Source: Jiella mangrovi
GTDB taxonomy: Bacteria; Pseudomonadota; Alphaproteobacteria; Rhizobiales; Rhizobiaceae
Assembly: GCF_017815135.1 (NCBI RefSeq)
Contig: NZ_JAGJCF010000005.1
Span: forward strand, 186,001 to 250,000
Direction of reading: 5' to 3'
DNA length: 64,000 nucleotides
Positions 1-64,000 of the stretch are shown here, one piece after another. A program made the position numbers and the translations under genes. The first letter of the stretch is position 1, and every line of letters begins with the position of its first letter. A model generated the notes under the pieces. The model made no database searches. It was not told the DNA's origin and saw nothing but the letters and a program-made list of their open reading frames with translations.

Positions 1-562
1 CGGTCGGCTCGTCGGCGATTACGAGCTTCGGCCGCATGGCGAGGGCGCGCGCCACCGTCACGCGCCGCGCCTGACCGCCGGAAACCTGATGGGGAAAGCG
101 ATCGGCGAAATCGCTTGTCAGACCGACCTCGGCGAGAAGCTCGCGGGCCCGCCGTCGCCGTTTGCGACCGGAGATCGGGTGGAGCAGGCCGGCATCGACG
201 GCGAGGGGTTCGGTGATGGCCGAGGAGAGGCGCATGCGCGGATCGAGGGCGGCGACGGGATCCTGGAACATGAAGCCGACATTGCGGCGCAGCGTCTTCC
301 AGGCCCGGTCCCGCCGGCTCGTCACCGTGTCGCCGGCAAGCGCGATCTTGCCGCCCGACAGAGGAGCAAGCCCGGCGATCGCTCGCCCGAGCGTCGTCTT
401 GCCCGAACCCGATTCGCCGACGAGGCCGAGTGTTTCGCCGGCCTCGACCGCGATGCTGACGCCATCGAGAACGGTGACCTCGCCCGGCGCGCCCTTCAGC
501 CGGTCGAAAATGGTTCCCGACGGGTAACGCACGACCAGATCCTTCACCTCAAGCAGCGGCAT
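1..562 (-). CDS. Peptide ABC transporter ATP-binding protein (DppF/OppF-like), 3'-truncated by window edge
   Basis: Second ATPase of an oligopeptide/dipeptide-type ABC importer; it would hydrolyse ATP at the cytoplasmic face to drive uptake. The ATG is at 562, 14 bp inside the end of the preceding ATPase gene, so the two are translationally coupled. Visible motifs are Walker A GESGSGKT (residues 49-56), a Q-loop (FQDP), a signature SGGQARR and the start of Walker B (VIADEPT), where the window ends. The last part, normally with an oligopeptide C-terminal extension, lies outside. The family is secure; the substrate (peptide, nickel, glycoside or opine) cannot be told from sequence alone. Confidence 0.9.
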   Translation of the reverse strand, partial: MPLLEVKDLVVRYPSGTIFDRLKGAPGEVTVLDGVSIAVEAGETLGLVGESGSGKTTLGRAIAGLAPLSGGKIALAGDTVTSRRDRAWKTLRRNVGFMFQDPVAALDPRMRLSSAITEPLAVDAGLLHPISGRKRRRRARELLAEVGLTSDFADRFPHQVSGGQARRVTVARALAMRPKLVIADEPT

Positions 563-1523
563 CGGCTTCCTCGATCAGATGGCAGGCGACACGTGAAGGG
601 CCGGCGGCGGTCAGTGCGGGGGCTTCGCGCCGGCACCGGGCGAAGACCTTCGGGCAGCGGGGCGAAAAGATGCAGCCCGGGGGCAGGTCCGTGGGCTTCG
701 GTACCGTTCCCGGAATGGTCGGAAGATCGCCGGAGGTCGTCTTGATGCGGCTCGGATCGCAGGCGAGCAGCGCGGCGGTATAGGGATGGCGCGGCCGCTC
801 CATCACCTCGGCCACCGGACCGGATTCGACCAGCTCGCCGGCATACATGACCGCCACGTCGTCGCAGAGCCGCGAGACGACGCCCATGTCGTGGGTGACG
901 AAGACGATCGACCCGTCGACGGCGCCGCGCATGTCGCGGATGATCTCGATCACCTCCGCCTCGGTGGTGGCATCGAGCGCCGTCGTCGGCTCGTCGGCGA
1001 TGAGAAGCCGCGGCCGCACGAGAAGCGCGGCGGCGATGGCGACGCGCTGGCGCAGCCCGCCGGAGAGCTGATGCGGATATTGCTTCATCCGCACGTCGGC
1101 GTCGGCAATGCCGACCTGTTCCAGCATCTTCTTGGCGTTCTCCAGCTTTTCACGCCGCGAGCCGGCAAGCCGGTGCTGGAATTCGAGAAGCTGGCGGCCG
1201 ATGCTGACGACCGGATTGAGAGCCGTGAACGGGTCCTGCGAGACGGTCGCCACGGTTCGCCCGCGCATGGCCCGTCGCTCTTTCGGCGTCAGCCCGTAGA
1301 GGTCGGCCCCGTCGATGAGGATGTGGCCGTCGATCCGGCTGGAGGCCGGCAGAAGCGACAGCATCGCACCGACGAGCGAGGATTTGCCCGAGCCCGATTC
1401 CCCGACGAGACCGAGAATGCGCTCGCGCCCGACCGCAAGATCGATGTCGCGCACCGCGGGCACGGGTTCCTTGTCGCCGGCATAGGTGATCGAGACATTC
1501 TCGATCTTCACGACGTCTTCCAT
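549..1523 (-). CDS. Peptide ABC transporter ATP-binding protein (DppD/OppD-like)
   Basis: A 324-residue ATPase. Walker A GESGSGKS lies at 41-48, signature LSGGL at 153-157, Walker B LLIADEPT at 173-180 and the switch His in THD at 210-212. A C-terminal oligopeptide-transporter extension (about 245-310) has the typical PYT...PGTVP...GCxFxPRC pattern. The length is normal for DppD/OppD. It follows the DppC-like permease by 3 bp and overlaps the next ATPase, so it belongs to one minus-strand operon of permease, permease, ATPase, ATPase. Confidence 0.93.
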   Translation of the reverse strand: MEDVVKIENVSITYAGDKEPVPAVRDIDLAVGRERILGLVGESGSGKSSLVGAMLSLLPASSRIDGHILIDGADLYGLTPKERRAMRGRTVATVSQDPFTALNPVVSIGRQLLEFQHRLAGSRREKLENAKKMLEQVGIADADVRMKQYPHQLSGGLRQRVAIAAALLVRPRLLIADEPTTALDATTEAEVIEIIRDMRGAVDGSIVFVTHDMGVVSRLCDDVAVMYAGELVESGPVAEVMERPRHPYTAALLACDPSRIKTTSGDLPTIPGTVPKPTDLPPGCIFSPRCPKVFARCRREAPALTAAGPSRVACHLIEEADAAA

Positions 1524-1526
1524 CCG

Positions 1527-2426
1527 CTATCGCCCCTTTCCGCTCTTGGGATCGAACACGTCGCGCAGCGCTTCGCCGAGAAAGGTGAAGGCCACGGTGG
1601 CGACGATCACCGGAAGGCCGGCGGCGACGGCGATGTGGGGCGCCTTGCGAATGTAGCTGTAGCCATCGGACAGCATGGTGCCCCAGCTGGCGTCCGGCGG
1701 CTGGATGCCCTGGCCGAGAAAGGACAGGCCGGATTCGATGCCGATCACCGCCGGGATGTCCATGGCGATGAGGACGATCAGCGGGCCGATCAGATTGGGA
1801 ACGAGATGGGTCAGCGCGACCCTCAGCCTGGAGGCGCCCATGGCGTTGGCGGCGGTGACGAAATCCGTCTCGCGCAAGACCAGCACCTGATTGCGCACCA
1901 CGCGGAAATAGCCGGGCGCCATGGAAAAGGCGATGACGCCGATCAGCGTGTTCATGCTCGGACCGTAGATCGCGACGACGGCGAGGGCGAAGAGGATCAT
2001 CGGCAGCGAGCGCACCGAATCGCAGAAGATGACGAGGACGCTGTCGATCCAGCGCGGCCCGAGCCCCGCGATGATCCCCAGCATGGCGCCGAGGCTGAGC
2101 GCCGCCGTCGTGCCGAAGAGCGAAACCTTCAGCGCGACGCGGGCGCCGTAAAGGACGCGGGAGAAGAGGTCGCGGCCGATCTGGTCGGTGCCGAGGAGAT
2201 GCGCCCAGCTCGGACCCTCGAAGCGGATCCGCGGCGCGATCGCGATGGGATCATAGGGGGCGATGAGCGGGGCGAAGACCGCTCCAAGAACGAGGAGCGC
2301 GACGACGGCAAAGGCGATCGCGCCCTGGGGGCTCGAAACCATCCGCTGGAAGCCTTTGGCGAACGGGCTTTCGGCAAGGGGGCGGCGGGTTTCGGGCGGT
2401 GCTGCCCTGTCTTCGGCGATCGCCAT
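1527..2426 (-). CDS. Peptide ABC transporter permease (DppC/OppC-like)
   Basis: A 299-residue inner-membrane permease. The N-terminal cytoplasmic tail is followed by a first membrane segment (about 36-58), a periplasmic stretch with the family motif HLLGTDQIGRDLFSR, and further hydrophobic segments. The ATPase-contacting EAA loop is seen as AANAMGASRLRV...P (about 190-210). The C-terminus, FLGEALRDVFDPK, is typical of DppC. It lies 3 bp after the DppB-like permease and 3 bp before the first ATPase. Confidence 0.93.
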   Translation of the reverse strand: MAIAEDRAAPPETRRPLAESPFAKGFQRMVSSPQGAIAFAVVALLVLGAVFAPLIAPYDPIAIAPRIRFEGPSWAHLLGTDQIGRDLFSRVLYGARVALKVSLFGTTAALSLGAMLGIIAGLGPRWIDSVLVIFCDSVRSLPMILFALAVVAIYGPSMNTLIGVIAFSMAPGYFRVVRNQVLVLRETDFVTAANAMGASRLRVALTHLVPNLIGPLIVLIAMDIPAVIGIESGLSFLGQGIQPPDASWGTMLSDGYSYIRKAPHIAVAAGLPVIVATVAFTFLGEALRDVFDPKSGKGR

Positions 2427-2429
2427 CGA

Positions 2430-3383
2430 TCAGCTCTCCTTCCGGATGCGCGGGTCGATCAAGGCGGCGATCATGTCGGTGGTGAAGTTGGCGATCACAT
2501 AAAGCGCCGTGGTGACGACGACCGTACCGAGCAGCACCGGAAAATTGCGCTGGACGACCGCATCCTGAGCCAGCGAGCCGAGGCCGGGGCGGGCGAACAC
2601 CACCTCCACCAGCACCGCGCCGGACAGAAGATTGCCGAGGCCGACGCCGATGACCGCCACCACCGGGATCATCGCGATCGGCAGGGCGAACCGGAGCGCT
2701 ATGCGGAAATTGGAAATGCCGAAGGCCCGGTAGGTGCGGACGTGATTTTCCTGCAGGGTCTCGAGCAGCGAAGCTCGCACGAGCCGGGCGATATAGCCGA
2801 CCCAGGCGAGCCCGACGGCGAGTGCCGGGAGAATCAGATGCATCAGCCGGTCGCCGAGATCACCGCCGTCGCCGGCGCCCATCGCCGGCAACCATCGCAG
2901 CGTCACCGAGAAGATGATCAGCGCGTAGATCGCCAGGAGAAAGGCCGGCATCGCGATGACGCTGGTCGAGAAGAGGCCGATCAGCCGATCGAGCCAGCCA
3001 TTGGGTTTGATCGTCGACAGGCAGCCGAGCGGAATGCCGAGAATAACCGCCCAGCCGAGACCGGTAAGAGCAAGAATGGCGGTGTGCGGCAGCGCGCTCA
3101 TCACCAGCTGCAGCACCGGCTGGCGGGTCAGGAGGTCGGTGCCGAGATCACCGCGAAGGACATTGCCGGCGAAATGCCATCCCTGGACCAGCAGTGACTG
3201 ATCGAGCCCCATCTCCTGGCGAAAGGCGACTTTCTGCGCCTCGCTGGCGCGGGGGCCCAGAGCAATCGTCGCCGGATCGCCCGGCACGAGATATATCAGG
3301 CAGAAGATGATGGTGATTGCTGATACAAGAACGCAAATGGAAAGCAGGATCTGTCGAAGCGTAAAACTGAGCAACAAAAACAC
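2430..3383 (-). CDS. Peptide ABC transporter permease (DppB/OppB-like), GTG start
   Basis: A 317-residue inner-membrane permease and first visible gene of the operon. The start codon is GTG; the N-terminus is a membrane segment followed by LVPGDPA, the hallmark of DppB proteins. A second family signature (QEMGLDQSLLVQ) and the EAA loop (RAFGISNFRIALRFALP) are present. The substrate-binding protein that would normally head the operon is not in the window, so it is encoded elsewhere or shared. Upstream is a perfect AT-rich palindrome, listed separately. Confidence 0.93.
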   Translation of the reverse strand: MFLLLSFTLRQILLSICVLVSAITIIFCLIYLVPGDPATIALGPRASEAQKVAFRQEMGLDQSLLVQGWHFAGNVLRGDLGTDLLTRQPVLQLVMSALPHTAILALTGLGWAVILGIPLGCLSTIKPNGWLDRLIGLFSTSVIAMPAFLLAIYALIIFSVTLRWLPAMGAGDGGDLGDRLMHLILPALAVGLAWVGYIARLVRASLLETLQENHVRTYRAFGISNFRIALRFALPIAMIPVVAVIGVGLGNLLSGAVLVEVVFARPGLGSLAQDAVVQRNFPVLLGTVVVTTALYVIANFTTDMIAALIDPRIRKES

Positions 3384-3441
3384 TCACGACTGACGGTTGC
3401 TTTTGGGCCCGCCGGCGCGGCGAACGCAAATTGGACGGCAT

Positions 3442-3458
3442 CGATATATGATATATCG
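3442..3458. promoter_or_regulatory. Perfect 17-bp palindrome upstream of the peptide transporter operon
   Basis: CGATATATGATATATCG is a perfect 8-bp inverted repeat around one base, strikingly AT-rich in a GC-rich window. It lies 59 bp upstream of the GTG of the first permease gene, where an operator would be expected. The size and symmetry suit a dimeric GntR- or FadR-type regulator, but no regulator gene is adjacent. The function is inferred. Confidence 0.4.
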
Positions 3459-3580
3459 GTGAGCTTAGAACGTATTGTGCGTCCAATCAAGTTTGGCCGC
3501 GAAATTGTGCCGGAATATGCGCCGCGGACGCCCGGTGATGAGGCATCGGTCCGGGGCGGCGCGCCCGTCGGAACGGGGCG

Positions 3581-3630
3581 GGCTCCCCCCAGTGAGGGGG
3601 AGCCGGGGTCTGCGTCCGGAAGGACGCAGA
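3581..3630. other. Two tandem perfect hairpins after the Tlde1-domain gene
   Basis: Hairpin one pairs GGCTCCCCC (3581-3589) with GGGGGAGCC (3596-3604). Hairpin two pairs TCTGCGTCC (3609-3617) with GGACGCAGA (3622-3630) over a GGAA loop. They begin 5 bp after the stop of the minus-strand gene at 3636. Neither is followed by a T-run on the minus strand, so they could be mRNA 3' stabilising structures or a Rho-assisted end rather than an intrinsic terminator. Confidence 0.5.
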
Positions 3631-3635
3631 AGGCC

Positions 3636-5087
3636 CTAAAGTGCCGCCATGTAGGTCGGCAGTTCGTCGAGGCTGGGAACGACGATCATCTTCTTGATGC
3701 GGCCGCGCTTGAAGGCGGCGAGGAAGCGATCGTAGTGCTTGAAGACGACGCAGCCGTTGGACTGGGAGCGATCGCCACCGCCGATATACATGTAGGGATG
3801 GGCGAGGAGGCCGTCGCGATTGTACTTCTTGCGGCCGTCCGCCGGCAGAAGGCGGATCGCCTCGGCGCCGTGGAAGCGGGCTTCGCGCATCCGCAGATTG
3901 TAGACGTTGGGCGGCGTCGGGCCGCGGTTCTTCTGGGCGACGTAGCGCGGCTTGTCCTGCATGTGGCCAAGGCCGGAATGCGCCTCGAGCTTGCCCTCGC
4001 CGGGTAGATAGACCGTCTGAGCGGAGATATCGTAGACGGCGACACCGAGATGAGCCGGAGGGAGCTTTGCCGTGCCGCCGCCTCCGAACAGTCTTTCGAA
4101 GAAGCTGCCGCCGGTATCGACATCGCGGCCCGGCGCGCTCGGCGGCGTGCTTGCGACCGCCGGAGCCTGGCGTTCAGCCGGGCGCGTGGCCTGCTGCGGC
4201 TGGGCCTGCGGGCTGGCCACGACCGGCGGCTGGTAATTCGGCCGGCGCTCGGGCAGCGGCACGGCCAGCTCCGTCATCTCCTCCGTGGCCGTGCCAAGCG
4301 GGCCGGGCATGTCATCCGGTTCGAGGCTGGCGACTCGAACCTCACGGCCGGGCTGGGTTTCGGGCCGCGACACGGGGAGCGGAACGGAGGCTATCACATC
4401 CGCCTGTGCCGGTTCGGCGGCCTCGGTCGCGATCTCGGCTTCGATCTCCGGCCGCAGCGACGGGCGCGGGACATCGGGCGATGCCTGATAGGCGGCCACA
4501 CCGGTGCCGGCGAGCGCCGCGCGGCTCGAGGGCTGCGGATCGAAGGAGGCGAGGCGGGCAAGCGCGTTCTGGCTCGGCTCGGAATCGGACGATCTGACCG
4601 GCGGCACGGAGGGTTTGACGGCGATCGAGCCGGTCCTGTCCGTGTCTGCCGCGACCTCCGCTTCAATGGCTTTCGGGATGGAGCGCAGACGTGCGTCAGC
4701 CGAACGTTCGGGCTGCTTCGTCAGGGCCGCGACGTCGAAACCTGTCTTGCCGGGCTTTGCCGTTGCGGTTGCCATATGGAAAAGCCGGCCGCCCCGCTCC
4801 GCCAGTTCGTGTCCTGCAAGGACGGGCGCTTTCGACTGTGGCGAGCCTGAGAGCGCCAGCGTGAACAGCCGGGACGTGCGATCGTCCTCGGCCGAATGTC
4901 GGCTGGAGCGCTGGTCGAGAGCGGCAAGCCTCAACGGCCCGTCCTGCCTCGCTGCCTGTCCGGATTGCGCCACCGGGCCTGTTGCCGCGCCCGACAGATC
5001 GAGCATCGATGTCGCGACGATCGCTGCCGTTGCCGACAGGGCGACGGCGCCTGTCCATAATGCTCGACGGCTGGCACCTCGCGACAT
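3636..5087 (-). CDS. Membrane-anchored Tlde1 (DUF2778) L,D-transpeptidase-like protein
   Basis: A 483-residue protein from the ATG at 5087. An N-terminal hydrophobic segment follows RR (about 5-27). A long Pro/Ala/Ser-rich low-complexity stretch leads to a C-terminal domain of about 130 residues with the Tlde1/DUF2778 pattern: HSGLGHM, then HPYMYIGGGDRSQSNGCVVF carrying the His and Cys expected of an L,D-transpeptidase-like active site. The family acts on peptidoglycan; the founding Salmonella member is a T6SS effector, but rhizobial homologues are widespread and anchored, so a housekeeping envelope role is at least as likely. The frame stays open to 5288; I chose 5087 because the extra residues look non-coding. 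Confidence 0.85.
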   Translation of the reverse strand: MSRGASRRALWTGAVALSATAAIVATSMLDLSGAATGPVAQSGQAARQDGPLRLAALDQRSSRHSAEDDRTSRLFTLALSGSPQSKAPVLAGHELAERGGRLFHMATATAKPGKTGFDVAALTKQPERSADARLRSIPKAIEAEVAADTDRTGSIAVKPSVPPVRSSDSEPSQNALARLASFDPQPSSRAALAGTGVAAYQASPDVPRPSLRPEIEAEIATEAAEPAQADVIASVPLPVSRPETQPGREVRVASLEPDDMPGPLGTATEEMTELAVPLPERRPNYQPPVVASPQAQPQQATRPAERQAPAVASTPPSAPGRDVDTGGSFFERLFGGGGTAKLPPAHLGVAVYDISAQTVYLPGEGKLEAHSGLGHMQDKPRYVAQKNRGPTPPNVYNLRMREARFHGAEAIRLLPADGRKKYNRDGLLAHPYMYIGGGDRSQSNGCVVFKHYDRFLAAFKRGRIKKMIVVPSLDELPTYMAAL

Positions 5088-5396
5088 GCGCGATGGCTGG
5101 CACCCCTCGGGGCATACCCCCTGAAAGTTCTCTGCGGTCAACCGCGTCCCCCATTCGCTCTTCGTCTCGATGATCGGCGAAGGCCCCCAAGCCATCCGTC
5201 GACAACCCCTGCCGACGCGCCGATCGTTTCGTGCATCATCTGCGAATCTTGGTAACCAATTCCTTTCGTCCGACGAACTTCCTGTCATCCAGACTTATCG
5301 GCAATGGTCTGCCGATCCGCGCTTCAGGTTTATTTCGGCCCGACTATGCCAGGCCGAAAGGTCGGTCGGGCCTCGGCCGAACCGGCGATTAAGAGG

Positions 5397-5440
5397 CGAA
5401 ATGCAGCCGCTTGATCGACAAGCGAACCGGCTGCATTTCG
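5397..5440. other. Long hairpin in the 463-bp gap 5088-5550
   Basis: Arms CGAAATGCAGCCG (5397-5409) and CGGCTGCATTTCG (5428-5440) are perfectly complementary over 13 bp. The 18-nt loop contains a second small inverted repeat, CTTG/CAAG. There is no T-run on either side, so it is not a normal terminator. The rest of the gap, between the Tlde1-domain gene and the end of the LysR gene, shows no convincing gene. Confidence 0.45.
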
Positions 5441-5550
5441 ACCATCATAAGGTTTGAGCGCTGAACCCCTCCAGCAACTGTCAATGTAATCAACGCGAAC
5501 GAAACGGCATAATTGCGGCACGTGATGCCAAAATGTCTCGCGGCGGGGCC

Positions 5551-6456
5551 TCATTCGCCGAGTTCCTGTGCCAGCCAGTCGACGAGCGCGAGGGTTTCGG
5601 CACGGTCGCGGCTCGCCGGGCTGACATAGACGCAGAACTCGCCAGGTCGCTTCAGGCTCTCGCCGCAGGGACGGACAAGCGCGCCGTCGGCGATCAGCCG
5701 CTCGACCGTGCGGCGCCATCCCAGTGCGATTCCCTGACCTGCAATCGCGGCCTGGAGGACCAACGGATAGCTGTCGAACGCTCTGGCGCCGATCCCGCCG
5801 CGACGTTTTCCGCCGGCCAGAGCGAAGAAATCGTCCCAGTCGAGCCAATCCTGCTGTGTCGGGCGGTGGGAGAGCAGCGGGTAGTGCGGCAGTTTTGCGA
5901 GGGGAAGGGGCGTATCCAAGCCCTTCAAGAGCGACGGGCTGCAGACCGGAAACACCTCGTCACCGACTGCAAGCGCGAGGGCATGGGCACCGGAGGCACG
6001 GCCCGCGGTCTGAATGGCGACATCGAAGGATTCCCGGCTTTCCGTCAGCGGCTGGACCGAGGATTGCAGCCGCACGGCGATCTCGGGATGGGCGGCGTGA
6101 AAGCGGGAGAGCCGCGGCGTCAGCCAGTAGAAGGCCTCACAGAGCTGGCAGAACAGGACGACCTCGTCAGCGCGGGACGCGCCGCGAAGACGGGCAGCCT
6201 CGGCCGACACGTCGCCGAGGGCGGCTGCCACCACCTGGGCAAAACGACGCCCGTCCTCCGTCAGGAACACGGCCCGGTTTCGCCGCACGAAAAGCCGGGT
6301 GCCGAGATCGTCTTCGAGAATGCGGATCTGCTTGCTCACGGCCGTCTGCGTCAGGGCGAGTTCGTCGGCTGCGAGCGTGAAGCTTTGATGGCGGGCCGCC
6401 GCTTCGAAAGGGCGGAGCGCCGAAAGCGGCGGCAGCGTGCGGCGCGATCGTTTCAT
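5551..6456 (-). CDS. LysR-family transcriptional regulator (GcvA-like)
   Basis: A 301-residue regulator. Residues about 8-66 form the winged helix-turn-helix, with LSALRPFEAAARHQSFTLAA and the recognition region LTQTAVSKQIRILEDDLGTRLF, the pattern of the GcvA/AmpR branch. The remainder is the periplasmic-binding-like effector domain. It is divergent from the EamA-type exporter gene with about 70 bp between start codons, so it most likely controls itself and that exporter. The effector is unknown. Confidence 0.92.
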   Translation of the reverse strand: MKRSRRTLPPLSALRPFEAAARHQSFTLAADELALTQTAVSKQIRILEDDLGTRLFVRRNRAVFLTEDGRRFAQVVAAALGDVSAEAARLRGASRADEVVLFCQLCEAFYWLTPRLSRFHAAHPEIAVRLQSSVQPLTESRESFDVAIQTAGRASGAHALALAVGDEVFPVCSPSLLKGLDTPLPLAKLPHYPLLSHRPTQQDWLDWDDFFALAGGKRRGGIGARAFDSYPLVLQAAIAGQGIALGWRRTVERLIADGALVRPCGESLKRPGEFCVYVSPASRDRAETLALVDWLAQELGE

Positions 6457-6525
6457 GACGTCAGCTCATGCAAATCAAAGGAAAGGCCATTTGTCGCACG
6501 GATCGCCGACGTTTTGAATGACCTC

Positions 6526-7488
6526 ATGAAATTGATCCATTACGCCCCTCTGCGGTGCTCGGGGCAAGCGTCTCCTGGCATCGGCATAGCCGCCATCCTG
6601 CTGGCGGTGTTCCTCCTGTCTTTGTCTGATGCGCTGGTGAAGCTCGCGAGCGATCGCTTCGGCCTCGCGCAACTGATCTTCCTGCGCTCCCTCATCGCCG
6701 CGGGCATGCTGATGTGCGCGACCGGCATCTTCGGTGCGAAAGGGTGGCGGCTGCACCGTCCGGTGTGGGTGACGGTTCGAAGCCTCCTGCTGGCCGGCAT
6801 GTGGGCCAGCTACTATGGTTCGCTCCCCGCAATGCCGCTCGCGCTGGCGGCTGCAGCGCTCTACACCGCACCCGTGATGATGGCCTTGTTCTCTGCCTGC
6901 CTGCTTCGTGAGCCGATCGGACGGCGAGGTTTTCTGGCACTCGCAGGCGGCCTCTGTGGTGTGTTCCTTGTTCTCAGGCCGGACGCCACGAACCTTTCGC
7001 TAACGGCCTTGCTGCCGTTTTTTGCGGCAGCCTGCTACGCGCTGGCCGCAATCGTGACGCGGAGCCGTTGCGCCCGCGAGGCACCGCTCGCGATGGCGCT
7101 CAATCTCAACCTGGTCCTTGCGCTCGCCGCGGCGGTTGCGATCGCGGGCCTCGTCCTGTTCGCGCCGGTGACCACCGGGGCGGGGCGGTCTTCCTTCGTC
7201 CTGTCCGTCTGGCCTGGACTGAGCATCATGGACGCCGCCTGGATCGTCGTTCTAGGCGTGTTTATGGCGATCATCGCAACGGCGGTCGCAAAGGCGTATC
7301 AGGCGGCGCCGTCGCCGGTTGTCGGCGTTTTCGACAATGCCTATCTCGCCTTCGCCACGCTCTGGAGTGCCCTCCTCTTCAATGAAACGCCGGGCATTCT
7401 CGGCTTTGGCGGGATCATGCTGATCGCTGGATCGGCCGTGCTCGTCCTGGGCGAGCCGAGCCGAGGGGAACGAAACGCTGAAGCCTGA
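6526..7488 (+). CDS. EamA/DMT-family transporter
   Basis: A 320-residue inner-membrane protein with about ten hydrophobic segments in two EamA repeats. The first contains SDALVKLASDRF...LRSLIAAG and the second IVVLGVFMAIIATAVAKAYQAAPSPVVGVFDNAYL. The reading frame is open far upstream, but the ATG at 6526 gives an N-terminus directly before the first membrane helix and leaves a normal divergent intergenic region with the LysR gene. Drug/metabolite transporters of this group export small metabolites; no substrate can be assigned. Confidence 0.9.
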   Translation: MKLIHYAPLRCSGQASPGIGIAAILLAVFLLSLSDALVKLASDRFGLAQLIFLRSLIAAGMLMCATGIFGAKGWRLHRPVWVTVRSLLLAGMWASYYGSLPAMPLALAAAALYTAPVMMALFSACLLREPIGRRGFLALAGGLCGVFLVLRPDATNLSLTALLPFFAAACYALAAIVTRSRCAREAPLAMALNLNLVLALAAAVAIAGLVLFAPVTTGAGRSSFVLSVWPGLSIMDAAWIVVLGVFMAIIATAVAKAYQAAPSPVVGVFDNAYLAFATLWSALLFNETPGILGFGGIMLIAGSAVLVLGEPSRGERNAEA

Positions 7489-7510
7489 CGCCTCGGCGAG
7501 CCGGCGCCGC

Positions 7511-8443
7511 TCATAGCATCTGGCGGTTTTCGAGGCCTTGCCGGCCGGACTTGCCTTCCAGCAGAAACGCCTTGGCGACGGGCCAGAGCGTATCCTGCAT
7601 TTCGCGGCGGAAGAAGCCCATATGGCCGATCGCATCGCCTGCCTCCTCGGGCGTCAGCCAGAGGTCCTCGATGTCCGCGTTGGGGAAGTATCTGATGAGG
7701 GCTGCGACGGCCTCGCGGGTGCCCCAGGGATCGTCGGTGATGCCGATCGACAGGAGCGGCAGGCGGACGTCGGCGAAGCGGTTCGATTCGGGGACGGCTG
7801 GGTCGGAAAAGAAGAAATCCGGCGTCCGGCACCAGCTCGCCCAGTCGCGGAAGATCGGGCCGGCAAGCGCTGTTCCAAGACCGATCGAGGCGGGGATGTA
7901 GCCGAAGAGCCGGCCGGCGGCGAGGCCGGCGACGTTCATGCGGGCAAAGACGGTGAGCGGCTCTGACGTGCGGCGGAAGTAACCGTTGAGCGAGGCGACG
8001 AGGCAGTAGCGCTCGAAGCGGTCGGCGACGCCGCAAAGGCCGAGGGCGACGCCGCCGAAAGAGTGGCCGATGCCGACGACGGGGCCCTTGCCGCCTTCCC
8101 GTTCGAGCGTTGCGAGGGCGGCCGGAAGATCGCGCACGCCCCAATCCTTCATGCGATAGCGCTTCGCCTCGGCGGTCTTGGCCGCCGCGCCGACGCCGCG
8201 ATAGTCGTAGGTGAGGACAGCCCGCGCGCCCTGTTCGACGAGATCGTTGGCAAAAGCCCGGTAGAACCGCTGCTCGACGGCGGCGGCAGCCGAGACCAGA
8301 ACCGCCGGGGAGGGGCCTTCGCCGGTGAAGAGTGTCGCGGGCAATCGCACGCCGTCCTCGGTCTCGATCGCAAGCTCGCGCTGGGAGACCGGAAAGAAAG
8401 GGGCCTGGGCGGTGGCGCCGGGACGATGGGTGAAATCTGGCAC
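7511..8443 (-). CDS. Alpha/beta hydrolase
   Basis: A 310-residue alpha/beta-hydrolase-fold protein. The nucleophile elbow is GHSFGG with Ser128, the DYRGVG strand-loop is at 80-85, and a C-terminal GHMGFFRR may supply the catalytic His (about 282). No signal peptide is visible, so it is cytoplasmic. It resembles uncharacterised predicted hydrolases (COG4757-like). It is a single gene, convergent with the EamA gene (22 bp between stops). The substrate is unknown. Confidence 0.85.
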   Translation of the reverse strand: MPDFTHRPGATAQAPFFPVSQRELAIETEDGVRLPATLFTGEGPSPAVLVSAAAAVEQRFYRAFANDLVEQGARAVLTYDYRGVGAAAKTAEAKRYRMKDWGVRDLPAALATLEREGGKGPVVGIGHSFGGVALGLCGVADRFERYCLVASLNGYFRRTSEPLTVFARMNVAGLAAGRLFGYIPASIGLGTALAGPIFRDWASWCRTPDFFFSDPAVPESNRFADVRLPLLSIGITDDPWGTREAVAALIRYFPNADIEDLWLTPEEAGDAIGHMGFFRREMQDTLWPVAKAFLLEGKSGRQGLENRQML

Positions 8444-8640
8444 GGTGCGAATGCTGGCTGACGCTTACGTCCACGTCAAGCCGTTGCCGGGACGTCATGA
8501 TCCTAGCAGCGACCTGCTTCGTGGTGTTGCCTCCGCTATCGGATGGAGATCGCCCCGCCGGTCCGCAGCTTCCCGCGAAAGACCCTCAGCTTCGCTCCCT
8601 GGTATCTTGATTGGCCGCGATCTTGCGGTATGGCAGGCCC

Positions 8641-9273
8641 ATGAAAATCCATGACGACCATCCAGACCTTGCAGATCTCGCAGCCGAGGGCCGCGTCGTT
8701 GCGTATTTCGGCTATGGTTCGCTGGTGAATCCGCGCACGCTGCGCACGAAGTTTCTCGGAATCAGGCGCGCCCAGGCCGCCGGCTGGCGACGCGTCTGGC
8801 TGCCGCGAAGCGAAAACGAGGAAATGTCGCTTCTTTCCGTGAAGCGCGACGAGGCGGCGACGGTTCACGGCGTCGTCGTCTACGATCTGGCCGATCATCT
8901 GCCGGCGGTCGACGAGCGCGAGGCGGGCTATGCCCGGCGCATCGTCGATCTGTCCCGCCTTGCGATCGAGAATCCGCCGATCGTCGATATTCCCGTCTAT
9001 ATCTACGAAGCCGAGGCGGGGGCGGCCACGGCGGAGGATCGCCAGTCGGCGATCCTGCAAAGCTATCTCGACGCGGTCATGCAGGGCTTTCGCGCGCTTT
9101 ACGGCGACGAGGGACTGCAGCGCTTCATCAGGGAGACGGAGGGCTTCGAGACGAAGCTTTCGGCCGATCGCGCCGTGCCCCGCTACGCGCGGCCGGTGGC
9201 GCTCGATACGGGAGAGGCCGAGCTGTTCGACCAGCTGGTTGCCGCGCGGGGCGTGAAGACCATTCCGATCTGA
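8641..9273 (+). CDS. Gamma-glutamylcyclotransferase-like protein
   Basis: A 210-residue protein from the ATG at 8641; a start 30 bp upstream is possible. The substrate-binding motif FGYGSLVN of the gamma-glutamylcyclotransferase/AIG2/ChaC fold lies at 23-30, and VDEREAGYARR carries the acidic residue expected near the active site. Family members convert gamma-glutamyl amino acids or glutathione to 5-oxoproline. It stands alone, so the physiological substrate is not indicated. Confidence 0.8.
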   Translation: MKIHDDHPDLADLAAEGRVVAYFGYGSLVNPRTLRTKFLGIRRAQAAGWRRVWLPRSENEEMSLLSVKRDEAATVHGVVVYDLADHLPAVDEREAGYARRIVDLSRLAIENPPIVDIPVYIYEAEAGAATAEDRQSAILQSYLDAVMQGFRALYGDEGLQRFIRETEGFETKLSADRAVPRYARPVALDTGEAELFDQLVAARGVKTIPI

Positions 9274-9482
9274 CCGGACCAAACCCCCGGCATCGCGGCG
9301 GGGTGCCGCCCCTGGCGGTGCCGGCGGCCGTCATTCCCCTATCGTCATTCGCGCCCGGCTCTGTCATTGTCGCATCGAAGGTCGTGCGACCTTACATTCG
9401 GCCAACTGGCTGACGTCGGCTCGGCGCAGCATTGGGCTGGCTCCCTCGATGCGGGCATGAAAGCCCGAGAAAGCCCTTTTTG

Positions 9483-10292
9483 ATGCGCATTCGACTGGGT
9501 TGCCGGCTGACCTACGACTTTCCCGCGCCGACGCCGATGATCGTCATCCTCAACGTCCACTATTCCCGCGTCGGCCAGCTGGAGCGGCCGGACCATCTCG
9601 ATACGACCCCGCACGTTCCCGTCGAAAGCTATCGCGACTCGTTCGGCAACTGGTGCAACCGGCTGGTCGCGCCGGCGGGCCATTTCGTGATGGGCACCGA
9701 CACGGTGATCCACGACGCTGGCCTTGCCGACGAGCAGGGTTTCGGCGCGATGCAGCACCGGGTCGAGGACCTGCCGGCGGAAACGATCCTGTTCCTGCTG
9801 CCGAGCCGCTATTGCGAAAGCGACGTCCTCTCGAACGAGGCCTGGCGGCTTTTCGGCCAGACGCCGGAAGGGTGGGCGCGGGTGCAGGCGATCTGCGATT
9901 TCGTCCACAACCACATCACCTTCGGCTACGAATATTCGCGGCCGACCAAGACCGCCGCCGAAGCCTATTCGGAAGGGCGCGGCGTCTGCCGGGACTTCAC
10001 CCATCTCGCCGTCGCCTTCTGCCGGGCGATGAACATCCCGACCCGCTATTGCACCGGCTATATCAGCGACATCGGCGAGACGCCGCCCTTCGGCGCGATG
10101 GACTTCGCCGCCTGGATGGAGGTCTATCTCGGCGGTCGCTGGTGGACCTTCGATCCGCGCAACAACAAGCCGCGGATCGGCCGTGTCCTGATCGCCCAGG
10201 GGCGGGATGCCGCCGACGTGCCGCTCACCCACACCTTCGGACCGAACACGCTGAACGGCTTCGAAGTCTGGACGGACGAGATCACAGGCTGA
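9483..10292 (+). CDS. Transglutaminase-like protein lacking the usual catalytic His
   Basis: A 269-residue protein. The N-terminal beta-rich region (1-120) is typical of bacterial transglutaminase-like proteins and precedes the core domain. GRGVCRDFTHLAVAFCRA carries the nucleophile Cys169, and the strand DFAAWMEVYLGGRWWTFDPRNN carries Asp224. At the position of the usual HAW histidine there is Ala210, so the Cys-His-Asp triad is incomplete. I chose the ATG at 9483 because the sequence preceding it is not protein-like. These proteins are predicted cysteine proteases or transglutaminases; actual activity is uncertain. Confidence 0.85.
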   Translation: MRIRLGCRLTYDFPAPTPMIVILNVHYSRVGQLERPDHLDTTPHVPVESYRDSFGNWCNRLVAPAGHFVMGTDTVIHDAGLADEQGFGAMQHRVEDLPAETILFLLPSRYCESDVLSNEAWRLFGQTPEGWARVQAICDFVHNHITFGYEYSRPTKTAAEAYSEGRGVCRDFTHLAVAFCRAMNIPTRYCTGYISDIGETPPFGAMDFAAWMEVYLGGRWWTFDPRNNKPRIGRVLIAQGRDAADVPLTHTFGPNTLNGFEVWTDEITG

Positions 10293-10519
10293 GCCCCGAA
10301 GAGGGACGAGCGAACGGGTCGTCTTGCGGACGCATCATGGGACCGGTCGTGGGACGGCCCCGTGAGCTCGCCTTGCGGCGGTGATGACAAAGCGGTTGAT
10401 AAGTGCTTAAAGGCCGCTCACACGTGGCAAAAGCAGCTCGAGCGCCGCTCTTTGCGCGAGAAAATCAAGCAGAAACCGAGGCGAGGAATGACCGGCTGGC
10501 CCGGTCAGGGGAGAATGTC

Positions 10520-11899
10520 ATGGCGAAGGAATGGACACCGTCGAGCTGGCGCAACAAGCCTGTCCTGCAGATGCCCGACTATCCCGATCCCGCCGCGCTC
10601 GCCGAAACCGAGAGGCGGCTCGCCAGCTATCCGCCGCTGGTCTTTGCCGGTGAGGCGCGCAAGCTGACGCGCTCCTTGGCCGAAGTCGCCAACGGCCGCT
10701 CGTTCCTCCTGCAGGGCGGCGACTGCGCCGAGAGCTTCGCCGAGCATGGCGCCGACAACATCCGCGACTTCTTCCGCGCCTTCCTGCAGATGGCGATCGT
10801 CCTGACCTTCGCCGGCGCCCAGCCGGTGGTAAAGGTCGGCCGCATCGCTGGCCAGTTCGCCAAGCCGCGTTCATCGGGCTCGGAGACCAAGAACGGCCAG
10901 ACTCTGCCGGCCTATCGCGGCGACATCGTCAATGGTATCGAGTTCGACGCGGCCTCGCGCATTCCCAATCCCGAGCGCCAGATCATGGCCTATCGGCAGT
11001 CCGCGGCGACGCTGAACCTTTTGCGCGCCTTTGCCCAGGGCGGCTACGCCAATCTCGACAACGTCCATCAGTGGATGCTCGGCTTCGTCGCCGGCAGCCC
11101 CGAGGCGGAGCGTTATCAGGCGCTGGCCGACAAGATTTCCGAGACCATCGCCTTCATGCGCGCGATCGGCATCGAATCCGACAGCCACCCCTCGCTGCGC
11201 GAGACCGACTTCTTCACCAGCCACGAGGCCTTGCTTCTGGGCTATGAGGAAGCGATGACCCGGGTCGATTCGACCTCCGGCGACTGGTACGCGACCTCCG
11301 GCCACATGATCTGGATCGGCGACCGCACCCGCCAGCTCGATCATGCCCACATCGAATTCTGCAGCGGCATCAAGAACCCGCTCGGCCTGAAATGCGGCCC
11401 GACCTCCGAGCCCGACGAGCTCTTGCGGCTGATCGACAAGCTCAACCCGGACAACACCCCCGGCCGGCTCACGCTGATCACCCGCTTCGGCCACGAGAAG
11501 GTCGAGGAATGCCTGCCGAAGCTGATCCGGGCCGTCGAGCGCGAGGGCCGGAAGGTCGTCTGGTCCTGCGATCCGATGCATGGCAACACTATCACGCTCA
11601 ACCATTACAAGACCCGCCCCTTCGAGCGGATCCTCGCCGAGGTCCAGGCCTTCTTCGACGTCCACCGGGCCGAAGGCACCCATCCGGGCGGGATCCATGT
11701 CGAGATGACCGGCAAGGACGTGACCGAATGCACCGGCGGTGCGCGCCCGATCCTCGCCGAGGATCTCTCGGATCGCTACCACACCCATTGCGATCCGCGC
11801 CTCAACGCAAACCAGGCGTTGGAGCTGGCCTTCCTCGTGGCCGAGCTTCTGAAGAAGGATGCCGGCGCTGCCAACGCCAGGATGCGGGCGACAGGTTGA
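10520..11899 (+). CDS. 3-deoxy-7-phosphoheptulonate synthase, class II
   Basis: A 459-residue plant-type (class II) DAHP synthase. It condenses phosphoenolpyruvate with erythrose 4-phosphate, the first step of the shikimate pathway. Diagnostic segments are [28 protein letters not shown], the [10 protein letters not shown] region, [27 protein letters not shown] and the C-terminal [18 protein letters not shown] with metal-binding residues. The ATG at 10520 is preceded by GGGGAG at about -10, which decides against the upstream in-frame start. The gene is monocistronic with no attenuator visible upstream. Confidence 0.97.
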
Positions 11900-12025
11900 G
11901 CCTTCGCCTTCACATCGAGGCGATCGGATCGTCCGATCGGTGAACGATGCGTCGGGCCAGGGCGGCATGACGCATCGACCCTCAGCGCTTATTCTTCCGG
12001 GATACTGTTGCCCCGGAGGGTCGCC

Positions 12026-12826
12026 ATGCTGCCTGCACTGTTCATTTCGCACGGGTCTCCCGACATCGCCATCGCCGAGACGCCGGCGACGACGTTTCTG
12101 CGAGGCCTCGCCGCAAGCCTGCCCCGGCCGCGGGCGATCGTCGTTGCCAGCGCGCATTTCGAGGCTGAGGGCGGTGTCTATGTGACGGGTGACGCAAAGC
12201 CGGAGACGATCCACGATTTCGGCGGCTTCTCGCCCGCGCTCTACGAGATGCGCTATCGGGCGCCCGGTGATCCGGCGCTGGCGTCAGAGATCGTTTCGGC
12301 GCTGAAGGCGGCGGGCTTTTCGTCCGGCATGGCGACGGGGCGGGGGTTCGATCACGGCGCCTGGGTGCCGCTGATCCTCGCCTTTCCGCAGGCCGATATT
12401 CCGGTGATCGAGGTCTCCATCGACCCGGCGAAGGACGCGGCCTATCACTATCGCCTCGGAGAGGCTCTGGCTGGACTGCCGGAGCGCGACGTTCTCGTGA
12501 TAGGATCGGGGTCTCTGACGCACAATCTGCGCGAGGCCTTCCCCAACCTTCGCGCCGGTCGGCGCTCCGTGGATGTGCCCGAGTGGGTCGAGGCCTTCGC
12601 AACATGGATCCGCGAGCGACTGGCGGCGGGTGACGTCGATGCCTTGCTCGACTACCGGCGGCAGGCGTCCTTTGCTCGCGAGAACCATCCGACCGACGAG
12701 CATTTGATGCCGCTCTACGTGGCGCTGGGCGCTGCGGGCCGTCAGGCATCGGCGGCAATGCTCCATCAAAGCCGGGACTTCGGGGTTCTCGCAATGGAAA
12801 CCTTCGCGTTCCTCAAAGCGGCCTGA
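12026..12826 (+). CDS. LigB-family extradiol ring-cleavage dioxygenase (DODA/YgiD-like)
   Basis: A 266-residue protein with the class III extradiol dioxygenase fold. Candidate metal ligands are His9 (FISHGSP), His44 (ASAHFEAEG), His63 (HDFGGF), His110 (DHGAWVPL) and the His in SLTHNLREAF. GGAGGG just before the ATG at 12026 sets the start. Homologues are DOPA 4,5-dioxygenase-like enzymes acting on catechols; the natural substrate in bacteria is rarely known. The next gene (hemerythrin-like) starts 42 bp downstream on the same strand. Confidence 0.88.
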   Translation: MLPALFISHGSPDIAIAETPATTFLRGLAASLPRPRAIVVASAHFEAEGGVYVTGDAKPETIHDFGGFSPALYEMRYRAPGDPALASEIVSALKAAGFSSGMATGRGFDHGAWVPLILAFPQADIPVIEVSIDPAKDAAYHYRLGEALAGLPERDVLVIGSGSLTHNLREAFPNLRAGRRSVDVPEWVEAFATWIRERLAAGDVDALLDYRRQASFARENHPTDEHLMPLYVALGAAGRQASAAMLHQSRDFGVLAMETFAFLKAA

Positions 12827-12867
12827 AGCCTCGATCTGAAAGTCCCGGGACCAATCGAAAGGATATC

Positions 12868-13455
12868 ATGGACGCGACGTTCGACCTCGATTTGCGGCCG
12901 GGGCTGCCCGAAGACCTGAAACGGCTTTTGGAAAAATACCCGCGCGAGACCTGGGACGGCCACGCCAATATCGAGGGGACGGCCCGTTTCTGGCTCTCGC
13001 GTCACGACATGTTTCGCGAGCTGGGGCGCGCATTGAGCGAGGCTCTGCGGCAGGAGCGGGAAGGGCAGGTGGCGATCGAACCATTCAAGCAATGGTTCGT
13101 GCCGCGGCTCGGCTTCTTTCTCAACGAGCTGAACGGCCATCACCAGATCGAAGACATGCACTACTTTCCCGCCTATCAGCGGGCCGAACCGCGCTTGGCG
13201 CGCGGTTTCGAGCTGCTTGACGCCGATCACGTGACGATCCACGACGATCTCGAGCGGGTTGCCGAGACGGCCAATGCCTTTCTCGAGGCGACGTCTGGGG
13301 GCGATGCGTCTTCCGACGCCTCGAAGCGGGCGCGGGACGCCTATTCGGAGGCCAGCGAACGGTTGCTGAAGCGGCTCCTGCGTCACCTCGGCGACGAGGA
13401 GGACCTGATCATTCCTCTGATCCTTGATCGCGGAGACGCGGCCCTCGAATCATGA
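12868..13455 (+). CDS. Hemerythrin-like domain protein
   Basis: A 195-residue predicted four-helix bundle with His and acidic residues spaced for a di-iron site: His46, His91/His92 with Glu95, His98, His121, His125 and a C-terminal HLGDEEDLIIP. Hemerythrin-like proteins sense or store oxygen or NO, or handle iron; the role here is not defined. It probably shares a transcript with the upstream LigB-type dioxygenase. Its last 47 bp overlap the end of the convergent DedA gene. Confidence 0.75.
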   Translation: MDATFDLDLRPGLPEDLKRLLEKYPRETWDGHANIEGTARFWLSRHDMFRELGRALSEALRQEREGQVAIEPFKQWFVPRLGFFLNELNGHHQIEDMHYFPAYQRAEPRLARGFELLDADHVTIHDDLERVAETANAFLEATSGGDASSDASKRARDAYSEASERLLKRLLRHLGDEEDLIIPLILDRGDAALES

Positions 13456-14110
13456 GGCCGATACGGCGCAGCAGGCCGGGGCGCGGCGCGCGCGTTCCGT
13501 CCTCGTCGCTGAGCGGGCGCCGCCACCAGGACACGAGGATCGGGCCCCACTGGCGCCAGCCGAAATAGATTGCGATCAGAACAGCCGCAACGCACAGGAC
13601 GTAGAGCGCACCCTGCTCGAACACCTGCAGGTTCTCGAACACCGACCAGATCGAGTAACCGAAGACGAAGCCGATCGTCGTGAAGATCGACGCCCAAAGC
13701 GCCGCCCCGAAGAGGTTCAGTATCGTGAAGCGCAACAGCGAGATCCGCGACATGCCGAGCGCCACGAGGCCGGGCATCCTCAGCCCGTAGACATAGCGGT
13801 TCACGATGACGAAATACGCCTGATAGCGCTCGACGAGGGAAAGCGCCTTGGCAAAACGCGGCTTTTCGCGCCAGGCGCGCACCCAGCGATGGTTCGAGGA
13901 AAACCGCGCGAACAGGAACACTGCGAGATCGCCGCAGAAGGATCCGGTGAAGGCGAGCGCGATCATCATCTCGAACGGATAGGAGCCCCGATAGGCCAGG
14001 AACCCGCCGATGATCGCGAAGACCTCGCCTTCGAAAAACGTCCCGGCCAGAACGATGACCGGGCCGAACTGGGCGATCAGGGACAGGATTTCGTACACGT
14101 ATTCTCGCAA
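13409..14110 (-). CDS. DedA-family (VTT/SNARE-associated) membrane protein
   Basis: A 233-residue inner-membrane protein. The DedA core shows FFEGEVFAIIGGFLAYRG, then GSFCGDLAVFLFAR and the later NRYVYGLRMPGLVALGMS...F with conserved Arg and Gly residues. Several membrane helices are followed by a basic C-terminal tail. Family members act in lipid-carrier or phospholipid recycling and support envelope homeostasis. It ends inside the convergent hemerythrin-like gene. Confidence 0.9.
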   Translation of the reverse strand: MREYVYEILSLIAQFGPVIVLAGTFFEGEVFAIIGGFLAYRGSYPFEMMIALAFTGSFCGDLAVFLFARFSSNHRWVRAWREKPRFAKALSLVERYQAYFVIVNRYVYGLRMPGLVALGMSRISLLRFTILNLFGAALWASIFTTIGFVFGYSIWSVFENLQVFEQGALYVLCVAAVLIAIYFGWRQWGPILVSWWRRPLSDEDGTRAPRPGLLRRIGLMIRGPRLRDQGSEE

Positions 14111-14276
14111 TCCGCTGGCTGGTCGTTTTCCGCGATGATCGGATCATCCTCGGGATTTCCCCGAGATGGAACCGCGGGTTCTTTCGCCATGCGCTTTGTT
14201 TCAGAACTTTGCGGCACAAGAAAGTGGCGATATGTTTGCCGTATCGGCATTGCGGCCACGGATCTCCCAAGATCGA

Positions 14277-14837
14277 TCACGTTTCGGTTCGGCGGCCCGG
14301 GACTTCCAGCCGGTCAAGCCGCCCGGCGATCTCGCCAAGAAGGCGCTTCACCTCGACGATTTCAAGGTCCCGCAACCGATCGAGTTTGTCGTGGAGGGCG
14401 ATGATCTCGATTTCCGCCTTCAGATTGACGGCATAGTCGCGGCTGGCCTCGCGGCGGTCGCGGGCAGCGGCGCGGTTCTGCGACATCATGATGATCGGCG
14501 CCTGGATCGCGGCCAGCATCGACAGGACGAGGTTGAGGAAGATGAAAGGATAGGGATCGAAAGCTGCGCTTCTCAGGATCACCGTGTTGATTCCGGCCCA
14601 GGCCAGAAGGAACAGGAGAAACGAGACGATGAAGCCCCATGAGCCGCCGATCTCGGCGATCCGGTCGGCCAGCCGGTCGCCGAGTGTCGCCCGATCGGCC
14701 GGATGCGGCTTCAGCTCCGCCGAGATCGGTCGGCGCAGGCCGATCAGTTCCAGAATGCGTCTTTCGCGCGGCTGCAGCGTCTCCGCCGACCGTCCGAACC
14801 AGCGCTCAGCGCCGTCTTCAGGGGAATGGCTTGGCAT
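14277..14837 (-). CDS. DUF1003 membrane protein
   Basis: A 186-residue protein. The two closely spaced membrane segments (about 65-110) with FDPYPFIFLNLVLSMLAAIQ and APIIMMSQNRAAARDR are the hallmark of DUF1003. A charged, probably coiled C-terminal helix (about 120-180) follows. The family function is unknown. Upstream and in the same direction as dedA, with 166 bp between them, so co-transcription is possible. Confidence 0.92.
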   Translation of the reverse strand: MPSHSPEDGAERWFGRSAETLQPRERRILELIGLRRPISAELKPHPADRATLGDRLADRIAEIGGSWGFIVSFLLFLLAWAGINTVILRSAAFDPYPFIFLNLVLSMLAAIQAPIIMMSQNRAAARDRREASRDYAVNLKAEIEIIALHDKLDRLRDLEIVEVKRLLGEIAGRLDRLEVPGRRTET

Positions 14838-15059
14838 CGTTCTGTCCGTCTTGATGGGATCGGGTCTCGATAGCAGGCGGTGGTCTTGCTATCTCTCCCG
14901 GTGCGGGGTTTGAAACCGTATGCCTAGATAGGGCGTCGCGCGTCGTCTAGGACGTGGCGCAAGCGCTCCTTGATTCCTGATTTTCCGCATCGTGCCTGCC
15001 GGACGTCGATCCGGTGCCCGGTGCAGCAGCAGACGGCGTTGAGCCGCAAAGGTGGTCCG

Positions 15060-16733
15060 ATGGCCCAGTTGAACGATCGTTTCCGGCTTGCCGTCGCCCA
15101 GCTCGACGCGACCGTCGGCGACGTTTCCGGCAATCTGCGCCGGGCGCGCGAGGCGCGGGCGGAGGCCGCGGCGAAGGGCGCCGATCTCGTCCTTTACACC
15201 GAACTCTTCATCGCCGGCTATCCGCCGGAAGACCTCGTCCTGAAGCCCGCCTTCGTTTCCGCCTGCATGGCGGCGGTGGCCGATTTCGCCAAAGACACCG
15301 CCGATGGCGGGCCGGGCGTCGTCATCGGCTGTCCGCTGAGGACGGAAGAGGGGCTGCACAACGCCGTCGCCGTCCTCGACGGCGGCGAGATCGTCACCTG
15401 GCGCTCGAAGGTCGACCTGCCGAACTATGGTGAGTTCGACGAAAAGCGGGTGTTCCAGCCGGGGCCGATGCCCGGTCCGGTGAACTATCGCGGCCTCCGC
15501 CTCGGCATTCCGGTCTGCGAGGACATCTGGGGCGATCTCGGGGTCTGCGAGACGCTGGCGGAATCGGGCGCCGGACTCCTCATCGTGCCGAACGGCTCGC
15601 CCTTCTATCGCGGCAAGCTGGACGTGCGCCACCAGGTGGTGCTGCGGCAGGTGATCGAGACCGATCTGCCGATGGTCTATGCCAACAAGGTGGGCGGCCA
15701 GGACGACCTCCTCTTCGACGGCGCCTCCTTTGCCTTCAATGCCGATCGCTCGATGGCGTTCCAGGTTCCGCAGTTCGAGACCGGCGTCTTCCTGTCGGAC
15801 TGGGTGAGGAGCGGCGAGGGCTGGCATTGCGACAGCCATGACGTCGCCGAGATCCCCGGCGACGACGAGGCGGTGTGGCGCGCCTGCGTCCTCGGCCTGG
15901 CCGACTACGTCAACAAGAACGGCTTCAAGTCGGTCGTCCTCGGCTTGTCCGGCGGCATCGATTCGGCGGTCTGTGCGGCGATGGCCGTCGATGCGCTGGG
16001 CGCCGACCGCGTCCACTGCGTGATGCTGCCCTATCGCTACACCGCGTCGGACAGCCTCGAGGACGCCGCCGCCTGCGCCAAGGCGCTCGGCGTGCGCTAC
16101 GATACGGTTCCCATCGCCGAGCCCGTCGAGGGTTTTTTGAGCGCGCTTAAGCCGATGTTCGAGGGCACGCCGTCGGGCATCACCGAGGAAAACCTCCAGA
16201 GCCGCACCCGCGGCGTCATCCTGATGGCGATCTCCAACAAGTTCGGCGCGATGGTGGTCACGACCGGCAACAAGAGCGAGATGAGCGTCGGCTACGCGAC
16301 GCTCTACGGCGACATGAATGGCGGCTTCAACCCGATCAAGGACCTCTACAAGACCGAAGTCTTCCGCCTCGCCCGCTGGCGTAACCAGAACCACCCCGCC
16401 GGCCTCCTCGGCCCCTCAGGCGAGGTCATCCCCGAGCGCATCATCGTGAAGCCCCCCTCGGCGGAACTGCGCGAAGACCAGAAGGACGAGGATTCCCTGC
16501 CGCCCTATGACGTGCTGGATGCCATCCTCCAGCATCTGGTGGACGATGACGGCGGCATCGACGAGCTGGTGGATCAGGGCTTCGACCGCGAGACCGTCGC
16601 CCACATCGAAAAGCTCCTCTACATCGCGGAATACAAGCGTCGGCAGTCGGCGCCGGGCGTGAAGGTTACGAAGAAGAATTTCGGGCGGGATCGGCGGTAT
16701 CCGATCACGAACCGGTTTCGGGATGGGGCGTGA
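15060..16733 (+). CDS. nadE: Glutamine-dependent NAD+ synthetase
   Basis: A 557-residue two-domain enzyme that makes NAD+ from nicotinate adenine dinucleotide using glutamine-derived ammonia. The N-terminal nitrilase/amidohydrolase domain has the triad Glu48 (YTELF), Lys117 (RSKVDLPNYGEFDEKRVF) and Cys153 (PVCEDIW). The C-terminal synthetase domain has the PP-loop SGGIDS at 297-302 and TTGNKSEMSVGYATLYGDM. The ATG at 15060 is preceded by an A/G-rich AAAGGTGG, so the longer frame was not used. It is monocistronic, and an AT-richer tract begins right after its stop. Confidence 0.97.
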   Translation: MAQLNDRFRLAVAQLDATVGDVSGNLRRAREARAEAAAKGADLVLYTELFIAGYPPEDLVLKPAFVSACMAAVADFAKDTADGGPGVVIGCPLRTEEGLHNAVAVLDGGEIVTWRSKVDLPNYGEFDEKRVFQPGPMPGPVNYRGLRLGIPVCEDIWGDLGVCETLAESGAGLLIVPNGSPFYRGKLDVRHQVVLRQVIETDLPMVYANKVGGQDDLLFDGASFAFNADRSMAFQVPQFETGVFLSDWVRSGEGWHCDSHDVAEIPGDDEAVWRACVLGLADYVNKNGFKSVVLGLSGGIDSAVCAAMAVDALGADRVHCVMLPYRYTASDSLEDAAACAKALGVRYDTVPIAEPVEGFLSALKPMFEGTPSGITEENLQSRTRGVILMAISNKFGAMVVTTGNKSEMSVGYATLYGDMNGGFNPIKDLYKTEVFRLARWRNQNHPAGLLGPSGEVIPERIIVKPPSAELREDQKDEDSLPPYDVLDAILQHLVDDDGGIDELVDQGFDRETVAHIEKLLYIAEYKRRQSAPGVKVTKKNFGRDRRYPITNRFRDGA

Positions 16734-16817
16734 TAGGGTGAGGGAGGATAAATCTTAATTTTGCTTTACGGCTGAATTTTGTCGAGAGGCCTCAGGATGT
16801 CCAAGGTCGTTCCGCCG

Positions 16818-18224
16818 TCACATTGCAGTTTCGTCGGCTGCAGTGGCGGATGACCTCCTGATAGTCGGCGGCGACTTGTATTGATCCCGGAGGTGAACCG
16901 CAGTTTGGTCAATACTAGGATAGACTGTCGTACCGTTTATGTTTATGCGGTTCAACTGAGCGATGATGTGCGCTTTGTTCTGTATAGTGACCCTGCTGAT
17001 TTCGATCCCGTCTTGGCCGGCATCGGGCAACGCTGCCTCTTGCCCGAACAGCAAGAAGGCGCCAGATTGCGATCTGATACGCGTGTTGGTACGCTTTGCC
17101 TTCACGCAAACGATCGACCCAAGATCATCTGGGATGATGCGCTTCTCGAAAAAGCCCTTTTCTGACTTGATGTGATGAAGCAACTTTCCTGCTACGTCAG
17201 TTCCATTGAAGGTGTCTATCTCCATTCTGAGGTCAATTTCGTTTTTTTGCGCATAGGTCAGGTTAGAGAGATTAGAAATGCAGCTGACCGTATCAGAATC
17301 GTAGTATTTCACCCGGTTCGATGAGACCTGAAATACAATTACTTCGCCGTCTATGGCAGGTTGATCAGGCTTCCACGAGCACGCAAAAAAGAGCGCTATT
17401 AGCGGGTTTCCGGAGATGTCCAGCAGCCGAGTCGGTAGGCCGTAGTGCTGCATTCGCACAAGGCGATCAAAGCAATACTGATCAACCTGGAACTCATCAT
17501 GATGCGCGATGAGCAGTTCCTTGCATAAACGGTCCTCACTCGGCATAAATTGCCAGTCGCCGTTGTCCCATTTGCGGAGCAGGGATGGCGTAAGTTCATA
17601 CCGGGCATCGCTATGACCCCGAAAAAAGGTTTCGGTCGATGCCCCAGCCGGTGAATTGTAGAGCAGTTTGAGGAACGATTCGACGCTGTCTGCGACGCCA
17701 AGGATTTTCTTGTCGCGCAGGGGGGGCTCTACCTCTGAACTGTCATCGGCATGTGTTCCTGGTTCCGGGATGAAATGAGCAAGATCGGGCTTAAGCTCGA
17801 CGAGCCGGCCTAAAACGTCTTGCGCATCGCCTTCCCGGACTGCCCAGTGCGTTCGGTAAAGCTGGAAACGATCCGCGCCGAATACCGAACCGGCCAGTTC
17901 AATGTCGTCGAACCTAACTTCGCCAAAGTCGATTTGCAGCTCGAATATCGCCGAGACCTCCCTTCGATCGGAGGTGATGTCGGAGATCCGGCCATATTTG
18001 ATGAGCATGGAGGAGCCGTCTCTGTCCGTACTGATCTCGCTGCACAGAAACGTTGGCAGGGTCTCAAGAAAGGCGACCGATTTTTGATCTAGGCTTTCAA
18101 GTCGCTTCTCCGTGTCGGCCGGCGTATATTCGAACATTCGACCCCGGCTTATTGTGATGCGATCGATATTCCCCTCGACACGGTCCCAATTACCGAACGA
18201 GATATAATTGAAGTTCTCTGACAT
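16818..18224 (-). CDS. FRG-domain protein, probably horizontally acquired
   Basis: A 468-residue protein from the ATG at 18224, chosen because AAGGAA lies about 10 bp upstream. An N-terminal domain of about 170 residues is not recognised. A C-terminal FRG domain (about 180-430) follows: FFRGHSDARYELTPSLLRK around 200-218, QHYGLPTRLLDISGNPLIALFFA (259-281) and a late FLLFGQE. FRG domains have no firm biochemical role and often occur in accessory or defence-type genes. The coding sequence is clearly AT-richer than its neighbours and sits alone between nadE and an MFS gene. No transposase or integrase is seen. Confidence 0.85.
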   Translation of the reverse strand: MSENFNYISFGNWDRVEGNIDRITISRGRMFEYTPADTEKRLESLDQKSVAFLETLPTFLCSEISTDRDGSSMLIKYGRISDITSDRREVSAIFELQIDFGEVRFDDIELAGSVFGADRFQLYRTHWAVREGDAQDVLGRLVELKPDLAHFIPEPGTHADDSSEVEPPLRDKKILGVADSVESFLKLLYNSPAGASTETFFRGHSDARYELTPSLLRKWDNGDWQFMPSEDRLCKELLIAHHDEFQVDQYCFDRLVRMQHYGLPTRLLDISGNPLIALFFACSWKPDQPAIDGEVIVFQVSSNRVKYYDSDTVSCISNLSNLTYAQKNEIDLRMEIDTFNGTDVAGKLLHHIKSEKGFFEKRIIPDDLGSIVCVKAKRTNTRIRSQSGAFLLFGQEAALPDAGQDGIEISRVTIQNKAHIIAQLNRININGTTVYPSIDQTAVHLRDQYKSPPTIRRSSATAADETAM

Positions 18225-18287
18225 ATGTCCCATTTCCTTCGTCTGCTGCTTCATTCAAAGCGGCAGGAATGCGCGAATACGACCGAT

Positions 18288-18319
18288 CCCTTATCTAAGG
18301 GGAATTTTACACATTTCAA
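18288..18319 (-). promoter_or_regulatory. Candidate promoter/operator of the FRG gene
   Basis: On the minus strand TTGAAA (18314-18319) is followed after 16 bp by TAGATA (18292-18297). The latter sits inside the inverted repeat CCCTTA-TC-TAAGGG (18288-18301). This would give a leader of about 60 nt before the ATG at 18224. The -10 match is only moderate. Confidence 0.35.
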
Positions 18320-18368
18320 TTTTAGGAGGAAATGGAACATATCCAGACGAAACGGTTGAGCTGAAGCA

Positions 18369-18415
18369 CCCCTTGTCCTTCGAGGCCGCGTGCGGCGGCA
18401 CCTCAGGATTAGGGG
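18369..18415. repeat. Short alphaproteobacterial interspersed palindromic repeat
   Basis: The segment reads CCCCTTGTCCTTCGAGG ... CCTCAGGATTAGGGG around a GC-rich centre, the usual form of a dispersed palindromic repeat in this class. It lies between the FRG gene and the MFS gene, at the right-hand limit of the AT-richer tract. The whole 309-bp gap 18225-18533 holds the FRG promoter region and this repeat. Confidence 0.5.
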
Positions 18416-18533
18416 CTTCTGCCTTCACACGGCATCACGATCCTCGGTCCGCGCCAGCTTCACGTCTCCTTCATTCGATGCTACTCAAACCAATCCTCTC
18501 CTGTCGGCGCCCTGCGCCCCACCGGACCTCATA

Positions 18534-19814
18534 ATGCAATTCCTCACCTTCATGGGCCGGAACGCCCGCTGGCTCGCCGGCGGGTTCCTGCTCTGCTTCT
18601 TCTCGTCCTTCGGGCAGACCTTCTACATCTCGCTCTCCAACGGCGACATTCGCCGCGAGTTCGATCTGTCGAATGGCGATTTCGGGCTGATCTACATGGC
18701 GGCGACGCTGGCGAGCGCGGCGACGTTGCCGGCGCTCGGCTGGACGCTGGACCGGTTCAAGGCCTGGCAGGTGGCGGCGGCGACGGTGCTGTGCCTTTCG
18801 CTGGCGACGGCGGTGATGTCGCTCGCCGCCAGCCTGCCGCTGCTCGTCCTTGCGCTCTACATGCTGCGGCTGTTCGGCCAGGGGATGATGACCGAGACGG
18901 CGATGACGGCGACCGGGCGCTGGTTCGCCGCCAATCGCGGGCGGGCGATGGCGCTGATCTCGCTCGGCTTTCACATCGGCACCGGGCTGTTCCCGCTGGT
19001 CTTCGTCGTCGTCGCGGCTTGGCTTGGCTGGCGGGGGACGTGGCTCGCCTGCGGCGCGGTTCTCCTCGTCGTCGCCCTGCCGGTCGTCGCCTGGACGACC
19101 TACAGGGACCGCGACCCGCAATCGGAGCCGAAGACGCGCGAGCGGCCGGCGGTGCGGGACTGGACGCTCAAGGAAGTCGTCGCTTCGCCGACCTTCTGGC
19201 TGGTTGCTTCCGCCGTCCTCGCGCCGCCTTTCATCGGCACGACGATCTTCTTCCACCAGGTCTATCTGACGGAGCTCAGGGGGTGGCCGATCGAGGTCTT
19301 CGCCTCGGGTTTCGCGGTGATGTCGGCGACGACGGTGGTCTTCGCGCTCCTCTGCGGCTCGCTGGTCGACCGGTTTTCGGCGGTGCGGCTGTTGCCCTTC
19401 TTCCTGATCCCGATGGCGCTCGCCTGTTTCGTCATCGGAGGCTTTTCCGCCGTCGCGGCGATCTTCGTCTTCATGGTGCTGCTCGGGATTTCCAACGGCT
19501 TTTCCTCGACGCTGCTCGGTGCGCTCTGGCCGGAGCTTTACGGGACCAAGCATCTCGGCTCGGTGCGCTCGGTGACGGTGGCGCTGATGGTGCTCGCCTC
19601 GGCGCTCGGGCCGGGGGTGACCGGCGTCCTCATCGACTGGCAGGTCTCCTATCCGCTGCAGATCGGCACGATGGGGCTCTACTGCATGGGAATCTCGGTG
19701 GTGATGGCGCTGGTGGCCCTCCGCCAGCGCGCGGTGGACAGGGCGAGCGCGGCGACGGCGGGGCTCGCCGAACGCGGCATCGACCGGGTCGATCCGCAGG
19801 TTCACGACCGCTGA
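18534..19814 (+). CDS. MFS transporter
   Basis: A 426-residue inner-membrane carrier with about 12 hydrophobic segments. The loop after helix 2 (GWTLDRFKAWQVAA) and its equivalent in the second half (CGSLVDRFSAVRLLP) are the usual major-facilitator motifs, and FHIGTGLFPLVFVVVAAWLGWRGTW resembles the helix 5 region. The frame is open upstream but the ATG at 18534 directly precedes the first helix. It resembles uncharacterised carriers of the NarK/oxalate-formate type arrangement; no substrate can be named. Confidence 0.88.
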   Translation: MQFLTFMGRNARWLAGGFLLCFFSSFGQTFYISLSNGDIRREFDLSNGDFGLIYMAATLASAATLPALGWTLDRFKAWQVAAATVLCLSLATAVMSLAASLPLLVLALYMLRLFGQGMMTETAMTATGRWFAANRGRAMALISLGFHIGTGLFPLVFVVVAAWLGWRGTWLACGAVLLVVALPVVAWTTYRDRDPQSEPKTRERPAVRDWTLKEVVASPTFWLVASAVLAPPFIGTTIFFHQVYLTELRGWPIEVFASGFAVMSATTVVFALLCGSLVDRFSAVRLLPFFLIPMALACFVIGGFSAVAAIFVFMVLLGISNGFSSTLLGALWPELYGTKHLGSVRSVTVALMVLASALGPGVTGVLIDWQVSYPLQIGTMGLYCMGISVVMALVALRQRAVDRASAATAGLAERGIDRVDPQVHDR

Positions 19815-19920
19815 GGGCGGGGCGACACGCCGCTCGCGGTGGCGCAAACGAGCCGTGGGGTGGGCATCGATCTCGGCCATATGAGTGTCTCTCGGCCTTG
19901 GATCGATGCGCTGAAGAAAG

Positions 19921-20165
19921 CAGGCGCCGTCCCCGACGCGTCGTCATTCTCGGCCCCCGTGCCGAGAATCCAGGCGTCGTCGGGCGCCGGCGTCCATCGT
20001 ACGTCCCGTGATCCAGCATCTGCTGCAACCGCCCCTGGGTTCTCGGGACGGGGCCCGAGAACGACGAAGTGATGAGGGCGGCGCCTGCAACATGGGGACA
20101 CCCGATTACGATGAAGTGGGGAGGGCGGTGCCTCCACCAGCGGCCGTGCAGGCCCGAGAACGACG
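19921..20165. repeat. Cluster of degenerate inverted repeats in the 415-bp gap between MFS gene and gltX
   Basis: A copy at about 19921-19972 and an inverted copy at about 20037-20090 share the core TTCTCGG-CCCCGT-CCGAGAA and flanks including GCAGGCGCCG. Two further partial copies follow at about 20109-20138 (GGGAGGGCGGTGCCT) and 20150-20165 (GGCCCGAGAACGACG). No gene is convincing in the gap 19815-20229. Confidence 0.65.
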
Positions 20166-20229
20166 CCGCGGCGGCGAGGGCGGCCGCCCCAGCCTTCCGG
20201 CCCCCGCCGCTTTGGTGTAGGGCGAGCCT

Positions 20230-21609
20230 ATGACCACGATCCTCCGCTTCGCCCCGTCGCCCACCGGCCGGCTTCACATCGGAAACTTGCGCACCGCGCT
20301 GTTCAACTGGCTGTTCGCGGCCCGGCAGGGCGGGCAGTTCGTGCTGCGCTTCGACGATACCGACCGCGAGCGCTCGACGCGGGAATTCGCCGACGGAATC
20401 GCCGCCGATCTTGCCTGGATCGGCATCGCGCCGCACCGGACCATCCGCCAGTCCGAGCGGATCGCGCTCTACGACGCTGCGGCCGAGACGCTGAAGGCGG
20501 TCGGGCTGCTCTATCCCTGCTACGAGACGCCGGACGAACTCGACCGCAAAAGGAAGCGTCTTGCCGCGCGGGGGCTGCCGCCGGTCTATGGCCGCGAGGC
20601 GCTGAAACTGTCCGAGGACGAGCGGGCGGCGCTGGAGGCCGAGGGGCGCAAGCCGCATTGGCGCTTCCTCCTGCCGAATTTCGACGCCGATCCCTTCACG
20701 CCGAAGCGGACGGAGCTTTCGTTCGACGACCTGATCCGCGGGCCGACGACGATCGATCTCGCTTCTTTGTCGGATCCCGTGCTGATCCGCGAGGACGGCA
20801 GCTATCTCTACACGCTGCCCTCGGTGGTGGACGATGCGCAGACAGGCGTCACCCACGTCATCCGCGGCGACGACCACGTCACCAACACGGCGGTGCAGGC
20901 GGCGATCTTCGCGGCGCTGGGAGCCGCGATGCCGCGCTTCGGCCATCACAATCTCCTGACGACTGTTGGCGGGGAGGGGCTGTCGAAGCGCTCCGGCGCT
21001 CTGTCGCTGCAGAGCCTGCGCGAGGAGGGCATCGAGCCGATGGCGGCCGCTTCGCTGGCCGTCCTCGTCGGCATGGCGGGATCGATCGAGCCGATGGCCG
21101 ATCTCGGCGCGCTGGGCGAGCGGCTGGATTTTGCGGTGGTTTCGAATTCGGCCTCGAAGTTCGACCCCGCCGAACTCGGCCGGCTGAACCGCGAGATCGT
21201 CCACGGGCTGTCTTACAATGCAGCCGCCGATCGGCTGGCGGCGATGGGCATCGCGGGCGAGGAAGCCGAGGACTTCTGGCTGGCCGTGCGGGCCAATTGC
21301 GACAAGGTGCCGGACGCCGGAGGCTGGGCCGACGTCGTCTTCGGGGAGATCGCCGTGCCCGCGCCCGAGGATGATGCCGAGGCGGCATTCCGGGCCGCCG
21401 CGCTTCGACTGCTGCCGGACGGCGAGATCGGCCCCGGGACCTTCAAGGCCTGGACGTCAGCGATCAAGGCGGAAACCGGCGCCAAGGGCAAGGCGCTGTT
21501 CCTGCCGCTGCGCCGGGCGATCACCGGGCTGGATCACGGACCGGAACTCGGGCCGCTCTTGCCGTTGATCGGCCGCGAGCGGCTGGTGAAGCGGCTCGCG
21601 GCAGACTGA
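20230..21609 (+). CDS. gltX: Glutamate--tRNA ligase (short alphaproteobacterial type)
   Basis: A 459-residue class I aminoacyl-tRNA synthetase that charges tRNA with glutamate. The HIGH signature is [18 protein letters not shown] (7-24), the Rossmann-fold insert includes [12 protein letters not shown], and the KMSKS equivalent is LSKRSG at 251-256. The C-terminal anticodon-binding region runs to the end. At 459 residues it matches the shorter of the two GltX forms often found in this class. A second copy, if present, is outside the window. Alternative: a GluQ-RS is excluded by the full-length C-terminal domain. Confidence 0.93.
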
Positions 21610-21621
21610 GGCCGCGGAGGG

Positions 21622-22461
21622 CTACTCCTTCATCGCCCCCGGACCCGGCGTCGCGCCGGGCGGGCATTTGCCGAGGATGATCATGCCGAGGACCTCGTCC
21701 TTGGTGACGTCTTCGGTCTTCGCCCCGCCGACCACCTGGCCGTTCTTCATCACCACCACCCGGTCGGCGAGGTCGAAGACGTCGTGGATGTCGTGGCTGA
21801 TCAGGAAGATGCCGATGTCGTCCTTCTTCAGCTCCTTGATCAGATCGGCGACCTGGGCGGTCTCCTGCGGGCCGAGGGCTGCGGTCGGCTCGTCCATGAT
21901 CAGGATCTTGGCGTTGAAGAGGATCGCCCGGGCGATGGCGACCGACTGGCGCTGGCCGCCGGACAGCGCCTTCACCGGCTCCTTGAAACGGCGGAAATTG
22001 GGGTTGAGGCGCCCCATCACCTTGCGCGCTTCAGCCTCCATCGCCGCGTCGTCGAGGGTGCCCCAGGGGGTCATGATCTCGCGGCCGAGGAAGAGGTTGG
22101 CGGCGGCATCGACGTTATCCGCAAGGGCCAAGGTCTGGTAGATCGTCTCGATGCCGTAGGCTTTCGCGTCGCGCGGATTTCCGATCGAGGCCTTGTCGCC
22201 GCGCACGTAGATCTCGCCGGAATCGCGCTTGTAGGCGCCCGACAGGATCTTGATCAGCGTCGACTTGCCGGCGCCGTTATGGCCGAGCAGGGCGACGACT
22301 TCGCCCGGATAGAGATCGATCGAGGCACCGTCGACGGCGTGGATGCCGCCAAACGCGATCGAGATGTCGCGCATGTCGATGAGCGCCGTGCCCGAGCGGT
22401 CGACGGTCGAGTGGTGATGGGCAGGGCCGTGATCGGTGATTTCGTCCATCGTGGTGCTCAT
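21622..22461 (-). CDS. Sugar ABC transporter ATP-binding protein, single ABC domain
   Basis: A 279-residue ATPase with Walker [10 protein letters not shown] (60-68), signature LSGGQRQSV (about 165-173) and Walker [12 protein letters not shown], close in sequence to the XylG/FrcA group. Unlike XylG, RbsA or MglA (about 500 residues, two ABC domains), it has one domain and would act as a homodimer. A His-rich N-terminal extension (HGPAHHHS) precedes the domain. The start overlaps the permease stop by 4 bp, so the two are translationally coupled. Confidence 0.92.
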
Positions 22462-23777
22462 GCGGACCTCCTGCGGTAGAGGGTATCAAGCCAGACGGCG
22501 ACGACGAGGACGGCGCCGACGACGATGTTCTGCAGCGGCGTGTCGAGGCCGAGAAGCACCATGCCTGACTGAAGCGACTGCATCACGAGGGCGCCGAGCA
22601 TGGCGCCGAAGATGGTGCCGGCGCCGCCGGCCAGCGACGTGCCGCCGATGACGGCCGCGGCGATTGTGTAGAGCTCGTCCAGCGTTCCCTGCGCGTTCGT
22701 CGCCGAGGACAGTCGGGCGGTGGAGATCGCCGCGGCGATGGCCGCGAGCATGCCCATCAGCGCGAAGACCATCAGCGTCACGCGTTTGGTGTTGATGCCG
22801 GCAAGTTCCGCCGCCTCCGGATTGCCGCCGATGGCGAAGACGTAGCGGCCGAAGCGGGTGCGCCGCGCGATGAAGGTCATCACGATGCCGACGGCGATGA
22901 AGAGAAGCACCGGGATCGCATAGCCGAAGGAGATCTCCAGGCCGCCGTCCGGCACCGCGATGCCGTTGGCCTCCGCATAGCGGCGGGCGAGGGGGCCGGG
23001 CAGGAGGTACGCGTTGACGATCAGCGTCGCTGCGACGACGGCGACGACCGCAAGACCGACGGTCACGGCCTCGGCCCACATCGGCTTGACTGCGAAGTTG
23101 AACTTCTTGCGCTGCTTCCTCGCGCTGAAGGCGGCGAGAAGCAGGAACGCGATGGCGACGGCGGCGACCACCCAGCTCCAGGTGGCGCCGATCGAGCCGT
23201 CGCTGCCGCCGCCGATGAGCTTGAAGTTGTCGTCGGTAAGCGGGATCGTTCGACCCGAGGCGACCCACCAGGCCGCGCCGCGCCACACGAGCAGGCCGCC
23301 GAGCGTGACGATGAAGGCGGGAACGCCGAGATAGGCGATGACGAAGCCCTGCAACCCGCCGATCGCCAGACCGCAGACGATGCCGACGGCGAGGGTCAGG
23401 ATCCAGACGAGGCCGGAATCATAGCCGAGGGCCGGCGTGATGTACTGGGTCTGCGCGACGGCCATCACCATGCCGGTGACGCCGAGGATCGAGCCGACCG
23501 AAAGATCGATGTTGCGGGTGACGATGACCAGCACCATGCCGGTCGCCATGACGCCGACCGAGGCGGTCTGAACCGACAGGTTCCACAGGTTCCGCGGCGT
23601 CAGAAACGTGCCGCCCGACAGGATGTGGAAGCCGATCCAGATGACCGCCAACGCGCCGATCATGCCGAGCATGCGCGTGTCGATTTCGGTCGCGCGCAAA
23701 AATCCCTTGAAACCGCCACCCGCGCTCAGCGTCGGGGTGGATGTCGCCCTGGACGAATCCGAGGTCGCCTCGCTCAA
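22458..23777 (-). CDS. xylH: Sugar ABC transporter permease (XylH-like)
   Basis: A 439-residue inner-membrane permease of the ribose/xylose (BPD_transp_2) family. Typical segments are [23 protein letters not shown] near the N-terminus and [30 protein letters not shown], which contacts the ATPase, then the [20 protein letters not shown] helix. A longer central insert (about 190-270) is characteristic of XylH rather than RbsC. It lies between the binding-protein and ATPase genes of one minus-strand operon. Confidence 0.93.
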
Positions 23778-23945
23778 TTCCGCCTCCCTGGTCGCGAGAG
23801 GCGCTAGGAGGGCATGGCCGTCCGGGCAGGTCTCGCGGGGTCGTGTTTTCTTGAAGCCGTTTCACCGGCCTGTGTTTTCGACCATCGCTGCATCTTGAAT
23901 GGCAGAATGGATCAGTTGCTCCCGTCGGTCGAGAGCGGCGCTTTC

Positions 23946-23977
23946 GAAAAATGGCCGCAGCAATGCGCCGCGGCCAT
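23946..23977 (-). terminator. Intercistronic terminator-like hairpin between xylF and xylH
   Basis: On the minus strand the arms ATGGCCGC (23970-23977) and GCGGCCAT (23951-23958) pair perfectly over an 11-nt loop and are followed by a short T-run. It starts 23 bp after the xylF stop. Such hairpins usually let the binding protein be made in excess over permease and ATPase by partial termination and 3'-end protection. The remaining 222-bp gap shows no gene. Confidence 0.6.
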
Positions 23978-23999
23978 GTTTGTCAGCCGTTCCGCGAAA

Positions 24000-25052
24000 T
24001 CAGCCGCAGACCGGAACCGTGCCTTCCTTGACGCCCTGGCAGACGGTCTCCTTCGACACCCAGCCGGCATCGATGACCTTGTCCAGATTGTCCTTGGTGA
24101 TCGCGATCGGGGTGAGGAAGATCGATTCGAGCTTCATGCCGTTCGGGCTGTCGAATTCCTCGACGCCTTCGATTTCGTTCATTTTCTTGCCGCCGGCGAG
24201 CTCGACGGCGATTTCGGCAGCGCGCTTGCCGAGCTCGCGCGAGTCCTTCCACACCGACACGGTCTGGGTGCCGAGTGCGATGCGGTTGAGCGCCGCCTGG
24301 TCGGCGTCCTGGCCGGAGACCGGGACGGAACCGGCAAGACCCTGAGCCGCGAGCGCTGCGATGGCGCCGCCCGCCGTGCCGTCGTTCGAGGCGACGACAG
24401 CATCGACGTCGTTGTTGTTGGCGGTCAGGATCTGTTCCATGTTCTGCTGGGCGTTGGCCGGAAGCCAGCCATCGGTATAGGCCTCGCCGACATTCTTGAT
24501 CTTGCCGGCGTCGATGGCGGGCTTGAGCACTTCCATCTGGCCGGAGAACAGGAAATCGGCGTTCGGATCGGCGGACGAGCCCTTGATGAAGGCGTAGTTG
24601 CCTTCCGGCGCCACCTTCTCGACTTCGCGGGCCTGGATGCGGCCGACTTCCTTGTTGTCGAAGGTGATGTAGAAGGCGTCCGGATTCTCGATCAGGCGAT
24701 CGTAGCCGACAACGGGAATGCCGTTGTTGACGGCGGTCTGGACAGCCGGGCCGATGGCGGCCGAATCCTGGGCGAGGATGATGAGGGCGTTGGCGCCCTG
24801 GCTGATCAGCGATTCGACGTCGGTCAGCTGCTTGGCGGCGGACGACTGGGCGTCGGCCGAGATATACTTGGCGCCGACCGCGTCGAGCGCCTTCTTGATG
24901 GCGGCCTCGTCGGTCTTCCAGCGCTCCTCCTGGAAGTTCGACCAGGACACACCAACCGTGATGTCCTTGCCGTCCTGCGCGAAGGCAGATCCGCTGCCGA
25001 TCGCAGCCATCGAGAACATCGCGCCGGCAAGCGCGAATTTCAAAATCGTCAT
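24000..25052 (-). CDS. xylF: D-xylose-type sugar ABC transporter substrate-binding protein
   Basis: A 350-residue periplasmic binding protein. The signal peptide [19 protein letters not shown]...AFA is cleaved at about 25. The mature protein has [40 protein letters not shown] and [17 protein letters not shown], all characteristic of XylF; GYDRLI and NDGTAGG line the sugar site. GGGAGGAA just before the ATG at 25052 fixes the start. It heads the operon with the permease and ATPase genes and is divergent from a ROK regulator. No xylA/xylB is in the window, so xylose is the best guess only. Confidence 0.92.
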
Positions 25053-25142
25053 GAATTTCCTCCCATGGCGCCCATGGCGCCCTCGCGTCACGGAGCCCGG
25101 CGACGTGGCGCCGGTCAAGACTTTTTCCAAGCCTCGTAAAAA

Positions 25143-25171
25143 ATGGTGACAGCAATTCTGATCCATGTCAA
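25143..25171 (-). promoter_or_regulatory. Candidate promoter of the xylF operon
   Basis: On the minus strand a perfect -35 hexamer TTGACA (25166-25171) is followed after 17 bp by CACCAT (25143-25148), a weak -10. Just downstream lies a T-run/A-run pair (25122-25126 and 25138-25143) that could be part of an operator for the divergent ROK repressor. Confidence 0.35.
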
Positions 25172-25235
25172 CGTGTCTGAGCATACCCGGCCAAACACGC
25201 CAGAGAGCGTGGGGACGGAAGGGAGGAGAAACGCG

Positions 25236-26489
25236 TTGAGCAGGCTGGCGAAGACCGACGCCGACATGGTGCGTGTGCACAATCGGCTCGCGGTGCTCGA
25301 TCATTTGAGACGGGTCGGCGTGACGACGCGCAAGGCCGTCAGCGAGGCGACCGGTCTTTCGGTTTCCGCGGCCTCCGCGATCTGTGGAACCCTTCTGCGA
25401 AGCGGTCTTCTGGAAGAGGTCGAGGAAGACGGCCGCTCCATCCGCCGGGGCCGGCCGGGCAAGAGCCTGGCCTTTCGAGGCGGCGCCGCGCGGGTCGCGG
25501 CATTGAAGATCGCCGTCGGCGAGATCAGCGGCAGGATCAGCGATTACGCCGGCGCACCGCTGGCCGAAGCGCGGCGCGAGGTGGATATTTCTGGCCAGAC
25601 CGGCGACACGCTGGTCGTGCTTCTTGGCGACCTCGCCGAAGACCTTCTAGCACGCACCATCGAGCCGGGGACAGGGGAAGGCGGGGCCGGCGACGCTCCC
25701 ATGAAGATCGACAAGGTCGTCGTCGCCATCCAGGGCAAGACCCACAGCGACCTGTCCGGCATCGTCTGGTCACCGGCTCTCAAGCACTGGAACATCGGTA
25801 TCGCGGCGCCGCTTTCTGAGCGGCTTCTCGCCGATGTCAGCGTCCTCAACGATTGTTCCCTGATGCCCGAGGCCTTCCGCTGGCGGCCCGATTTCATCGG
25901 TCTGGACTTCGCCACGCTGTTCGTCGGCTTCGGTGTCGGCATGGGGCTGAGACTCAACGGCTCGACCTTTCAGGGCAAGCACTCCTCGGCGGTCGAGTTC
26001 GGACACATCAACCACCTTCCCGGCGGCGCGCTCTGCCGCTGCGGAAATCGCGGCTGCGTCGAGGCCTATGCCGGCGACTACGCCATCTTGCGGCGCGCGA
26101 CGGGCAGCGACGAGATTCCGGCGCACCGGATCGCCGACGAGACCATGCTGCGGCTCGGCGATGCTGCGCGCCAGGGGGATGAAGCCGCGCGGACGGCCTT
26201 CGAGGAGGCGGGCAACGCCATCGGCTACGGTCTCGGACGAGTCTTCACCATGATCGATCCCCTGCCGATCGTGATGACCGGCTCCGGCGCACGGGCGATC
26301 GACCTTCTCGAGCCGGCGATCAGAAACGGCATCCGCGAAAGCGCGGTCGATGGGCTCGGGGCGGATGCGCCGCTGATCCTGATGGAAGACACCGATGCGC
26401 TGGTCTACGACGCGGGGACGGCATACGGACTTGCCGCCCTCGATGGCGAGTTTTCGCGCTCGGCAGTGGAGGCGACGGAAGCGGCATGA
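25236..26489 (+). CDS. ROK-family transcriptional repressor (XylR-like), TTG start
   Basis: A 417-residue protein using a TTG start at 25236, chosen because GGGAGGAG lies at 25221-25228; the ATG at 25143 would run through the promoter region. Residues about 10-75 form a winged helix-turn-helix ([28 protein letters not shown]). The ROK domain follows, with the zinc site [10 protein letters not shown] and sugar-binding [11 protein letters not shown] repressors release DNA on binding a sugar; divergence from xylF points to control of that operon. Its stop overlaps the ATG of the di-haem oxidoreductase gene by 4 bp. Confidence 0.9.
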
Positions 26490-27913
26490 CGACGGTAGTT
26501 CTGAAACCCTTCGCGATTTCGGCGGCACTCGGCGTGGTGCTCGCCACGACGGCATATGCCGCAGAGCCGCTCTGGAGCGAGAAGGCGATCAAGCAGCGGA
26601 TCGACCCGCAGAGCGTTTCGGGCAGGATTGCGGGCGCAGCGCTCGAAAAGCTGGCGCAACAGGGCAAAGACCTGTTCGAGGCGCGCTTTACCGTGCTCGA
26701 CGGAGCCGGGCGGCCGAACGCCACCCAGGCCATCGTCCCGACCGCGCCCCGCCGTCCCGCCGAAGCCGCATTCCAACGGCTTGCCGGGCCCGACGCCAAT
26801 GCCTGTTCGTCCTGCCACAATGAGCCGGTGACCGGCGGGGCCGGCGGCTTCGTCGTCAACGCCTTCGTCTCCGAGGGCTTCGAAAGCGCCCATTTCGACA
26901 CGCTCGACGCGCAGTTCTCCAACGAGCGCGGGACGAACCATCTTTTCGGCGCCGGGCTGGTCGAGCTTCTGGCGAGGGAGATGGCGGCCGAATTGAAGGC
27001 CGAGCGGCGCGCGGCGCTCCGGCAGGCGCGAGACACGGGAGAGCCGGTTCGCGCAAGCTTGTCCTCCAAGGGCGTCGACTTCGGTCGGATCACCGCCTTG
27101 CCGGACGGCTCTGTCGACCTCTCCGAACTGGACGGCGTCGACGACGATCTCGTGCTGCGTCCGTTCACCCAGAAAGGCGTGATGACGTCGCTGCGCCAGT
27201 TCACCGTCAACGCCATGAACCAGCATCACGGCATGCAGGCCGATGAGCGCTTTGGTGCACGCTGGACCGGGACGGCCGATTTCGACGGTGACGACCACGC
27301 CGACGAACTCGGCGCCGGCGAGGTCTCGGCGCTTGTCGCCTTTCAGGCGACGCTGGCGCCGCCGCGCGAGAAGCGGCCGGCGGACGAAGCCTGGGCCGAG
27401 GCCGCGCAACGGGGACGGGCGATCTTCACCGAGCTCGGCTGCGAAAGCTGCCACCGCCCGGCGCTGCCGCTGAAAAGCCTGTCCTTCGAGGATCCCGGCC
27501 CGCTCGACATGGCGGGGACGCTGCGGGACGCCGACGTCGAGGTGCCGGCGGTGTACGATCTCGCGACGCTGGAATGGGCAAAGCGGCTGCCGCGCAACGA
27601 CGAGGGCGAGGTGCTGGTGCCGCTCTTCGGCGATCTGAAGCGCCACCGCATCGCCGACAGCCGCACCCCCGCGCTCGGCAACGAGACGCTCGCCCAGCGC
27701 TTCGTCGAACGCGACGTCTTCGTCACCGCCGAGCTCTGGGGCCTCGCCGACACGGCGCCCTACGGCCATCGCGGCGACATGACGACCCTCGACGAGGTCA
27801 TCCGCGCCCATGGCGCGGAGGCCGAAAAGAGCGGCCGGGCCTATGCGGCCTTGCCGGATGCCGACCGCTCGGCGCTGATCGCCTGGCTGAAGACGCTGAA
27901 GGTCGGGGAGTGA
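26486..27913 (+). CDS. Di-haem oxidoreductase (DHOR/COG3488 family)
   Basis: A 475-residue periplasmic protein: signal peptide 1-26 (ending AYA), haem c motifs CSSCH (107-111) and CESCH (319-323), and the conserved C-terminal LWGLADTAPYGHRGDMTTLDEVIRAHG. The family was once called a thiol oxidoreductase with two haem-binding sites; it resembles di-haem peroxidases but its reaction is not settled, and it is often iron-regulated. It is translationally coupled to the ROK gene by an ATGA overlap, an unexpected pairing. The CRTAC gene lies on the same strand beyond a repeat-filled gap. Confidence 0.9.
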   Translation: MTTVVLKPFAISAALGVVLATTAYAAEPLWSEKAIKQRIDPQSVSGRIAGAALEKLAQQGKDLFEARFTVLDGAGRPNATQAIVPTAPRRPAEAAFQRLAGPDANACSSCHNEPVTGGAGGFVVNAFVSEGFESAHFDTLDAQFSNERGTNHLFGAGLVELLAREMAAELKAERRAALRQARDTGEPVRASLSSKGVDFGRITALPDGSVDLSELDGVDDDLVLRPFTQKGVMTSLRQFTVNAMNQHHGMQADERFGARWTGTADFDGDDHADELGAGEVSALVAFQATLAPPREKRPADEAWAEAAQRGRAIFTELGCESCHRPALPLKSLSFEDPGPLDMAGTLRDADVEVPAVYDLATLEWAKRLPRNDEGEVLVPLFGDLKRHRIADSRTPALGNETLAQRFVERDVFVTAELWGLADTAPYGHRGDMTTLDEVIRAHGAEAEKSGRAYAALPDADRSALIAWLKTLKVGE

Positions 27914-27961
27914 GGGGGATGGTTAATATTTTCGGCCGTGTGCGGGTGGATAAGTCGCGGA

Positions 27962-28136
27962 CCCCCCTCTGTCCTGCCGGACATCTCCCCCACAAAGGGG
28001 GAGATCTATCTCGCGGAAACGACTCGGCCATTCCCCAAGGCCATAATATTGCGCAACCGACGACGAGCCGTTGCCATAGGCCGCAGCAGCCGATCTCCCC
28101 CCTTGTGGGGGAGATGTCCGGCAGGACAGAGGGGGG
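27962..28136. repeat. MITE-like element with 44-bp inverted terminal repeats
   Basis: The arm at 27962-28005 (starting CCCCCCTCTGTCCTGCCGG) and the arm at 28093-28136 are reverse complements over 44 bp with one mismatch. The 87-bp centre is non-coding. Each arm contains its own small hairpin (ATCTCCCCC / GGGGGAGAT). The layout resembles a non-autonomous miniature element or a paired rhizobial intergenic repeat. No target duplication was recognised. Confidence 0.75.
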
Positions 28137-28252
28137 CGCGCCGCGCGCCGGGCCGCCGCGGTGTTCCGCCCACCCCATGAGTCGAACGGAGACGTCCTTT
28201 CATCCAGCGACATCAATTCCGGGAGAAGTACGGGCACAAACCGCGACGCGCC

Positions 28253-28380
28253 GTCATCCTCGGGCTTGTCCCGAGGATCTACTGCCATCGAAGCTCAAAA
28301 GCGTTTCACGGAACGTGCTTCCGCAAAGGCATCATATCTCACATCCGACAGGAGATCCTCGGGACAAGCCCGAGGATGAC
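28253..28380. repeat. Pair of perfect 28-bp inverted repeats
   Basis: The segment 28253-28280 (GTCATCCTCGGGCTTGTC...) and the segment 28353-28380 are exact reverse complements. Each is internally palindromic (ATCCTCGGG / CCCGAGGAT). This is the common intergenic palindromic family of Rhizobiales. The second arm ends only 39 bp before the chosen start of the CRTAC gene. Together with the neighbouring 44-bp pair it fills the 506-bp gap 27914-28419, which holds no convincing gene. Confidence 0.75.
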
Positions 28381-28419
28381 GTCAGGGGAAAAGTTGCGGC
28401 CAGTCCTCGATCGGCTTTG

Positions 28420-30132
28420 ATGCCGCTTGCAGCACTCATGGTATGGGTGGCCCAGCTCTCCACCCCGGCCCTCGCCGCCGACCCCGCGCCCAAACCCTTC
28501 GCCGGGGACATCCCACTCATGCACGAAGAGGCCCAAGCCGCCGGCATCGACCACGTCTATGGCGGCCCATGGGAGTTCTTCGTCGGCGGCGGTGGTGCGG
28601 CCTTCGACTGCAACGACGACCGCTTTCCGGACGTTTTTCTCGCTGGCGGCAAGAATGCGGGAACCTTCTACGTCAATCGATCCCAGGCCGGCGGGCGGCT
28701 CGCCTTCGAAGAAGTGGCGCAGGATCTTGATCCCAAGGACCTTCAGAACGTCACCGGCGCCTATCCGCTCGATATCGATCAGGACGGCCGGCAGGACCTC
28801 GTTCTTCTGCGCGTCGGCGGCAACATCCTGTTGAAGGGGCTGCCGCAATGCCGCTTCGAGAAGGCGAACTTTTCCTGGCAATTCGATGGCGGCCGGGCCT
28901 GGACCACGGCGTTCTCCGCGATCTTCGAGCCGGGCGCGGCCTATCCGACGCTTGCCTTCGGCAATTATGTCGATCGCGCCGCGCCGGGGTCGCCCTGGGG
29001 CACCTGCGCCGACAACGTGCTGATCCGGCCGAAGTCGGGCGAGGACGGCCGCCCCGACTATTCCGAGCCCTTCGCTCTGTCGCCGGGCTATTGCGCGCTT
29101 TCGATGCTGTTCACCGACTGGAACCGCTCGGGCGAGCCGTCGCTCCGCATCACCAATGACCGGCAATATTATCGCGGCGGCGAGGAGCAGCTCTGGCGGG
29201 TCGAGCCAGGCCGGGCGCCGCGGCCCTATCGCAAGGCCGACGGCTGGCAGCATCTGTCGATCTGGGGCATGGGGATCGCCGAGGGCGACGTCGACAATGA
29301 CGGCTATCCCGACTACGCCCTGACCTCCATGGGCGACACCAAGCTGCAGTTCCTCGACCGGGAATTCGAGGACGCGCCGACCTATCGCGACGAGGCCTAT
29401 CAGCGCGGCGCGACGGCCCACCGCCCTTACGTCCACGATGCCGGCAAGCCCTCCACCGGCTGGCATGCGGGCTTCGCCGACTTCAACAACGACACCGCCC
29501 TCGACCTTTTCATCGCCAAGGGCAATGTCGAGGCGATGCCGGATTTCGCGGCCTATGATCCCGACAACCTTCTGATGGGCGGCTTCGGCGGTCGCTTCAC
29601 CGAAGTCGGCGATCAGGCCGGCATAGCTCTGCCGACCAAGGGCCGCGGGGCACTCATTGCCGACTTCAATCTCGACGGAGCCATGGACCTTGTCGTCGTC
29701 AATCGCGGCCAGAAGGCGAGCCTTTTCCGCAATCTCGGCGGCAAGGCGGCTTTCGGCACACGGCCACTGGGCAACTTCGTCGAGGTGAAGCTCACGCAAA
29801 AGGGCGGCAACCGCGATGCCATCGGCGCCAAACTCGCGGTCAAGATCGGCGCGGCGACGCTGAACCGCACGATCCAGCTCGGCGGCGGACATGCCTCGGG
29901 GACGTCGGGCTTCGTCCATGTCGGCCTCGGCACCGCCGAGCGGGCGGAGATCCGTGTGCAGTGGCCGGACGGGGAGTGGAGCCACCCCTACCGGGTCTTC
30001 GCTGACAACTTCGTCCTGATCGAACGGGGCGCCGACGCCGCCCGCTACTGGTATCCCGATGCCGATCGGCCAGAGCCGCAATTGCCGGAGACGACGGCGC
30101 AGTCGAACCCGGCGGCGTCTTCGCCGAACTGA
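28420..30132 (+). CDS. CRTAC1/ASPIC-type FG-GAP (VCBS) repeat protein, exported
   Basis: A 570-residue protein with a short signal peptide (MPLAALMVWVAQLSTPALAA). It then carries at least five FG-GAP/VCBS blades, each with a calcium-type Asp motif: FDCNDDRFPDVFLAGG, LDIDQDGRQDLVLL, GDVDNDGYPDYALT, ADFNNDTALDLFIAKG and ADFNLDGAMDLVVVNRG. The C-terminal UnbV/ASPIC domain (NRDAIGAKLAV...LGGGHASGTS...VQWPDGEW) closes the protein. A beta-propeller in the periplasm or outside is expected; the function is unknown. The frame is open far upstream through the repeats, but that part is not protein-like. The start is not strongly fixed. Confidence 0.85.
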   Translation: MPLAALMVWVAQLSTPALAADPAPKPFAGDIPLMHEEAQAAGIDHVYGGPWEFFVGGGGAAFDCNDDRFPDVFLAGGKNAGTFYVNRSQAGGRLAFEEVAQDLDPKDLQNVTGAYPLDIDQDGRQDLVLLRVGGNILLKGLPQCRFEKANFSWQFDGGRAWTTAFSAIFEPGAAYPTLAFGNYVDRAAPGSPWGTCADNVLIRPKSGEDGRPDYSEPFALSPGYCALSMLFTDWNRSGEPSLRITNDRQYYRGGEEQLWRVEPGRAPRPYRKADGWQHLSIWGMGIAEGDVDNDGYPDYALTSMGDTKLQFLDREFEDAPTYRDEAYQRGATAHRPYVHDAGKPSTGWHAGFADFNNDTALDLFIAKGNVEAMPDFAAYDPDNLLMGGFGGRFTEVGDQAGIALPTKGRGALIADFNLDGAMDLVVVNRGQKASLFRNLGGKAAFGTRPLGNFVEVKLTQKGGNRDAIGAKLAVKIGAATLNRTIQLGGGHASGTSGFVHVGLGTAERAEIRVQWPDGEWSHPYRVFADNFVLIERGADAARYWYPDADRPEPQLPETTAQSNPAASSPN

Positions 30133-30222
30133 ATGTCGCTTGCGCCCAGGGCCCGGCGAATTGACGGCTGATGCAGGGGGCGTTAGGGCCGGCGCTCGCT
30201 TTGCCCATTCGGCTGTGATGGT

Positions 30223-30241
30223 GATCACTTACGAAGTGATC
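30223..30241. promoter_or_regulatory. 19-bp palindrome upstream of opgH
   Basis: GATCACTT-ACG-AAGTGATC is a perfect 8-bp inverted repeat with a 3-bp centre, ending 79 bp before the opgH start. Its position in the 188-bp gap after the CRTAC gene suits an operator for opgH and the coupled methyltransferase gene. The regulator is unknown. Confidence 0.4.
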
Positions 30242-30320
30242 TGGAACGTGTAGCAACGGACGATGCACGCCGCAGGCTTGTACCTATGTTGCGAATAGTT
30301 TCAGTCTCTGGAGACCGTCG

Positions 30321-32276
30321 ATGTTCGGCCCCCCATCCGCCCCGATCACCCCATACCGAGCGACTGACGTCGATCGACCCGCCACCGGTGCGCCCGGCGT
30401 GGTGGCGCAACGGCCGGCCGAACGTCGGGGACAGGGACTGCCGGTCACGCTGCGAAGGTTTCTCGTTCTCGGCCTCAACGCCGTGACGATCTCCGGGCTC
30501 GCAGCGGCCGTCCTGACGGTCCTCGGCAGCAACGGGATCGGGGCGATCGACTGGGTGATCTTCGTCGGCTTTCTCCTGGCCACACCCTGGACCGTGCTCG
30601 GCTTCTGGAACGCCGTCATCGGCTTTTGCGTCATCCATTTCGGCCGCCCGGAAAACAGCGTCCACCCCTATTTCGAGGCACCCAACCCGATGGCCGGTGC
30701 GCGGCCGGGTGGCCGGGCGCTCGCCAGCCGGACCGATCTCCTTCTCTTCCTGCGCAACGAAGACCCGGCGCCGATCTTCGCCCGCCTCGAGGCCATGCGC
30801 CGCAGTCTCGAATCGACGGGAAAATCACACCATTTCCGCTTCGCGGTCCTTTCGGACACATCCGATCTGATGGTCGCGGCCGAAGAGCGCCGGGAATTCG
30901 ATCGCTTCGCCCATCTTTATGAACACCGGCCGGAAACCGAAAAGCCGGTCTACCGGCGCCGCAGCGACAATGCCGGTTTCAAGGCCGGCAACCTGCGCGA
31001 CTTCCTGCTTTCGCGGCAGGGCGAGGCCGACTTCTTTCTGCCGCTCGATTCCGACAGCGTCATGGGTGGTGCGGTGATCGTCGCGATGGTCGAGGCGATG
31101 GAGGCGAACCCGCGGATCGGAATCCTCCAAAGCCTCGTCGTCGGCATGCCGGCGGAAAGCGGATTTGCCCGGCTGTTCCAGTTCGGCATGCGCCATGGCA
31201 TGCGAGCCTTCACCATGGGGTCGGCCTGGTGGAGTGCCGATTGCGGTCCTTATTGGGGCCACAACGCGCTGATCCGCACGCAGCCCTTCGTCGAATCCTG
31301 CGAGCTTCCCGTCCTGCCGGGCAAGGCGCCGCTGGGGGGCCATGTGCTCTCCCATGATCAGCTCGAGGCGGTCTTCATGCGCCGTGCCGGCTTCGAGGTG
31401 CGCGTCATTCCGATCGAGACCCGCAGCTACGAGACCAATCCGCCGACGCTGCTCGAGTTTCAAAAGCGCGACCTGCGCTGGTGCCAGGGCAACATGCAGT
31501 ATTGGCGTTTTCTGTTCGAAAAGGGCCTGAGGCCGGTCAGCCGGTTCCAGATCCTGCAGGCGATCCTGATGTATGTCGCGCCGCTCGCCTGGATCCTGAT
31601 GACGATGGCTGCGACGGCGAAAGCGCTGACCGGTGGCTACGATCCCGCGATGCTTCAGCTCGGCATGGGGCTCTTCGTCCTTCTGTTCGTCATGTCTGTC
31701 GCGCCGAAGATCGCCGGCGTTCTCGATGTCCTGGCGACGCCGGGTGCGGTGAGGTCCTATGGCGGCGCGCTGCGCTTCCTCGTCTCGGCAATGCTCGAGC
31801 TTCTCGCCTCCATGCTGCTGGCGCCGCTCGTTGCGGTCTATGTCTCGGTGTTTCTCGCCGGGCTCTTCTTCGGCAAGACGGTGCTTTGGAACGGCCAGAA
31901 CCGCGATCGGCTCGGCATCCCATGGAGAACCGCGCTTGTGGCCCTGGTCCCGCAGACGCTTCTCGGCCTCGGGCTCGCATTGGCGCTTCTCTTGGGCGCG
32001 AATCTTTCGGCGGTTCTACTGGCGCTGCCCTTTCTGTCTGGCCTCGTTCTCGCCGTGCCCTTCACGGTCGCCACCGCAGCGCCCGGCTTCGGGCGGCTGA
32101 CGGCGCGCCTTGGGCTCTTTGCCATTCCCGAGGAGACGGTGCTTCCGCCGGTGCTGCGTGGCGTCGTGCCGATGGCGGCGCGACGCTGGCGCCGGCCGCT
32201 TCGGCGCGCGAGCGAGGCCGGCCCGCTGGCGGCCTCCGCCGACAAGCGCCTGATGGCGGAAGGCGAGGGGGCGTGA
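30321..32276 (+). CDS. opgH: Glucans biosynthesis glucosyltransferase (OpgH/MdoH)
   Basis: A 651-residue inner-membrane family 2 glycosyltransferase that builds the beta-1,2-linked backbone of osmoregulated periplasmic glucans from UDP-glucose. Two N-terminal membrane helices (about 48-70 and 77-105) precede the cytoplasmic catalytic domain with RRRSDNAGFKAGNLRDFL (212-229), DSDS (243-246), GHNALIRT and the QxxRW-like QKRDLRWCQGNMQ (about 382-394). Several C-terminal helices follow. GGAG is 9 bp before the ATG. The usual partner opgG is not adjacent; instead an FkbM methyltransferase gene overlaps the stop by 4 bp. Confidence 0.95.
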   Translation: MFGPPSAPITPYRATDVDRPATGAPGVVAQRPAERRGQGLPVTLRRFLVLGLNAVTISGLAAAVLTVLGSNGIGAIDWVIFVGFLLATPWTVLGFWNAVIGFCVIHFGRPENSVHPYFEAPNPMAGARPGGRALASRTDLLLFLRNEDPAPIFARLEAMRRSLESTGKSHHFRFAVLSDTSDLMVAAEERREFDRFAHLYEHRPETEKPVYRRRSDNAGFKAGNLRDFLLSRQGEADFFLPLDSDSVMGGAVIVAMVEAMEANPRIGILQSLVVGMPAESGFARLFQFGMRHGMRAFTMGSAWWSADCGPYWGHNALIRTQPFVESCELPVLPGKAPLGGHVLSHDQLEAVFMRRAGFEVRVIPIETRSYETNPPTLLEFQKRDLRWCQGNMQYWRFLFEKGLRPVSRFQILQAILMYVAPLAWILMTMAATAKALTGGYDPAMLQLGMGLFVLLFVMSVAPKIAGVLDVLATPGAVRSYGGALRFLVSAMLELLASMLLAPLVAVYVSVFLAGLFFGKTVLWNGQNRDRLGIPWRTALVALVPQTLLGLGLALALLLGANLSAVLLALPFLSGLVLAVPFTVATAAPGFGRLTARLGLFAIPEETVLPPVLRGVVPMAARRWRRPLRRASEAGPLAASADKRLMAEGEGA

Positions 32277-33100
32277 GCCTTGCCGGACGGCTCGCGGCCT
32301 GGCTGGGGATCGCGCGCAGCCTGGCCACCTACCGCCTCGACCGCCGGCATCGCGGCAGTCTGCAACGCTTCGCCGAAGACATCGTCGGCCCCGATGACCT
32401 CGTCTTCGACATCGGCGCCCATGTCGGCGACCGTACCTCAGCTTTCGCCAGGCTCGGCGCGCGGGTCATAGCCGTGGAGGCGCAGCCAAGGCTTGCCAGC
32501 CTCTTGCGCTGGCAGTTCCGGCGCAACCCACGGGTGACGGTCGTGGCCGCCGCCGTCGGGCGAGAAGAGGGCAGGCTGACGCTCCGGCTCAACACCAAAA
32601 ACCCGACCGTCGCCTCGGCCTCGTCCAGCTTCGTCGCTGCGGCGAGCGCCGGGAGCGGCGGCTGGCAGGGGCAGGTCTGGGACGAGACGATCGCGGTCGA
32701 TTCCACGACGCTCGACGATCTTGCGGCCCGCTTCGGCAGACCGGCTTTCGTCAAGATCGACGTCGAGGGTTTCGAGGCCGAAGTGCTGGCCGGGCTTTCG
32801 CGCGAAAATGCGCCACGGGCGCTCTCCTTCGAATTCGTCACCATGGACCGCGTGCCGGCCTTGCGCGCGCTGGAGGAGGCCCGGCGGCTCGGCTTTGCCG
32901 GCTTCGACGTGTCGCTGGGCGAAAGCCATCGGTGGGTGTTCGGCGAGAGGAAGCCGGCGGAGGTGATCGCCGCCTATCTGCGGGAGCTGCCAGAGGAGGC
33001 GAATTCCGGTGATGTCTATTGTTGGCATGCCTCGTGCGACATCGACGGAGATGCCTCCTCTCGCGGAGTGAAGGCAGACGGCGCCTCTTCGTCCTCGTAG
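32273..33100 (+). CDS. FkbM-family methyltransferase coupled to opgH
   Basis: A 275-residue SAM-dependent methyltransferase. The GTG start at 32273 overlaps the opgH stop (GTGA), preceded by GGAAGGCGAGGGG. The SAM-binding segment DIGAHVGDRTSAFARLGARV with acidic VEAQP lies at about 45-70, and the FkbM signature FVKIDVEGFEAEVLAGL at about 160. FkbM enzymes usually methylate hydroxyls of sugars or secondary metabolites. Coupling to opgH suggests that the periplasmic glucan is the target, which is an inference. The last 25 residues, Ser/Asp-rich, look unconserved. Confidence 0.88.
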   Translation: MSLAGRLAAWLGIARSLATYRLDRRHRGSLQRFAEDIVGPDDLVFDIGAHVGDRTSAFARLGARVIAVEAQPRLASLLRWQFRRNPRVTVVAAAVGREEGRLTLRLNTKNPTVASASSSFVAAASAGSGGWQGQVWDETIAVDSTTLDDLAARFGRPAFVKIDVEGFEAEVLAGLSRENAPRALSFEFVTMDRVPALRALEEARRLGFAGFDVSLGESHRWVFGERKPAEVIAAYLRELPEEANSGDVYCWHASCDIDGDASSRGVKADGASSSS

Positions 33101-33154
33101 CCTGCGATTACGTGGGCCCACTGCGCCGCAAAGGCGTTGAGATCCAGCTCCGCG

Positions 33155-35836
33155 TCACTCCACCTCCACCACAAATGCCCCGTCCTCGCCGAGCCCCACG
33201 CGCGCCGTTTTCGCCTTATCGCCGGACACCATACGGTCGAGGAATTTTCGCGACAGCTCCGGCAACAGGGTCTGGGTGATGATCCGGTCGATCATCCGGC
33301 CGCCGGACTGCGGATCGCGGCAGCGCTCGACGATGGCGGTGACCACGATGTCGTCGATTGTGAGCGCCGCGCCCCGGCTTTCCTCGACCCGCCTGACGAT
33401 GCGGGCGAGCTGCAGCCGCACGATCTCCTCCAGCATGCTCGGCGACAGCGGTCGGTAGGGCACCGTCACCATCCGGCCGATCAGGGCCGGGGGGAAGACG
33501 GTCAGAAGCTCCGGCCGAAGCATCTCGTCTAGGCTTTCGGCCGGGACGTCGCGCAGGCCCGCGTCGCTCGCCTGCATGATCACCTCGGTGCCGACATTGG
33601 AGGTGAGGATGATCAGCGTGTTGCGAAAGTCGATGCGCCGGCCGGTTCCGTCCTCCATCCAGCCCTTGTCGAAGACCTGGAAGAACAGTTCGTGGACGTC
33701 GGGATGGGCCTTTTCGACCTCGTCGAGCAGGACGACGCAATAGGGCCGCCGCCGCACCGCCTCGGTCAGCCGCCCGCCCTCGCCATAGCCGACATAGCCG
33801 GGCGGCGCGCCTTTCAGAAGCGAGACTGTGTGGGCCTCCTGAAACTCCGACATGTTGATGGTGACGAGGTTCTGCTCGCCGCCATGGAGCGTTTCGGCCA
33901 GCGCCAGCGCCGTCTCCGTCTTGCCGACACCCGAGGGGCCGCAAAGCAGGAAGACGCCGACGGGCTTGCTCGGATCGTCGAGGCCGGCGCGGCTCGTCTC
34001 TATCCGCCGTGCAATGGTTTCGAGCCCGTGATCCTGGCCGACGACGCGCTTTTTCAGAAGGTCGGCGAGGCCGAGCACGGTCGCGATCTCGTCGCGCATC
34101 ATCCGGCCGACCGGAATGCCGGTCCAGTCGGAAACGACGGAGGCGACGGCGTCGGCATCGACATGAGCGTGGATCATCCGCCGGTCGGGATCGATGGCGG
34201 CGAGGGCGCGCAGGGCTTCGTCGAGCTCTTCTTCTGCCGCCCGGATGTCTGCTGAAGCCTGTGGCGCTTCGCCCGGCTCGGACGCCGGTGCATTGGTCGA
34301 AGGAGCTTGGTCGGTCTGGACGGCCAGCCTGCCGGTCAGCGCAGTGATGCGTCCGACCAGCTCGGCCTCCTCTTCATGCGCGGCGACAAGATCGGCGCGA
34401 AGCGCCGTCTTTTCGGCAATCGCAGCTTCGATGGCGACGGGCCTTTCGCTCACGGGCCGGATAGCGGCCTCCCGGCCGAGCGCGTGCCTCTCGGCGTCCA
34501 GGGCTTCGATGGCGGCAGAAAGATCGGCGATCGCCGCCGGTGTCGTCGACTGGCTGATCGCAACGCGGGCGGCGGCGGTATCGAGAAGGCTGACGGCCTT
34601 GTCGGGAAGCTGGCGGGCGGGAATATAGCGGGCCGAGAGCGCCACGGCGGCGGTGACGGCCTCGTCCAGAATGCGCACCTTGTGATGGCGTTCCATCGGC
34701 ACAGCCAGCCCGCGCAGCATGATCGCGGCGCGGGCGATGTCCGGCTCGCCGATCTCGATCGGCTGGAACCGTCTCGTCAGGGCCGGGTCGCTCTCGATAT
34801 GGGCACGATATTCGGCAAATGTCGTTGCGCCGATGGTTCGCAGCGTGCCACGCGCCAGCGCCGGCTTGAGGAGATTGGCGGCATCGCCGGTGCCCTTGGC
34901 GCCGCCGGCGCCGATCAGCGTGTGGACCTCGTCGATGAAGAGGATGATCGGCTCCGGCGAGCCCTGCACCTCATCGATCAGCGCCCGCAGACGCGTTTCG
35001 AAATCGCCCTTAACCCCGGCGCCCGCCTGCATCAGTCCGACGTCGAGGGAAAACAGCCGGACACCGCGAAGGACGGGCGGCACGTCGCCGCTCGCGATCC
35101 GTTGGGCAAATCCTTCGACGACGGCGGTCTTGCCGACGCCGGCCTCGCCGGTGAGCAACGGATTGTTCTGGCGCCGTCGCAGGAGGACGTCGACGATCTG
35201 GCGGATCTCGTGGTCGCGGCCGACAACGGGGTCCATTCGGCCGCTCTCGGCTTCCCCAGTCAGATCGGTGGCGAAGCGGGCAAGGGCCGAATCTCCCGAC
35301 GGCCGGGATCTGGGTGCTGTCGACGTTGCTCCCCTCGGCGCCGCCCGATCGCTCACGGCTTCGGCCGAGCGTGGCCATGTCCGCTCGGCAATCCGGAGCA
35401 GGGCGTCGGGATCGAGATCGCCGAGAGATGGCGAACACCGCCGCAGGGCCTTTCTCAGAGCTTCGTCCTTCAGCATGCCGATCAGGACATGACCGCTTCT
35501 CAGCACCGTTTCGTCGAAGAGAAGGGACGCATAGAGCCAGCCGGCGCGCAGGCCGGCATTCAGTGCCGTGCCGACGGATGGCTTGCGGGTGATGTTTGCC
35601 CGCAGGTCGCCGATCGCTTCGGCCAGCTCTTTCAGGACCAGATCGCGATCGATGCCTATTTCATCGAGACTGAGGCTGACATCGGTGAGATCCTCCGCCA
35701 GCAGGTGATAGAACCAGTGCTCCGGCTCGGCGTCCCTGTGGCCGGCATTCTTGGCGTGATTGTAACCGTCCTCGAACGCCTTGCGGGCGGGGGACGAAAG
35801 GCGCCCCAACAGGTCGGCATAGCTGATCTCGGTCAT
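33155..35836 (-). CDS. clpV: T6SS ATPase TssH/ClpV
   Basis: An 893-residue Hsp100/Clp ATPase that disassembles contracted TssBC sheaths. The N-terminal Clp-N-type domain (1-150) contains the ClpV-typical EPEHWFYHLL. AAA+ module one has Walker A GEAGVGKT (230-237) and FIDEVHTLIGAGG, then a coiled middle region (about 430-540). Module two has GPSGVGKTETALA (about 630) and VVLLDEVEKAHPDV. The family-specific EEVH to DEVH detail and the RMDPVVGRD linker are present. It is the last gene of the minus-strand T6SS cluster, 57 bp after tssG and convergent with the FkbM gene. Confidence 0.96.
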   Translation of the reverse strand: MTEISYADLLGRLSSPARKAFEDGYNHAKNAGHRDAEPEHWFYHLLAEDLTDVSLSLDEIGIDRDLVLKELAEAIGDLRANITRKPSVGTALNAGLRAGWLYASLLFDETVLRSGHVLIGMLKDEALRKALRRCSPSLGDLDPDALLRIAERTWPRSAEAVSDRAAPRGATSTAPRSRPSGDSALARFATDLTGEAESGRMDPVVGRDHEIRQIVDVLLRRRQNNPLLTGEAGVGKTAVVEGFAQRIASGDVPPVLRGVRLFSLDVGLMQAGAGVKGDFETRLRALIDEVQGSPEPIILFIDEVHTLIGAGGAKGTGDAANLLKPALARGTLRTIGATTFAEYRAHIESDPALTRRFQPIEIGEPDIARAAIMLRGLAVPMERHHKVRILDEAVTAAVALSARYIPARQLPDKAVSLLDTAAARVAISQSTTPAAIADLSAAIEALDAERHALGREAAIRPVSERPVAIEAAIAEKTALRADLVAAHEEEAELVGRITALTGRLAVQTDQAPSTNAPASEPGEAPQASADIRAAEEELDEALRALAAIDPDRRMIHAHVDADAVASVVSDWTGIPVGRMMRDEIATVLGLADLLKKRVVGQDHGLETIARRIETSRAGLDDPSKPVGVFLLCGPSGVGKTETALALAETLHGGEQNLVTINMSEFQEAHTVSLLKGAPPGYVGYGEGGRLTEAVRRRPYCVVLLDEVEKAHPDVHELFFQVFDKGWMEDGTGRRIDFRNTLIILTSNVGTEVIMQASDAGLRDVPAESLDEMLRPELLTVFPPALIGRMVTVPYRPLSPSMLEEIVRLQLARIVRRVEESRGAALTIDDIVVTAIVERCRDPQSGGRMIDRIITQTLLPELSRKFLDRMVSGDKAKTARVGLGEDGAFVVEVE

Positions 35837-35893
35837 GCCGGATTCTCCTTGCCTTAGAGCGCCGTGTGTCCGACGGGAGGCACAAAGGACGCT

Positions 35894-37045
35894 CTAAACC
35901 ATTGAATCTCCGCATCGTGCTTTCCGAAAATCGATTCCGATCTTCGGGCCGATGCTGCAAGCGGTGGCTTTCAGGGCGGGGACGTAGCGGGCGTCGAAGC
36001 GATAGGGCGCGTCGTCCCGGGTCCCGGCGGCCGGATCGGGCGGCGGCCCGACCCAGCCGGTGAGGCCGAGTTCGCCGGACTTGCCGAGGCACATCGGCGG
36101 CGTCAGCCCGGCGGGGATGCCAAGGCGGACTTCCGCCTCGACGCGCCGGCCGAGGGCGAGGAAGACGAGCTCGGCCAGCGCGCCGGCCAGCCGCCCGCCG
36201 GGCAGAAGCGCGCGATATTCGGCGAGATTTGTCGCCCGGATCTCGATCGCTATCTTGTCGGCGAGGGAGAGCTGGCGCGTCCCGATCGCCGTGTCGCGCC
36301 CAAGGCTCGATCGTCCGACACCGAGCGCCGTCTGTTCGTCCGGCTCGAAGATCAGCCAGCTCGGCACCCGCTCGACGATGGTCGCCCTGATGCCGAGCGC
36401 GCCGGACAGAAGCTGCGAAAGCTGCGCGGGCGTCTTTGCCCGCTTCGACAAAAGGCCGGCAAAGCCGAGGCGCGCCGCCTTGCTCATGGGCGAGGCACGG
36501 CCGTCTTCGGCTGCGCCGCCCGAAAGGCTCGCCAGGTAGAAGCCGAAGCGATCCTCGGTCGGCCGGTCGTTCTGGGTGATCGCGCGGGCATCGGCGAAGG
36601 CCCGGAAGAAAAGCTGCAGGAAGCGGTTCGAGACGATCTCGGAAAAGCGCAGGAAGGACGGATCCTGCGCATCCCGCCAGGCAATCGCTTCCAGCGTCGT
36701 CGAAAGCGGCAGCGCCCCCTGCGGCCCGAAGAAGCCGAGAAATCGCGTCATCACATGCGGGCGGCCGGCGTGATCCTCGATGGAAGCCAGATTTCCGAGG
36801 GGAAATTCGACGTAAGGCTCCTGGCCGAGCGTCACGCAGTCCTCGCGGATCGTGCGGCTCTTTCCGATCCGGGGCAATGCGCCGGCGCCGCGTTCGATGG
36901 CGCGCAAAAGCACGATGAGATCGATGGCGTCGGGATTTTTGCGGGCGCGTGCCGCGAGCGAACCGTCTGGCGGTGCGATGGCCTCGCCGGGCGCTGTCTC
37001 CGCCGGCTCCGGCGAAAGGGGCGGGACGGGGGGCGGCTCGCTCAA
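35894..37045 (-). CDS. tssG: T6SS baseplate protein TssG
   Basis: A 383-residue TssG (ImpH/VasB) protein, part of the baseplate wedge with TssE and TssF. Recognisable stretches are RIGKSRTIREDCVTLGQEPYVEFPLGNLASIE near the N-terminus, GFFGPQGALPLSTT, LRFSEIVSNRFLQLFFRAFADARAI and the late LGRDTAIGTRQLSLADKIAIEIRATNLAEYRALLPGG. Its start overlaps the tssF stop by 4 bp. The first 35 residues are Pro/Glu-rich and variable. Confidence 0.95.
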   Translation of the reverse strand: MSEPPPVPPLSPEPAETAPGEAIAPPDGSLAARARKNPDAIDLIVLLRAIERGAGALPRIGKSRTIREDCVTLGQEPYVEFPLGNLASIEDHAGRPHVMTRFLGFFGPQGALPLSTTLEAIAWRDAQDPSFLRFSEIVSNRFLQLFFRAFADARAITQNDRPTEDRFGFYLASLSGGAAEDGRASPMSKAARLGFAGLLSKRAKTPAQLSQLLSGALGIRATIVERVPSWLIFEPDEQTALGVGRSSLGRDTAIGTRQLSLADKIAIEIRATNLAEYRALLPGGRLAGALAELVFLALGRRVEAEVRLGIPAGLTPPMCLGKSGELGLTGWVGPPPDPAAGTRDDAPYRFDARYVPALKATACSIGPKIGIDFRKARCGDSMV

Positions 37046-39012
37046 AACACCGCCCCGGTTCCCGAGCGTGGAGGCCAGCGTTTGACGACGCCTCGGGCGG
37101 GTGTCGTGATCACCGTCTCGGTGAAGGAATTCACGCTGGAAAGATCGGCGAAGAACCGCTCCATGACGGCGCCGAACAGCATCACTCCGACGCCTTCGAA
37201 GGCGGCGTCGTCGAGCCGCAGCGTCACTGCGATGCCGCGTGCGCCGTGAAAGCCGTCCGGCCGGCGCAGCCGCCGGGTCACCGGCTGGCAGGAAAGCGCC
37301 AGAATACCGCGCAGCCGGCGCTCGGTGGCCGCCTCTGACAGGTCGGCATAAAGCGACAGGACCGCACGCAGTGCCTCGGCACCGGCTGCCGGGTCATGGC
37401 TGGCGAGGCCGCTGTGGGAAAACGACAGAAAACCGATCAGCCGCCACAGGCTTTCGCCGCGCTCGGGCCCGCCGCCCGGCTGCGGATGCGCGACGATCGA
37501 CCGGCGTGGCTCGGTCGGCCCGACGATGGCTCGAAGCGGCGTCTCGCTGTCGCCGTAGAGCCGCATCTGGCCGCCATCGGGCAGGCGCGACAGCTCGCCG
37601 GCGAGGTGGCGGTTGGAGCAGAGCGCGGTGACGGCGAGTTCCCGCGGGGCACGATCGGCTTCAAGGGTGGAGCTCTCGCCCAGCATCAGGAACAGATCGG
37701 TTCCGCGATAGACCGGTCCCGAACCGTGTCGGCGCTCCTGGTCGGTCAGTCGCCGCGGCAGGCGCCGGGTGGTGAAGGTCAACGCCGCACCAGAAGGCCC
37801 GCCCGACGCGGGCGCTGCCCTTTCGCTTGCGACGTCGGGCGCGGCGGCGGGCGCATGCAGCGGCAGGACGGCGGCGCCCTCGGCCTTGCCTGCGTAGATC
37901 GCGGAGACCCTTGTCACCCGGTGCGGCTCGTATTCCAGAAGCGCGCTTCGATCCGGCACCACCTGGTGCTCGAAACGCTCCGGAGACAGGCGGATGCGAT
38001 CGCAGTGCTTCTCGAAGAGATTGACCGCCGGCGCTGCGTAAAGTCGGAAACTTCGCTCCGACACCCGCGCGGCAAGCGTCGGATCGACGTCCGAGAACTC
38101 GAAGACGAGGTCGATTTCGCTGGACGAGACCCCCTTGAGAGCCCACGAAAGCCCGGTCAGGCGGAAGGCGAGATACTTGTCTGGAAAGGCGAAGAATTCG
38201 CGCAGCAGCGCAAGCCCCGGCGAAACGCGATCGTCGGCGGGAAAGAGGCTCTCGTCGCGGGAAAAGCCGATCGGCTCGATTGCGGTCAACGGCAGACGAG
38301 AAAAGCGCGGATCGCCATTGTCGTCGACGTGACGGATCGCGATCCCCTCGAGCCTTGCAAAGAGCTGTTCGTAGATCGCGTCGCGCTCAGCGCGTGCCCC
38401 GACTATGTGGAAGGTGAGATCGTCGATTCCGAGAGCGGCGAACCCTTTCTTGCCGCCGACCTGCGATCCCGAGGAATCAAGGCGCTGCAGCGTGATCTTC
38501 AGGCCCGCCATGACGCTCGGTCCGGCGCCGGCGTGCAGGGCCTGCATCGACGCCGTGGAGGGCAGATAAGCGGCCGCCTCGAGCGCGAGAGGCCAGCGGC
38601 TGATCGGGCTCGCCAGCCGAAACCTGCAGGCGACGCCGCGCTTGGCGTCGCGATGCGTGCTCTCCATGATCGCGCCGGCCGGGGCAATGCGCGGCCCGGA
38701 GGAGGCGTCACCGCCAGGCAGTGGCTCCGCCTCGACGAGGGCGCAGGAGGGCACCGGCTCCAGATGGCCGGGCAGAAGCTGGTCGAGGAGCTCGTTCGTG
38801 AAGGTCGCGAACTCGGCCTTGAGCTGCAACTGCACCCGGGCCGCCATGAAAGCGGCGCCTTCGAGCAGCGCCTTGATGCCGGGATCGGCGGTTTCGCGGT
38901 TGAGGCCGCCCAGCCGTTCGGCGACGCCTGGAAACTCCGCCGCGAAATCGGCGGCCCGCTCGTAGAGGATGGCGAGTTCTTCTTCGAAGGATGAAAGCAG
39001 CTGGTCGTCCAT
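37042..39012 (-). CDS. tssF: T6SS baseplate protein TssF
   Basis: A 656-residue TssF (ImpG/VasA). The N-terminus MDDQLLSSFEEELAILYERA...EFPGVAERL is typical of the family. Later motifs include FATFTNELLDQLLPGHLEPVPSCALVEAEP, LREFFAFPDKYLAFRLTGL and VNLFEKHCDRIRLSPERFEHQVVPDRS. The frame is open upstream but that part is the shadow of tssE, so the ATG at 39012 is used. It lies 8 bp after the tssE stop and is coupled to tssG. Confidence 0.95.
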   Translation of the reverse strand: MDDQLLSSFEEELAILYERAADFAAEFPGVAERLGGLNRETADPGIKALLEGAAFMAARVQLQLKAEFATFTNELLDQLLPGHLEPVPSCALVEAEPLPGGDASSGPRIAPAGAIMESTHRDAKRGVACRFRLASPISRWPLALEAAAYLPSTASMQALHAGAGPSVMAGLKITLQRLDSSGSQVGGKKGFAALGIDDLTFHIVGARAERDAIYEQLFARLEGIAIRHVDDNGDPRFSRLPLTAIEPIGFSRDESLFPADDRVSPGLALLREFFAFPDKYLAFRLTGLSWALKGVSSSEIDLVFEFSDVDPTLAARVSERSFRLYAAPAVNLFEKHCDRIRLSPERFEHQVVPDRSALLEYEPHRVTRVSAIYAGKAEGAAVLPLHAPAAAPDVASERAAPASGGPSGAALTFTTRRLPRRLTDQERRHGSGPVYRGTDLFLMLGESSTLEADRAPRELAVTALCSNRHLAGELSRLPDGGQMRLYGDSETPLRAIVGPTEPRRSIVAHPQPGGGPERGESLWRLIGFLSFSHSGLASHDPAAGAEALRAVLSLYADLSEAATERRLRGILALSCQPVTRRLRRPDGFHGARGIAVTLRLDDAAFEGVGVMLFGAVMERFFADLSSVNSFTETVITTPARGVVKRWPPRSGTGAVF

Positions 39013-39020
39013 GGCAGGGC

Positions 39021-39605
39021 TCAGGGCGAAAGCGCAGGGGCGTCGATGCGAACCCTGCCGGCAGTCACGTCGAGATCGGCATGGAAGGCGACGGCGATGG
39101 GCTGCGGCATGAAGGCGATCTCGCCGGAAACATCGAGGCGCAGCCGCCGCGAGACGTCCTCGTAACCGCCGGCATCGGCCGGATTGGCGCTGTGGGACGC
39201 GGCGACCACGAGGCTGTCTGCGATCAGCCGTGGCTCGTGCCGCAGAAGCGCCCGCCGCAGACTGACGGCAAGCTCGTCGAGCGCGCCCGGCTCCGCGCTC
39301 AGGCGGGTGATGTCCGCAAGACCGTAATTGAGGATCGAGGCGGCGGTCCGGGGATGGTCGGAGAGATCGACGCAAGATGCGAGATCGACGGTGTTGACGA
39401 GGGCGTCGAGGCCGGCGACGAAGCTCCTGAGAATGTCCTGCCGGGTCGCGGTGCGTCCTGGCGCCGTGAGCCTGTCCGGTTCGCTCGCACCGCGCTCACG
39501 CTGGTTCACGCGGCCGGGCTGCCGTTCGTGCTTGCCCTGATGCGGCTTTGCGAAGACCAGCATCAGCGGGGCCTGGTAGCGGTCCTGCGGGGATCGGGGC
39601 GGCAT
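39021..39605 (-). CDS. tssE: T6SS baseplate protein TssE (gp25-like)
   Basis: A 194-residue gp25/lysozyme-like wedge protein that nucleates the sheath. The conserved part begins near 50: SFVAGLDALVNTVDLA...ILNYGLADITRLSAEPGALDELAVSLRRALLRHEPRL, then IAFMPQPIAVAFHADLDV. Its first 50 residues are a basic, variable extension. GGAG lies 11 bp before the ATG. It is downstream of hcp and directly upstream of tssF. Confidence 0.9.
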   Translation of the reverse strand: MPPRSPQDRYQAPLMLVFAKPHQGKHERQPGRVNQRERGASEPDRLTAPGRTATRQDILRSFVAGLDALVNTVDLASCVDLSDHPRTAASILNYGLADITRLSAEPGALDELAVSLRRALLRHEPRLIADSLVVAASHSANPADAGGYEDVSRRLRLDVSGEIAFMPQPIAVAFHADLDVTAGRVRIDAPALSP

Positions 39606-39725
39606 CGGGCATCTCCGGCATGGCCGTGACTTCAGAAAGATCTCATCGGGTAAGGGTATCGGCGGGTACGGGTATCGGCGCGCGGGATGGCGGCGTTGAC
39701 GGTGCTTCGCGTAGCCGCCTTTCTG

Positions 39726-40214
39726 TCAGTGGCCGACATTGGCGGCGATGTCCCACGTCGCCTCGGTCGCTGCGCCGGGCGTGCCCTGCCGGGTCTGTTC
39801 GGTATAGGTGACGGTGAATTTGCGGAAGTTCAGCGTCACCGTTTCCTGGAGCTGATCGAGCCCGTCGGCCGACCCGCCGGTAGCGTAGGACGAGATGATG
39901 AGGTCGGTCATCATCAGCTTGAAATACTCGACCGGCGCGTCGCCGCCTGCCTTGCGGATGGTCAGGAGCGCCTGGGGAATGTGCTTGCCGTTGGAGCAGA
40001 ACCGCAGGATGTTCGTCGTCGCCTTGTCGCAGTTCTTGGTGAAGGTGATGTCCTGCACCGCGACCTTGCCCGAGCCGGCGCCGGGGCCCATGTGAGTCGT
40101 GCCGCTCTGGGCGAGCCCCCAGCTCCAGGCGAGAATTCGGATCTCGCCCGCATGCGTGGCGTCTTGGGATTCTCCGGGAATACCCTCGATCTTCAGAAAA
40201 ATGTCGACGGCCAT
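39726..40214 (-). CDS. hcp: T6SS tube protein Hcp (TssD)
   Basis: A 162-residue Hcp, the hexameric inner-tube protein that is secreted and carries effectors. The typical pattern is MAVDIFLKIEGIPGESQDATHAGEIRILAWSWGLAQ, then KVAVQDITFTKNCDKATTNIL, GKHIPQALLTIRKAGG and the C-terminal LNFRKFTVTYTEQ. A GGAGA sits 7 bp before the ATG. It lies in the middle of the cluster between tssC and tssE, with 130 and 120 bp on its sides. Confidence 0.97.
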   Translation of the reverse strand: MAVDIFLKIEGIPGESQDATHAGEIRILAWSWGLAQSGTTHMGPGAGSGKVAVQDITFTKNCDKATTNILRFCSNGKHIPQALLTIRKAGGDAPVEYFKLMMTDLIISSYATGGSADGLDQLQETVTLNFRKFTVTYTEQTRQGTPGAATEATWDIAANVGH

Positions 40215-40344
40215 TTCGCGTCTCCAGTGGTGCTCGGACAGTCCGTCCAGCGATAGCGATGTCTGACTGGCTTCGTCCCTTGCGCGGCGTCACCGCTGGA
40301 ATTCGGCCGGGCGATGCCGTGCAAAGGTTCAGGTCGCGAAGGCC

Positions 40345-41877
40345 TCAGGCCGAGTCGCTCTTGGGCAGCTTCGAAACGAGGCTGAGGCCGATATCGACGG
40401 ATTCGAGCTGGAAATGCGGGCGCAGATAGAATTTCGCGCCGTAATGGCCGGGGTTTTCCTCGTCGGGGAAAACGTCGACCCGCGCCTCCGCGAGCGGCCG
40501 CTTGGCCTTGGCCGCATCCGTGGAATTCCGCGGGTCGCCGTCGACATACTGGTAGATCCAGGTCTGCAGCCAGTTCTGCAGCTTCTCCTGTTCCTTGTAG
40601 GTGCCGATGTGGTCGCGGACCATCTGCTTGAGGTAATGGGCGAACCGCGACACCGCGAACATGTAGGTGAGCCGGGAGGACAGCTTGTCCGAGGCGGTGG
40701 CGTCGGCGTCGTTTTCGTAGAGTTTCGGTTGATACAGCGACTGAGCACCGATGAAGGCAGCCCTGTCGGTGTTCTTGCGATGAACCAGCGGCAGCAGCCC
40801 GGCGGCGTTGAGCTCCGCCTCGCGGCGGTCGGGAATTGCGACTTCGGTCGGACATTTGAGGTCGAGCATCTTGCCCGAACTCCCCGTCGGATCGCTGGTC
40901 GCAAAGGCATGGGTGGGAAGATCCGAGACTTCGCCGCCGGAATTGACGCCCATGATCTGGACCGTCCAGCCATATTCCTTGAAGGCCCTGTTGATGTTGG
41001 CTCCATAGGCGTAGGCAGCGTTCATCCACGCATATTTCTGGCCGGTATGGCCGTCGGTCTCCTCTTCGAAGCCGAAGGCCTCGACGGGTATCGATTTCGC
41101 GCCGTATGGTTCGCGGGACAGGACGCGCGGCATGCAAAGGCCGAGATAGCGGGAGTTCTCGGAGGCCCGTAGGGATTTCCAGTCGGCGAAGTCCGGCCTG
41201 TCGATGAGGGTCGAGATGTCTCGCGGCTTGCCGAGCTCGTTCCAGCTTTCCATGTCGAGGAGGGCGGGGCCGGCGGAGGCGATGAAGGGGCAGTGGGAAG
41301 CCGCAGCGATCTTGCCGAGATGGCGCAGAAGCGCGATGTCGGTCGGTGACTTCTCGAAATAGTAGTCGCAGATGATCGCGCCGAAGGGCTGGCCGCCGAG
41401 CTGGCCGAACTCCGCCTCGTAGATTTCCATGAAGAGCGGGCTCTGGTCCCAGCGGCCGTAGCGATAGCTTTCCAGCTCGTTGTAGAGCTCCGTCTTGCCG
41501 ACATTCATCACCTTGATCTTCAGGCTCGCGTCGGTCTCGGAGTTGGTGACGAGATATTCCAGACCCCGCCAGGCGCTCTCGATCTCCTGAAAAGTGGGGT
41601 GATGGATGATCGCGTTCACCTGCGCGGACAGTGTCTTGTCGAGACGGGAAATCAGATCGTCGAGCGTCTTGTAGACGTCGGAATCGACGAGGTCGGCGTG
41701 CTCCAGAGCCTCCGCGATCAGGGTGTCGAAGGCGCGATCGACCTCCTTTTCCCTCGCCTCGGACTTCGTCGGATTGATGCTCTGCTTCAAGAGCTCGGCA
41801 AAGGCGTCGCCCTCGCTTTCCTCCAGATAGGCGGTCTCGGCCTCGATCTCGATCGCGGTGGACTGGGTATCGCTCAT
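40345..41877 (-). CDS. tssC: T6SS sheath protein TssC (VipB)
   Basis: A 510-residue large sheath subunit. Diagnostic segments include LDKTLSAQVNAIIHHPTFQEIESAWRGLEYLV, DQSPLFMEIYEAEFGQLGGQPFGAIICDYYF, LGLCMPRVLSREPYG and the C-terminal FRFAHYLKQMVRDHIGTYKEQEKLQNWLQTW. It pairs with TssB to form the contractile sheath around Hcp. A strong AGAGGAGA precedes the ATG; tssB ends 27 bp upstream. Confidence 0.97.
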   Translation of the reverse strand: MSDTQSTAIEIEAETAYLEESEGDAFAELLKQSINPTKSEAREKEVDRAFDTLIAEALEHADLVDSDVYKTLDDLISRLDKTLSAQVNAIIHHPTFQEIESAWRGLEYLVTNSETDASLKIKVMNVGKTELYNELESYRYGRWDQSPLFMEIYEAEFGQLGGQPFGAIICDYYFEKSPTDIALLRHLGKIAAASHCPFIASAGPALLDMESWNELGKPRDISTLIDRPDFADWKSLRASENSRYLGLCMPRVLSREPYGAKSIPVEAFGFEEETDGHTGQKYAWMNAAYAYGANINRAFKEYGWTVQIMGVNSGGEVSDLPTHAFATSDPTGSSGKMLDLKCPTEVAIPDRREAELNAAGLLPLVHRKNTDRAAFIGAQSLYQPKLYENDADATASDKLSSRLTYMFAVSRFAHYLKQMVRDHIGTYKEQEKLQNWLQTWIYQYVDGDPRNSTDAAKAKRPLAEARVDVFPDEENPGHYGAKFYLRPHFQLESVDIGLSLVSKLPKSDSA

Positions 41878-41904
41878 TGCCCATTCTCCTCTGGTCGCAT
41901 CGGT

Positions 41905-42465
41905 TCAGGCGCCGTCGCCGGACTGGTCGCTCTCGGCGGCGTGGCCGTTGCCAGCCGCCGTCCAGCCGGTGACGCGGCGGTCCTTGATCGTCGCCATCAG
42001 CGCGGGATCGGACAGAAGCTTCCGCAAAAGGTTCTCTGCCTCGACGCGGCCAGTCATGTAGCTGCGCAAGTTCGAGAGCTGCTGGCGCGCTTCGAGAAGA
42101 CGGTTCAGAGCCTCGACGTTCTTCGCGATCTTCGCCGGGCTGAAGTCGTCCATGGAGCGGAAGTCGAGCTTGACGGAGAGGCGGTCGCTGCCCCCTTCAC
42201 CCAGCTTGTTCTCGACGGCGAAGCGCACGCCTGGCTTCACCATGCCCATGAATTCGTCGAAGGTTTCCATGTCGACCTGTTCGAGTTTGCGCTCGCCCAC
42301 CGGCGGCTTCTCGACTTCTGGCGCGTTTCCTGAAAGGTCCGCCATCACACCCATGACGAAGGGCAGTTCGACCCGGCGGTTGGCATCGTGCGGATCCTCG
42401 TAGGAGATATGCACGCGCGGACGGCGGTTGCGCCCGATGAAGTCCTGAGCGGAATCGGAGGCCAT
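41905..42465 (-). CDS. tssB: T6SS sheath protein TssB (VipA)
   Basis: A 186-residue small sheath subunit. RVHISYEDPHDANRRVELPFVMGVMADLSG, then VDMETFDEFMGMVKPGVRFAVEN and LDFRSMDDFSPAKIAKNVEALNRLLEARQQLSNLRSY, are the family pattern, including the ClpV-interacting N-terminal helix region. The ATG has GGGAG 9 bp upstream. A 102-bp gap before it, after tssA, carries an AAAACC/GGTTTT hairpin and an AT-rich stretch, so a promoter for the tssB-clpV part is possible. Confidence 0.96.
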   Translation of the reverse strand: MASDSAQDFIGRNRRPRVHISYEDPHDANRRVELPFVMGVMADLSGNAPEVEKPPVGERKLEQVDMETFDEFMGMVKPGVRFAVENKLGEGGSDRLSVKLDFRSMDDFSPAKIAKNVEALNRLLEARQQLSNLRSYMTGRVEAENLLRKLLSDPALMATIKDRRVTGWTAAGNGHAAESDQSGDGA

Positions 42466-42567
42466 GGACGTTGCTCCCTGACGTTGCGATATCTGAAAGC
42501 AAGCCAGAGTTGTATAAGAAAGTCAAACAAAACCTATAAGGGTTTTCCTGCGCCGTTCGTGTCGGTC

Positions 42568-43902
42568 TCATTCGCCTTTCGGGAACGATGACGGGAACAG
42601 ATGCGGCATCAGGGCGAGGAAGTCGCTGCCGATGAGACCGCGCGCGCGGGCGAGCAGGATCGGGACCGGGCTGGAGGGCTCGGCGAGCCGGACATAGGCC
42701 TCGACGCTGGCGATCAGCGATGCGGCGCCGTCCCGGTTTTTGGCCACGAAGCGCGGGTCGGCCGGTGCCGCAGGCGTCGCTGTCGCGGAGGCCGTCATGT
42801 CTGCCGCAGAGATCGCGCTGTCGTTCAAGGCCTGCAGCCGTTCAAGATCGAGCGCGAGCCCCGGCGGGCCGTCGATCGTCAGCGTGGCCGAGCCGATCAG
42901 CTGCGGTGCCAGAATCTGCAAGGCTTCGATCAGCGGTCGTCCGAGCAGCATGCGGGCCTGATGGACGAGGAGAAGGGCCGGGGACGACGGCTCCGATCCG
43001 GCAAAGTAATGTTCGGCCCCGATGAGAGCCAGGCGGGCTTCGCCGTGATGGCCGATCGGGATCGTCGCCAGCGCCGAAAGTCCGGGAGGCGGCTGCGGCG
43101 AGCTCGAAACTGCGCCAGCCGCGACGCTCGCGGCGTCTTCGCTGGCATCGGGCGTCTTGCCTGAGGCTTCGTCGAGCAGCGCCGCGATACGCGCGACCGT
43201 GCCGAGAAAAGCCTTCATCTGCGGTGCCTCGCCAGCCTCGCCATTGGCGACGAAGGTCGCCTTGATCGCTTCGAGGCTGTCCTTGATCGTCGTGACGTAC
43301 CCGCGAAGCGCTTCGACCGCCTTCAGGTTTTGAGCATCGGCGAGGACGGCGCGGATCCTCGTTTCATCGAGCGTCGTCTCGTCCGCGCGAGCACGCGCTT
43401 CCCCGATCGCGATCAGGAAGTCGCGAAAGCGGATGACGCCGGCACGCCGGTCGGTCACAAGCGGCACGAATTGCAGGGGGATGGGGCCGAAGGCAGGCGG
43501 ATCGAAAGCCTCGTACTCGGCCCGCCGCTGCGAGGGCGCGCGTGGGTGAACGTCGTTCCAGCGGGCTTCGAGGAGCTTTGCGGAAAGTTCGATCGCGCCG
43601 GCAAAGCCCCCGATATTTCCGGTCAGGAGCAGGAGCCGCGCCTCCAACAGCACGAAGCGCAGATCGCGGGAGCGAGACAGGAGGGCTGCGATCGCCTCGC
43701 GCCCGTCGCGCAGCTTGATCTCTCGTGGCTCGAAGGCGCGACCGTCATCGCGCGTCAACAGGCCGCCCGGAAAGCTGGTCGGCAAGAGCGCTTCGATCCG
43801 GTCGCGAAACGTCAGAAAATCAGGGTCTCCGGCTGCGACGAGATCGGGACCGCAAGGCTCGTCGTCAAACAGGGGTTCGAGCAATGCCGCCTGATCGACC
43901 AT
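42568..43902 (-). CDS. tssA: T6SS cap/assembly protein TssA
   Basis: A 444-residue TssA with an ImpA-type N-terminal domain: LLEPLFDDEPCGPDLVAAGDPDFLTFRDRIEALLP and a later DLRFVLLEARLLLLTGNIGGFAGAIELSAKLLEARWNDVHP. The C-terminal part (about 300-444) is Ala-rich and helical, ending in a duplicated segment (VASIEAYVRLAEPSSPVPILLARARGL) that mirrors the region near 310. TssA recruits sheath and tube subunits and caps the growing tail. The next gene, tssB, starts 102 bp downstream. Confidence 0.92.
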   Translation of the reverse strand: MVDQAALLEPLFDDEPCGPDLVAAGDPDFLTFRDRIEALLPTSFPGGLLTRDDGRAFEPREIKLRDGREAIAALLSRSRDLRFVLLEARLLLLTGNIGGFAGAIELSAKLLEARWNDVHPRAPSQRRAEYEAFDPPAFGPIPLQFVPLVTDRRAGVIRFRDFLIAIGEARARADETTLDETRIRAVLADAQNLKAVEALRGYVTTIKDSLEAIKATFVANGEAGEAPQMKAFLGTVARIAALLDEASGKTPDASEDAASVAAGAVSSSPQPPPGLSALATIPIGHHGEARLALIGAEHYFAGSEPSSPALLLVHQARMLLGRPLIEALQILAPQLIGSATLTIDGPPGLALDLERLQALNDSAISAADMTASATATPAAPADPRFVAKNRDGAASLIASVEAYVRLAEPSSPVPILLARARGLIGSDFLALMPHLFPSSFPKGE

Positions 43903-43938
43903 CCCGCGCCTCGCTGGTTTCGATGATTGTGTGCGCGA

Positions 43939-44511
43939 TTACTGAACGCTAACGCGCATCTCGACGCGCCGATTGACGGGATCGAAAGGGTTCGAAACCC
44001 GCGGCACGCGCTCGCCGAGGCCGAGCGCCGAGATCTTGCCCGGCTCTATCCCGTGAGCCAGAAGATAGGCACGGACGGATTCGGCGCGGCGGCGCGACAG
44101 GTCCTGATTGTACCAGTCGGCGCCGCGAGCATCGGTATGCCCCTCGATGACGAACTGGACCGCGCGCAGCCTCTGATCGGTCAGCGCCGCAGCCATCTCC
44201 CGAAGGTTCTCCCGCGCCGTTGGCGTCAGCATGGCCGAATCGTAGTCGAAGTTGATCAGAAGATCCCAGCCGGTAGGACGTGGCTCGGCCTTTCCACACT
44301 CGGATTCGAGGCCGACGCAGATGCCCCGCGTTCCCGCCATCCGCATGGAGCGCGACTTGCCGAGGCCCTTCACCTCATTGGCGGACTTGACGAAGAACTC
44401 GGCGATGTCGCGCCGATCATAGGCAGGATCGGAAGCCGCCGGTCCGGCCATGGAAAACAACGCGACGAGTGGTGCCGCCAGGCAGATGGACAGGATCGAT
44501 CGTCTCGACAT
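43939..44511 (-). CDS. Periplasmic OmpA-like protein of the T6SS cluster
   Basis: A 190-residue protein with a signal peptide (1-27, ending PAASD) and a C-terminal OmpA/MotB peptidoglycan-binding domain: INFDYDSAMLTP (87-98), IEGHTDARG (122-130), then LSRRRAESVRAYLLAHGI and NRRVEMRV. In other T6SSs such a domain is fused to TssL or carried by TagL to anchor the apparatus to the wall. Here it is a stand-alone exported protein between tagH and tssA. Confidence 0.88.
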   Translation of the reverse strand: MSRRSILSICLAAPLVALFSMAGPAASDPAYDRRDIAEFFVKSANEVKGLGKSRSMRMAGTRGICVGLESECGKAEPRPTGWDLLINFDYDSAMLTPTARENLREMAAALTDQRLRAVQFVIEGHTDARGADWYNQDLSRRRAESVRAYLLAHGIEPGKISALGLGERVPRVSNPFDPVNRRVEMRVSVQ

Positions 44512-44687
44512 GAGCGCCCTCTCCGGTTGGTAATGTTCTCGCTTTGCGTGTATTATCTAAAAGATTTCACGCCATGGTGTCAACGAACCGGGAAGCTGCG
44601 CGTCATCAGACCTCAGGCCGGTCCATCTTTTGCCGACTCGACGAGATGCTCCTTGTCGCGCTCGTGCCATCCGGCGATCGCGCGCCG

Positions 44688-46163
44688 TCACCGCCGACGG
44701 GAACGCGCGTTTTCGTCGTAGATCTCGCGAAAATACTGGAGGAACACGTCGAGCATGCCGTGTTCAAAGGGCTCGGTCTTGGCATCCCAGCGGTTGACGA
44801 ACAGGTCCCAGGCCTGGGCCTTCCTCGAAAAGGGCATCACCGAAGAGGGCAGCCGCGCCGTGATCGCTTCGGGTGAGAGGTCGTCGATGAGGCGCTTCAG
44901 AGCCTTCTGCATGGCGGCGAAGGTGATCAGCTCATGCTGCGAGAGGTCGTTAAACGCTTCCTCGAAACTCTCGGAAGGGGCGAGATAGCCGGGGCCGTCG
45001 GCGCCGAACATCTTGGCGAGTGCGCCTTGCGGGTTCGGCGAGAACTTCAAGGCGTTGTTCCCCATCGCCTCGATCGTCGTGCGGTCGCCGCTGCGGGTGA
45101 CGGTCTTGGCCTTCGCCCGCATCCGCAGCAGTTCACCGACGCCGCCGGTGACGAGAGACAGAAGGGTGCCGATCTCTCTCGCGACCTCCTCGGGCGGCCG
45201 ACCGGAAAAGATCGTGGGATCGAGGCCCGCAGCCTGTGCCATCGCGGAGAGGAGCCGCTCGGCCTCTCGCGGCGATGATGGCTCCGTGACTTGCGCTGTG
45301 AAGTCGGCTTCCATCGACGCAGGACGATGCGCGACATCGCGCACCGCACCGGTGCTCTGTTCGGCAGCCCTCGGCTCGCGTTCGGACCACTCATCCCGTC
45401 GGCGTCGAGCGGCAACCGACGGCGCCGGGCGCACCGGCTCGGCGCGGGCAGGGGACGCATTGATTTCGAACGGATCGTCCTCTTCGTCGAAGGGCTGCGA
45501 AGGCTCGGTGCCGCCACTGCCGAACCTTTGGTCATACTCTTCGAATGCGCGCGGTTCGCCATGGCTGCCTCTAGCCTCGGCATCATCCGACCAGTCCGTT
45601 GGAGCCGGCCTGAAGGCGTCCGCCGGGCTCGCTCCGGGGCCTTGCAGCACGAAGTCGATCGGCTCCTGCCCGAATGCCGGCGGGTTCGGCTGCGGTGCCG
45701 GCCGGAGTTCGATCGGTGGCGGGACCGGGCCGTCGATCGACCAGGGGTCCGACGCATCCGCGATCGCCGCCGCCGGACGAGGCGGCTCTCTCCATGCGTT
45801 GCCGGCCGTGGCGAGGCGCGGCTCGTCATCTTCCCATCCACCGACGGTAGCGCTGATCTGGACCGTCACATGATATTGTCCGATGAGAAGCCGGTCGCCG
45901 CTTTCGAGGCGCCTTGGGCCCGGCAGGCGGTTGTCGGAGCCGTTCACGAAGGTGCCGTTTGTCGAATGGTCGATCAGGACGAAACCGCCGTCCTCGAAGC
46001 GGATCTCGCAATGGCGGCTGGAGACGAACCGGTCCGGATCGGGCAACACCCAGTCTCGCGGCGGCTCGCGTCCGATCTCGAACGTTCGGTCGGTGGCGCT
46101 GAAGCTCACCGGCCCGCCATTGTCGAGCCGGTCGAGATTTTCGAGGACGAGGTCGATGCGCAT
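44688..46163 (-). CDS. tagH: T6SS-associated FHA-domain protein TagH
   Basis: A 491-residue cytoplasmic protein. The N-terminal FHA domain has Gly31-Arg32, SSRH (48-51) and NGT (69-71), the phosphothreonine-binding residues. A Pro-rich disordered middle (about 110-290) leads to the conserved TagH C-terminal domain (about 300-491) with GELLRMRAKAKTVTRSGDRTT and NALKFSPNPQGALAKMF. FHA proteins relay threonine phosphorylation in T6SS activation; the kinase and phosphatase genes (PpkA, PppA) are not in the window. It starts 20 bp after the preceding gene's stop. Confidence 0.93.
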   Translation of the reverse strand: MRIDLVLENLDRLDNGGPVSFSATDRTFEIGREPPRDWVLPDPDRFVSSRHCEIRFEDGGFVLIDHSTNGTFVNGSDNRLPGPRRLESGDRLLIGQYHVTVQISATVGGWEDDEPRLATAGNAWREPPRPAAAIADASDPWSIDGPVPPPIELRPAPQPNPPAFGQEPIDFVLQGPGASPADAFRPAPTDWSDDAEARGSHGEPRAFEEYDQRFGSGGTEPSQPFDEEDDPFEINASPARAEPVRPAPSVAARRRRDEWSEREPRAAEQSTGAVRDVAHRPASMEADFTAQVTEPSSPREAERLLSAMAQAAGLDPTIFSGRPPEEVAREIGTLLSLVTGGVGELLRMRAKAKTVTRSGDRTTIEAMGNNALKFSPNPQGALAKMFGADGPGYLAPSESFEEAFNDLSQHELITFAAMQKALKRLIDDLSPEAITARLPSSVMPFSRKAQAWDLFVNRWDAKTEPFEHGMLDVFLQYFREIYDENARSRRR

Positions 46164-46182
46164 GACGGGCTCCTGACGTCTT

Positions 46183-46827
46183 TCAGATCTCGCGGCCGGC
46201 GGCGATCGCGGCGGCGATGCGTCGGCCGAGACGGACGAATTCGCCGAGCGTGTCCGACCGCTCGGCAAGATCGCACCTCGCCAGGAGCCCCAGCACTCCG
46301 GCATTGACCGCTCTCGGCGTGGCGAAGGAAGGGGCAAGAAGCGGGGGAAGGTCGGGCGCCGATATGCTGCCGGAGCTCCAGCCGAGAGCGAGCGCGATCC
46401 ACACCGCCGGGCTGCGCGGGCGGATGGGCTCGGCGATCTCCAGAATCTCGCGGCGCAGGATCTCTCTGCTTCCGTCTTGCCCGCCTTGCGCAACCCAGTC
46501 GCCGATGAGGCTTTCGAGGGTCTGATCGATGGCCGTTTGCCCGCTTGGCCGTGCTTGAAGGCATCGATGCCCCCATGCGACCGACGCGGAGGGCGGCAGG
46601 ACGTAGGCGCAGAACGTGATCGCCTCTTCCGGCGTCGCAGATGACAGCAGGCCTGCCAGGAAATCCGGGCAGCTCTCGGCCGTCGGTCGGGCGCACATGT
46701 CGTCGCCGATTTCCGGGATGGCGGAGAAGACTTCGCGGGCAAGCACGGGCAGCACCATCTTCTCCCGTGCCACCGGCCGATCGATCTCCGCCGGCTGTGA
46801 CGCGATGGGTTCGGCCGGCGCGCTCAT
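46183..46827 (-). CDS. Conserved T6SS-linked protein of unknown function (DUF6931-like)
   Basis: A 214-residue, Ala-rich, mostly helical soluble protein without signal peptide or membrane segment. It contains CPDFLAGLLSSATPEEAITFCAYVLPPSASVAWG and SPAVWIALALGWSSGS, resembling the DUF6931 family as far as I can recall. Its ATG overlaps the vgrG stop (ATGA) and it lies 20 bp before tagH, so it is co-translated with the spike gene. Possible roles are VgrG adaptor, chaperone or regulator; an effector is less likely. Confidence 0.75.
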   Translation of the reverse strand: MSAPAEPIASQPAEIDRPVAREKMVLPVLAREVFSAIPEIGDDMCARPTAESCPDFLAGLLSSATPEEAITFCAYVLPPSASVAWGHRCLQARPSGQTAIDQTLESLIGDWVAQGGQDGSREILRREILEIAEPIRPRSPAVWIALALGWSSGSISAPDLPPLLAPSFATPRAVNAGVLGLLARCDLAERSDTLGEFVRLGRRIAAAIAAGREI

Positions 46828-48626
46828 GTGTTGATCTTCACCAGGTTGCCCCTGATATCCATCACGACGCCGGCCTTGTGTTCGGACGTCATGCCGGCAT
46901 CCGATGAGAAATCCTGCGAAGCCTTGATCGCGACGTTCGGGGACTGGATGGTGATCGACTGGCCGTCGATGACGATCGAACTCGCGCCGACCCTCAGCGT
47001 GATCTGCCGGCCAGCCGTCACGGTCAGATCACGACCGATATCGAGCGTGTCGTCCCGGCCGATGGATGTCTCCCGGTCGTTCAGCACGCGGCGCCGTTCG
47101 TCGTGGAGCACCTTGGCCTCGAGGTCGTACTGGGCGTGCAGCCGAACCAGCTCGTTGCCCTTGGTGTCATCGACGGCGAGTTCGTTGTAGCCACCACCCC
47201 CGAGGGTCGAACTGGATTTCCAACCGGCGATGTTCTTCTGGTCGCCGAGCGGATAGGGCGGCTTGTTCTCGCCATTGTAGACGCAGCCGGTGACCACCGG
47301 GCGATCGGGATCGCCGTCGAGGAAGTCGACGATCACTTCCATGCCGACGCGGGGAATGAAGATGCCGCCAAAGCCCTTGCCGGCCCAGACCTGGGTGACG
47401 CGGCACCGCATCGACTGATCGCGCTTGCGGTCCCAGTGAAAGCGCACGAGGACACGGCCGTGCTCGTCGCAGTCGATCTCGCCCTCGCCGACGACGATCG
47501 CCGTCTGCGGGCCGGGCGCTCGCGGCCTCGGGATCGTCGCTAAGGGCACGAAGGGAATGTTCGAGGGCAGGAGCGTATGGATCCCCTCATAGGAATCCTC
47601 GTCGCCGGACGCCCCGCTGATATAGTCCTCCGCCCGGTAGTGATGGCTTGCCGAAAGCGTCAGATATTCGCGGTTGAGCGAACCCGTCGGATGATTGTCG
47701 AGCTCGACGAGATGGCCCGGCGAGAGGCTCATGCAGTCGCCTTCTGCGGTAAGCTGCCGGTCGAGGCCGCGCGTCGCCTCCATCCGTCTGCGCGAGATCT
47801 CCTCGCCGTCGCCGCGTTCGGTGTAGCGGCCGGGAAAGCGATAGACCTCGAGATCGCCATGAGCGTGGTCGGTGTCGCCGCGCCTTTCCGCCTTGAGGTC
47901 GGCGCTCGGCTTCTTGAAGTCGTAGTCGCCGATGCTCGAGCGGCCGTGGGTGAACCGGCGGCTGGCGACGACGCGCGAGATATGTTCCTCGTCGCGTCGA
48001 TACTGACGGTTAAGCGGATAGTATCGTCTGACTGCGCCCGGCACCGGGTCATAGCCGGAGATGCCGTCTGCCATGACGAGCGTGTGCTCGCCGCGGCCAT
48101 GGCGGAAGTAGTAGGCGATCCCATAGGCCTGCATCAATCTCTGGCAGAAATCGAAGTCGCTCTCTTCGAACTGCACAGTGTATTCGAGCGTCGGATAGGA
48201 ACGGGTGAGACGCTGCTCGAAGCGGGCCAGTCCGCCATGCTCGGAAAACACCTTCGCGACGATCTCGGGGGCGGTCATCTCGTGGAAGATGAGCCGGTTC
48301 ACACGATGCGCGAGGAGTTCGAACCAGGGTCTGAGGGTCAGCTGATAGCGATAGGCGCCTTCCTCGGCGCCCAGCCATTCGGCGGCGGTGAGAAGACCAT
48401 CGAAATAGCGCACCCCGTCGCGGATCGTATTCAGTCTGACGGTGCAATGCTCACCGATTGCCGAGGCGAAATCGAGGTCGGGTTGCTTCGACAGGGCATC
48501 GACGCGCAGTTCGAAATTTTCGCTGATCGCTTCGGTCCCGGTCAGCCGGTGGAGCACCAGGACATCCTCGCCGAACGGTGTCGTCAATTCACCGATGCGC
48601 GTTCGTTGCAGCAGCGATCCGCTCAT
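46824..48626 (-). CDS. vgrG: T6SS spike protein VgrG (TssI)
   Basis: A 600-residue VgrG from the ATG at 48626. The gp27-like part includes LLQRTRIGELTTPFGEDVLVLHRLTGTEAISENFELRV and EESDFDFCQRLMQAYGIAYYFRH. The gp5 OB domain (about 395-480) has GEIDCDEHGRVLVRFHWD and QVWAGKGFGGIFIPRVGMEVIVDFLDGDPDRPVVTG. The C-terminal needle follows, ending at NLVKINT with no effector extension. It heads the minus-strand cluster. No PAAR gene is adjacent. Confidence 0.96.
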   Translation of the reverse strand: MSGSLLQRTRIGELTTPFGEDVLVLHRLTGTEAISENFELRVDALSKQPDLDFASAIGEHCTVRLNTIRDGVRYFDGLLTAAEWLGAEEGAYRYQLTLRPWFELLAHRVNRLIFHEMTAPEIVAKVFSEHGGLARFEQRLTRSYPTLEYTVQFEESDFDFCQRLMQAYGIAYYFRHGRGEHTLVMADGISGYDPVPGAVRRYYPLNRQYRRDEEHISRVVASRRFTHGRSSIGDYDFKKPSADLKAERRGDTDHAHGDLEVYRFPGRYTERGDGEEISRRRMEATRGLDRQLTAEGDCMSLSPGHLVELDNHPTGSLNREYLTLSASHHYRAEDYISGASGDEDSYEGIHTLLPSNIPFVPLATIPRPRAPGPQTAIVVGEGEIDCDEHGRVLVRFHWDRKRDQSMRCRVTQVWAGKGFGGIFIPRVGMEVIVDFLDGDPDRPVVTGCVYNGENKPPYPLGDQKNIAGWKSSSTLGGGGYNELAVDDTKGNELVRLHAQYDLEAKVLHDERRRVLNDRETSIGRDDTLDIGRDLTVTAGRQITLRVGASSIVIDGQSITIQSPNVAIKASQDFSSDAGMTSEHKAGVVMDIRGNLVKINT

Positions 48627-48729
48627 CGACCTGTGCCGTCCCCCGTGCTTTCGAACTGTCGTCCCGATACCGAACGCGGCGACCATGCCGCTCGGTCGAG
48701 CCCGACGGGCCGATATGCTCGACCATCGC

Positions 48730-48756
48730 AGCCTAGCAAAGGAAGCGCGGCGTCAA
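48730..48756 (-). promoter_or_regulatory. Candidate promoter of the T6SS cluster
   Basis: In the 281-bp gap between ptsN and vgrG (48627-48907), the minus strand has TTGACG (48751-48756) and, 15 bp on, TAGGCT (48730-48735). It is preceded by a short AT-rich stretch. Spacing is short and the -10 is weak. No GG-N10-GC sigma-54 element was found at a suitable place. Confidence 0.3.
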
Positions 48757-48907
48757 CAACCTGTATGTGAATTATCGAAGAAAAATCTCGTTATGCGAGT
48801 GTATCACGTCGCGGCAAACGAGCCGCCGAGCCTTCGCGGCGGGTAAGCGTCAAACCGGATTTCGGTGCAAATTGCCGGTGTCTCGGTACGCGGCCGGGGC
48901 TTGCCCG

Positions 48908-49372
48908 TCAGGCCGCGTTCTGCGCCATGGCGTTGGTCATCAGCGCGTAGATGGCGCTCGCGTCTCTCGTGGCGCGGATCTCGTCGACAATGGTGCGGTT
49001 GCGCAGAAGCCGCGCAACCTTGGAGAGCGCCTTCAGATGATCGGCGCCCGAGCCCTGAGGGGCAAGCAGCAGGAAAACGATGTCGACGGGCTGGTCGTCG
49101 AGAGCATCGAAGTCGACCGGACGGCTCAGGCGGGCGAACAGCCCGACGATCCGGTCGAGATCGGCAAGCTTGCCATGGGGAATGGCAATGCCGTTGCCGA
49201 CCCCCGTCGAGCCGAGTTTCTCGCGGCCGAGGATCGTCTCGAAAATCTCGCGTTCCGAAATGCCGGTGAGCTCGGCTGCCTTGCCGGCCAGCTCCTGCAA
49301 CACCTGCTTTTTCGAATTCGCCCTGAGGTCGGGCAGGATCGCACCGGGTTCAACCAGGGTATCGACATCCAT
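48908..49372 (-). CDS. ptsN: PTS IIA-like nitrogen-regulatory protein
   Basis: A 154-residue EIIA-Ntr protein, phosphorylated on His66 in GNGIAIPHGK by the nitrogen PTS (PtsP, NPr). It typically adjusts potassium transport, carbon/nitrogen balance and stress responses. The pattern LGREKLGSTGVGNGIAIPHGKL and DIVFLLLAPQGSGADHLKALSKVARLLRN is characteristic. It follows hpf by 59 bp in the conserved rpoN-hpf-ptsN order. A weak CTCG/CGAG hairpin with a T-run (minus strand, about 48774-48795) lies downstream. Confidence 0.96.
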   Translation of the reverse strand: MDVDTLVEPGAILPDLRANSKKQVLQELAGKAAELTGISEREIFETILGREKLGSTGVGNGIAIPHGKLADLDRIVGLFARLSRPVDFDALDDQPVDIVFLLLAPQGSGADHLKALSKVARLLRNRTIVDEIRATRDASAIYALMTNAMAQNAA

Positions 49373-49431
49373 AGAAGGCCTGCCTTCTCATTGCGGGCAC
49401 GTCATCCTACTCGGCGCAGCTTATCGCGTCG

Positions 49432-50001
49432 TTACGATTCTCGCGAATAATTCGAGGGATCGACCCAGCCGTAATTGCCGTCGGGGCGGCGAAAGACGAT
49501 GTTGAGGTCGCCCGAATGGGCATTTCTGAACAGGACGAAGGGGCTGTCCTGCCGGTCGAGCTCCATCACCGCGCCGGCGACCGAGTGGGTGCCGACCTTG
49601 AGCGTCGTCTCGGCGATGATCGCGGGAGCGTAGTCGGCGGGGATTTCCTCGGCCTCTTCCGGGATCGCGGCCATCACCTGATAGGCCATTTCCCGATGGC
49701 TGTTGTTCTGGTGGTCCTTCAGCCGACGCTTGTAACGGCGAAGACGCTTTTCGATGCGCTCCGCCGCTTCGTTGAAGCTGACGTCCGGATCATGGGCTTC
49801 GCCGGCGGCCTGAAACACCACGCCCGTATCAAGATGGACCACGCAGTCGGTCGCGAATCGGCTGGCTTCCTTCGACACGACGACGGTACCGGAGAAATTA
49901 CCGTCGAAATATTTGTCGACCGCCTCGCCGAGTCGCTCCTCGATCCGCACGCGGAAGGCTTCGCCCATGTCCATGTGCTTTCCCGATACGCGCAAGGCCA
50001 T
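49432..50001 (-). CDS. hpf: Ribosome hibernation-promoting factor, long form
   Basis: A 189-residue long HPF. The N-terminal ribosome-binding domain (1-105: MALRVSGKHMDMGEAFRVRIEERLGEAVDKYF...VHLDTGVVFQAAGEAHDPDVSFNEAAERIEKRLRRYKRRLKDH) is followed by a linker and the C-terminal dimerisation domain (about 130-189: MELDRQDSPFVLFRNAHSGDLNIVFRRPDGNYGWVDP). It dimerises 70S ribosomes into 100S in stationary phase. It is 277 bp downstream of rpoN, so it may have its own promoter. Confidence 0.96.
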   Translation of the reverse strand: MALRVSGKHMDMGEAFRVRIEERLGEAVDKYFDGNFSGTVVVSKEASRFATDCVVHLDTGVVFQAAGEAHDPDVSFNEAAERIEKRLRRYKRRLKDHQNNSHREMAYQVMAAIPEEAEEIPADYAPAIIAETTLKVGTHSVAGAVMELDRQDSPFVLFRNAHSGDLNIVFRRPDGNYGWVDPSNYSRES

Positions 50002-50278
50002 TTGTATTCTCCTGTTCCTCGCCGTCGACGGACCGACCGCCCTGCAGCCGACCGCGGGTCGCGGCGTATTCCCATCTCACGTCCTTCCCCGCAGCCGCTC
50101 TTGCTTCGGCCCGCTGGAAGACGCATTCGGGAGTGGCGCCTTCTAGGAACGTCATACGAACCTGTCAACGCGCGCACCCAACAGGAAATTAGATATGGGA
50201 CCCGGCCCGCAAGGAAAGCGGATGCCAAGTTCGTCATAGAAAGATGAACGGGCTGGCCGCCGCCAAAGACCCAGGCCG

Positions 50279-51727
50279 TCAGGACGCGAGCTGGCGTGCG
50301 TTCATTTCCCGCCGACGCTGGATCGACGAGGCGATCCCGAGGGCTTCGCGGTATTTCGCGACGGTTCGCCGGGCGAGATCGATGCCTTCCTTCTTGAGAA
50401 CGCCGGCGATGTCGTCGTCGGACATGACGCTGCCGGCGCTCTCGGCGTCGATCAGGATCTTGATCCGATGCTTGACGCTCTCGGCCGAATGCGCGTCGCC
50501 GCCATTGGCCGAGGCGATCGCAACGGTGAAGAAGAAGCGCATCTCGAACGTTCCGCGCGGGGTGGCGATGTATTTCGTCGAGGTGACGCGGCTGACCGTC
50601 GATTCGTGCATGCCGATCGCTTCGGCGACCGACATCAGCGTCATCGGCCGCAATCCGCCGACCCCGTGGCTGAGGAAACCATCTTGGCGCCGGACGATCT
50701 CCGTCGCGACCTTGAGGATGGTCTTGGCGCGCTGATCGAGTGAGCGCACCAGCCAGTTCGCCGATTGCTGACATTCGCCGAGAAAGGCGAGGTCGCCATC
50801 GCTGAGCGCGCCGTCGCGGACGGCGGCGAGATAGGTATTGTCGACGATGACACGGGGCAGGGCGTCTGGATTGAGCTCCAACTGCCAGCCGCCGTCGGGC
50901 GCCTCCACGACGAAGACGTCCGGCACGATAGCCTCAGAGCCATCGTGATCGAAGGCATGGCCAGGCTTGGGATCAAGTCCCCGGATTTCCGCGAGGATAT
51001 CCATGAGCCCTGGCTCGTCCTCGCCGGTGATGCGGCGAAGGGCCGGAAAATCGCGCCGCGCAAGAAGGTCGAGATTTTCCAGGACGGCGGCGATGACGGG
51101 GTCGTAGCGATCGCGGCGCTTGAGCTGAATGGCGAGGCATTCGGACAGGTCGCGGGCAAAGAGACCGGCTGGTGCCGCATCGTTCTGCAATCTGCGGATC
51201 ACGGCGTCGACGATCTCAGGGCATTCGGTCAGGCTGGCGGCGGCCTCGTCTGCCGAAACCCGCAGATAGCCGCTCTCGTCCATGTGCTCGACCAGGAATG
51301 CGCCGATCCTGCGGGAGGGCTCGTCACCGAGGATGTCCGAGACTTCCTTCATCGCGTGGCCAAGCAGCGAGACGCGGCGATCGGCGAGATCCTCGATGCG
51401 AAAGTCGCCGTCCCCCGGGGAGGCTCGCTCCGACCCTCTGCGCGGGGACGATGTCGCGGGACGGCGCGGGGCCTGGCTTTGCGCCGCGGCTGGCGGATTG
51501 CGGTTCTCGCCGCCCACAGGCGCGCCGTTCAGGACCGGCGTTTGCGATGGTGTCTCCGCCGAAGCGCTGGCGCTCGGGGACAGCAGCGGATTGCGCTCCA
51601 TCTGCATGTCCACGAAAGCCTGCAATTCCGTGTTGCTGTACTGCAGAAGACGGATCGACTGAAGAAGCTGGGGTGTCATCACCAGCGACTGTGATTGTCG
51701 GACCTGCAGCTTTGCGGAAAGTGCCAT
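50279..51727 (-). CDS. rpoN: RNA polymerase sigma-54 factor
   Basis: A 482-residue sigma-54. Region I (1-50) has QSLVMTPQLLQSIRLLQYSNTELQAFVDMQMERNPLL for activator contact. The core-binding domain (about 120-310) follows, then the -12-binding helix-turn-helix (TLMSVAEAIGMHESTVSRVTSTKYIATPRG) and the RpoN box ARRTVAKYRE (452-461). It directs nitrogen and other alternative metabolism with enhancer-binding activators. It lies between lptB and hpf in the usual order. Confidence 0.97.
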   Translation of the reverse strand: MALSAKLQVRQSQSLVMTPQLLQSIRLLQYSNTELQAFVDMQMERNPLLSPSASASAETPSQTPVLNGAPVGGENRNPPAAAQSQAPRRPATSSPRRGSERASPGDGDFRIEDLADRRVSLLGHAMKEVSDILGDEPSRRIGAFLVEHMDESGYLRVSADEAAASLTECPEIVDAVIRRLQNDAAPAGLFARDLSECLAIQLKRRDRYDPVIAAVLENLDLLARRDFPALRRITGEDEPGLMDILAEIRGLDPKPGHAFDHDGSEAIVPDVFVVEAPDGGWQLELNPDALPRVIVDNTYLAAVRDGALSDGDLAFLGECQQSANWLVRSLDQRAKTILKVATEIVRRQDGFLSHGVGGLRPMTLMSVAEAIGMHESTVSRVTSTKYIATPRGTFEMRFFFTVAIASANGGDAHSAESVKHRIKILIDAESAGSVMSDDDIAGVLKKEGIDLARRTVAKYREALGIASSIQRRREMNARQLAS

Positions 51728-51924
51728 CTAAGTCGATCGAACTCGCTCTGGACTTGTATCTCGTGGACGTCATACCCGCGTCACCTGACACAGATGAGCC
51801 GGGCTTCGGAGAGCAAGCCGCGTGGCTCCCTCCCGGCCCGCATGGCGTCATCAAAGCGAGTCAGACGATATGTTGTCAATCGCAGATGTCACGGCAGGCT
51901 GACGCGGCGGTATCAGGCTTTGGT

Positions 51925-52767
51925 TCAGAAGCTGAACTGGTCGCCCAGATACAGGCGGCGGACGTCGCGGTTTTCGACGATCGCCTGCGGGCTCCCCTGG
52001 GTCAGAACCCGTCCCGCGTGCATGATGTAGGCGCGGTCGATCAGGCCGAGCGTTTCGCGCACGTTGTGATCGGTAATGAGGACGCCGATGCCGCGGGCGG
52101 TAAGATGGCGAACGAGACCCTGAATGTCGGCGACCGCGATCGGATCGACGCCGGCGAAGGGCTCGTCGAGCAGCATGAAAGTCGGTTTGGAGGCCAGTGC
52201 CCTGGCGATTTCGCAGCGCCGCCGCTCGCCGCCCGACAGCGAGGTCGAGGCCTGTTTGCGAAGATGCGAGATGTGAAACTCCTCGAGGAGTTCGTCGAGC
52301 TCGGCCTCTCGGGCTTTCCTGTCGGGCTGGGCGACCTCGAGAACCGCGCGGATATTGTCTTCGACCGACAGGCCGCGAAAGATCGAGGCCTCCTGGGGGA
52401 GATAGCCGATGCCGAGGCGCGCGCGCCGGTACATCGGCACCTTGGTGATGTCGTGACCGTCGAGGGAGATGCGCCCGGAATCGACCGGGACAAGGCCCGT
52501 GATCATGTAGAAGCAGGTGGTCTTGCCGGCGCCGTTCGGTCCGAGCAGGCCGACGGCCTCGCCACGGTTCACCTCCATTCCGACGTCATCGACGACGCGC
52601 CGGCCACGATAGGTCTTGGTCAGCCCCTCGGCAACGAGGGTTCCGTCGACCCGCGCGGATCGTGTCGCAACCTCGTCGGGCTTCGAGATAACATTCACGC
52701 CTCGAACCTCATTTTCGCATGGTCCCGAACGGCCGGCGGCCTCTTGGATGAGCGTCGTATCGCACAT
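51925..52767 (-). CDS. lptB: LPS export ABC transporter ATPase LptB
   Basis: A 280-residue ATPase that powers LPS extraction with LptFG (not in the window). Walker A GPNGAGKTT is at 76-84, YLPQEASIFRGLSVEDNI carries the Q-loop (122-139), signature LSGGERRR at 177-184 and Walker B LLDEPFAGVDP from 199. The ABC domain starts only near 44, so the first 40 residues are an extension or the start is further downstream. It lies between lptA and rpoN as in related genomes. Confidence 0.96.
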   Translation of the reverse strand: MCDTTLIQEAAGRSGPCENEVRGVNVISKPDEVATRSARVDGTLVAEGLTKTYRGRRVVDDVGMEVNRGEAVGLLGPNGAGKTTCFYMITGLVPVDSGRISLDGHDITKVPMYRRARLGIGYLPQEASIFRGLSVEDNIRAVLEVAQPDRKAREAELDELLEEFHISHLRKQASTSLSGGERRRCEIARALASKPTFMLLDEPFAGVDPIAVADIQGLVRHLTARGIGVLITDHNVRETLGLIDRAYIMHAGRVLTQGSPQAIVENRDVRRLYLGDQFSF

Positions 52768-52904
52768 CTAACGGCGCGAGTGCCGTGATCCAAGCGCGCA
52801 TTGCGCGATCGGTTCGGGTTTTGCACGTATCGCGCCGCCACGATGGAAGGCTCGGCACGAGATCCGCTCGAGGTCGTGCCGGACATGGGCCGGGAAGATC
52901 GCAA

Positions 52905-53534
52905 CTACTGCGATTGGCCGCCGCCGCTTTGTCCGGGCGTCAGCATCAGTTTGACTCGGCCCGAGCCGGCGCCCTTGCCGCAAGACGAGCTGTCGAGCTT
53001 GGCAACGCCGGTATCCATCGAGATGGTCAGCCGGCACCCTTCGGCGACGTTGTCACCCTGGGTGAGAACGACGTTGCCGGTCATGGTGACGAGCTTTCTC
53101 GCCATCTCGAAATTCGCCGCATTGGCGGTCGCGACCTGATCGGCCGACTTCACATAGACGTTGTTGGTCGCTTCCAGCCGCTCGATCTGGCTGGAGCCGC
53201 CCGGCAGCGATCCGGGAGCCGACTGGGCGGATGACGCGTTGCCGGACTGGCCGCCGGAGCCTTTGCCATTGCGCTTGTAGTAGACGATCAGCTTGCCGGA
53301 ATTCAGCTGGACGTTGCCCTGCTTGACCGAGACGTTGCCGGTGAAGGTTGCGACCGAGTTGCGATCGTCGACATCGAGCTGGTTGGCTTCGATGGCGATC
53401 GGCTTGTCGGCACGAAGCTGGAGCCCGGTGAAGGTCTGGGTGGCTCCGCCGCCTGTCTGGGCGAGAGCCGCAGAACTGGTGACGGTCAGCATGCCGAGGC
53501 AAAAGGCGGCATTACGAAAAATCTGAGAAGTCAT
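52905..53534 (-). CDS. lptA: LPS transport periplasmic protein LptA
   Basis: A 209-residue periplasmic bridge protein. The signal peptide (1-25, ending ALA) is followed by the OstA/LptA beta-jellyroll: PIAIEANQLDVDDRNSVATFTGNVSVKQGNVQLNSGKLIVYY, an unusual Gly/Ser-rich insert (about 88-112: GKGSGGQSGNASSAQ), then IERLEATNNVYVKSADQVATANAANFEMARKLVTMTGNVVLTQGDNVAEG. It starts 6 bp after lptC and is co-transcribed with it and lptB. Confidence 0.95.
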   Translation of the reverse strand: MTSQIFRNAAFCLGMLTVTSSAALAQTGGGATQTFTGLQLRADKPIAIEANQLDVDDRNSVATFTGNVSVKQGNVQLNSGKLIVYYKRNGKGSGGQSGNASSAQSAPGSLPGGSSQIERLEATNNVYVKSADQVATANAANFEMARKLVTMTGNVVLTQGDNVAEGCRLTISMDTGVAKLDSSSCGKGAGSGRVKLMLTPGQSGGGQSQ

Positions 53535-53540
53535 GCTCCG

Positions 53541-54245
53541 TCACTCTTTCGACTGGAAGGCGGAAGTCTCGCTCTTCAGCGAGGCGGGATTGATCAGCAT
53601 TTTCACGCGGCCGCCGAAGGACAGAAGCTTGCCGCTGTCAGAGACCTTCAAACTCTGGGACTCGATGGTCTGGGTGCCGGATTTGATCACAACCGGCCCC
53701 TGGCCGTTCATCGTCCCGGAGGTCAGATCGATGTCTGCTCCGGCAAGCTGGACCGAAACGCCGTTGGTCGTCTTGACGGAAATGCCCTTCGTGAGTTGCA
53801 GCATGCCCGACGTCGCGTCGTAATAGCCGGCATCGGCGCGGATATCGGCTGTCGCGTCGTCGCTGATCGCGACTTTCGCCTGGATGGCATCGAGCGAGAT
53901 GCCGCCACCGTCGAGAGACTGCACCGCGCGCGTTGCGATCAGCTGATAGGGCCGGTTCTTGCTGTCGACGCCGGACATCCGCGGATCCTGCATGACGACG
54001 CTTCCGTCATCGATCGACGCGCTGGTCACGGAAACGTTGTCGGTTACGCTGCGCGCCAGCCAGATGAGCGCGAAACCGCCGATCATGATGATCGCAGCCA
54101 GAGCCGGCAGGGCGATCTTGAGGACCCGGACGATTTTCGTGTGACGGTCGGCGCGCGCGAACTCGGCGCGACGATCGGCCGAATTGACCGACGTGCCGCT
54201 GTCGCCTAGCCGTCGCAGGTCGAGATCAACCGTCTGTAATGTCAA
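53541..54245 (-). CDS. lptC: LPS export system protein LptC
   Basis: A 234-residue bitopic inner-membrane protein. One membrane helix lies at about 42-66 (VLKIALPALAAIIMIGGFALIWL), after a cytoplasmic N-terminus of about 40 residues. The periplasmic LptC domain follows, with VVMQDPRMSGVDSKNRPYQLIATRAVQS, GYYDATSGMLQLTKGISVKT and DLTSGTMNGQGPVVIKSGTQTIESQSLKV. It passes LPS from LptB2FG to LptA. First gene of the minus-strand lpt block, divergent from sppA over 242 bp. Confidence 0.93.
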   Translation of the reverse strand: MTLQTVDLDLRRLGDSGTSVNSADRRAEFARADRHTKIVRVLKIALPALAAIIMIGGFALIWLARSVTDNVSVTSASIDDGSVVMQDPRMSGVDSKNRPYQLIATRAVQSLDGGGISLDAIQAKVAISDDATADIRADAGYYDATSGMLQLTKGISVKTTNGVSVQLAGADIDLTSGTMNGQGPVVIKSGTQTIESQSLKVSDSGKLLSFGGRVKMLINPASLKSETSAFQSKE

Positions 54246-54487
54246 GAAAACCTCTCATCGCACAGGCCCGAGCGAAGATCCGAACCGCTCGCTGAGCCGG
54301 TCGCGAAACTCGGAAGGGTTGCGTCTCATAGCATCGACGACCGTCATTGACGACAGTCTATAGCCCGAGCAGGGCAGATCGTCGCACCATGATCGTCGTT
54401 GTGCTTTACGTTCGATTGCGGTTTCGGCTTCACAGCCGCTGCCGATTTCGTTAGGCGACAATCCGAGGTCTTAGCACGGAGCGCGCA

Positions 54488-55471
54488 ATGGTCAATGTGG
54501 CCGCAGATCTGATCGACCGTCGGCGGCTGAGGCGCAGGCTGAGCTTTTGGCGGATCGTCGCGGTCACGATCGCGGTTGTTGCGCTCATCGCAGCACCGTT
54601 CCTGCTCGGCTATCCGCAAGCGCTAAGCACCCAGCATTCGGACCAGATTGCCCGCGTGTCGATCGAGGGCATGATCCTGGAGGACCAGAAGCTTCTCGAC
54701 ATGCTCGGCGCGCTCAGGAACGAGGCCAACGTCAAGGCCGTCGTCCTGCGGATCGATTCGCCGGGGGGCACCACAGCCGGCGGTGAATCGATCTACGAGG
54801 CCGTCCGTGCGATCGCCGAGAAAAAGCCGGTCGTCGCCGAAGTCGGCACGCTCGCCGCATCCGCCGGATACATGATCGCCGCAGGTTCCGATCACATCGT
54901 CGCCCGGCGAACGTCGATCGTCGGGTCGATCGGTGTGCTGTTCCAGTACGTCAACGCCGAAAAGCTGCTCGATACGGTCGGCGTCGAGGTGAACGCGATC
55001 AAGTCGTCGCCGCTGAAAGCCGAGCCTTCGCCGTTCGGCCCGCCGCCGCCGGGTGCCGAGGACATGATCCGGCGGCTGGTGATGGACACCTATGACTGGT
55101 TCGTCGGTCTCGTCGCCGAGCGCCGCAAGATCCCGCTCGCCGAGGCAAGGCGGCTTGCGGACGGATCGATCTATACCGGTCACCAGGGCATCGATCTCAA
55201 GCTCGTCGACGAGATCGGCGGCGAGAAGGCCGTTCGGCGCTGGCTCGAACAGGACCGGAAGATTCCGGCCGGGCTGAAATTCGTCGATCGCAAGCCGGAG
55301 GAGAGCTCGTCCTTTTCGCTGCTCGCATCGGCCCGTTCGCTCGCCTACTCGGTGGTTGGTCTCGATCCGAGGGCCGAATCCCTTGAATCGGCGCTCCTGA
55401 TGAAGACGGGCCGTCTTGACGGGCTCGTGTCGCTCTGGCAGCCTTTCAGTAGCCGTGCAAATGTTCAGTGA
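54488..55471 (+). CDS. sppA: Signal peptide peptidase SppA
   Basis: A 327-residue membrane-bound serine protease of the S49 family that degrades cleaved signal peptides. An N-terminal membrane helix (about 21-42) precedes the catalytic part with VLRIDSPGGTTAGGES (86-101), nucleophile Ser125 in TLAASAGYMIA and the probable general base Lys177 in IKSSPLKAEPSPFG. The size matches the short, single-domain SppA form. GGAG lies 8 bp before the ATG. ihfB follows by about 100 bp, as in many Rhizobiales. Confidence 0.95.
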   Translation: MVNVAADLIDRRRLRRRLSFWRIVAVTIAVVALIAAPFLLGYPQALSTQHSDQIARVSIEGMILEDQKLLDMLGALRNEANVKAVVLRIDSPGGTTAGGESIYEAVRAIAEKKPVVAEVGTLAASAGYMIAAGSDHIVARRTSIVGSIGVLFQYVNAEKLLDTVGVEVNAIKSSPLKAEPSPFGPPPPGAEDMIRRLVMDTYDWFVGLVAERRKIPLAEARRLADGSIYTGHQGIDLKLVDEIGGEKAVRRWLEQDRKIPAGLKFVDRKPEESSSFSLLASARSLAYSVVGLDPRAESLESALLMKTGRLDGLVSLWQPFSSRANVQ

Positions 55472-55571
55472 AGCCTCGGAAATTGATGAGGATTTTGCGA
55501 ATTGGGTGCGAACGTCGCGACAAGCTCAGACTTCGCTCGCCTGGGTCGTTTTGAATTAAGGGATATCGCAC

Positions 55572-55853
55572 ATGATCAAGTCCGAGCTCGTTCAGGCGAT
55601 CGCCAACCGCAACCCGCATCTCTACCAGCGGGACGTGGAAACGATCGTCAACGCCATTTTCGACGAGATCACTGAAGCGCTTTCCGACTCCAATCGGGTC
55701 GAGCTGCGCGGCTTTGGCGCCTTTTCGGTGAAGAATCGCCCGCCGCGTTCCGGCCGCAACCCGCGCACCGGGGAGGCCGTGTCGGTCGAGGAGAAGTGGG
55801 TGCCGTTCTTCAAGGCCGGCAAGGAACTTCGCGAACGGCTCAACGCCAAATAG
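55572..55853 (+). CDS. ihfB: Integration host factor subunit beta
   Basis: A 93-residue DNA-bending protein. [37 protein letters not shown], then the arm [26 protein letters not shown] with the Pro that intercalates in the minor groove, identify the IHF-beta rather than HU branch. It pairs with IhfA (elsewhere) and assists sigma-54 promoters, recombination and replication; rpoN is close by. It lies between sppA and the lapA-type gene. Confidence 0.96.
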
Positions 55854-56045
55854 GCCGCTCGTCAATCCGCGCGCCGCGAGCAATTTGCCGGAGCCGATCC
55901 TGTTGGCGGCGTTGACGCCGGGCCGGCTTCTGCCATCTAATGGCGCAGACCTGAAATTCAGGTTCGAGAGTTTGCTCCGGGCGATGATCCCCGGGGTTTG
56001 ATAGGCCGCGAGCGGCCGATAGAGACGACCCTGGACGAAGCCATA

Positions 56046-56423
56046 ATGATCGCCAAAATCGTTTCCGCCATCATCCTCGTGCCGATCGCGATCGTGCTCG
56101 TCGTGTTCATGGTCGTGAACCGCGGAGACGTCGCCGTCAGTCTCGATCCGTTCGGCACCATCCCTCAGCTGACCTTCGATGCGAGACTGTCGATCCTTTT
56201 GATGTGCGCGGTCATCTTCGGTGTCGTGCTCGGGGGGATCGGCACGTTCCTCACCCAGGCCCACCATCGCCGTGCGTCCTACAAGCGCAAGCACGAGATC
56301 GAGCGGTTGCAGCGTGAGTCCGACAAGAAGGACGAGCGCATCCGCATGCTCGAGGAGGATCGCGCCGCGTCGGCCAGTGGTGCCTCGTCGCGAGCGATGG
56401 TTCCGGCCGCACGAGCCGCCTGA
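56046..56423 (+). CDS. LapA-domain (DUF1049) membrane protein
   Basis: A 125-residue protein with two membrane helices (about 4-24 and 47-70) and a charged coiled-coil tail (about 78-106: SYKRKHEIERLQRESDKKDERIRML). The motif VFMVVNRGDVAVSLDPFGTIP is typical of LapA/DUF1049 proteins, which in E. coli assist LPS assembly control. The ATG at 56046 was chosen because it directly precedes the first helix. It follows ihfB by 192 bp on the same strand. Confidence 0.85.
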   Translation: MIAKIVSAIILVPIAIVLVVFMVVNRGDVAVSLDPFGTIPQLTFDARLSILLMCAVIFGVVLGGIGTFLTQAHHRRASYKRKHEIERLQRESDKKDERIRMLEEDRAASASGASSRAMVPAARAA

Positions 56424-56582
56424 TCGCCGCTGCCGGCGCCATATGCAGCCTTGGTGAGAGCCGTTTGTCGACCGCTTGTTCCGGTCCAGTCAGTTGGCAG
56501 TCATCCACGGGTCGAGCAGCTGAACGTGAGTGGCTTGAAACGTGAGTGGCTCAAGATATGAGCGGCGCTGGACCCGCTGCCG

Positions 56583-56621
56583 AAAAAAAAGACCGGGAGC
56601 CCCGTCTTAAGACCCCCGGTC
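56583..56621 (-). terminator. Strong intrinsic terminator without an annotated upstream gene
   Basis: On the minus strand GACCGGG (56615-56621) pairs with CCCGGTC (56591-56597). The loop contains the palindrome GTCTTAAGAC. Eight T follow (A-run at 56583-56590 on the plus strand). It faces away from lapA and can only end a minus-strand transcript. Confidence 0.75.
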
Positions 56622-56706
56622 GAGCGGCCACAGTGGAAGGGACGGGACACTGCGACCGTTTCAGAACCGCCATATGCAAAATCTAAGACGGCTGGCGGCG
56701 GAGAGG
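56583..56706 (-). ncRNA. Candidate small RNA with anti-Shine-Dalgarno-like loop
   Basis: A minus-strand transcript of about 120 nt is inferred. It ends in a strong intrinsic terminator (56583-56621), preceded by a 10-bp hairpin with arms GGTCGCAGTG (56648-56657) and CACTGTGGCC (56626-56635). Two positions in the stem pair as G-U wobbles only in the minus-strand RNA and would be C-A mismatches in a plus-strand RNA. The 12-nt loop TCCCGTCCCTTC could bind Shine-Dalgarno sequences. No minus-strand gene lies between here and 59469. The 5' end is estimated from a candidate promoter. The wider gap 56424-57052 holds no convincing gene; a tandem 16-bp duplication (CGTGAGTGGCTTGAAA) sits at 56525-56556. 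Confidence 0.45.
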
Positions 56707-56712
56707 ACGAGC

Positions 56713-56738
56713 ACCGCTTGGGTCGCTCGATCCGTTCC
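56713..56738 (-). promoter_or_regulatory. Candidate EcfG-type (general stress) promoter of the small RNA
   Basis: On the minus strand GGAAC (56734-56738) is followed after 17 bp by CGGT (56713-56716), one mismatch from the GGAAC-N16/17-CGTT pattern of alphaproteobacterial EcfG promoters. It is positioned to start transcription near 56706. A single-site match of this kind can occur by chance. Confidence 0.3.
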
Positions 56739-57052
56739 ATGACGATCACAATCGCAAGTGACGGCTGAACGTCGCCGGAAGCCCGCATTCATTTTCCGTT
56801 CATACTGTTGTTCCACGAGAGAGTTCGTTTCGGCGACCTTTCGGCGGCCTGAAACGAAGTCGAATATCGGGCCGTGGCCGCGACTTTCGCCGATACGCTT
56901 TTTGAACGCTCCAATCTCCTGGTTTTAAGGACGCAGCGTCTCGCAGTTTGCAGAGCGAAAGCCGTCCTGTGCGTCTCCGGGCGGGCGCGCTTGCCGCCAA
57001 TGGCCGTCCACCAGCAACCATCAAATTTTTTCTTCCGCCGACAATTGGTCCT

Positions 57053-57081
57053 CTTGAACGGGCGAAAAGGCGCCACCAAAT
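57053..57081 (+). promoter_or_regulatory. Candidate heat-shock (RpoH) promoter of hsp20
   Basis: CTTGAAC (57053-57059), then 13 bp, then CCACCAAAT (57073-57081) resembles the CTTGAA-N13/14-CCCCATNT pattern of sigma-32. A start near 57088 would give a leader of about 95 nt, the length expected for the ROSE element seen there. Confidence 0.5.
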
Positions 57082-57087
57082 CGGGAG

Positions 57088-57182
57088 CGCGGCCGCTGGA
57101 AAGGGCCGCAACGGCCGAAGCAACGCCAATCGGGTTGCTTGATCGGTCATACGCGAAACTGTTGCTTCCAATGGAGAACATC
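57088..57182 (+). promoter_or_regulatory. ROSE-type RNA thermometer in the hsp20 leader
   Basis: Three hairpins can be drawn: GCGGCC/GGCCGC (from 57089), AAGCAAC (57117-57123) with GTTGCTT (57134-57140), and a last one in which GTTGCTTC (57161-57168) pairs with GGAGAAC (57173-57179). The last hairpin sequesters the Shine-Dalgarno GGAG and leaves one G bulged, exactly the TTGCT/bulged-G arrangement of ROSE elements in rhizobial and enterobacterial small heat-shock genes. Warming would melt it and allow translation. Confidence 0.8.
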
Positions 57183-57650
57183 ATGCGTCATGTTGACTTT
57201 GCCCCCCTCTACCGTTCCACCGTCGGCTTCGATCGGCTGGTGTCCATGCTCGATGGCCTGTCGCAGCCCGACAGCGGCCAGACCTATCCGCCCTACAACA
57301 TCGAGCGGACTGGCGAGAACGACTATCGCATCACCATGGCCGTCGCCGGCTTCGACGAGACCGAACTTTCGATCGAGTCGCGTGAGAACACGCTGACCGT
57401 GACGGGTGAAAAGGCCGAGAAGGAAGACGGGTCGTCCGAGACCCTCTATCGGGGCATTGCCGGCCGTGCGTTCGAGCGCCGCTTTCAGCTCGCCGAGCAT
57501 GTCGAGGTGAAGGGCGCGAGCCTCAAGAACGGCCTCCTGCACATCGATCTCGTCCGGGTGATCCCCGAGGCGATGAAGCCGCGCAAGATCGAAATCGCGA
57601 CGGCTGCCGGCAACGGCAACGAGAAGCAGATCGAGGCCGCCGCGGCCTGA
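57183..57650 (+). CDS. Small heat-shock protein Hsp20 (IbpA-like)
   Basis: A 155-residue alpha-crystallin-type holdase. MRHVDFAPLYRSTVGFDRLVSML matches the IbpA N-terminus, which sets the start at 57183 rather than the in-frame ATG at 57171. The alpha-crystallin domain runs from about 35 to 130 (YNIERTGENDYRITMAVAGFDE, ESRENTLTVTGEK, FERRFQLAEHVEVKGASLKNGLLHIDLVR). It binds unfolding proteins under heat or oxidative stress. It is followed by a clear intrinsic terminator, so it is monocistronic. Confidence 0.95.
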   Translation: MRHVDFAPLYRSTVGFDRLVSMLDGLSQPDSGQTYPPYNIERTGENDYRITMAVAGFDETELSIESRENTLTVTGEKAEKEDGSSETLYRGIAGRAFERRFQLAEHVEVKGASLKNGLLHIDLVRVIPEAMKPRKIEIATAAGNGNEKQIEAAAA

Positions 57651-57727
57651 GGGCTCGGCCAGGGCCTGAGGCCCTTGCCTCGAACATTGGCGTGCCGCAG
57701 CGCGGCAGGCTGCTTGGCGATCGATAC

Positions 57728-57760
57728 GACGCCCCCGGTTTTCCGGGGGCGTTTTTGTTT
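57728..57760 (+). terminator. Intrinsic terminator after hsp20
   Basis: ACGCCCCCGG (57729-57738) pairs perfectly with CCGGGGGCGT (57743-57752) over a TTTT loop and is followed by TTTTTGTTTT. It is 78 bp after the hsp20 stop. The rest of the 356-bp gap 57651-58006 shows no gene; a purine-rich GAGAGGCGAG just before 58007 is the next ribosome-binding site. Confidence 0.92.
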
Positions 57761-58006
57761 TGGGCAATGCCTGCCGACCTCTCGAAGCGTCCTGCCCGGC
57801 GGAGCGCTGCAACTGGTACGCTTCCTGCTTTCCATATCGGAAGGCGGCGAAAAGCGCGTCAGTATCGACCCGAAGCCCGGTCTTGATCGGCGGAGATCCG
57901 ATGCGTCGATCCAAAGAGTTCGCATGTCCGTCGCGCATGCGGCAGGATAGACGTCACTCGATGTCATGGAAGCCGGCCGCAGCAAACTGAGAAAAAGAGA
58001 GGCGAG

Positions 58007-59404
58007 ATGAGCGAAAAGACGGCAACGCCGGTGGGCACCTTGATCTATTCGCTGGAAGATGTGCCACCGCCCGGGCCGAGCGCTCTCGCCGCTTTCCAGC
58101 ACATTCTGGCGGCGATCGTCGGCATCGTCACGCCGACGCTGATCATCGGCGGCGTTCTCGGCCTCGGCTCCGAGGTGCCTTATCTCATCGCCATGTCGCT
58201 TTTCGTTTCGGGCGTCGCCACCTTCATCCAGTGCCGCCGCATCGGACCTGTGGGGTCGGGTCTCCTCAGCCTCCAGGGCACGAGCTTTGCCTTTCTCGGC
58301 GCCGTTCTCGCGGCCGGTTTCGCGGTGAAGGGCCGGGGCGGAACGCCGCAGGATATTCTTGCGATGATCTTCGGCCTCTGCCTCGTCGGCTGTCTCGTCG
58401 AGATCGTCCTGTCGCAATTCATCGGCAAGCTCGGGCGAATCATCACCCCGACGGTCACGGGCATCGTCATCACCATCATCGGCCTGTCGCTGGTGAAGGT
58501 CGGCTTCACCGACTTTGCCGGCGGCGCGACGGCCGGCGAAAGCCTCGGGGATCCGATCAATCTCCTGCTCGGCTTTTTCGTCGTCGCGGTCATTCTCGTT
58601 CTGTCGTTCCACGGAAATCCGATGATCCGGATCTCTGCGATCATGCTCGGGCTGGTCGCTGGTTTTGTCCTGGCGCTCGTACTCGGCAAGGTGGATTTTT
58701 CGAATTTCGGATCGGGTCCGGTCTTCGCCCTGCCGATGCCCGCGCGCTACGGCTTCGACTTCGACCTCGCGCTGTTCCTGCCGATCGCCTTCATCTATCT
58801 GATTACCGCGATCGAGACGACGGGCGACCTGACCGCCAATTCGGTCATTGCCGGCGAGCCGGTGAAGGGGGATCTCTATCTCTCGCGCATCAAGGGCGGC
58901 GTCCTCGCCGACGGCATCAATTCGGGGCTGGCAGCGCTGTTCAACACCTTCCCGAACACGACGTTTTCCCAGAACAACGGCGTCATCCAGATGACCGGCG
59001 TCGCCAGCCGCCACGTCGGCTACTACATTGCCGGCTTTCTCGTCGTTCTGGGCTTCCTGCCGATCATCGGCAGCACGTTCCTGCTCCTGCCCAAGCCCGT
59101 TCTCGGCGGCGCGACGCTGGTTCTCTTCGGCACCATCGCCGTTGCGGGGATCCGCATTCTCGCCACCGAGGAGATCGACCGGCGCAAGGCCTATATCATG
59201 GCGGTCTCCTTCGGCCTCGGCCTCGGCGTGACCCTCGTGCCGGACGCAACGCAGCAGTTGCCGGACTTTGTGCGTCAGGTCTTCGCGACGCCGATCACCC
59301 TGTCGGGCCTGTCCGCGATCCTGCTGACGCTTCTCATCCCCGAAAAGGCCGAACATCCTGCCCCCGCCGGCTCATCGAGCGAAGGCGCGGTGCCGGCGGC
59401 GTGA
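58007..59404 (+). CDS. Nucleobase:cation symporter-2 (xanthine/urate permease family)
   Basis: A 465-residue inner-membrane permease of the NCS2 family with about 14 hydrophobic segments. Signature stretches are AFQHILAAIVG (30-40), the FIQCRRIGPVGSGLLSLQGTSFAF region, ITAIETTGDLTANSVI with the substrate-binding Glu and NTFPNTTFSQNNGVIQMTGVASRHVG. These fit purine (xanthine or urate) rather than uracil carriers. It has its own ribosome-binding site; no purine-catabolism gene is nearby. Confidence 0.92.
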   Translation: MSEKTATPVGTLIYSLEDVPPPGPSALAAFQHILAAIVGIVTPTLIIGGVLGLGSEVPYLIAMSLFVSGVATFIQCRRIGPVGSGLLSLQGTSFAFLGAVLAAGFAVKGRGGTPQDILAMIFGLCLVGCLVEIVLSQFIGKLGRIITPTVTGIVITIIGLSLVKVGFTDFAGGATAGESLGDPINLLLGFFVVAVILVLSFHGNPMIRISAIMLGLVAGFVLALVLGKVDFSNFGSGPVFALPMPARYGFDFDLALFLPIAFIYLITAIETTGDLTANSVIAGEPVKGDLYLSRIKGGVLADGINSGLAALFNTFPNTTFSQNNGVIQMTGVASRHVGYYIAGFLVVLGFLPIIGSTFLLLPKPVLGGATLVLFGTIAVAGIRILATEEIDRRKAYIMAVSFGLGLGVTLVPDATQQLPDFVRQVFATPITLSGLSAILLTLLIPEKAEHPAPAGSSSEGAVPAA

Positions 59405-59468
59405 GCGGGTGCGCCGTTCGTCGTTGGGATTCCTGGGGGCATGAGGTCAGTGGACGGGCAACAGCCCG

Positions 59469-60233
59469 TCAGCGGGTCTTCGGCCGCCGGTAGCGGATCG
59501 TCTCGAACCGCATGGTGAGGAGATCGACCATCAGGAGCTTGCCGATCAACGTGTCTCCGATGCCGCAGATCAGCTTGATCGCCTCATTGGCCGCGAGCGT
59601 GCCGAGAACGCCCGTGGTCGTGCCGAGGATGCCGGCCTCGGCGCAACTGGGCACGACGCCGGGGGGAGGGGCCTCTGGAAACAGGTCCCGGTAGCGCGGG
59701 TTTTCGCGTCCGTCCGCGTCGCGCCCGTGCGGCGCAAGGACGGTGAGGGAACCGGAAAAGCGCTGCACGGCAGCGGTGACGAGCGGAATTTCCGCCGCTT
59801 CGCACAGATCCGCCATCAGGTAGCGCGTCGCGAAATTGTCCGAGCCGTCGATGACGAGATCATAGGGCGCGACGATCGCCTTGCCGTTCTCCGCGCCAAG
59901 CCGAACCGGGTGTTCGACGAATTCGACATGGGGGTTGATGGCGGCAACGCTCTTCCTGGCACTCGCAAGTTTCGGGCGGCCGACATCGGGCGTTCCATGA
60001 AGCAGCTGTCGCTGCAGATTGGACAGCGACACCACGTCGTCGTCCGCCATGCCGATCGTTCCAACGCCGGCAGCCGCGAGATAGAGGGCAACCGGCGAAC
60101 CAAGGCCTCCGGCGCCGATGACGAGGACGCGCGCGCGCTTCAGGGCCTGCTGGCCGGCGCCGCCGACTTCGGGCAGGACGATGTGGCGGGCATAGCGCTC
60201 GATCTCCGACGGTGAGAGTGTCGTGTCGCTCAT
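59469..60233 (-). CDS. moeB: MoeB/ThiF-type adenylyltransferase
   Basis: A 254-residue E1-like enzyme that adenylates the C-terminus of MoaD (molybdopterin synthase) or a ThiS-type carrier. The nucleotide-binding GAGGLGS is at 40-46, NLQRQLLH carries the conserved Arg, DGSDNFATRYLMAD is typical and VPSCAEAGILG carries the conserved Cys. The paired CxxC zinc ligands of E. coli MoeB are not seen. A ThiF role cannot be excluded. It lies 4 bp after the recF stop region on the same strand. Confidence 0.9.
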   Translation of the reverse strand: MSDTTLSPSEIERYARHIVLPEVGGAGQQALKRARVLVIGAGGLGSPVALYLAAAGVGTIGMADDDVVSLSNLQRQLLHGTPDVGRPKLASARKSVAAINPHVEFVEHPVRLGAENGKAIVAPYDLVIDGSDNFATRYLMADLCEAAEIPLVTAAVQRFSGSLTVLAPHGRDADGRENPRYRDLFPEAPPPGVVPSCAEAGILGTTTGVLGTLAANEAIKLICGIGDTLIGKLLMVDLLTMRFETIRYRRPKTR

Positions 60234-60237
60234 GGCG

Positions 60238-61428
60238 TCATCTTTCGCTTGTCGAGGCGACGCTGATCATGTCCGCTCGTCCGGCCAGCGCTTCGAAGAG
60301 CGCGGCGTCCGTCCCGGTCATGAAGGCCTGAACGCCGAGTAAGGCGACCAGATCGAACAGTGCCGCCCGCCGGCCGGGGTCGAGATGGGCCGCCACCTCG
60401 TCGAGAAGAAGAATCGGCCGGAAACCGGAGAGCTGGGCGACGAGCTGGGCATGGGCGAGGACGAGCCCGATCAGAAGCGCCTTCTGTTCTCCCGTCGATG
60501 CGAGCGCGGCCGGCATGTTCTTTGCCGCGAAATAGACCGCGAGATCGGCGCGATGGGCGCCTTCGCGTGTCCGCCCCGCCGCACGGTCGATGCCGCGCGA
60601 GCGTCGAAGGGCAAGGCGCACCTCCTCTTCGGTCTCGACGGCGGCGGTCGAGAAATCGGCGAGCTCGTAGCCCGACGAGAGCTCGAGCCGAGCGGCAGGA
60701 AAAGGACTGGCGCTGGCGGCCTCCGCGATCTTCGCCGTCAGCATGCGGGTGAGTTCGCGCCGCGCGATCGCCATGGCGACGCCGAGTTCGGCCATCTGTG
60801 CCTCGAGACCGGACAGCCAGACATCGTCCATGCGATCCTCTGACAGAAGGCGGTTGCGCGAGCGCATCGCCCGCTCATAGTCGCTGGCGCGGCGGCCATG
60901 GGCGGGATCGACGGCCAGCACCATTCGGTCGAGAAAGCGGCGGCGGTCACCGGCCGGACCCGTGAAGAGGCCATCCATGGCCGGCGTCAGCCAGAGGACA
61001 CGGCAGACCTCCAGTAATTCGTCGGCGGTTCTGGCGACGGTTTTGTCGATCCGCAGGTGCCGTGAGGCCGGGGCGCCGCCCGGTGGCGGCAGCCGCGATT
61101 CGACCAGTGTCGCGGTTTCGTTGGAGACGATGCCCGCCCGCACGAGAAAGCCGCCGCTGCCGCCCTGCCGTGCCATCTCGCCATAGGTCGCGCGGCGAAT
61201 GCCGCGGCCGGGCGAGAGGAGAGACAGGGCCTCGAGAAGGTTCGTCTTGCCGGCGCCGTTATTGCCGTGAAACACGACGAAGCCGCTTTCGAAGGCGAGG
61301 TCCAAGACGGAATAATTGCGGAAGTCACCGACGCGAAGCGTCTCCACCCGAGACGATGGCAGCGATCCCGGCGCATGCGCGTCTCGTGGCGGCTCCAGGG
61401 TCGCGGGCAGCTTCGCCGGCTCGCTCAC
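60238..61428 (-). CDS. recF: DNA replication and repair protein RecF
   Basis: A 396-residue SMC-like ATPase that loads RecA at gaps with RecO and RecR. Walker A GNNGAGKT lies at about 55-62, preceded by DFRNYSVLDLAFESGFVVFHG. The signature region contains LASTGEQKALLIGLVLAHA and Walker B ILLLDEVAAHLD. A 30-residue Pro-rich extension precedes the family's usual start. Its ATG overlaps the dnaN stop by 4 bp. Confidence 0.96.
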   Translation of the reverse strand: MSEPAKLPATLEPPRDAHAPGSLPSSRVETLRVGDFRNYSVLDLAFESGFVVFHGNNGAGKTNLLEALSLLSPGRGIRRATYGEMARQGGSGGFLVRAGIVSNETATLVESRLPPPGGAPASRHLRIDKTVARTADELLEVCRVLWLTPAMDGLFTGPAGDRRRFLDRMVLAVDPAHGRRASDYERAMRSRNRLLSEDRMDDVWLSGLEAQMAELGVAMAIARRELTRMLTAKIAEAASASPFPAARLELSSGYELADFSTAAVETEEEVRLALRRSRGIDRAAGRTREGAHRADLAVYFAAKNMPAALASTGEQKALLIGLVLAHAQLVAQLSGFRPILLLDEVAAHLDPGRRAALFDLVALLGVQAFMTGTDAALFEALAGRADMISVASTSER

Positions 61429-62549
61429 ACACGCATCGGCATCAGGACGTAGAGCGTGGTCTCGTCGCCTCCGTCCCTGATCAAGGTCGGCGAGCCAGGG
61501 TCGGCCAGCATGAAGACCGCGCTTTCGCCGGAGAGCTGGCTGGTGATGTCGAGGAGATAACGGGCGTTGAAGCCGATCTCGATGTCGTCGGACCCGTATT
61601 CGACGGCCAGTTCCTCCGTCGCGGTTCCGCTGTCCGGCGAATTGACGGTCAGCGTCAACTGGTCGGGCGACAGCGACAGCTTCACGGCCCGGCCGCGCTC
61701 GGAGGAAATGGTCGAGACGCGGTCGACGGCGTTGGAAAAGGTCTGCCGGTCGAGCGTCAGGGCCTTGTCGTTGTTCTGCGGGATGACGCGCTGGTAGTCC
61801 GGGAAGGTCCCGTCGATCAGCTTGGAGGTCATCACGACCTCGCCGATGGTGAAGCGGATCTTCGAATCCGACAGCTCCACCGCGATCGTCGCGTCGTCGT
61901 CGCAGTCACCGAGGAGCTTCTGGACTTCGCCGACGGTCTTGCGCGGGACGATGATGCCCGGCATGCCCTCAGAGCCGGCCGGCGCCTTCACCTCGGCGCG
62001 GGCGAGACGGTGGCCGTCGGTGGCGACGGCCCGCAGCGCCAGGTCGCCATCGGCATCCATCGTGTGGAGGTAGATGCCGTTCAGATAATAGCGGGTCTCC
62101 TCGGTCGAGATCGCGAACTGGGTGCGCTCGATCAACCGCAGAAGGTCGGCGGCCGTCAGCGAGAAGCTGTGGCTGAGGCTGCCGGCGGTGATGTCGGGAA
62201 AATCGGCTTCGGGAAGGCACTGCAGCCGGAAGTTGGAACGGCCGGAGGAGACCGTCATCTGAGTCCCCTCGCCATTCGTCGAAAGCTTGACTTCCGAACC
62301 CTCGGGAAGCTTCCGGACGATGTCGTAGAGGAGATGGGCGGGGACCGTCGTCGCGCCGGCCTCTTCACCCATGGCCGCGACGTTTTCGGTGATCTCGATG
62401 TCGAGATCGGTCGCCTTCAGCCGCATGCCCTGGTCCTCGGTTCGCACCAGGACGTTGGACAGGATCGGAATCGTGTTGCGCCGCTCGACCACGCGGTGGA
62501 CGTGCGACAGCGACTTCAGGAGATTCGAACGCTCGATGATGATACGCAT
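61425..62549 (-). CDS. dnaN: DNA polymerase III subunit beta (sliding clamp)
   Basis: A 374-residue clamp that tethers polymerase III to DNA. The start MRIIIERSNLLKSLSHVHRVVERRNTIPILSNVL is the family N-terminus, so the ATG at 62549 is used instead of one 33 bp upstream. Three repeat domains are recognisable; the end, DETTLYVLMPMRV, carries the conserved PMRL-like tail. It is followed by recF with a 4-bp overlap and separated from dnaA by 175 bp, which holds no obvious gene. Confidence 0.97.
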   Translation of the reverse strand: MRIIIERSNLLKSLSHVHRVVERRNTIPILSNVLVRTEDQGMRLKATDLDIEITENVAAMGEEAGATTVPAHLLYDIVRKLPEGSEVKLSTNGEGTQMTVSSGRSNFRLQCLPEADFPDITAGSLSHSFSLTAADLLRLIERTQFAISTEETRYYLNGIYLHTMDADGDLALRAVATDGHRLARAEVKAPAGSEGMPGIIVPRKTVGEVQKLLGDCDDDATIAVELSDSKIRFTIGEVVMTSKLIDGTFPDYQRVIPQNNDKALTLDRQTFSNAVDRVSTISSERGRAVKLSLSPDQLTLTVNSPDSGTATEELAVEYGSDDIEIGFNARYLLDITSQLSGESAVFMLADPGSPTLIRDGGDETTLYVLMPMRV

Positions 62550-62724
62550 GAGGTCTGCCGTTCCATAGGGTCCCGGCGCCAACTGACGGCATGGCCGGGA
62601 CCAACGTTCTTAGAGGCAAGCTGCCGACTTGAAAAGACCGGAGCGGCCGGAACGCGGCCCGAAGTCGAGCATCGCGCCGGCCGCCTTGCGCCAGTCGGGG
62701 TCAGGCCGCTCTTCGGCCGGACCC

Positions 62725-64000
62725 TTATTCCTCGATCATGCGGCGGATCAGGTCGAGCTCGTTGGAGAAGTTCTCGTCCTTGGATCGCTCGCCCTCGATC
62801 TTGCGCACGGCGTGCAGCACCGTCGTGTGATCACGACCGCCGAACCGCCTGCCGATCTCCGGCAGGGAGCGGGGCGTCATGGTCTTGGCGAGATACATGG
62901 CGATCTGCCTCGGCCGCACGATCGTCTTGGTCCGCCGTGCCGACAGGAGGTCGGTCCGCGTCACGTTATAGTGGCGGGAGACGAACTTGAGGATGTCTTC
63001 GATCCGCACCCGCCGCTCGACATTGGCACGGGTCAGCTGATTGAGGAGATCCTCAAGATGCTCGTCCGAAAGCGGCTGTCCGAGCGAATGGCGAAAGGCG
63101 ATCTGGTTGAAGGCCCCCTCGAGATCGCGGCCGGAACCGGCAACCCGCCGCGCGATGGTGTCGATCATGTGATCTGGCATCGAGAAGCTCTGATCCTCGG
63201 CGCGCATCGCATCCGCCCGGCTTTCGAGGATCTGCTTGCGCATCGGATAATCCGGCACGCCGATTTCCAGCGTGATGCCGTTGGCGAGGCGCGAGCGCAC
63301 CCTCGGATCGAGGGATTCCAGATCCGTCGCCGGCCGGTCGGCGGCGCAGATCACCTGCTTGGCCGAATCGATCAGGGCATTGAGGAGGTGGCAGAATTCC
63401 TGCTGGATCGACTTGCCCTGCAGGAACTGGGTGTCGTCGATGATGAGGATGTCGATGCCGCGCAGGGTCTCCTTCAGATCGAGCGCCCGGTTGTCGCGGA
63501 TGGCGGCGGCGAAGCGCCACATGAAATATTCCGCCGTCAGATAAACGACCCGTGGCTGGTCGGCGCGGCGCACCGCGGCGTTGGCAATCGCCTGGAGGAG
63601 GTGAGTCTTGCCGAGGCCGACGGAGGCATGGACGAAGAGCGGGTTGAAGCGAACCGAGCCGGGCCCGTTCTCCGCGATCGCCTTGGCGGCGGCCAGCGCC
63701 ACCCGGTTCGACGAGCCTTCGACGAAGCTGTCGAAGACGTAGCGCGGATCGAGCGGCGAGCCGAAATCCGGCGAGCCGGAGACGGCCAGCGGCGCGTCCG
63801 CGGGATCGGACTGCGCGGCGGCGGCCTTTTCGACGATCCGCGCCTCATTGGTGGAAAGGGCGGCGGCATTTTCCGCCCGCCCGCCGATTCGGCTCGAACG
63901 GATGGTGACGCCGCCACCGCGTACGGCCGAGCGGACGGCGATGTCGACGCGCAGATTGCCGGGAACTTCGGCGGCGAAGATCTCGGTCAGGAGCTCTTGA
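62725..64000 (-). CDS. dnaA: Chromosomal replication initiator DnaA, 5' end outside window
   Basis: The visible 424 residues cover the linker, the AAA+ domain and the DNA-binding domain. [27 protein letters not shown] opens domain III, followed by Walker [14 protein letters not shown], Walker [16 protein letters not shown] and sensor [24 protein letters not shown]. Domain IV ends the protein with [17 protein letters not shown], which contacts DnaA boxes. The frame continues open to the window edge, so the N-terminal domain is missing. The origin is expected near dnaA; no DnaA-box cluster was recognised here. Confidence 0.97.

Follow-up and report, generated by a model that had tools for sequence, protein, structure and literature searches.

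The 64,000-nucleotide stretch of the Jiella mangrovi genome analysed here (hereafter, the window) carries an apparent small RNA gene on its minus strand, between a convergent LapA-domain gene (56046..56423, plus strand; Pfam LapA_dom, 7.7e-8) and a divergent hsp20 gene (57183..57650, plus strand; Pfam HSP20, E 4.4e-18), the latter being the heat-shock neighbour that the first-pass annotation had pointed out. The RNA ends in an intrinsic terminator (56583..56621, minus strand) whose 13-bp stem (56591-56621) is followed by eight U reaching down to 56583, as that annotation had described. Directly before the terminator lies a central hairpin (56625..56658, minus strand) of nine Watson-Crick and two G-U pairs; the two G-U pairs had thus been read correctly, and the stem proved to be 11 bp rather than 10 bp long. 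Its conserved loop, UCCCGUCCCUUC (56636..56647, minus strand), with CGUCCCUUCC as the core kept across the family, is the predicted pairing seed. A third hairpin at the 5' side (56667..56701, minus strand) reads CCGCC/GGCGG in eight Jiella genomes and CCACC/GGTGG in two. The absence of any minus-strand gene for nearly 3 kb upstream was borne out: the first plausible one, which inspection suggests to be ThiF/MoeB-like, lies 2.76 kb off, its end being at 59469, and the minus-strand ORFs between 56706 and 59469, which are either antisense to hsp20 and a permease-like gene or intergenic, were judged spurious by inspection.

The RNA is present in all 10 Jiella genomes searched, hairpin and terminator being conserved in these close relatives. 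A first covariance model built from the 10 Jiella sequences had matches, at a threshold of E 0.1, in 32 of 151 genomes from the same family; among the 30 loci returned, 21 had the loop core and nine (L049-L057) were judged chance matches by inspection, the strongest of them (L049) at E 5.3e-6, while three further matches came without a locus and fall outside the 30. At E 0.01, a second model, for which 25 sequences were used, had matches in 205 of 394 family genomes, spread over 65 of 109 genera. The family sampled is what we take to be the Rhizobiaceae as defined by GTDB, rhizobia included. The 189 family genomes that gave no match may reflect either a real absence of the RNA or the reach of the model. 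As a check on the weak end, a renewed search of 39 genomes with weaker matches gave 30 loci (E 1.5e-6 to 0.0013), all of which were read: 28 had the loop core, the promoter element described below and an hsp20-like frame, and two (L251, L263) were without the core. Across the order, the model matched four of 199 genomes at E 0.001, all four in the same family, and a scan of 397 order genomes for the core motif, one mismatch being allowed, gave two matches besides the genome of origin, both judged coding by inspection. Plasmid records gave no match to the RNA. The family analyses below use 121 loci picked to spread over genera rather than all 205 matching genomes; one locus (L174), in which the pattern used did not detect a core, was dropped, leaving 120 loci, three of them second copies within a genome. 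We note that no hsp20 was found beside these second copies (L083, L143 and L144, in G558, G541 and G591), two of which keep the promoter element.

Folded as the minus strand, positions 56583-56706 gave a minimum free energy of -53.5 kcal/mol, against a mean of -39.6 for shuffled sequences (z -4.08), and none of 200 shuffles was equally stable. In the alignment of the 10 Jiella genomes, the two G-U pairs of the central hairpin are replaced by U-A in G003 and by A-U in G002. Covariation of this hairpin, a check that the first-pass annotation had itself proposed, is pronounced. A MAFFT alignment of 24 copies, made without fitting to the structure, has double-sided changes at 8 of the 11 pairs, with 93.9% of cells pairing and a score of 0.512 as compared to 0.249 for shuffled and 0.04-0.20 for slid alignments. 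A model-guided alignment of 100 of the 121 loci has such changes at all 30 pairs (6/6 in the 5' hairpin, 11/11 in the central hairpin and 13/13 in the terminator), with 94.4% of cells pairing and a score of 0.739 (0.236 shuffled; at most 0.125 slid), counts that lean towards the structure because the model was used in aligning. In these 100 copies the stems vary freely and the loop does not, its core CGUCCCUUCC being 96-100% identical at each position among copies picked with a model and a pattern that both include the loop. G-U cells outnumber A-C/C-A cells 104 to 8 in the central hairpin and 114 to 9 in the terminator, and the RNA is therefore read from the minus strand of the window; the 5' hairpin, at 33 to 22, carries a weak strand signal. 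Comparative sequence analysis thus establishes both the structure and the strand, in line with the earlier reading of the G-U pairs as a sign of an RNA-level structure. As a separate observation, the 5' loop of Jiella, CCGUCUU (56685-56691), may base-pair with the AAGACGG in the terminator loop (56602-56608); these seven pairs fit nine of ten Jiella rows by eye, and in G002 both sides change jointly (CCGUCUG/CAGACGG).

Upstream of the hairpins lies a 37-nt promoter element, aTGAACg-N3-gATGAAc-N5-cTTCnG-N4-cgTTCAg (56766..56802, minus strand), made up of four symmetric half-sites with a spacing of 11/10/11 and followed, 12 nt after GTTCA, by a predicted -10 box, GATTGT (56748..56753, minus strand). 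It is the single match in the 64-kb window (with no mismatches, up to two being allowed), and 100 shuffles gave none. The four-half-site element was found upstream of the RNA in 115 of the 120 loci with a search pattern that demanded TGAA and TTCA at a fixed distance and left the other columns free; 114 of these 115 have an extra TGAA 11 nt before the element, the candidate having TGAA being preferred where there were several. The -10 box takes the form tAnnnt, with TANNNT exactly 12 nt after the element in 63 of the 115 loci and, position by position, the first T in 65%, the A in 97% and the last T in 87%. The five loci in which the element is missing include L066, a stretch of 1687 bases that appears cut short upstream of the RNA and to which no ORF state was assigned. 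Because of the positions of the element and the -10 box, transcription is predicted to start near 56740, and the transcript is probably 158 nt long (56583..56740, minus strand), a 5' end that also takes into account profile position 51, where 63% of loci have an A.

The surroundings of the RNA are conserved to differing degrees. A divergent hsp20 was found upstream in 113 of the 120 loci, and a PldB-like hydrolase gene and a HisN-like gene, so named by inspection, often follow the RNA in other genera and are not found in the window. In 24 of the 120 loci, promoter and hairpin are separated by a small ORF (122-189 codons as read) that has a signal-peptide-like start and encodes a secreted PepSY-like protein, so that the RNA is there the tail of an mRNA. 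Element and loop are 508-650 nt apart (median 558) in these 24 loci and 69-195 nt apart (median 109) in the 91 loci without the ORF. Twenty-three of the 24 ORFs form one family: a profile built from the 23 recovers all 23, a circular result, and in phmmer comparisons within this small set 435 of 529 ordered pairs, self included, pass E 1e-3. The 24th is that of L037, where the PepSY-like frame was read by eye; the ORF calls in L037, L144 and L167 had been set aside as wrong frames, and L037 was later counted as having the ORF. Pfam PepSY_2 matched two of three ORFs tested, weakly and below the cut-off (E 0.00086 and 0.013), and NCBIfam gave no match for any of the three.

The coding and the non-coding form alternate among relatives. 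On an hsp20 tree of 113 rows, made by a quick method with SH-aLRT support only, the ORF state changes at least 8 times, as compared to 22 times for shuffled labels, and the starred branches force only two of the 8 changes. One genus (g214) has both forms, four loci without the ORF and two with it, and its hsp20 rows are split between two parts of the tree. Although the hsp20 tree does not separate gain from loss, we infer that the coding part has been lost rather than gained, a reading that we prefer because the ORF family is common to separate clades.

The element itself occurs at more than one kind of locus. A strict search (at most one mismatch) of the 10 Jiella genomes found 19 sites, the reversed control giving none. 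Nine of them are RNA loci, the tenth Jiella RNA locus (G008) having a more divergent copy of the element, and each of the remaining ten is followed by a small ORF, 111-132 aa as read, that resembles its counterparts and has a signal-like start. This ORF (CSPRRALNKARHFGIRHARIRGV...), which encodes a predicted small secreted protein, makes up a second element site in each of the 10 Jiella genomes (L218, L219, L221-L223, L225-L227, L230 and L234); two of the ten ORFs were tested and had no Pfam match. A looser scan of 61 family genomes gave a match in 26 and none in the control. It listed 30 places: the loop core follows in 18, and of the remaining 12, nine stand before ORFs whose starts look signal-like by eye, one of these ORFs having curlin repeats. 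In L111 (G021), the element lies near position 1500, upstream of a curlin-repeat protein (Pfam 3e-12).

The picture suggested by these observations is that of a promoter-plus-tail unit which, within one family, serves either as the mRNA of a secreted protein or as a free-standing RNA. The coding part would have been lost repeatedly and in parallel, promoter and tail being kept, and the conversion of mRNA into small RNA would have been driven by a regulator whose targets in Jiella hardly extend beyond the RNA and one other small secreted protein; we give this scenario an even chance of being right. Krieger et al. (2022), going by its title, reportedly describes a peroxide-responding small RNA that evolved from a peroxidase mRNA. 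The likeness lies in the descent of a small RNA from an mRNA; that case concerns another organism and another protein, whereas here the two forms alternate between relatives within one bacterial family.

Searches for a known counterpart agreed with the first-pass annotation in that this RNA appears undescribed. Rfam 15, the database that the annotation had suggested searching, gave no match at the gathering score in the window and none at E<=5 in 56400-57200; in the loci of 14 relatives, apart from suhB/mmgR at other positions, all its matches were sub-threshold. Among them is a BASRCI27 match in L088 that shares a few bases with the end of the RNA and was judged to be due to chance. The MmgR/suhB model (RF00519) matches about 2 kb downstream of the RNA, and not over it, in L081 (4058-4121) and L085 (4039-4117), above the gathering score, and in L093, below it, so that identity with MmgR was rejected. 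We note that in some relatives the RNA and MmgR, the latter about 2 kb downstream, flank the pldB/hisN-like pair. No description of the RNA was found in the literature searched, as far as the available portions of these articles go (among them PMC2245857, PMC2873474, PMC4414408, PMC2573895, PMC3616915, PMC12542648, PMC11975290, PMC6234868, PMC3927594, PMC7143759 and PMC9751625); the transcript may be listed, without a name, in supplementary tables. In Sinorhizobium meliloti, ibpA is SMc04040 and MmgR adjoins SMc04042 at 3,046,712; Table 1 of PMC7143759 has no conserved S. meliloti small RNA between 2,986,520 and 3,046,712, the position expected by synteny if the RNA were present there.

Several alphaproteobacterial RNAs can nonetheless be compared with it. 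NfeR1 (ar14), AbcR1/2 (ar15) and MmgR (ar8) are chromosomal and have hairpins exposing anti-Shine-Dalgarno or C/U-rich motifs (PMC7143759). The present RNA resembles these trans-acting RNAs in its pyrimidine-rich loop and, as to MmgR, in its neighbourhood in some relatives, and differs from them in having the core CGUCCCUUCC in one conserved loop, in its loci and in matching no Rfam family. ar14/NfeR1 is defined by three hairpins, each with an unpaired anti-Shine-Dalgarno motif (PMC7143759), whereas our RNA has only one conserved loop core and is thus not a member. Nor is it EcpR1 (SmelC291) of S. meliloti, whose SL1 loop reads UCCGCCGCAUCU and whose locus lies between divK-pleD and rpmG (PMC4414408), both loop and neighbours being different, or a member of the SmelC671 family, which has a long single strand with CUCCCUGU (PMC3927594), the core here being CGUCCCUUCC in a hairpin loop. 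PmaR of Agrobacterium shares with it a C-rich interacting sequence, not an anti-Shine-Dalgarno sequence, in a single-stranded loop, and differs in its locus between two hypothetical ORFs and in its narrow range, which outside Agrobacterium takes in just one Rhizobium strain (PMC6234868).

The features by which trans-acting base-pairing RNAs are recognized, namely an own promoter, an intrinsic terminator and a conserved unpaired seed, are all found at the level of sequence. Given the pyrimidine-rich loop, which stays fixed while its stem changes freely, the terminator and the own promoter, we take this to be a base-pairing RNA, pairing in trans through the loop being its likeliest action. A putative activator would read the four-half-site element at 56766-56802 and switch on both a small secreted protein and the RNA. 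The latter would display the loop CGUCCCUUCC on a stable stem, and the loop would pair with purine-rich mRNA stretches, most likely lowering their translation or stability; as the RNA would do so, the activator would gain a way to repress. In some genera the RNA would be the 3' untranslated tail of the secreted PepSY-like gene, under the same promoter, and in Jiella and most other loci examined, where the coding part is absent, promoter and tail would form a free-standing RNA gene. We consider it fairly probable that this is a genuine regulatory RNA of about 158 nt which acts in this manner.

The loop complement, GGAAGGGAC, is purine-rich and not a standard Shine-Dalgarno match, and the anti-Shine-Dalgarno role that had been proposed for the loop is a putative one. 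Perfect loop complements 3-10 nt before an ATG were found at 27 places in the 10 Jiella genomes, as compared to 10 in the reversed control; G003 accounts for 11 of the 27, one repeat contributing six of its places, and most of the 27 have no long ORF after them. No target gene common to the 10 Jiella genomes emerged from this search, sharing being limited to the pair G004/G008. G003 carries a repeated element with GGAAGGGACCAGGCCATG, several copies of which lie at contig ends (L188, L205, L207 and L209-L211). Predicted duplex energies between the RNA and neighbouring genes were not better than those of shuffled sequences for hsp20 (mean z +0.36, 114 loci), the 5' region of the PepSY-like gene (mean z +0.84, 23 loci) or the downstream gene (mean z +0.39, 32 loci). 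Among eight genes of the window, whose start sites are approximate, recF gave z -2.4 and the ThiF-like gene -1.4, the rest being at least -0.03.

Repression in trans through the loop, which we propose with moderate confidence, has decoy action as its main rival: the loop may titrate a protein or another small RNA instead of pairing with mRNAs. A rigid stem with a nearly invariant 10-nt loop is also expected of a decoy, and neither the loop-complement search in the 10 Jiella genomes nor the duplex energies of local genes yielded an mRNA target. The terminator with its U-tail, however, fits an RNA of the Hfq type. The known trans-acting RNAs AbcR, MmgR and NfeR1, whose unpaired regions hold anti-Shine-Dalgarno or C/U-rich motifs (PMC7143759), also speak against titration, and we regard it as unlikely, if the strongest of the alternatives. 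Less probable still is that the hairpins only provide a stable 3' end which protects and terminates an mRNA, and that in Jiella they are a leftover without an action of their own. While the position of the RNA at the tail of the PepSY-like gene in 24 of 120 loci is consistent with such a role, promoter, spacing and loop are kept in the 91 loci without the ORF, and a protective stem needs no invariant loop, let alone one that stays fixed on stems that change freely.

The proposal of the first-pass annotation, a general-stress RNA driven by EcfG with an anti-Shine-Dalgarno loop, fares worse than either of these and appears very improbable to us. Its GGAAC-N17-CGGT string is present as described (56713..56738, minus strand), and hsp20 adjoins. 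Given the predicted start near 56740, however, the string would lie inside the transcript, downstream of a different and far better conserved element. The natural comparison is GsrN of Caulobacter, one of the EcfG-regulated RNAs, which are defined by a conserved EcfG promoter; here GGAAC-N15-18-CGKT occurs 20-180 nt upstream of the loop in one of 120 loci, that of the Jiella mangrovi window alone, and the reading of the string as an EcfG-type promoter is not supported. That the 95-aa minus-strand ORF at 56501-56788 encodes a small protein can be practically discounted, since this open frame, although it does span the region, runs through the terminator, and among relatives the stems change in a paired manner and indels have lengths that are not multiples of three.

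Regulation by base pairing in trans remains our preferred reading of a small RNA that has matches in 205 of the 394 genomes sampled from one large family and is not described in the literature searched. Since relatives with and without the coding gene exist side by side, the family would allow a direct test of how mRNA tails give rise to regulatory RNAs; the four-half-site element, for its part, offers a handle on a predicted regulator of small secreted proteins.
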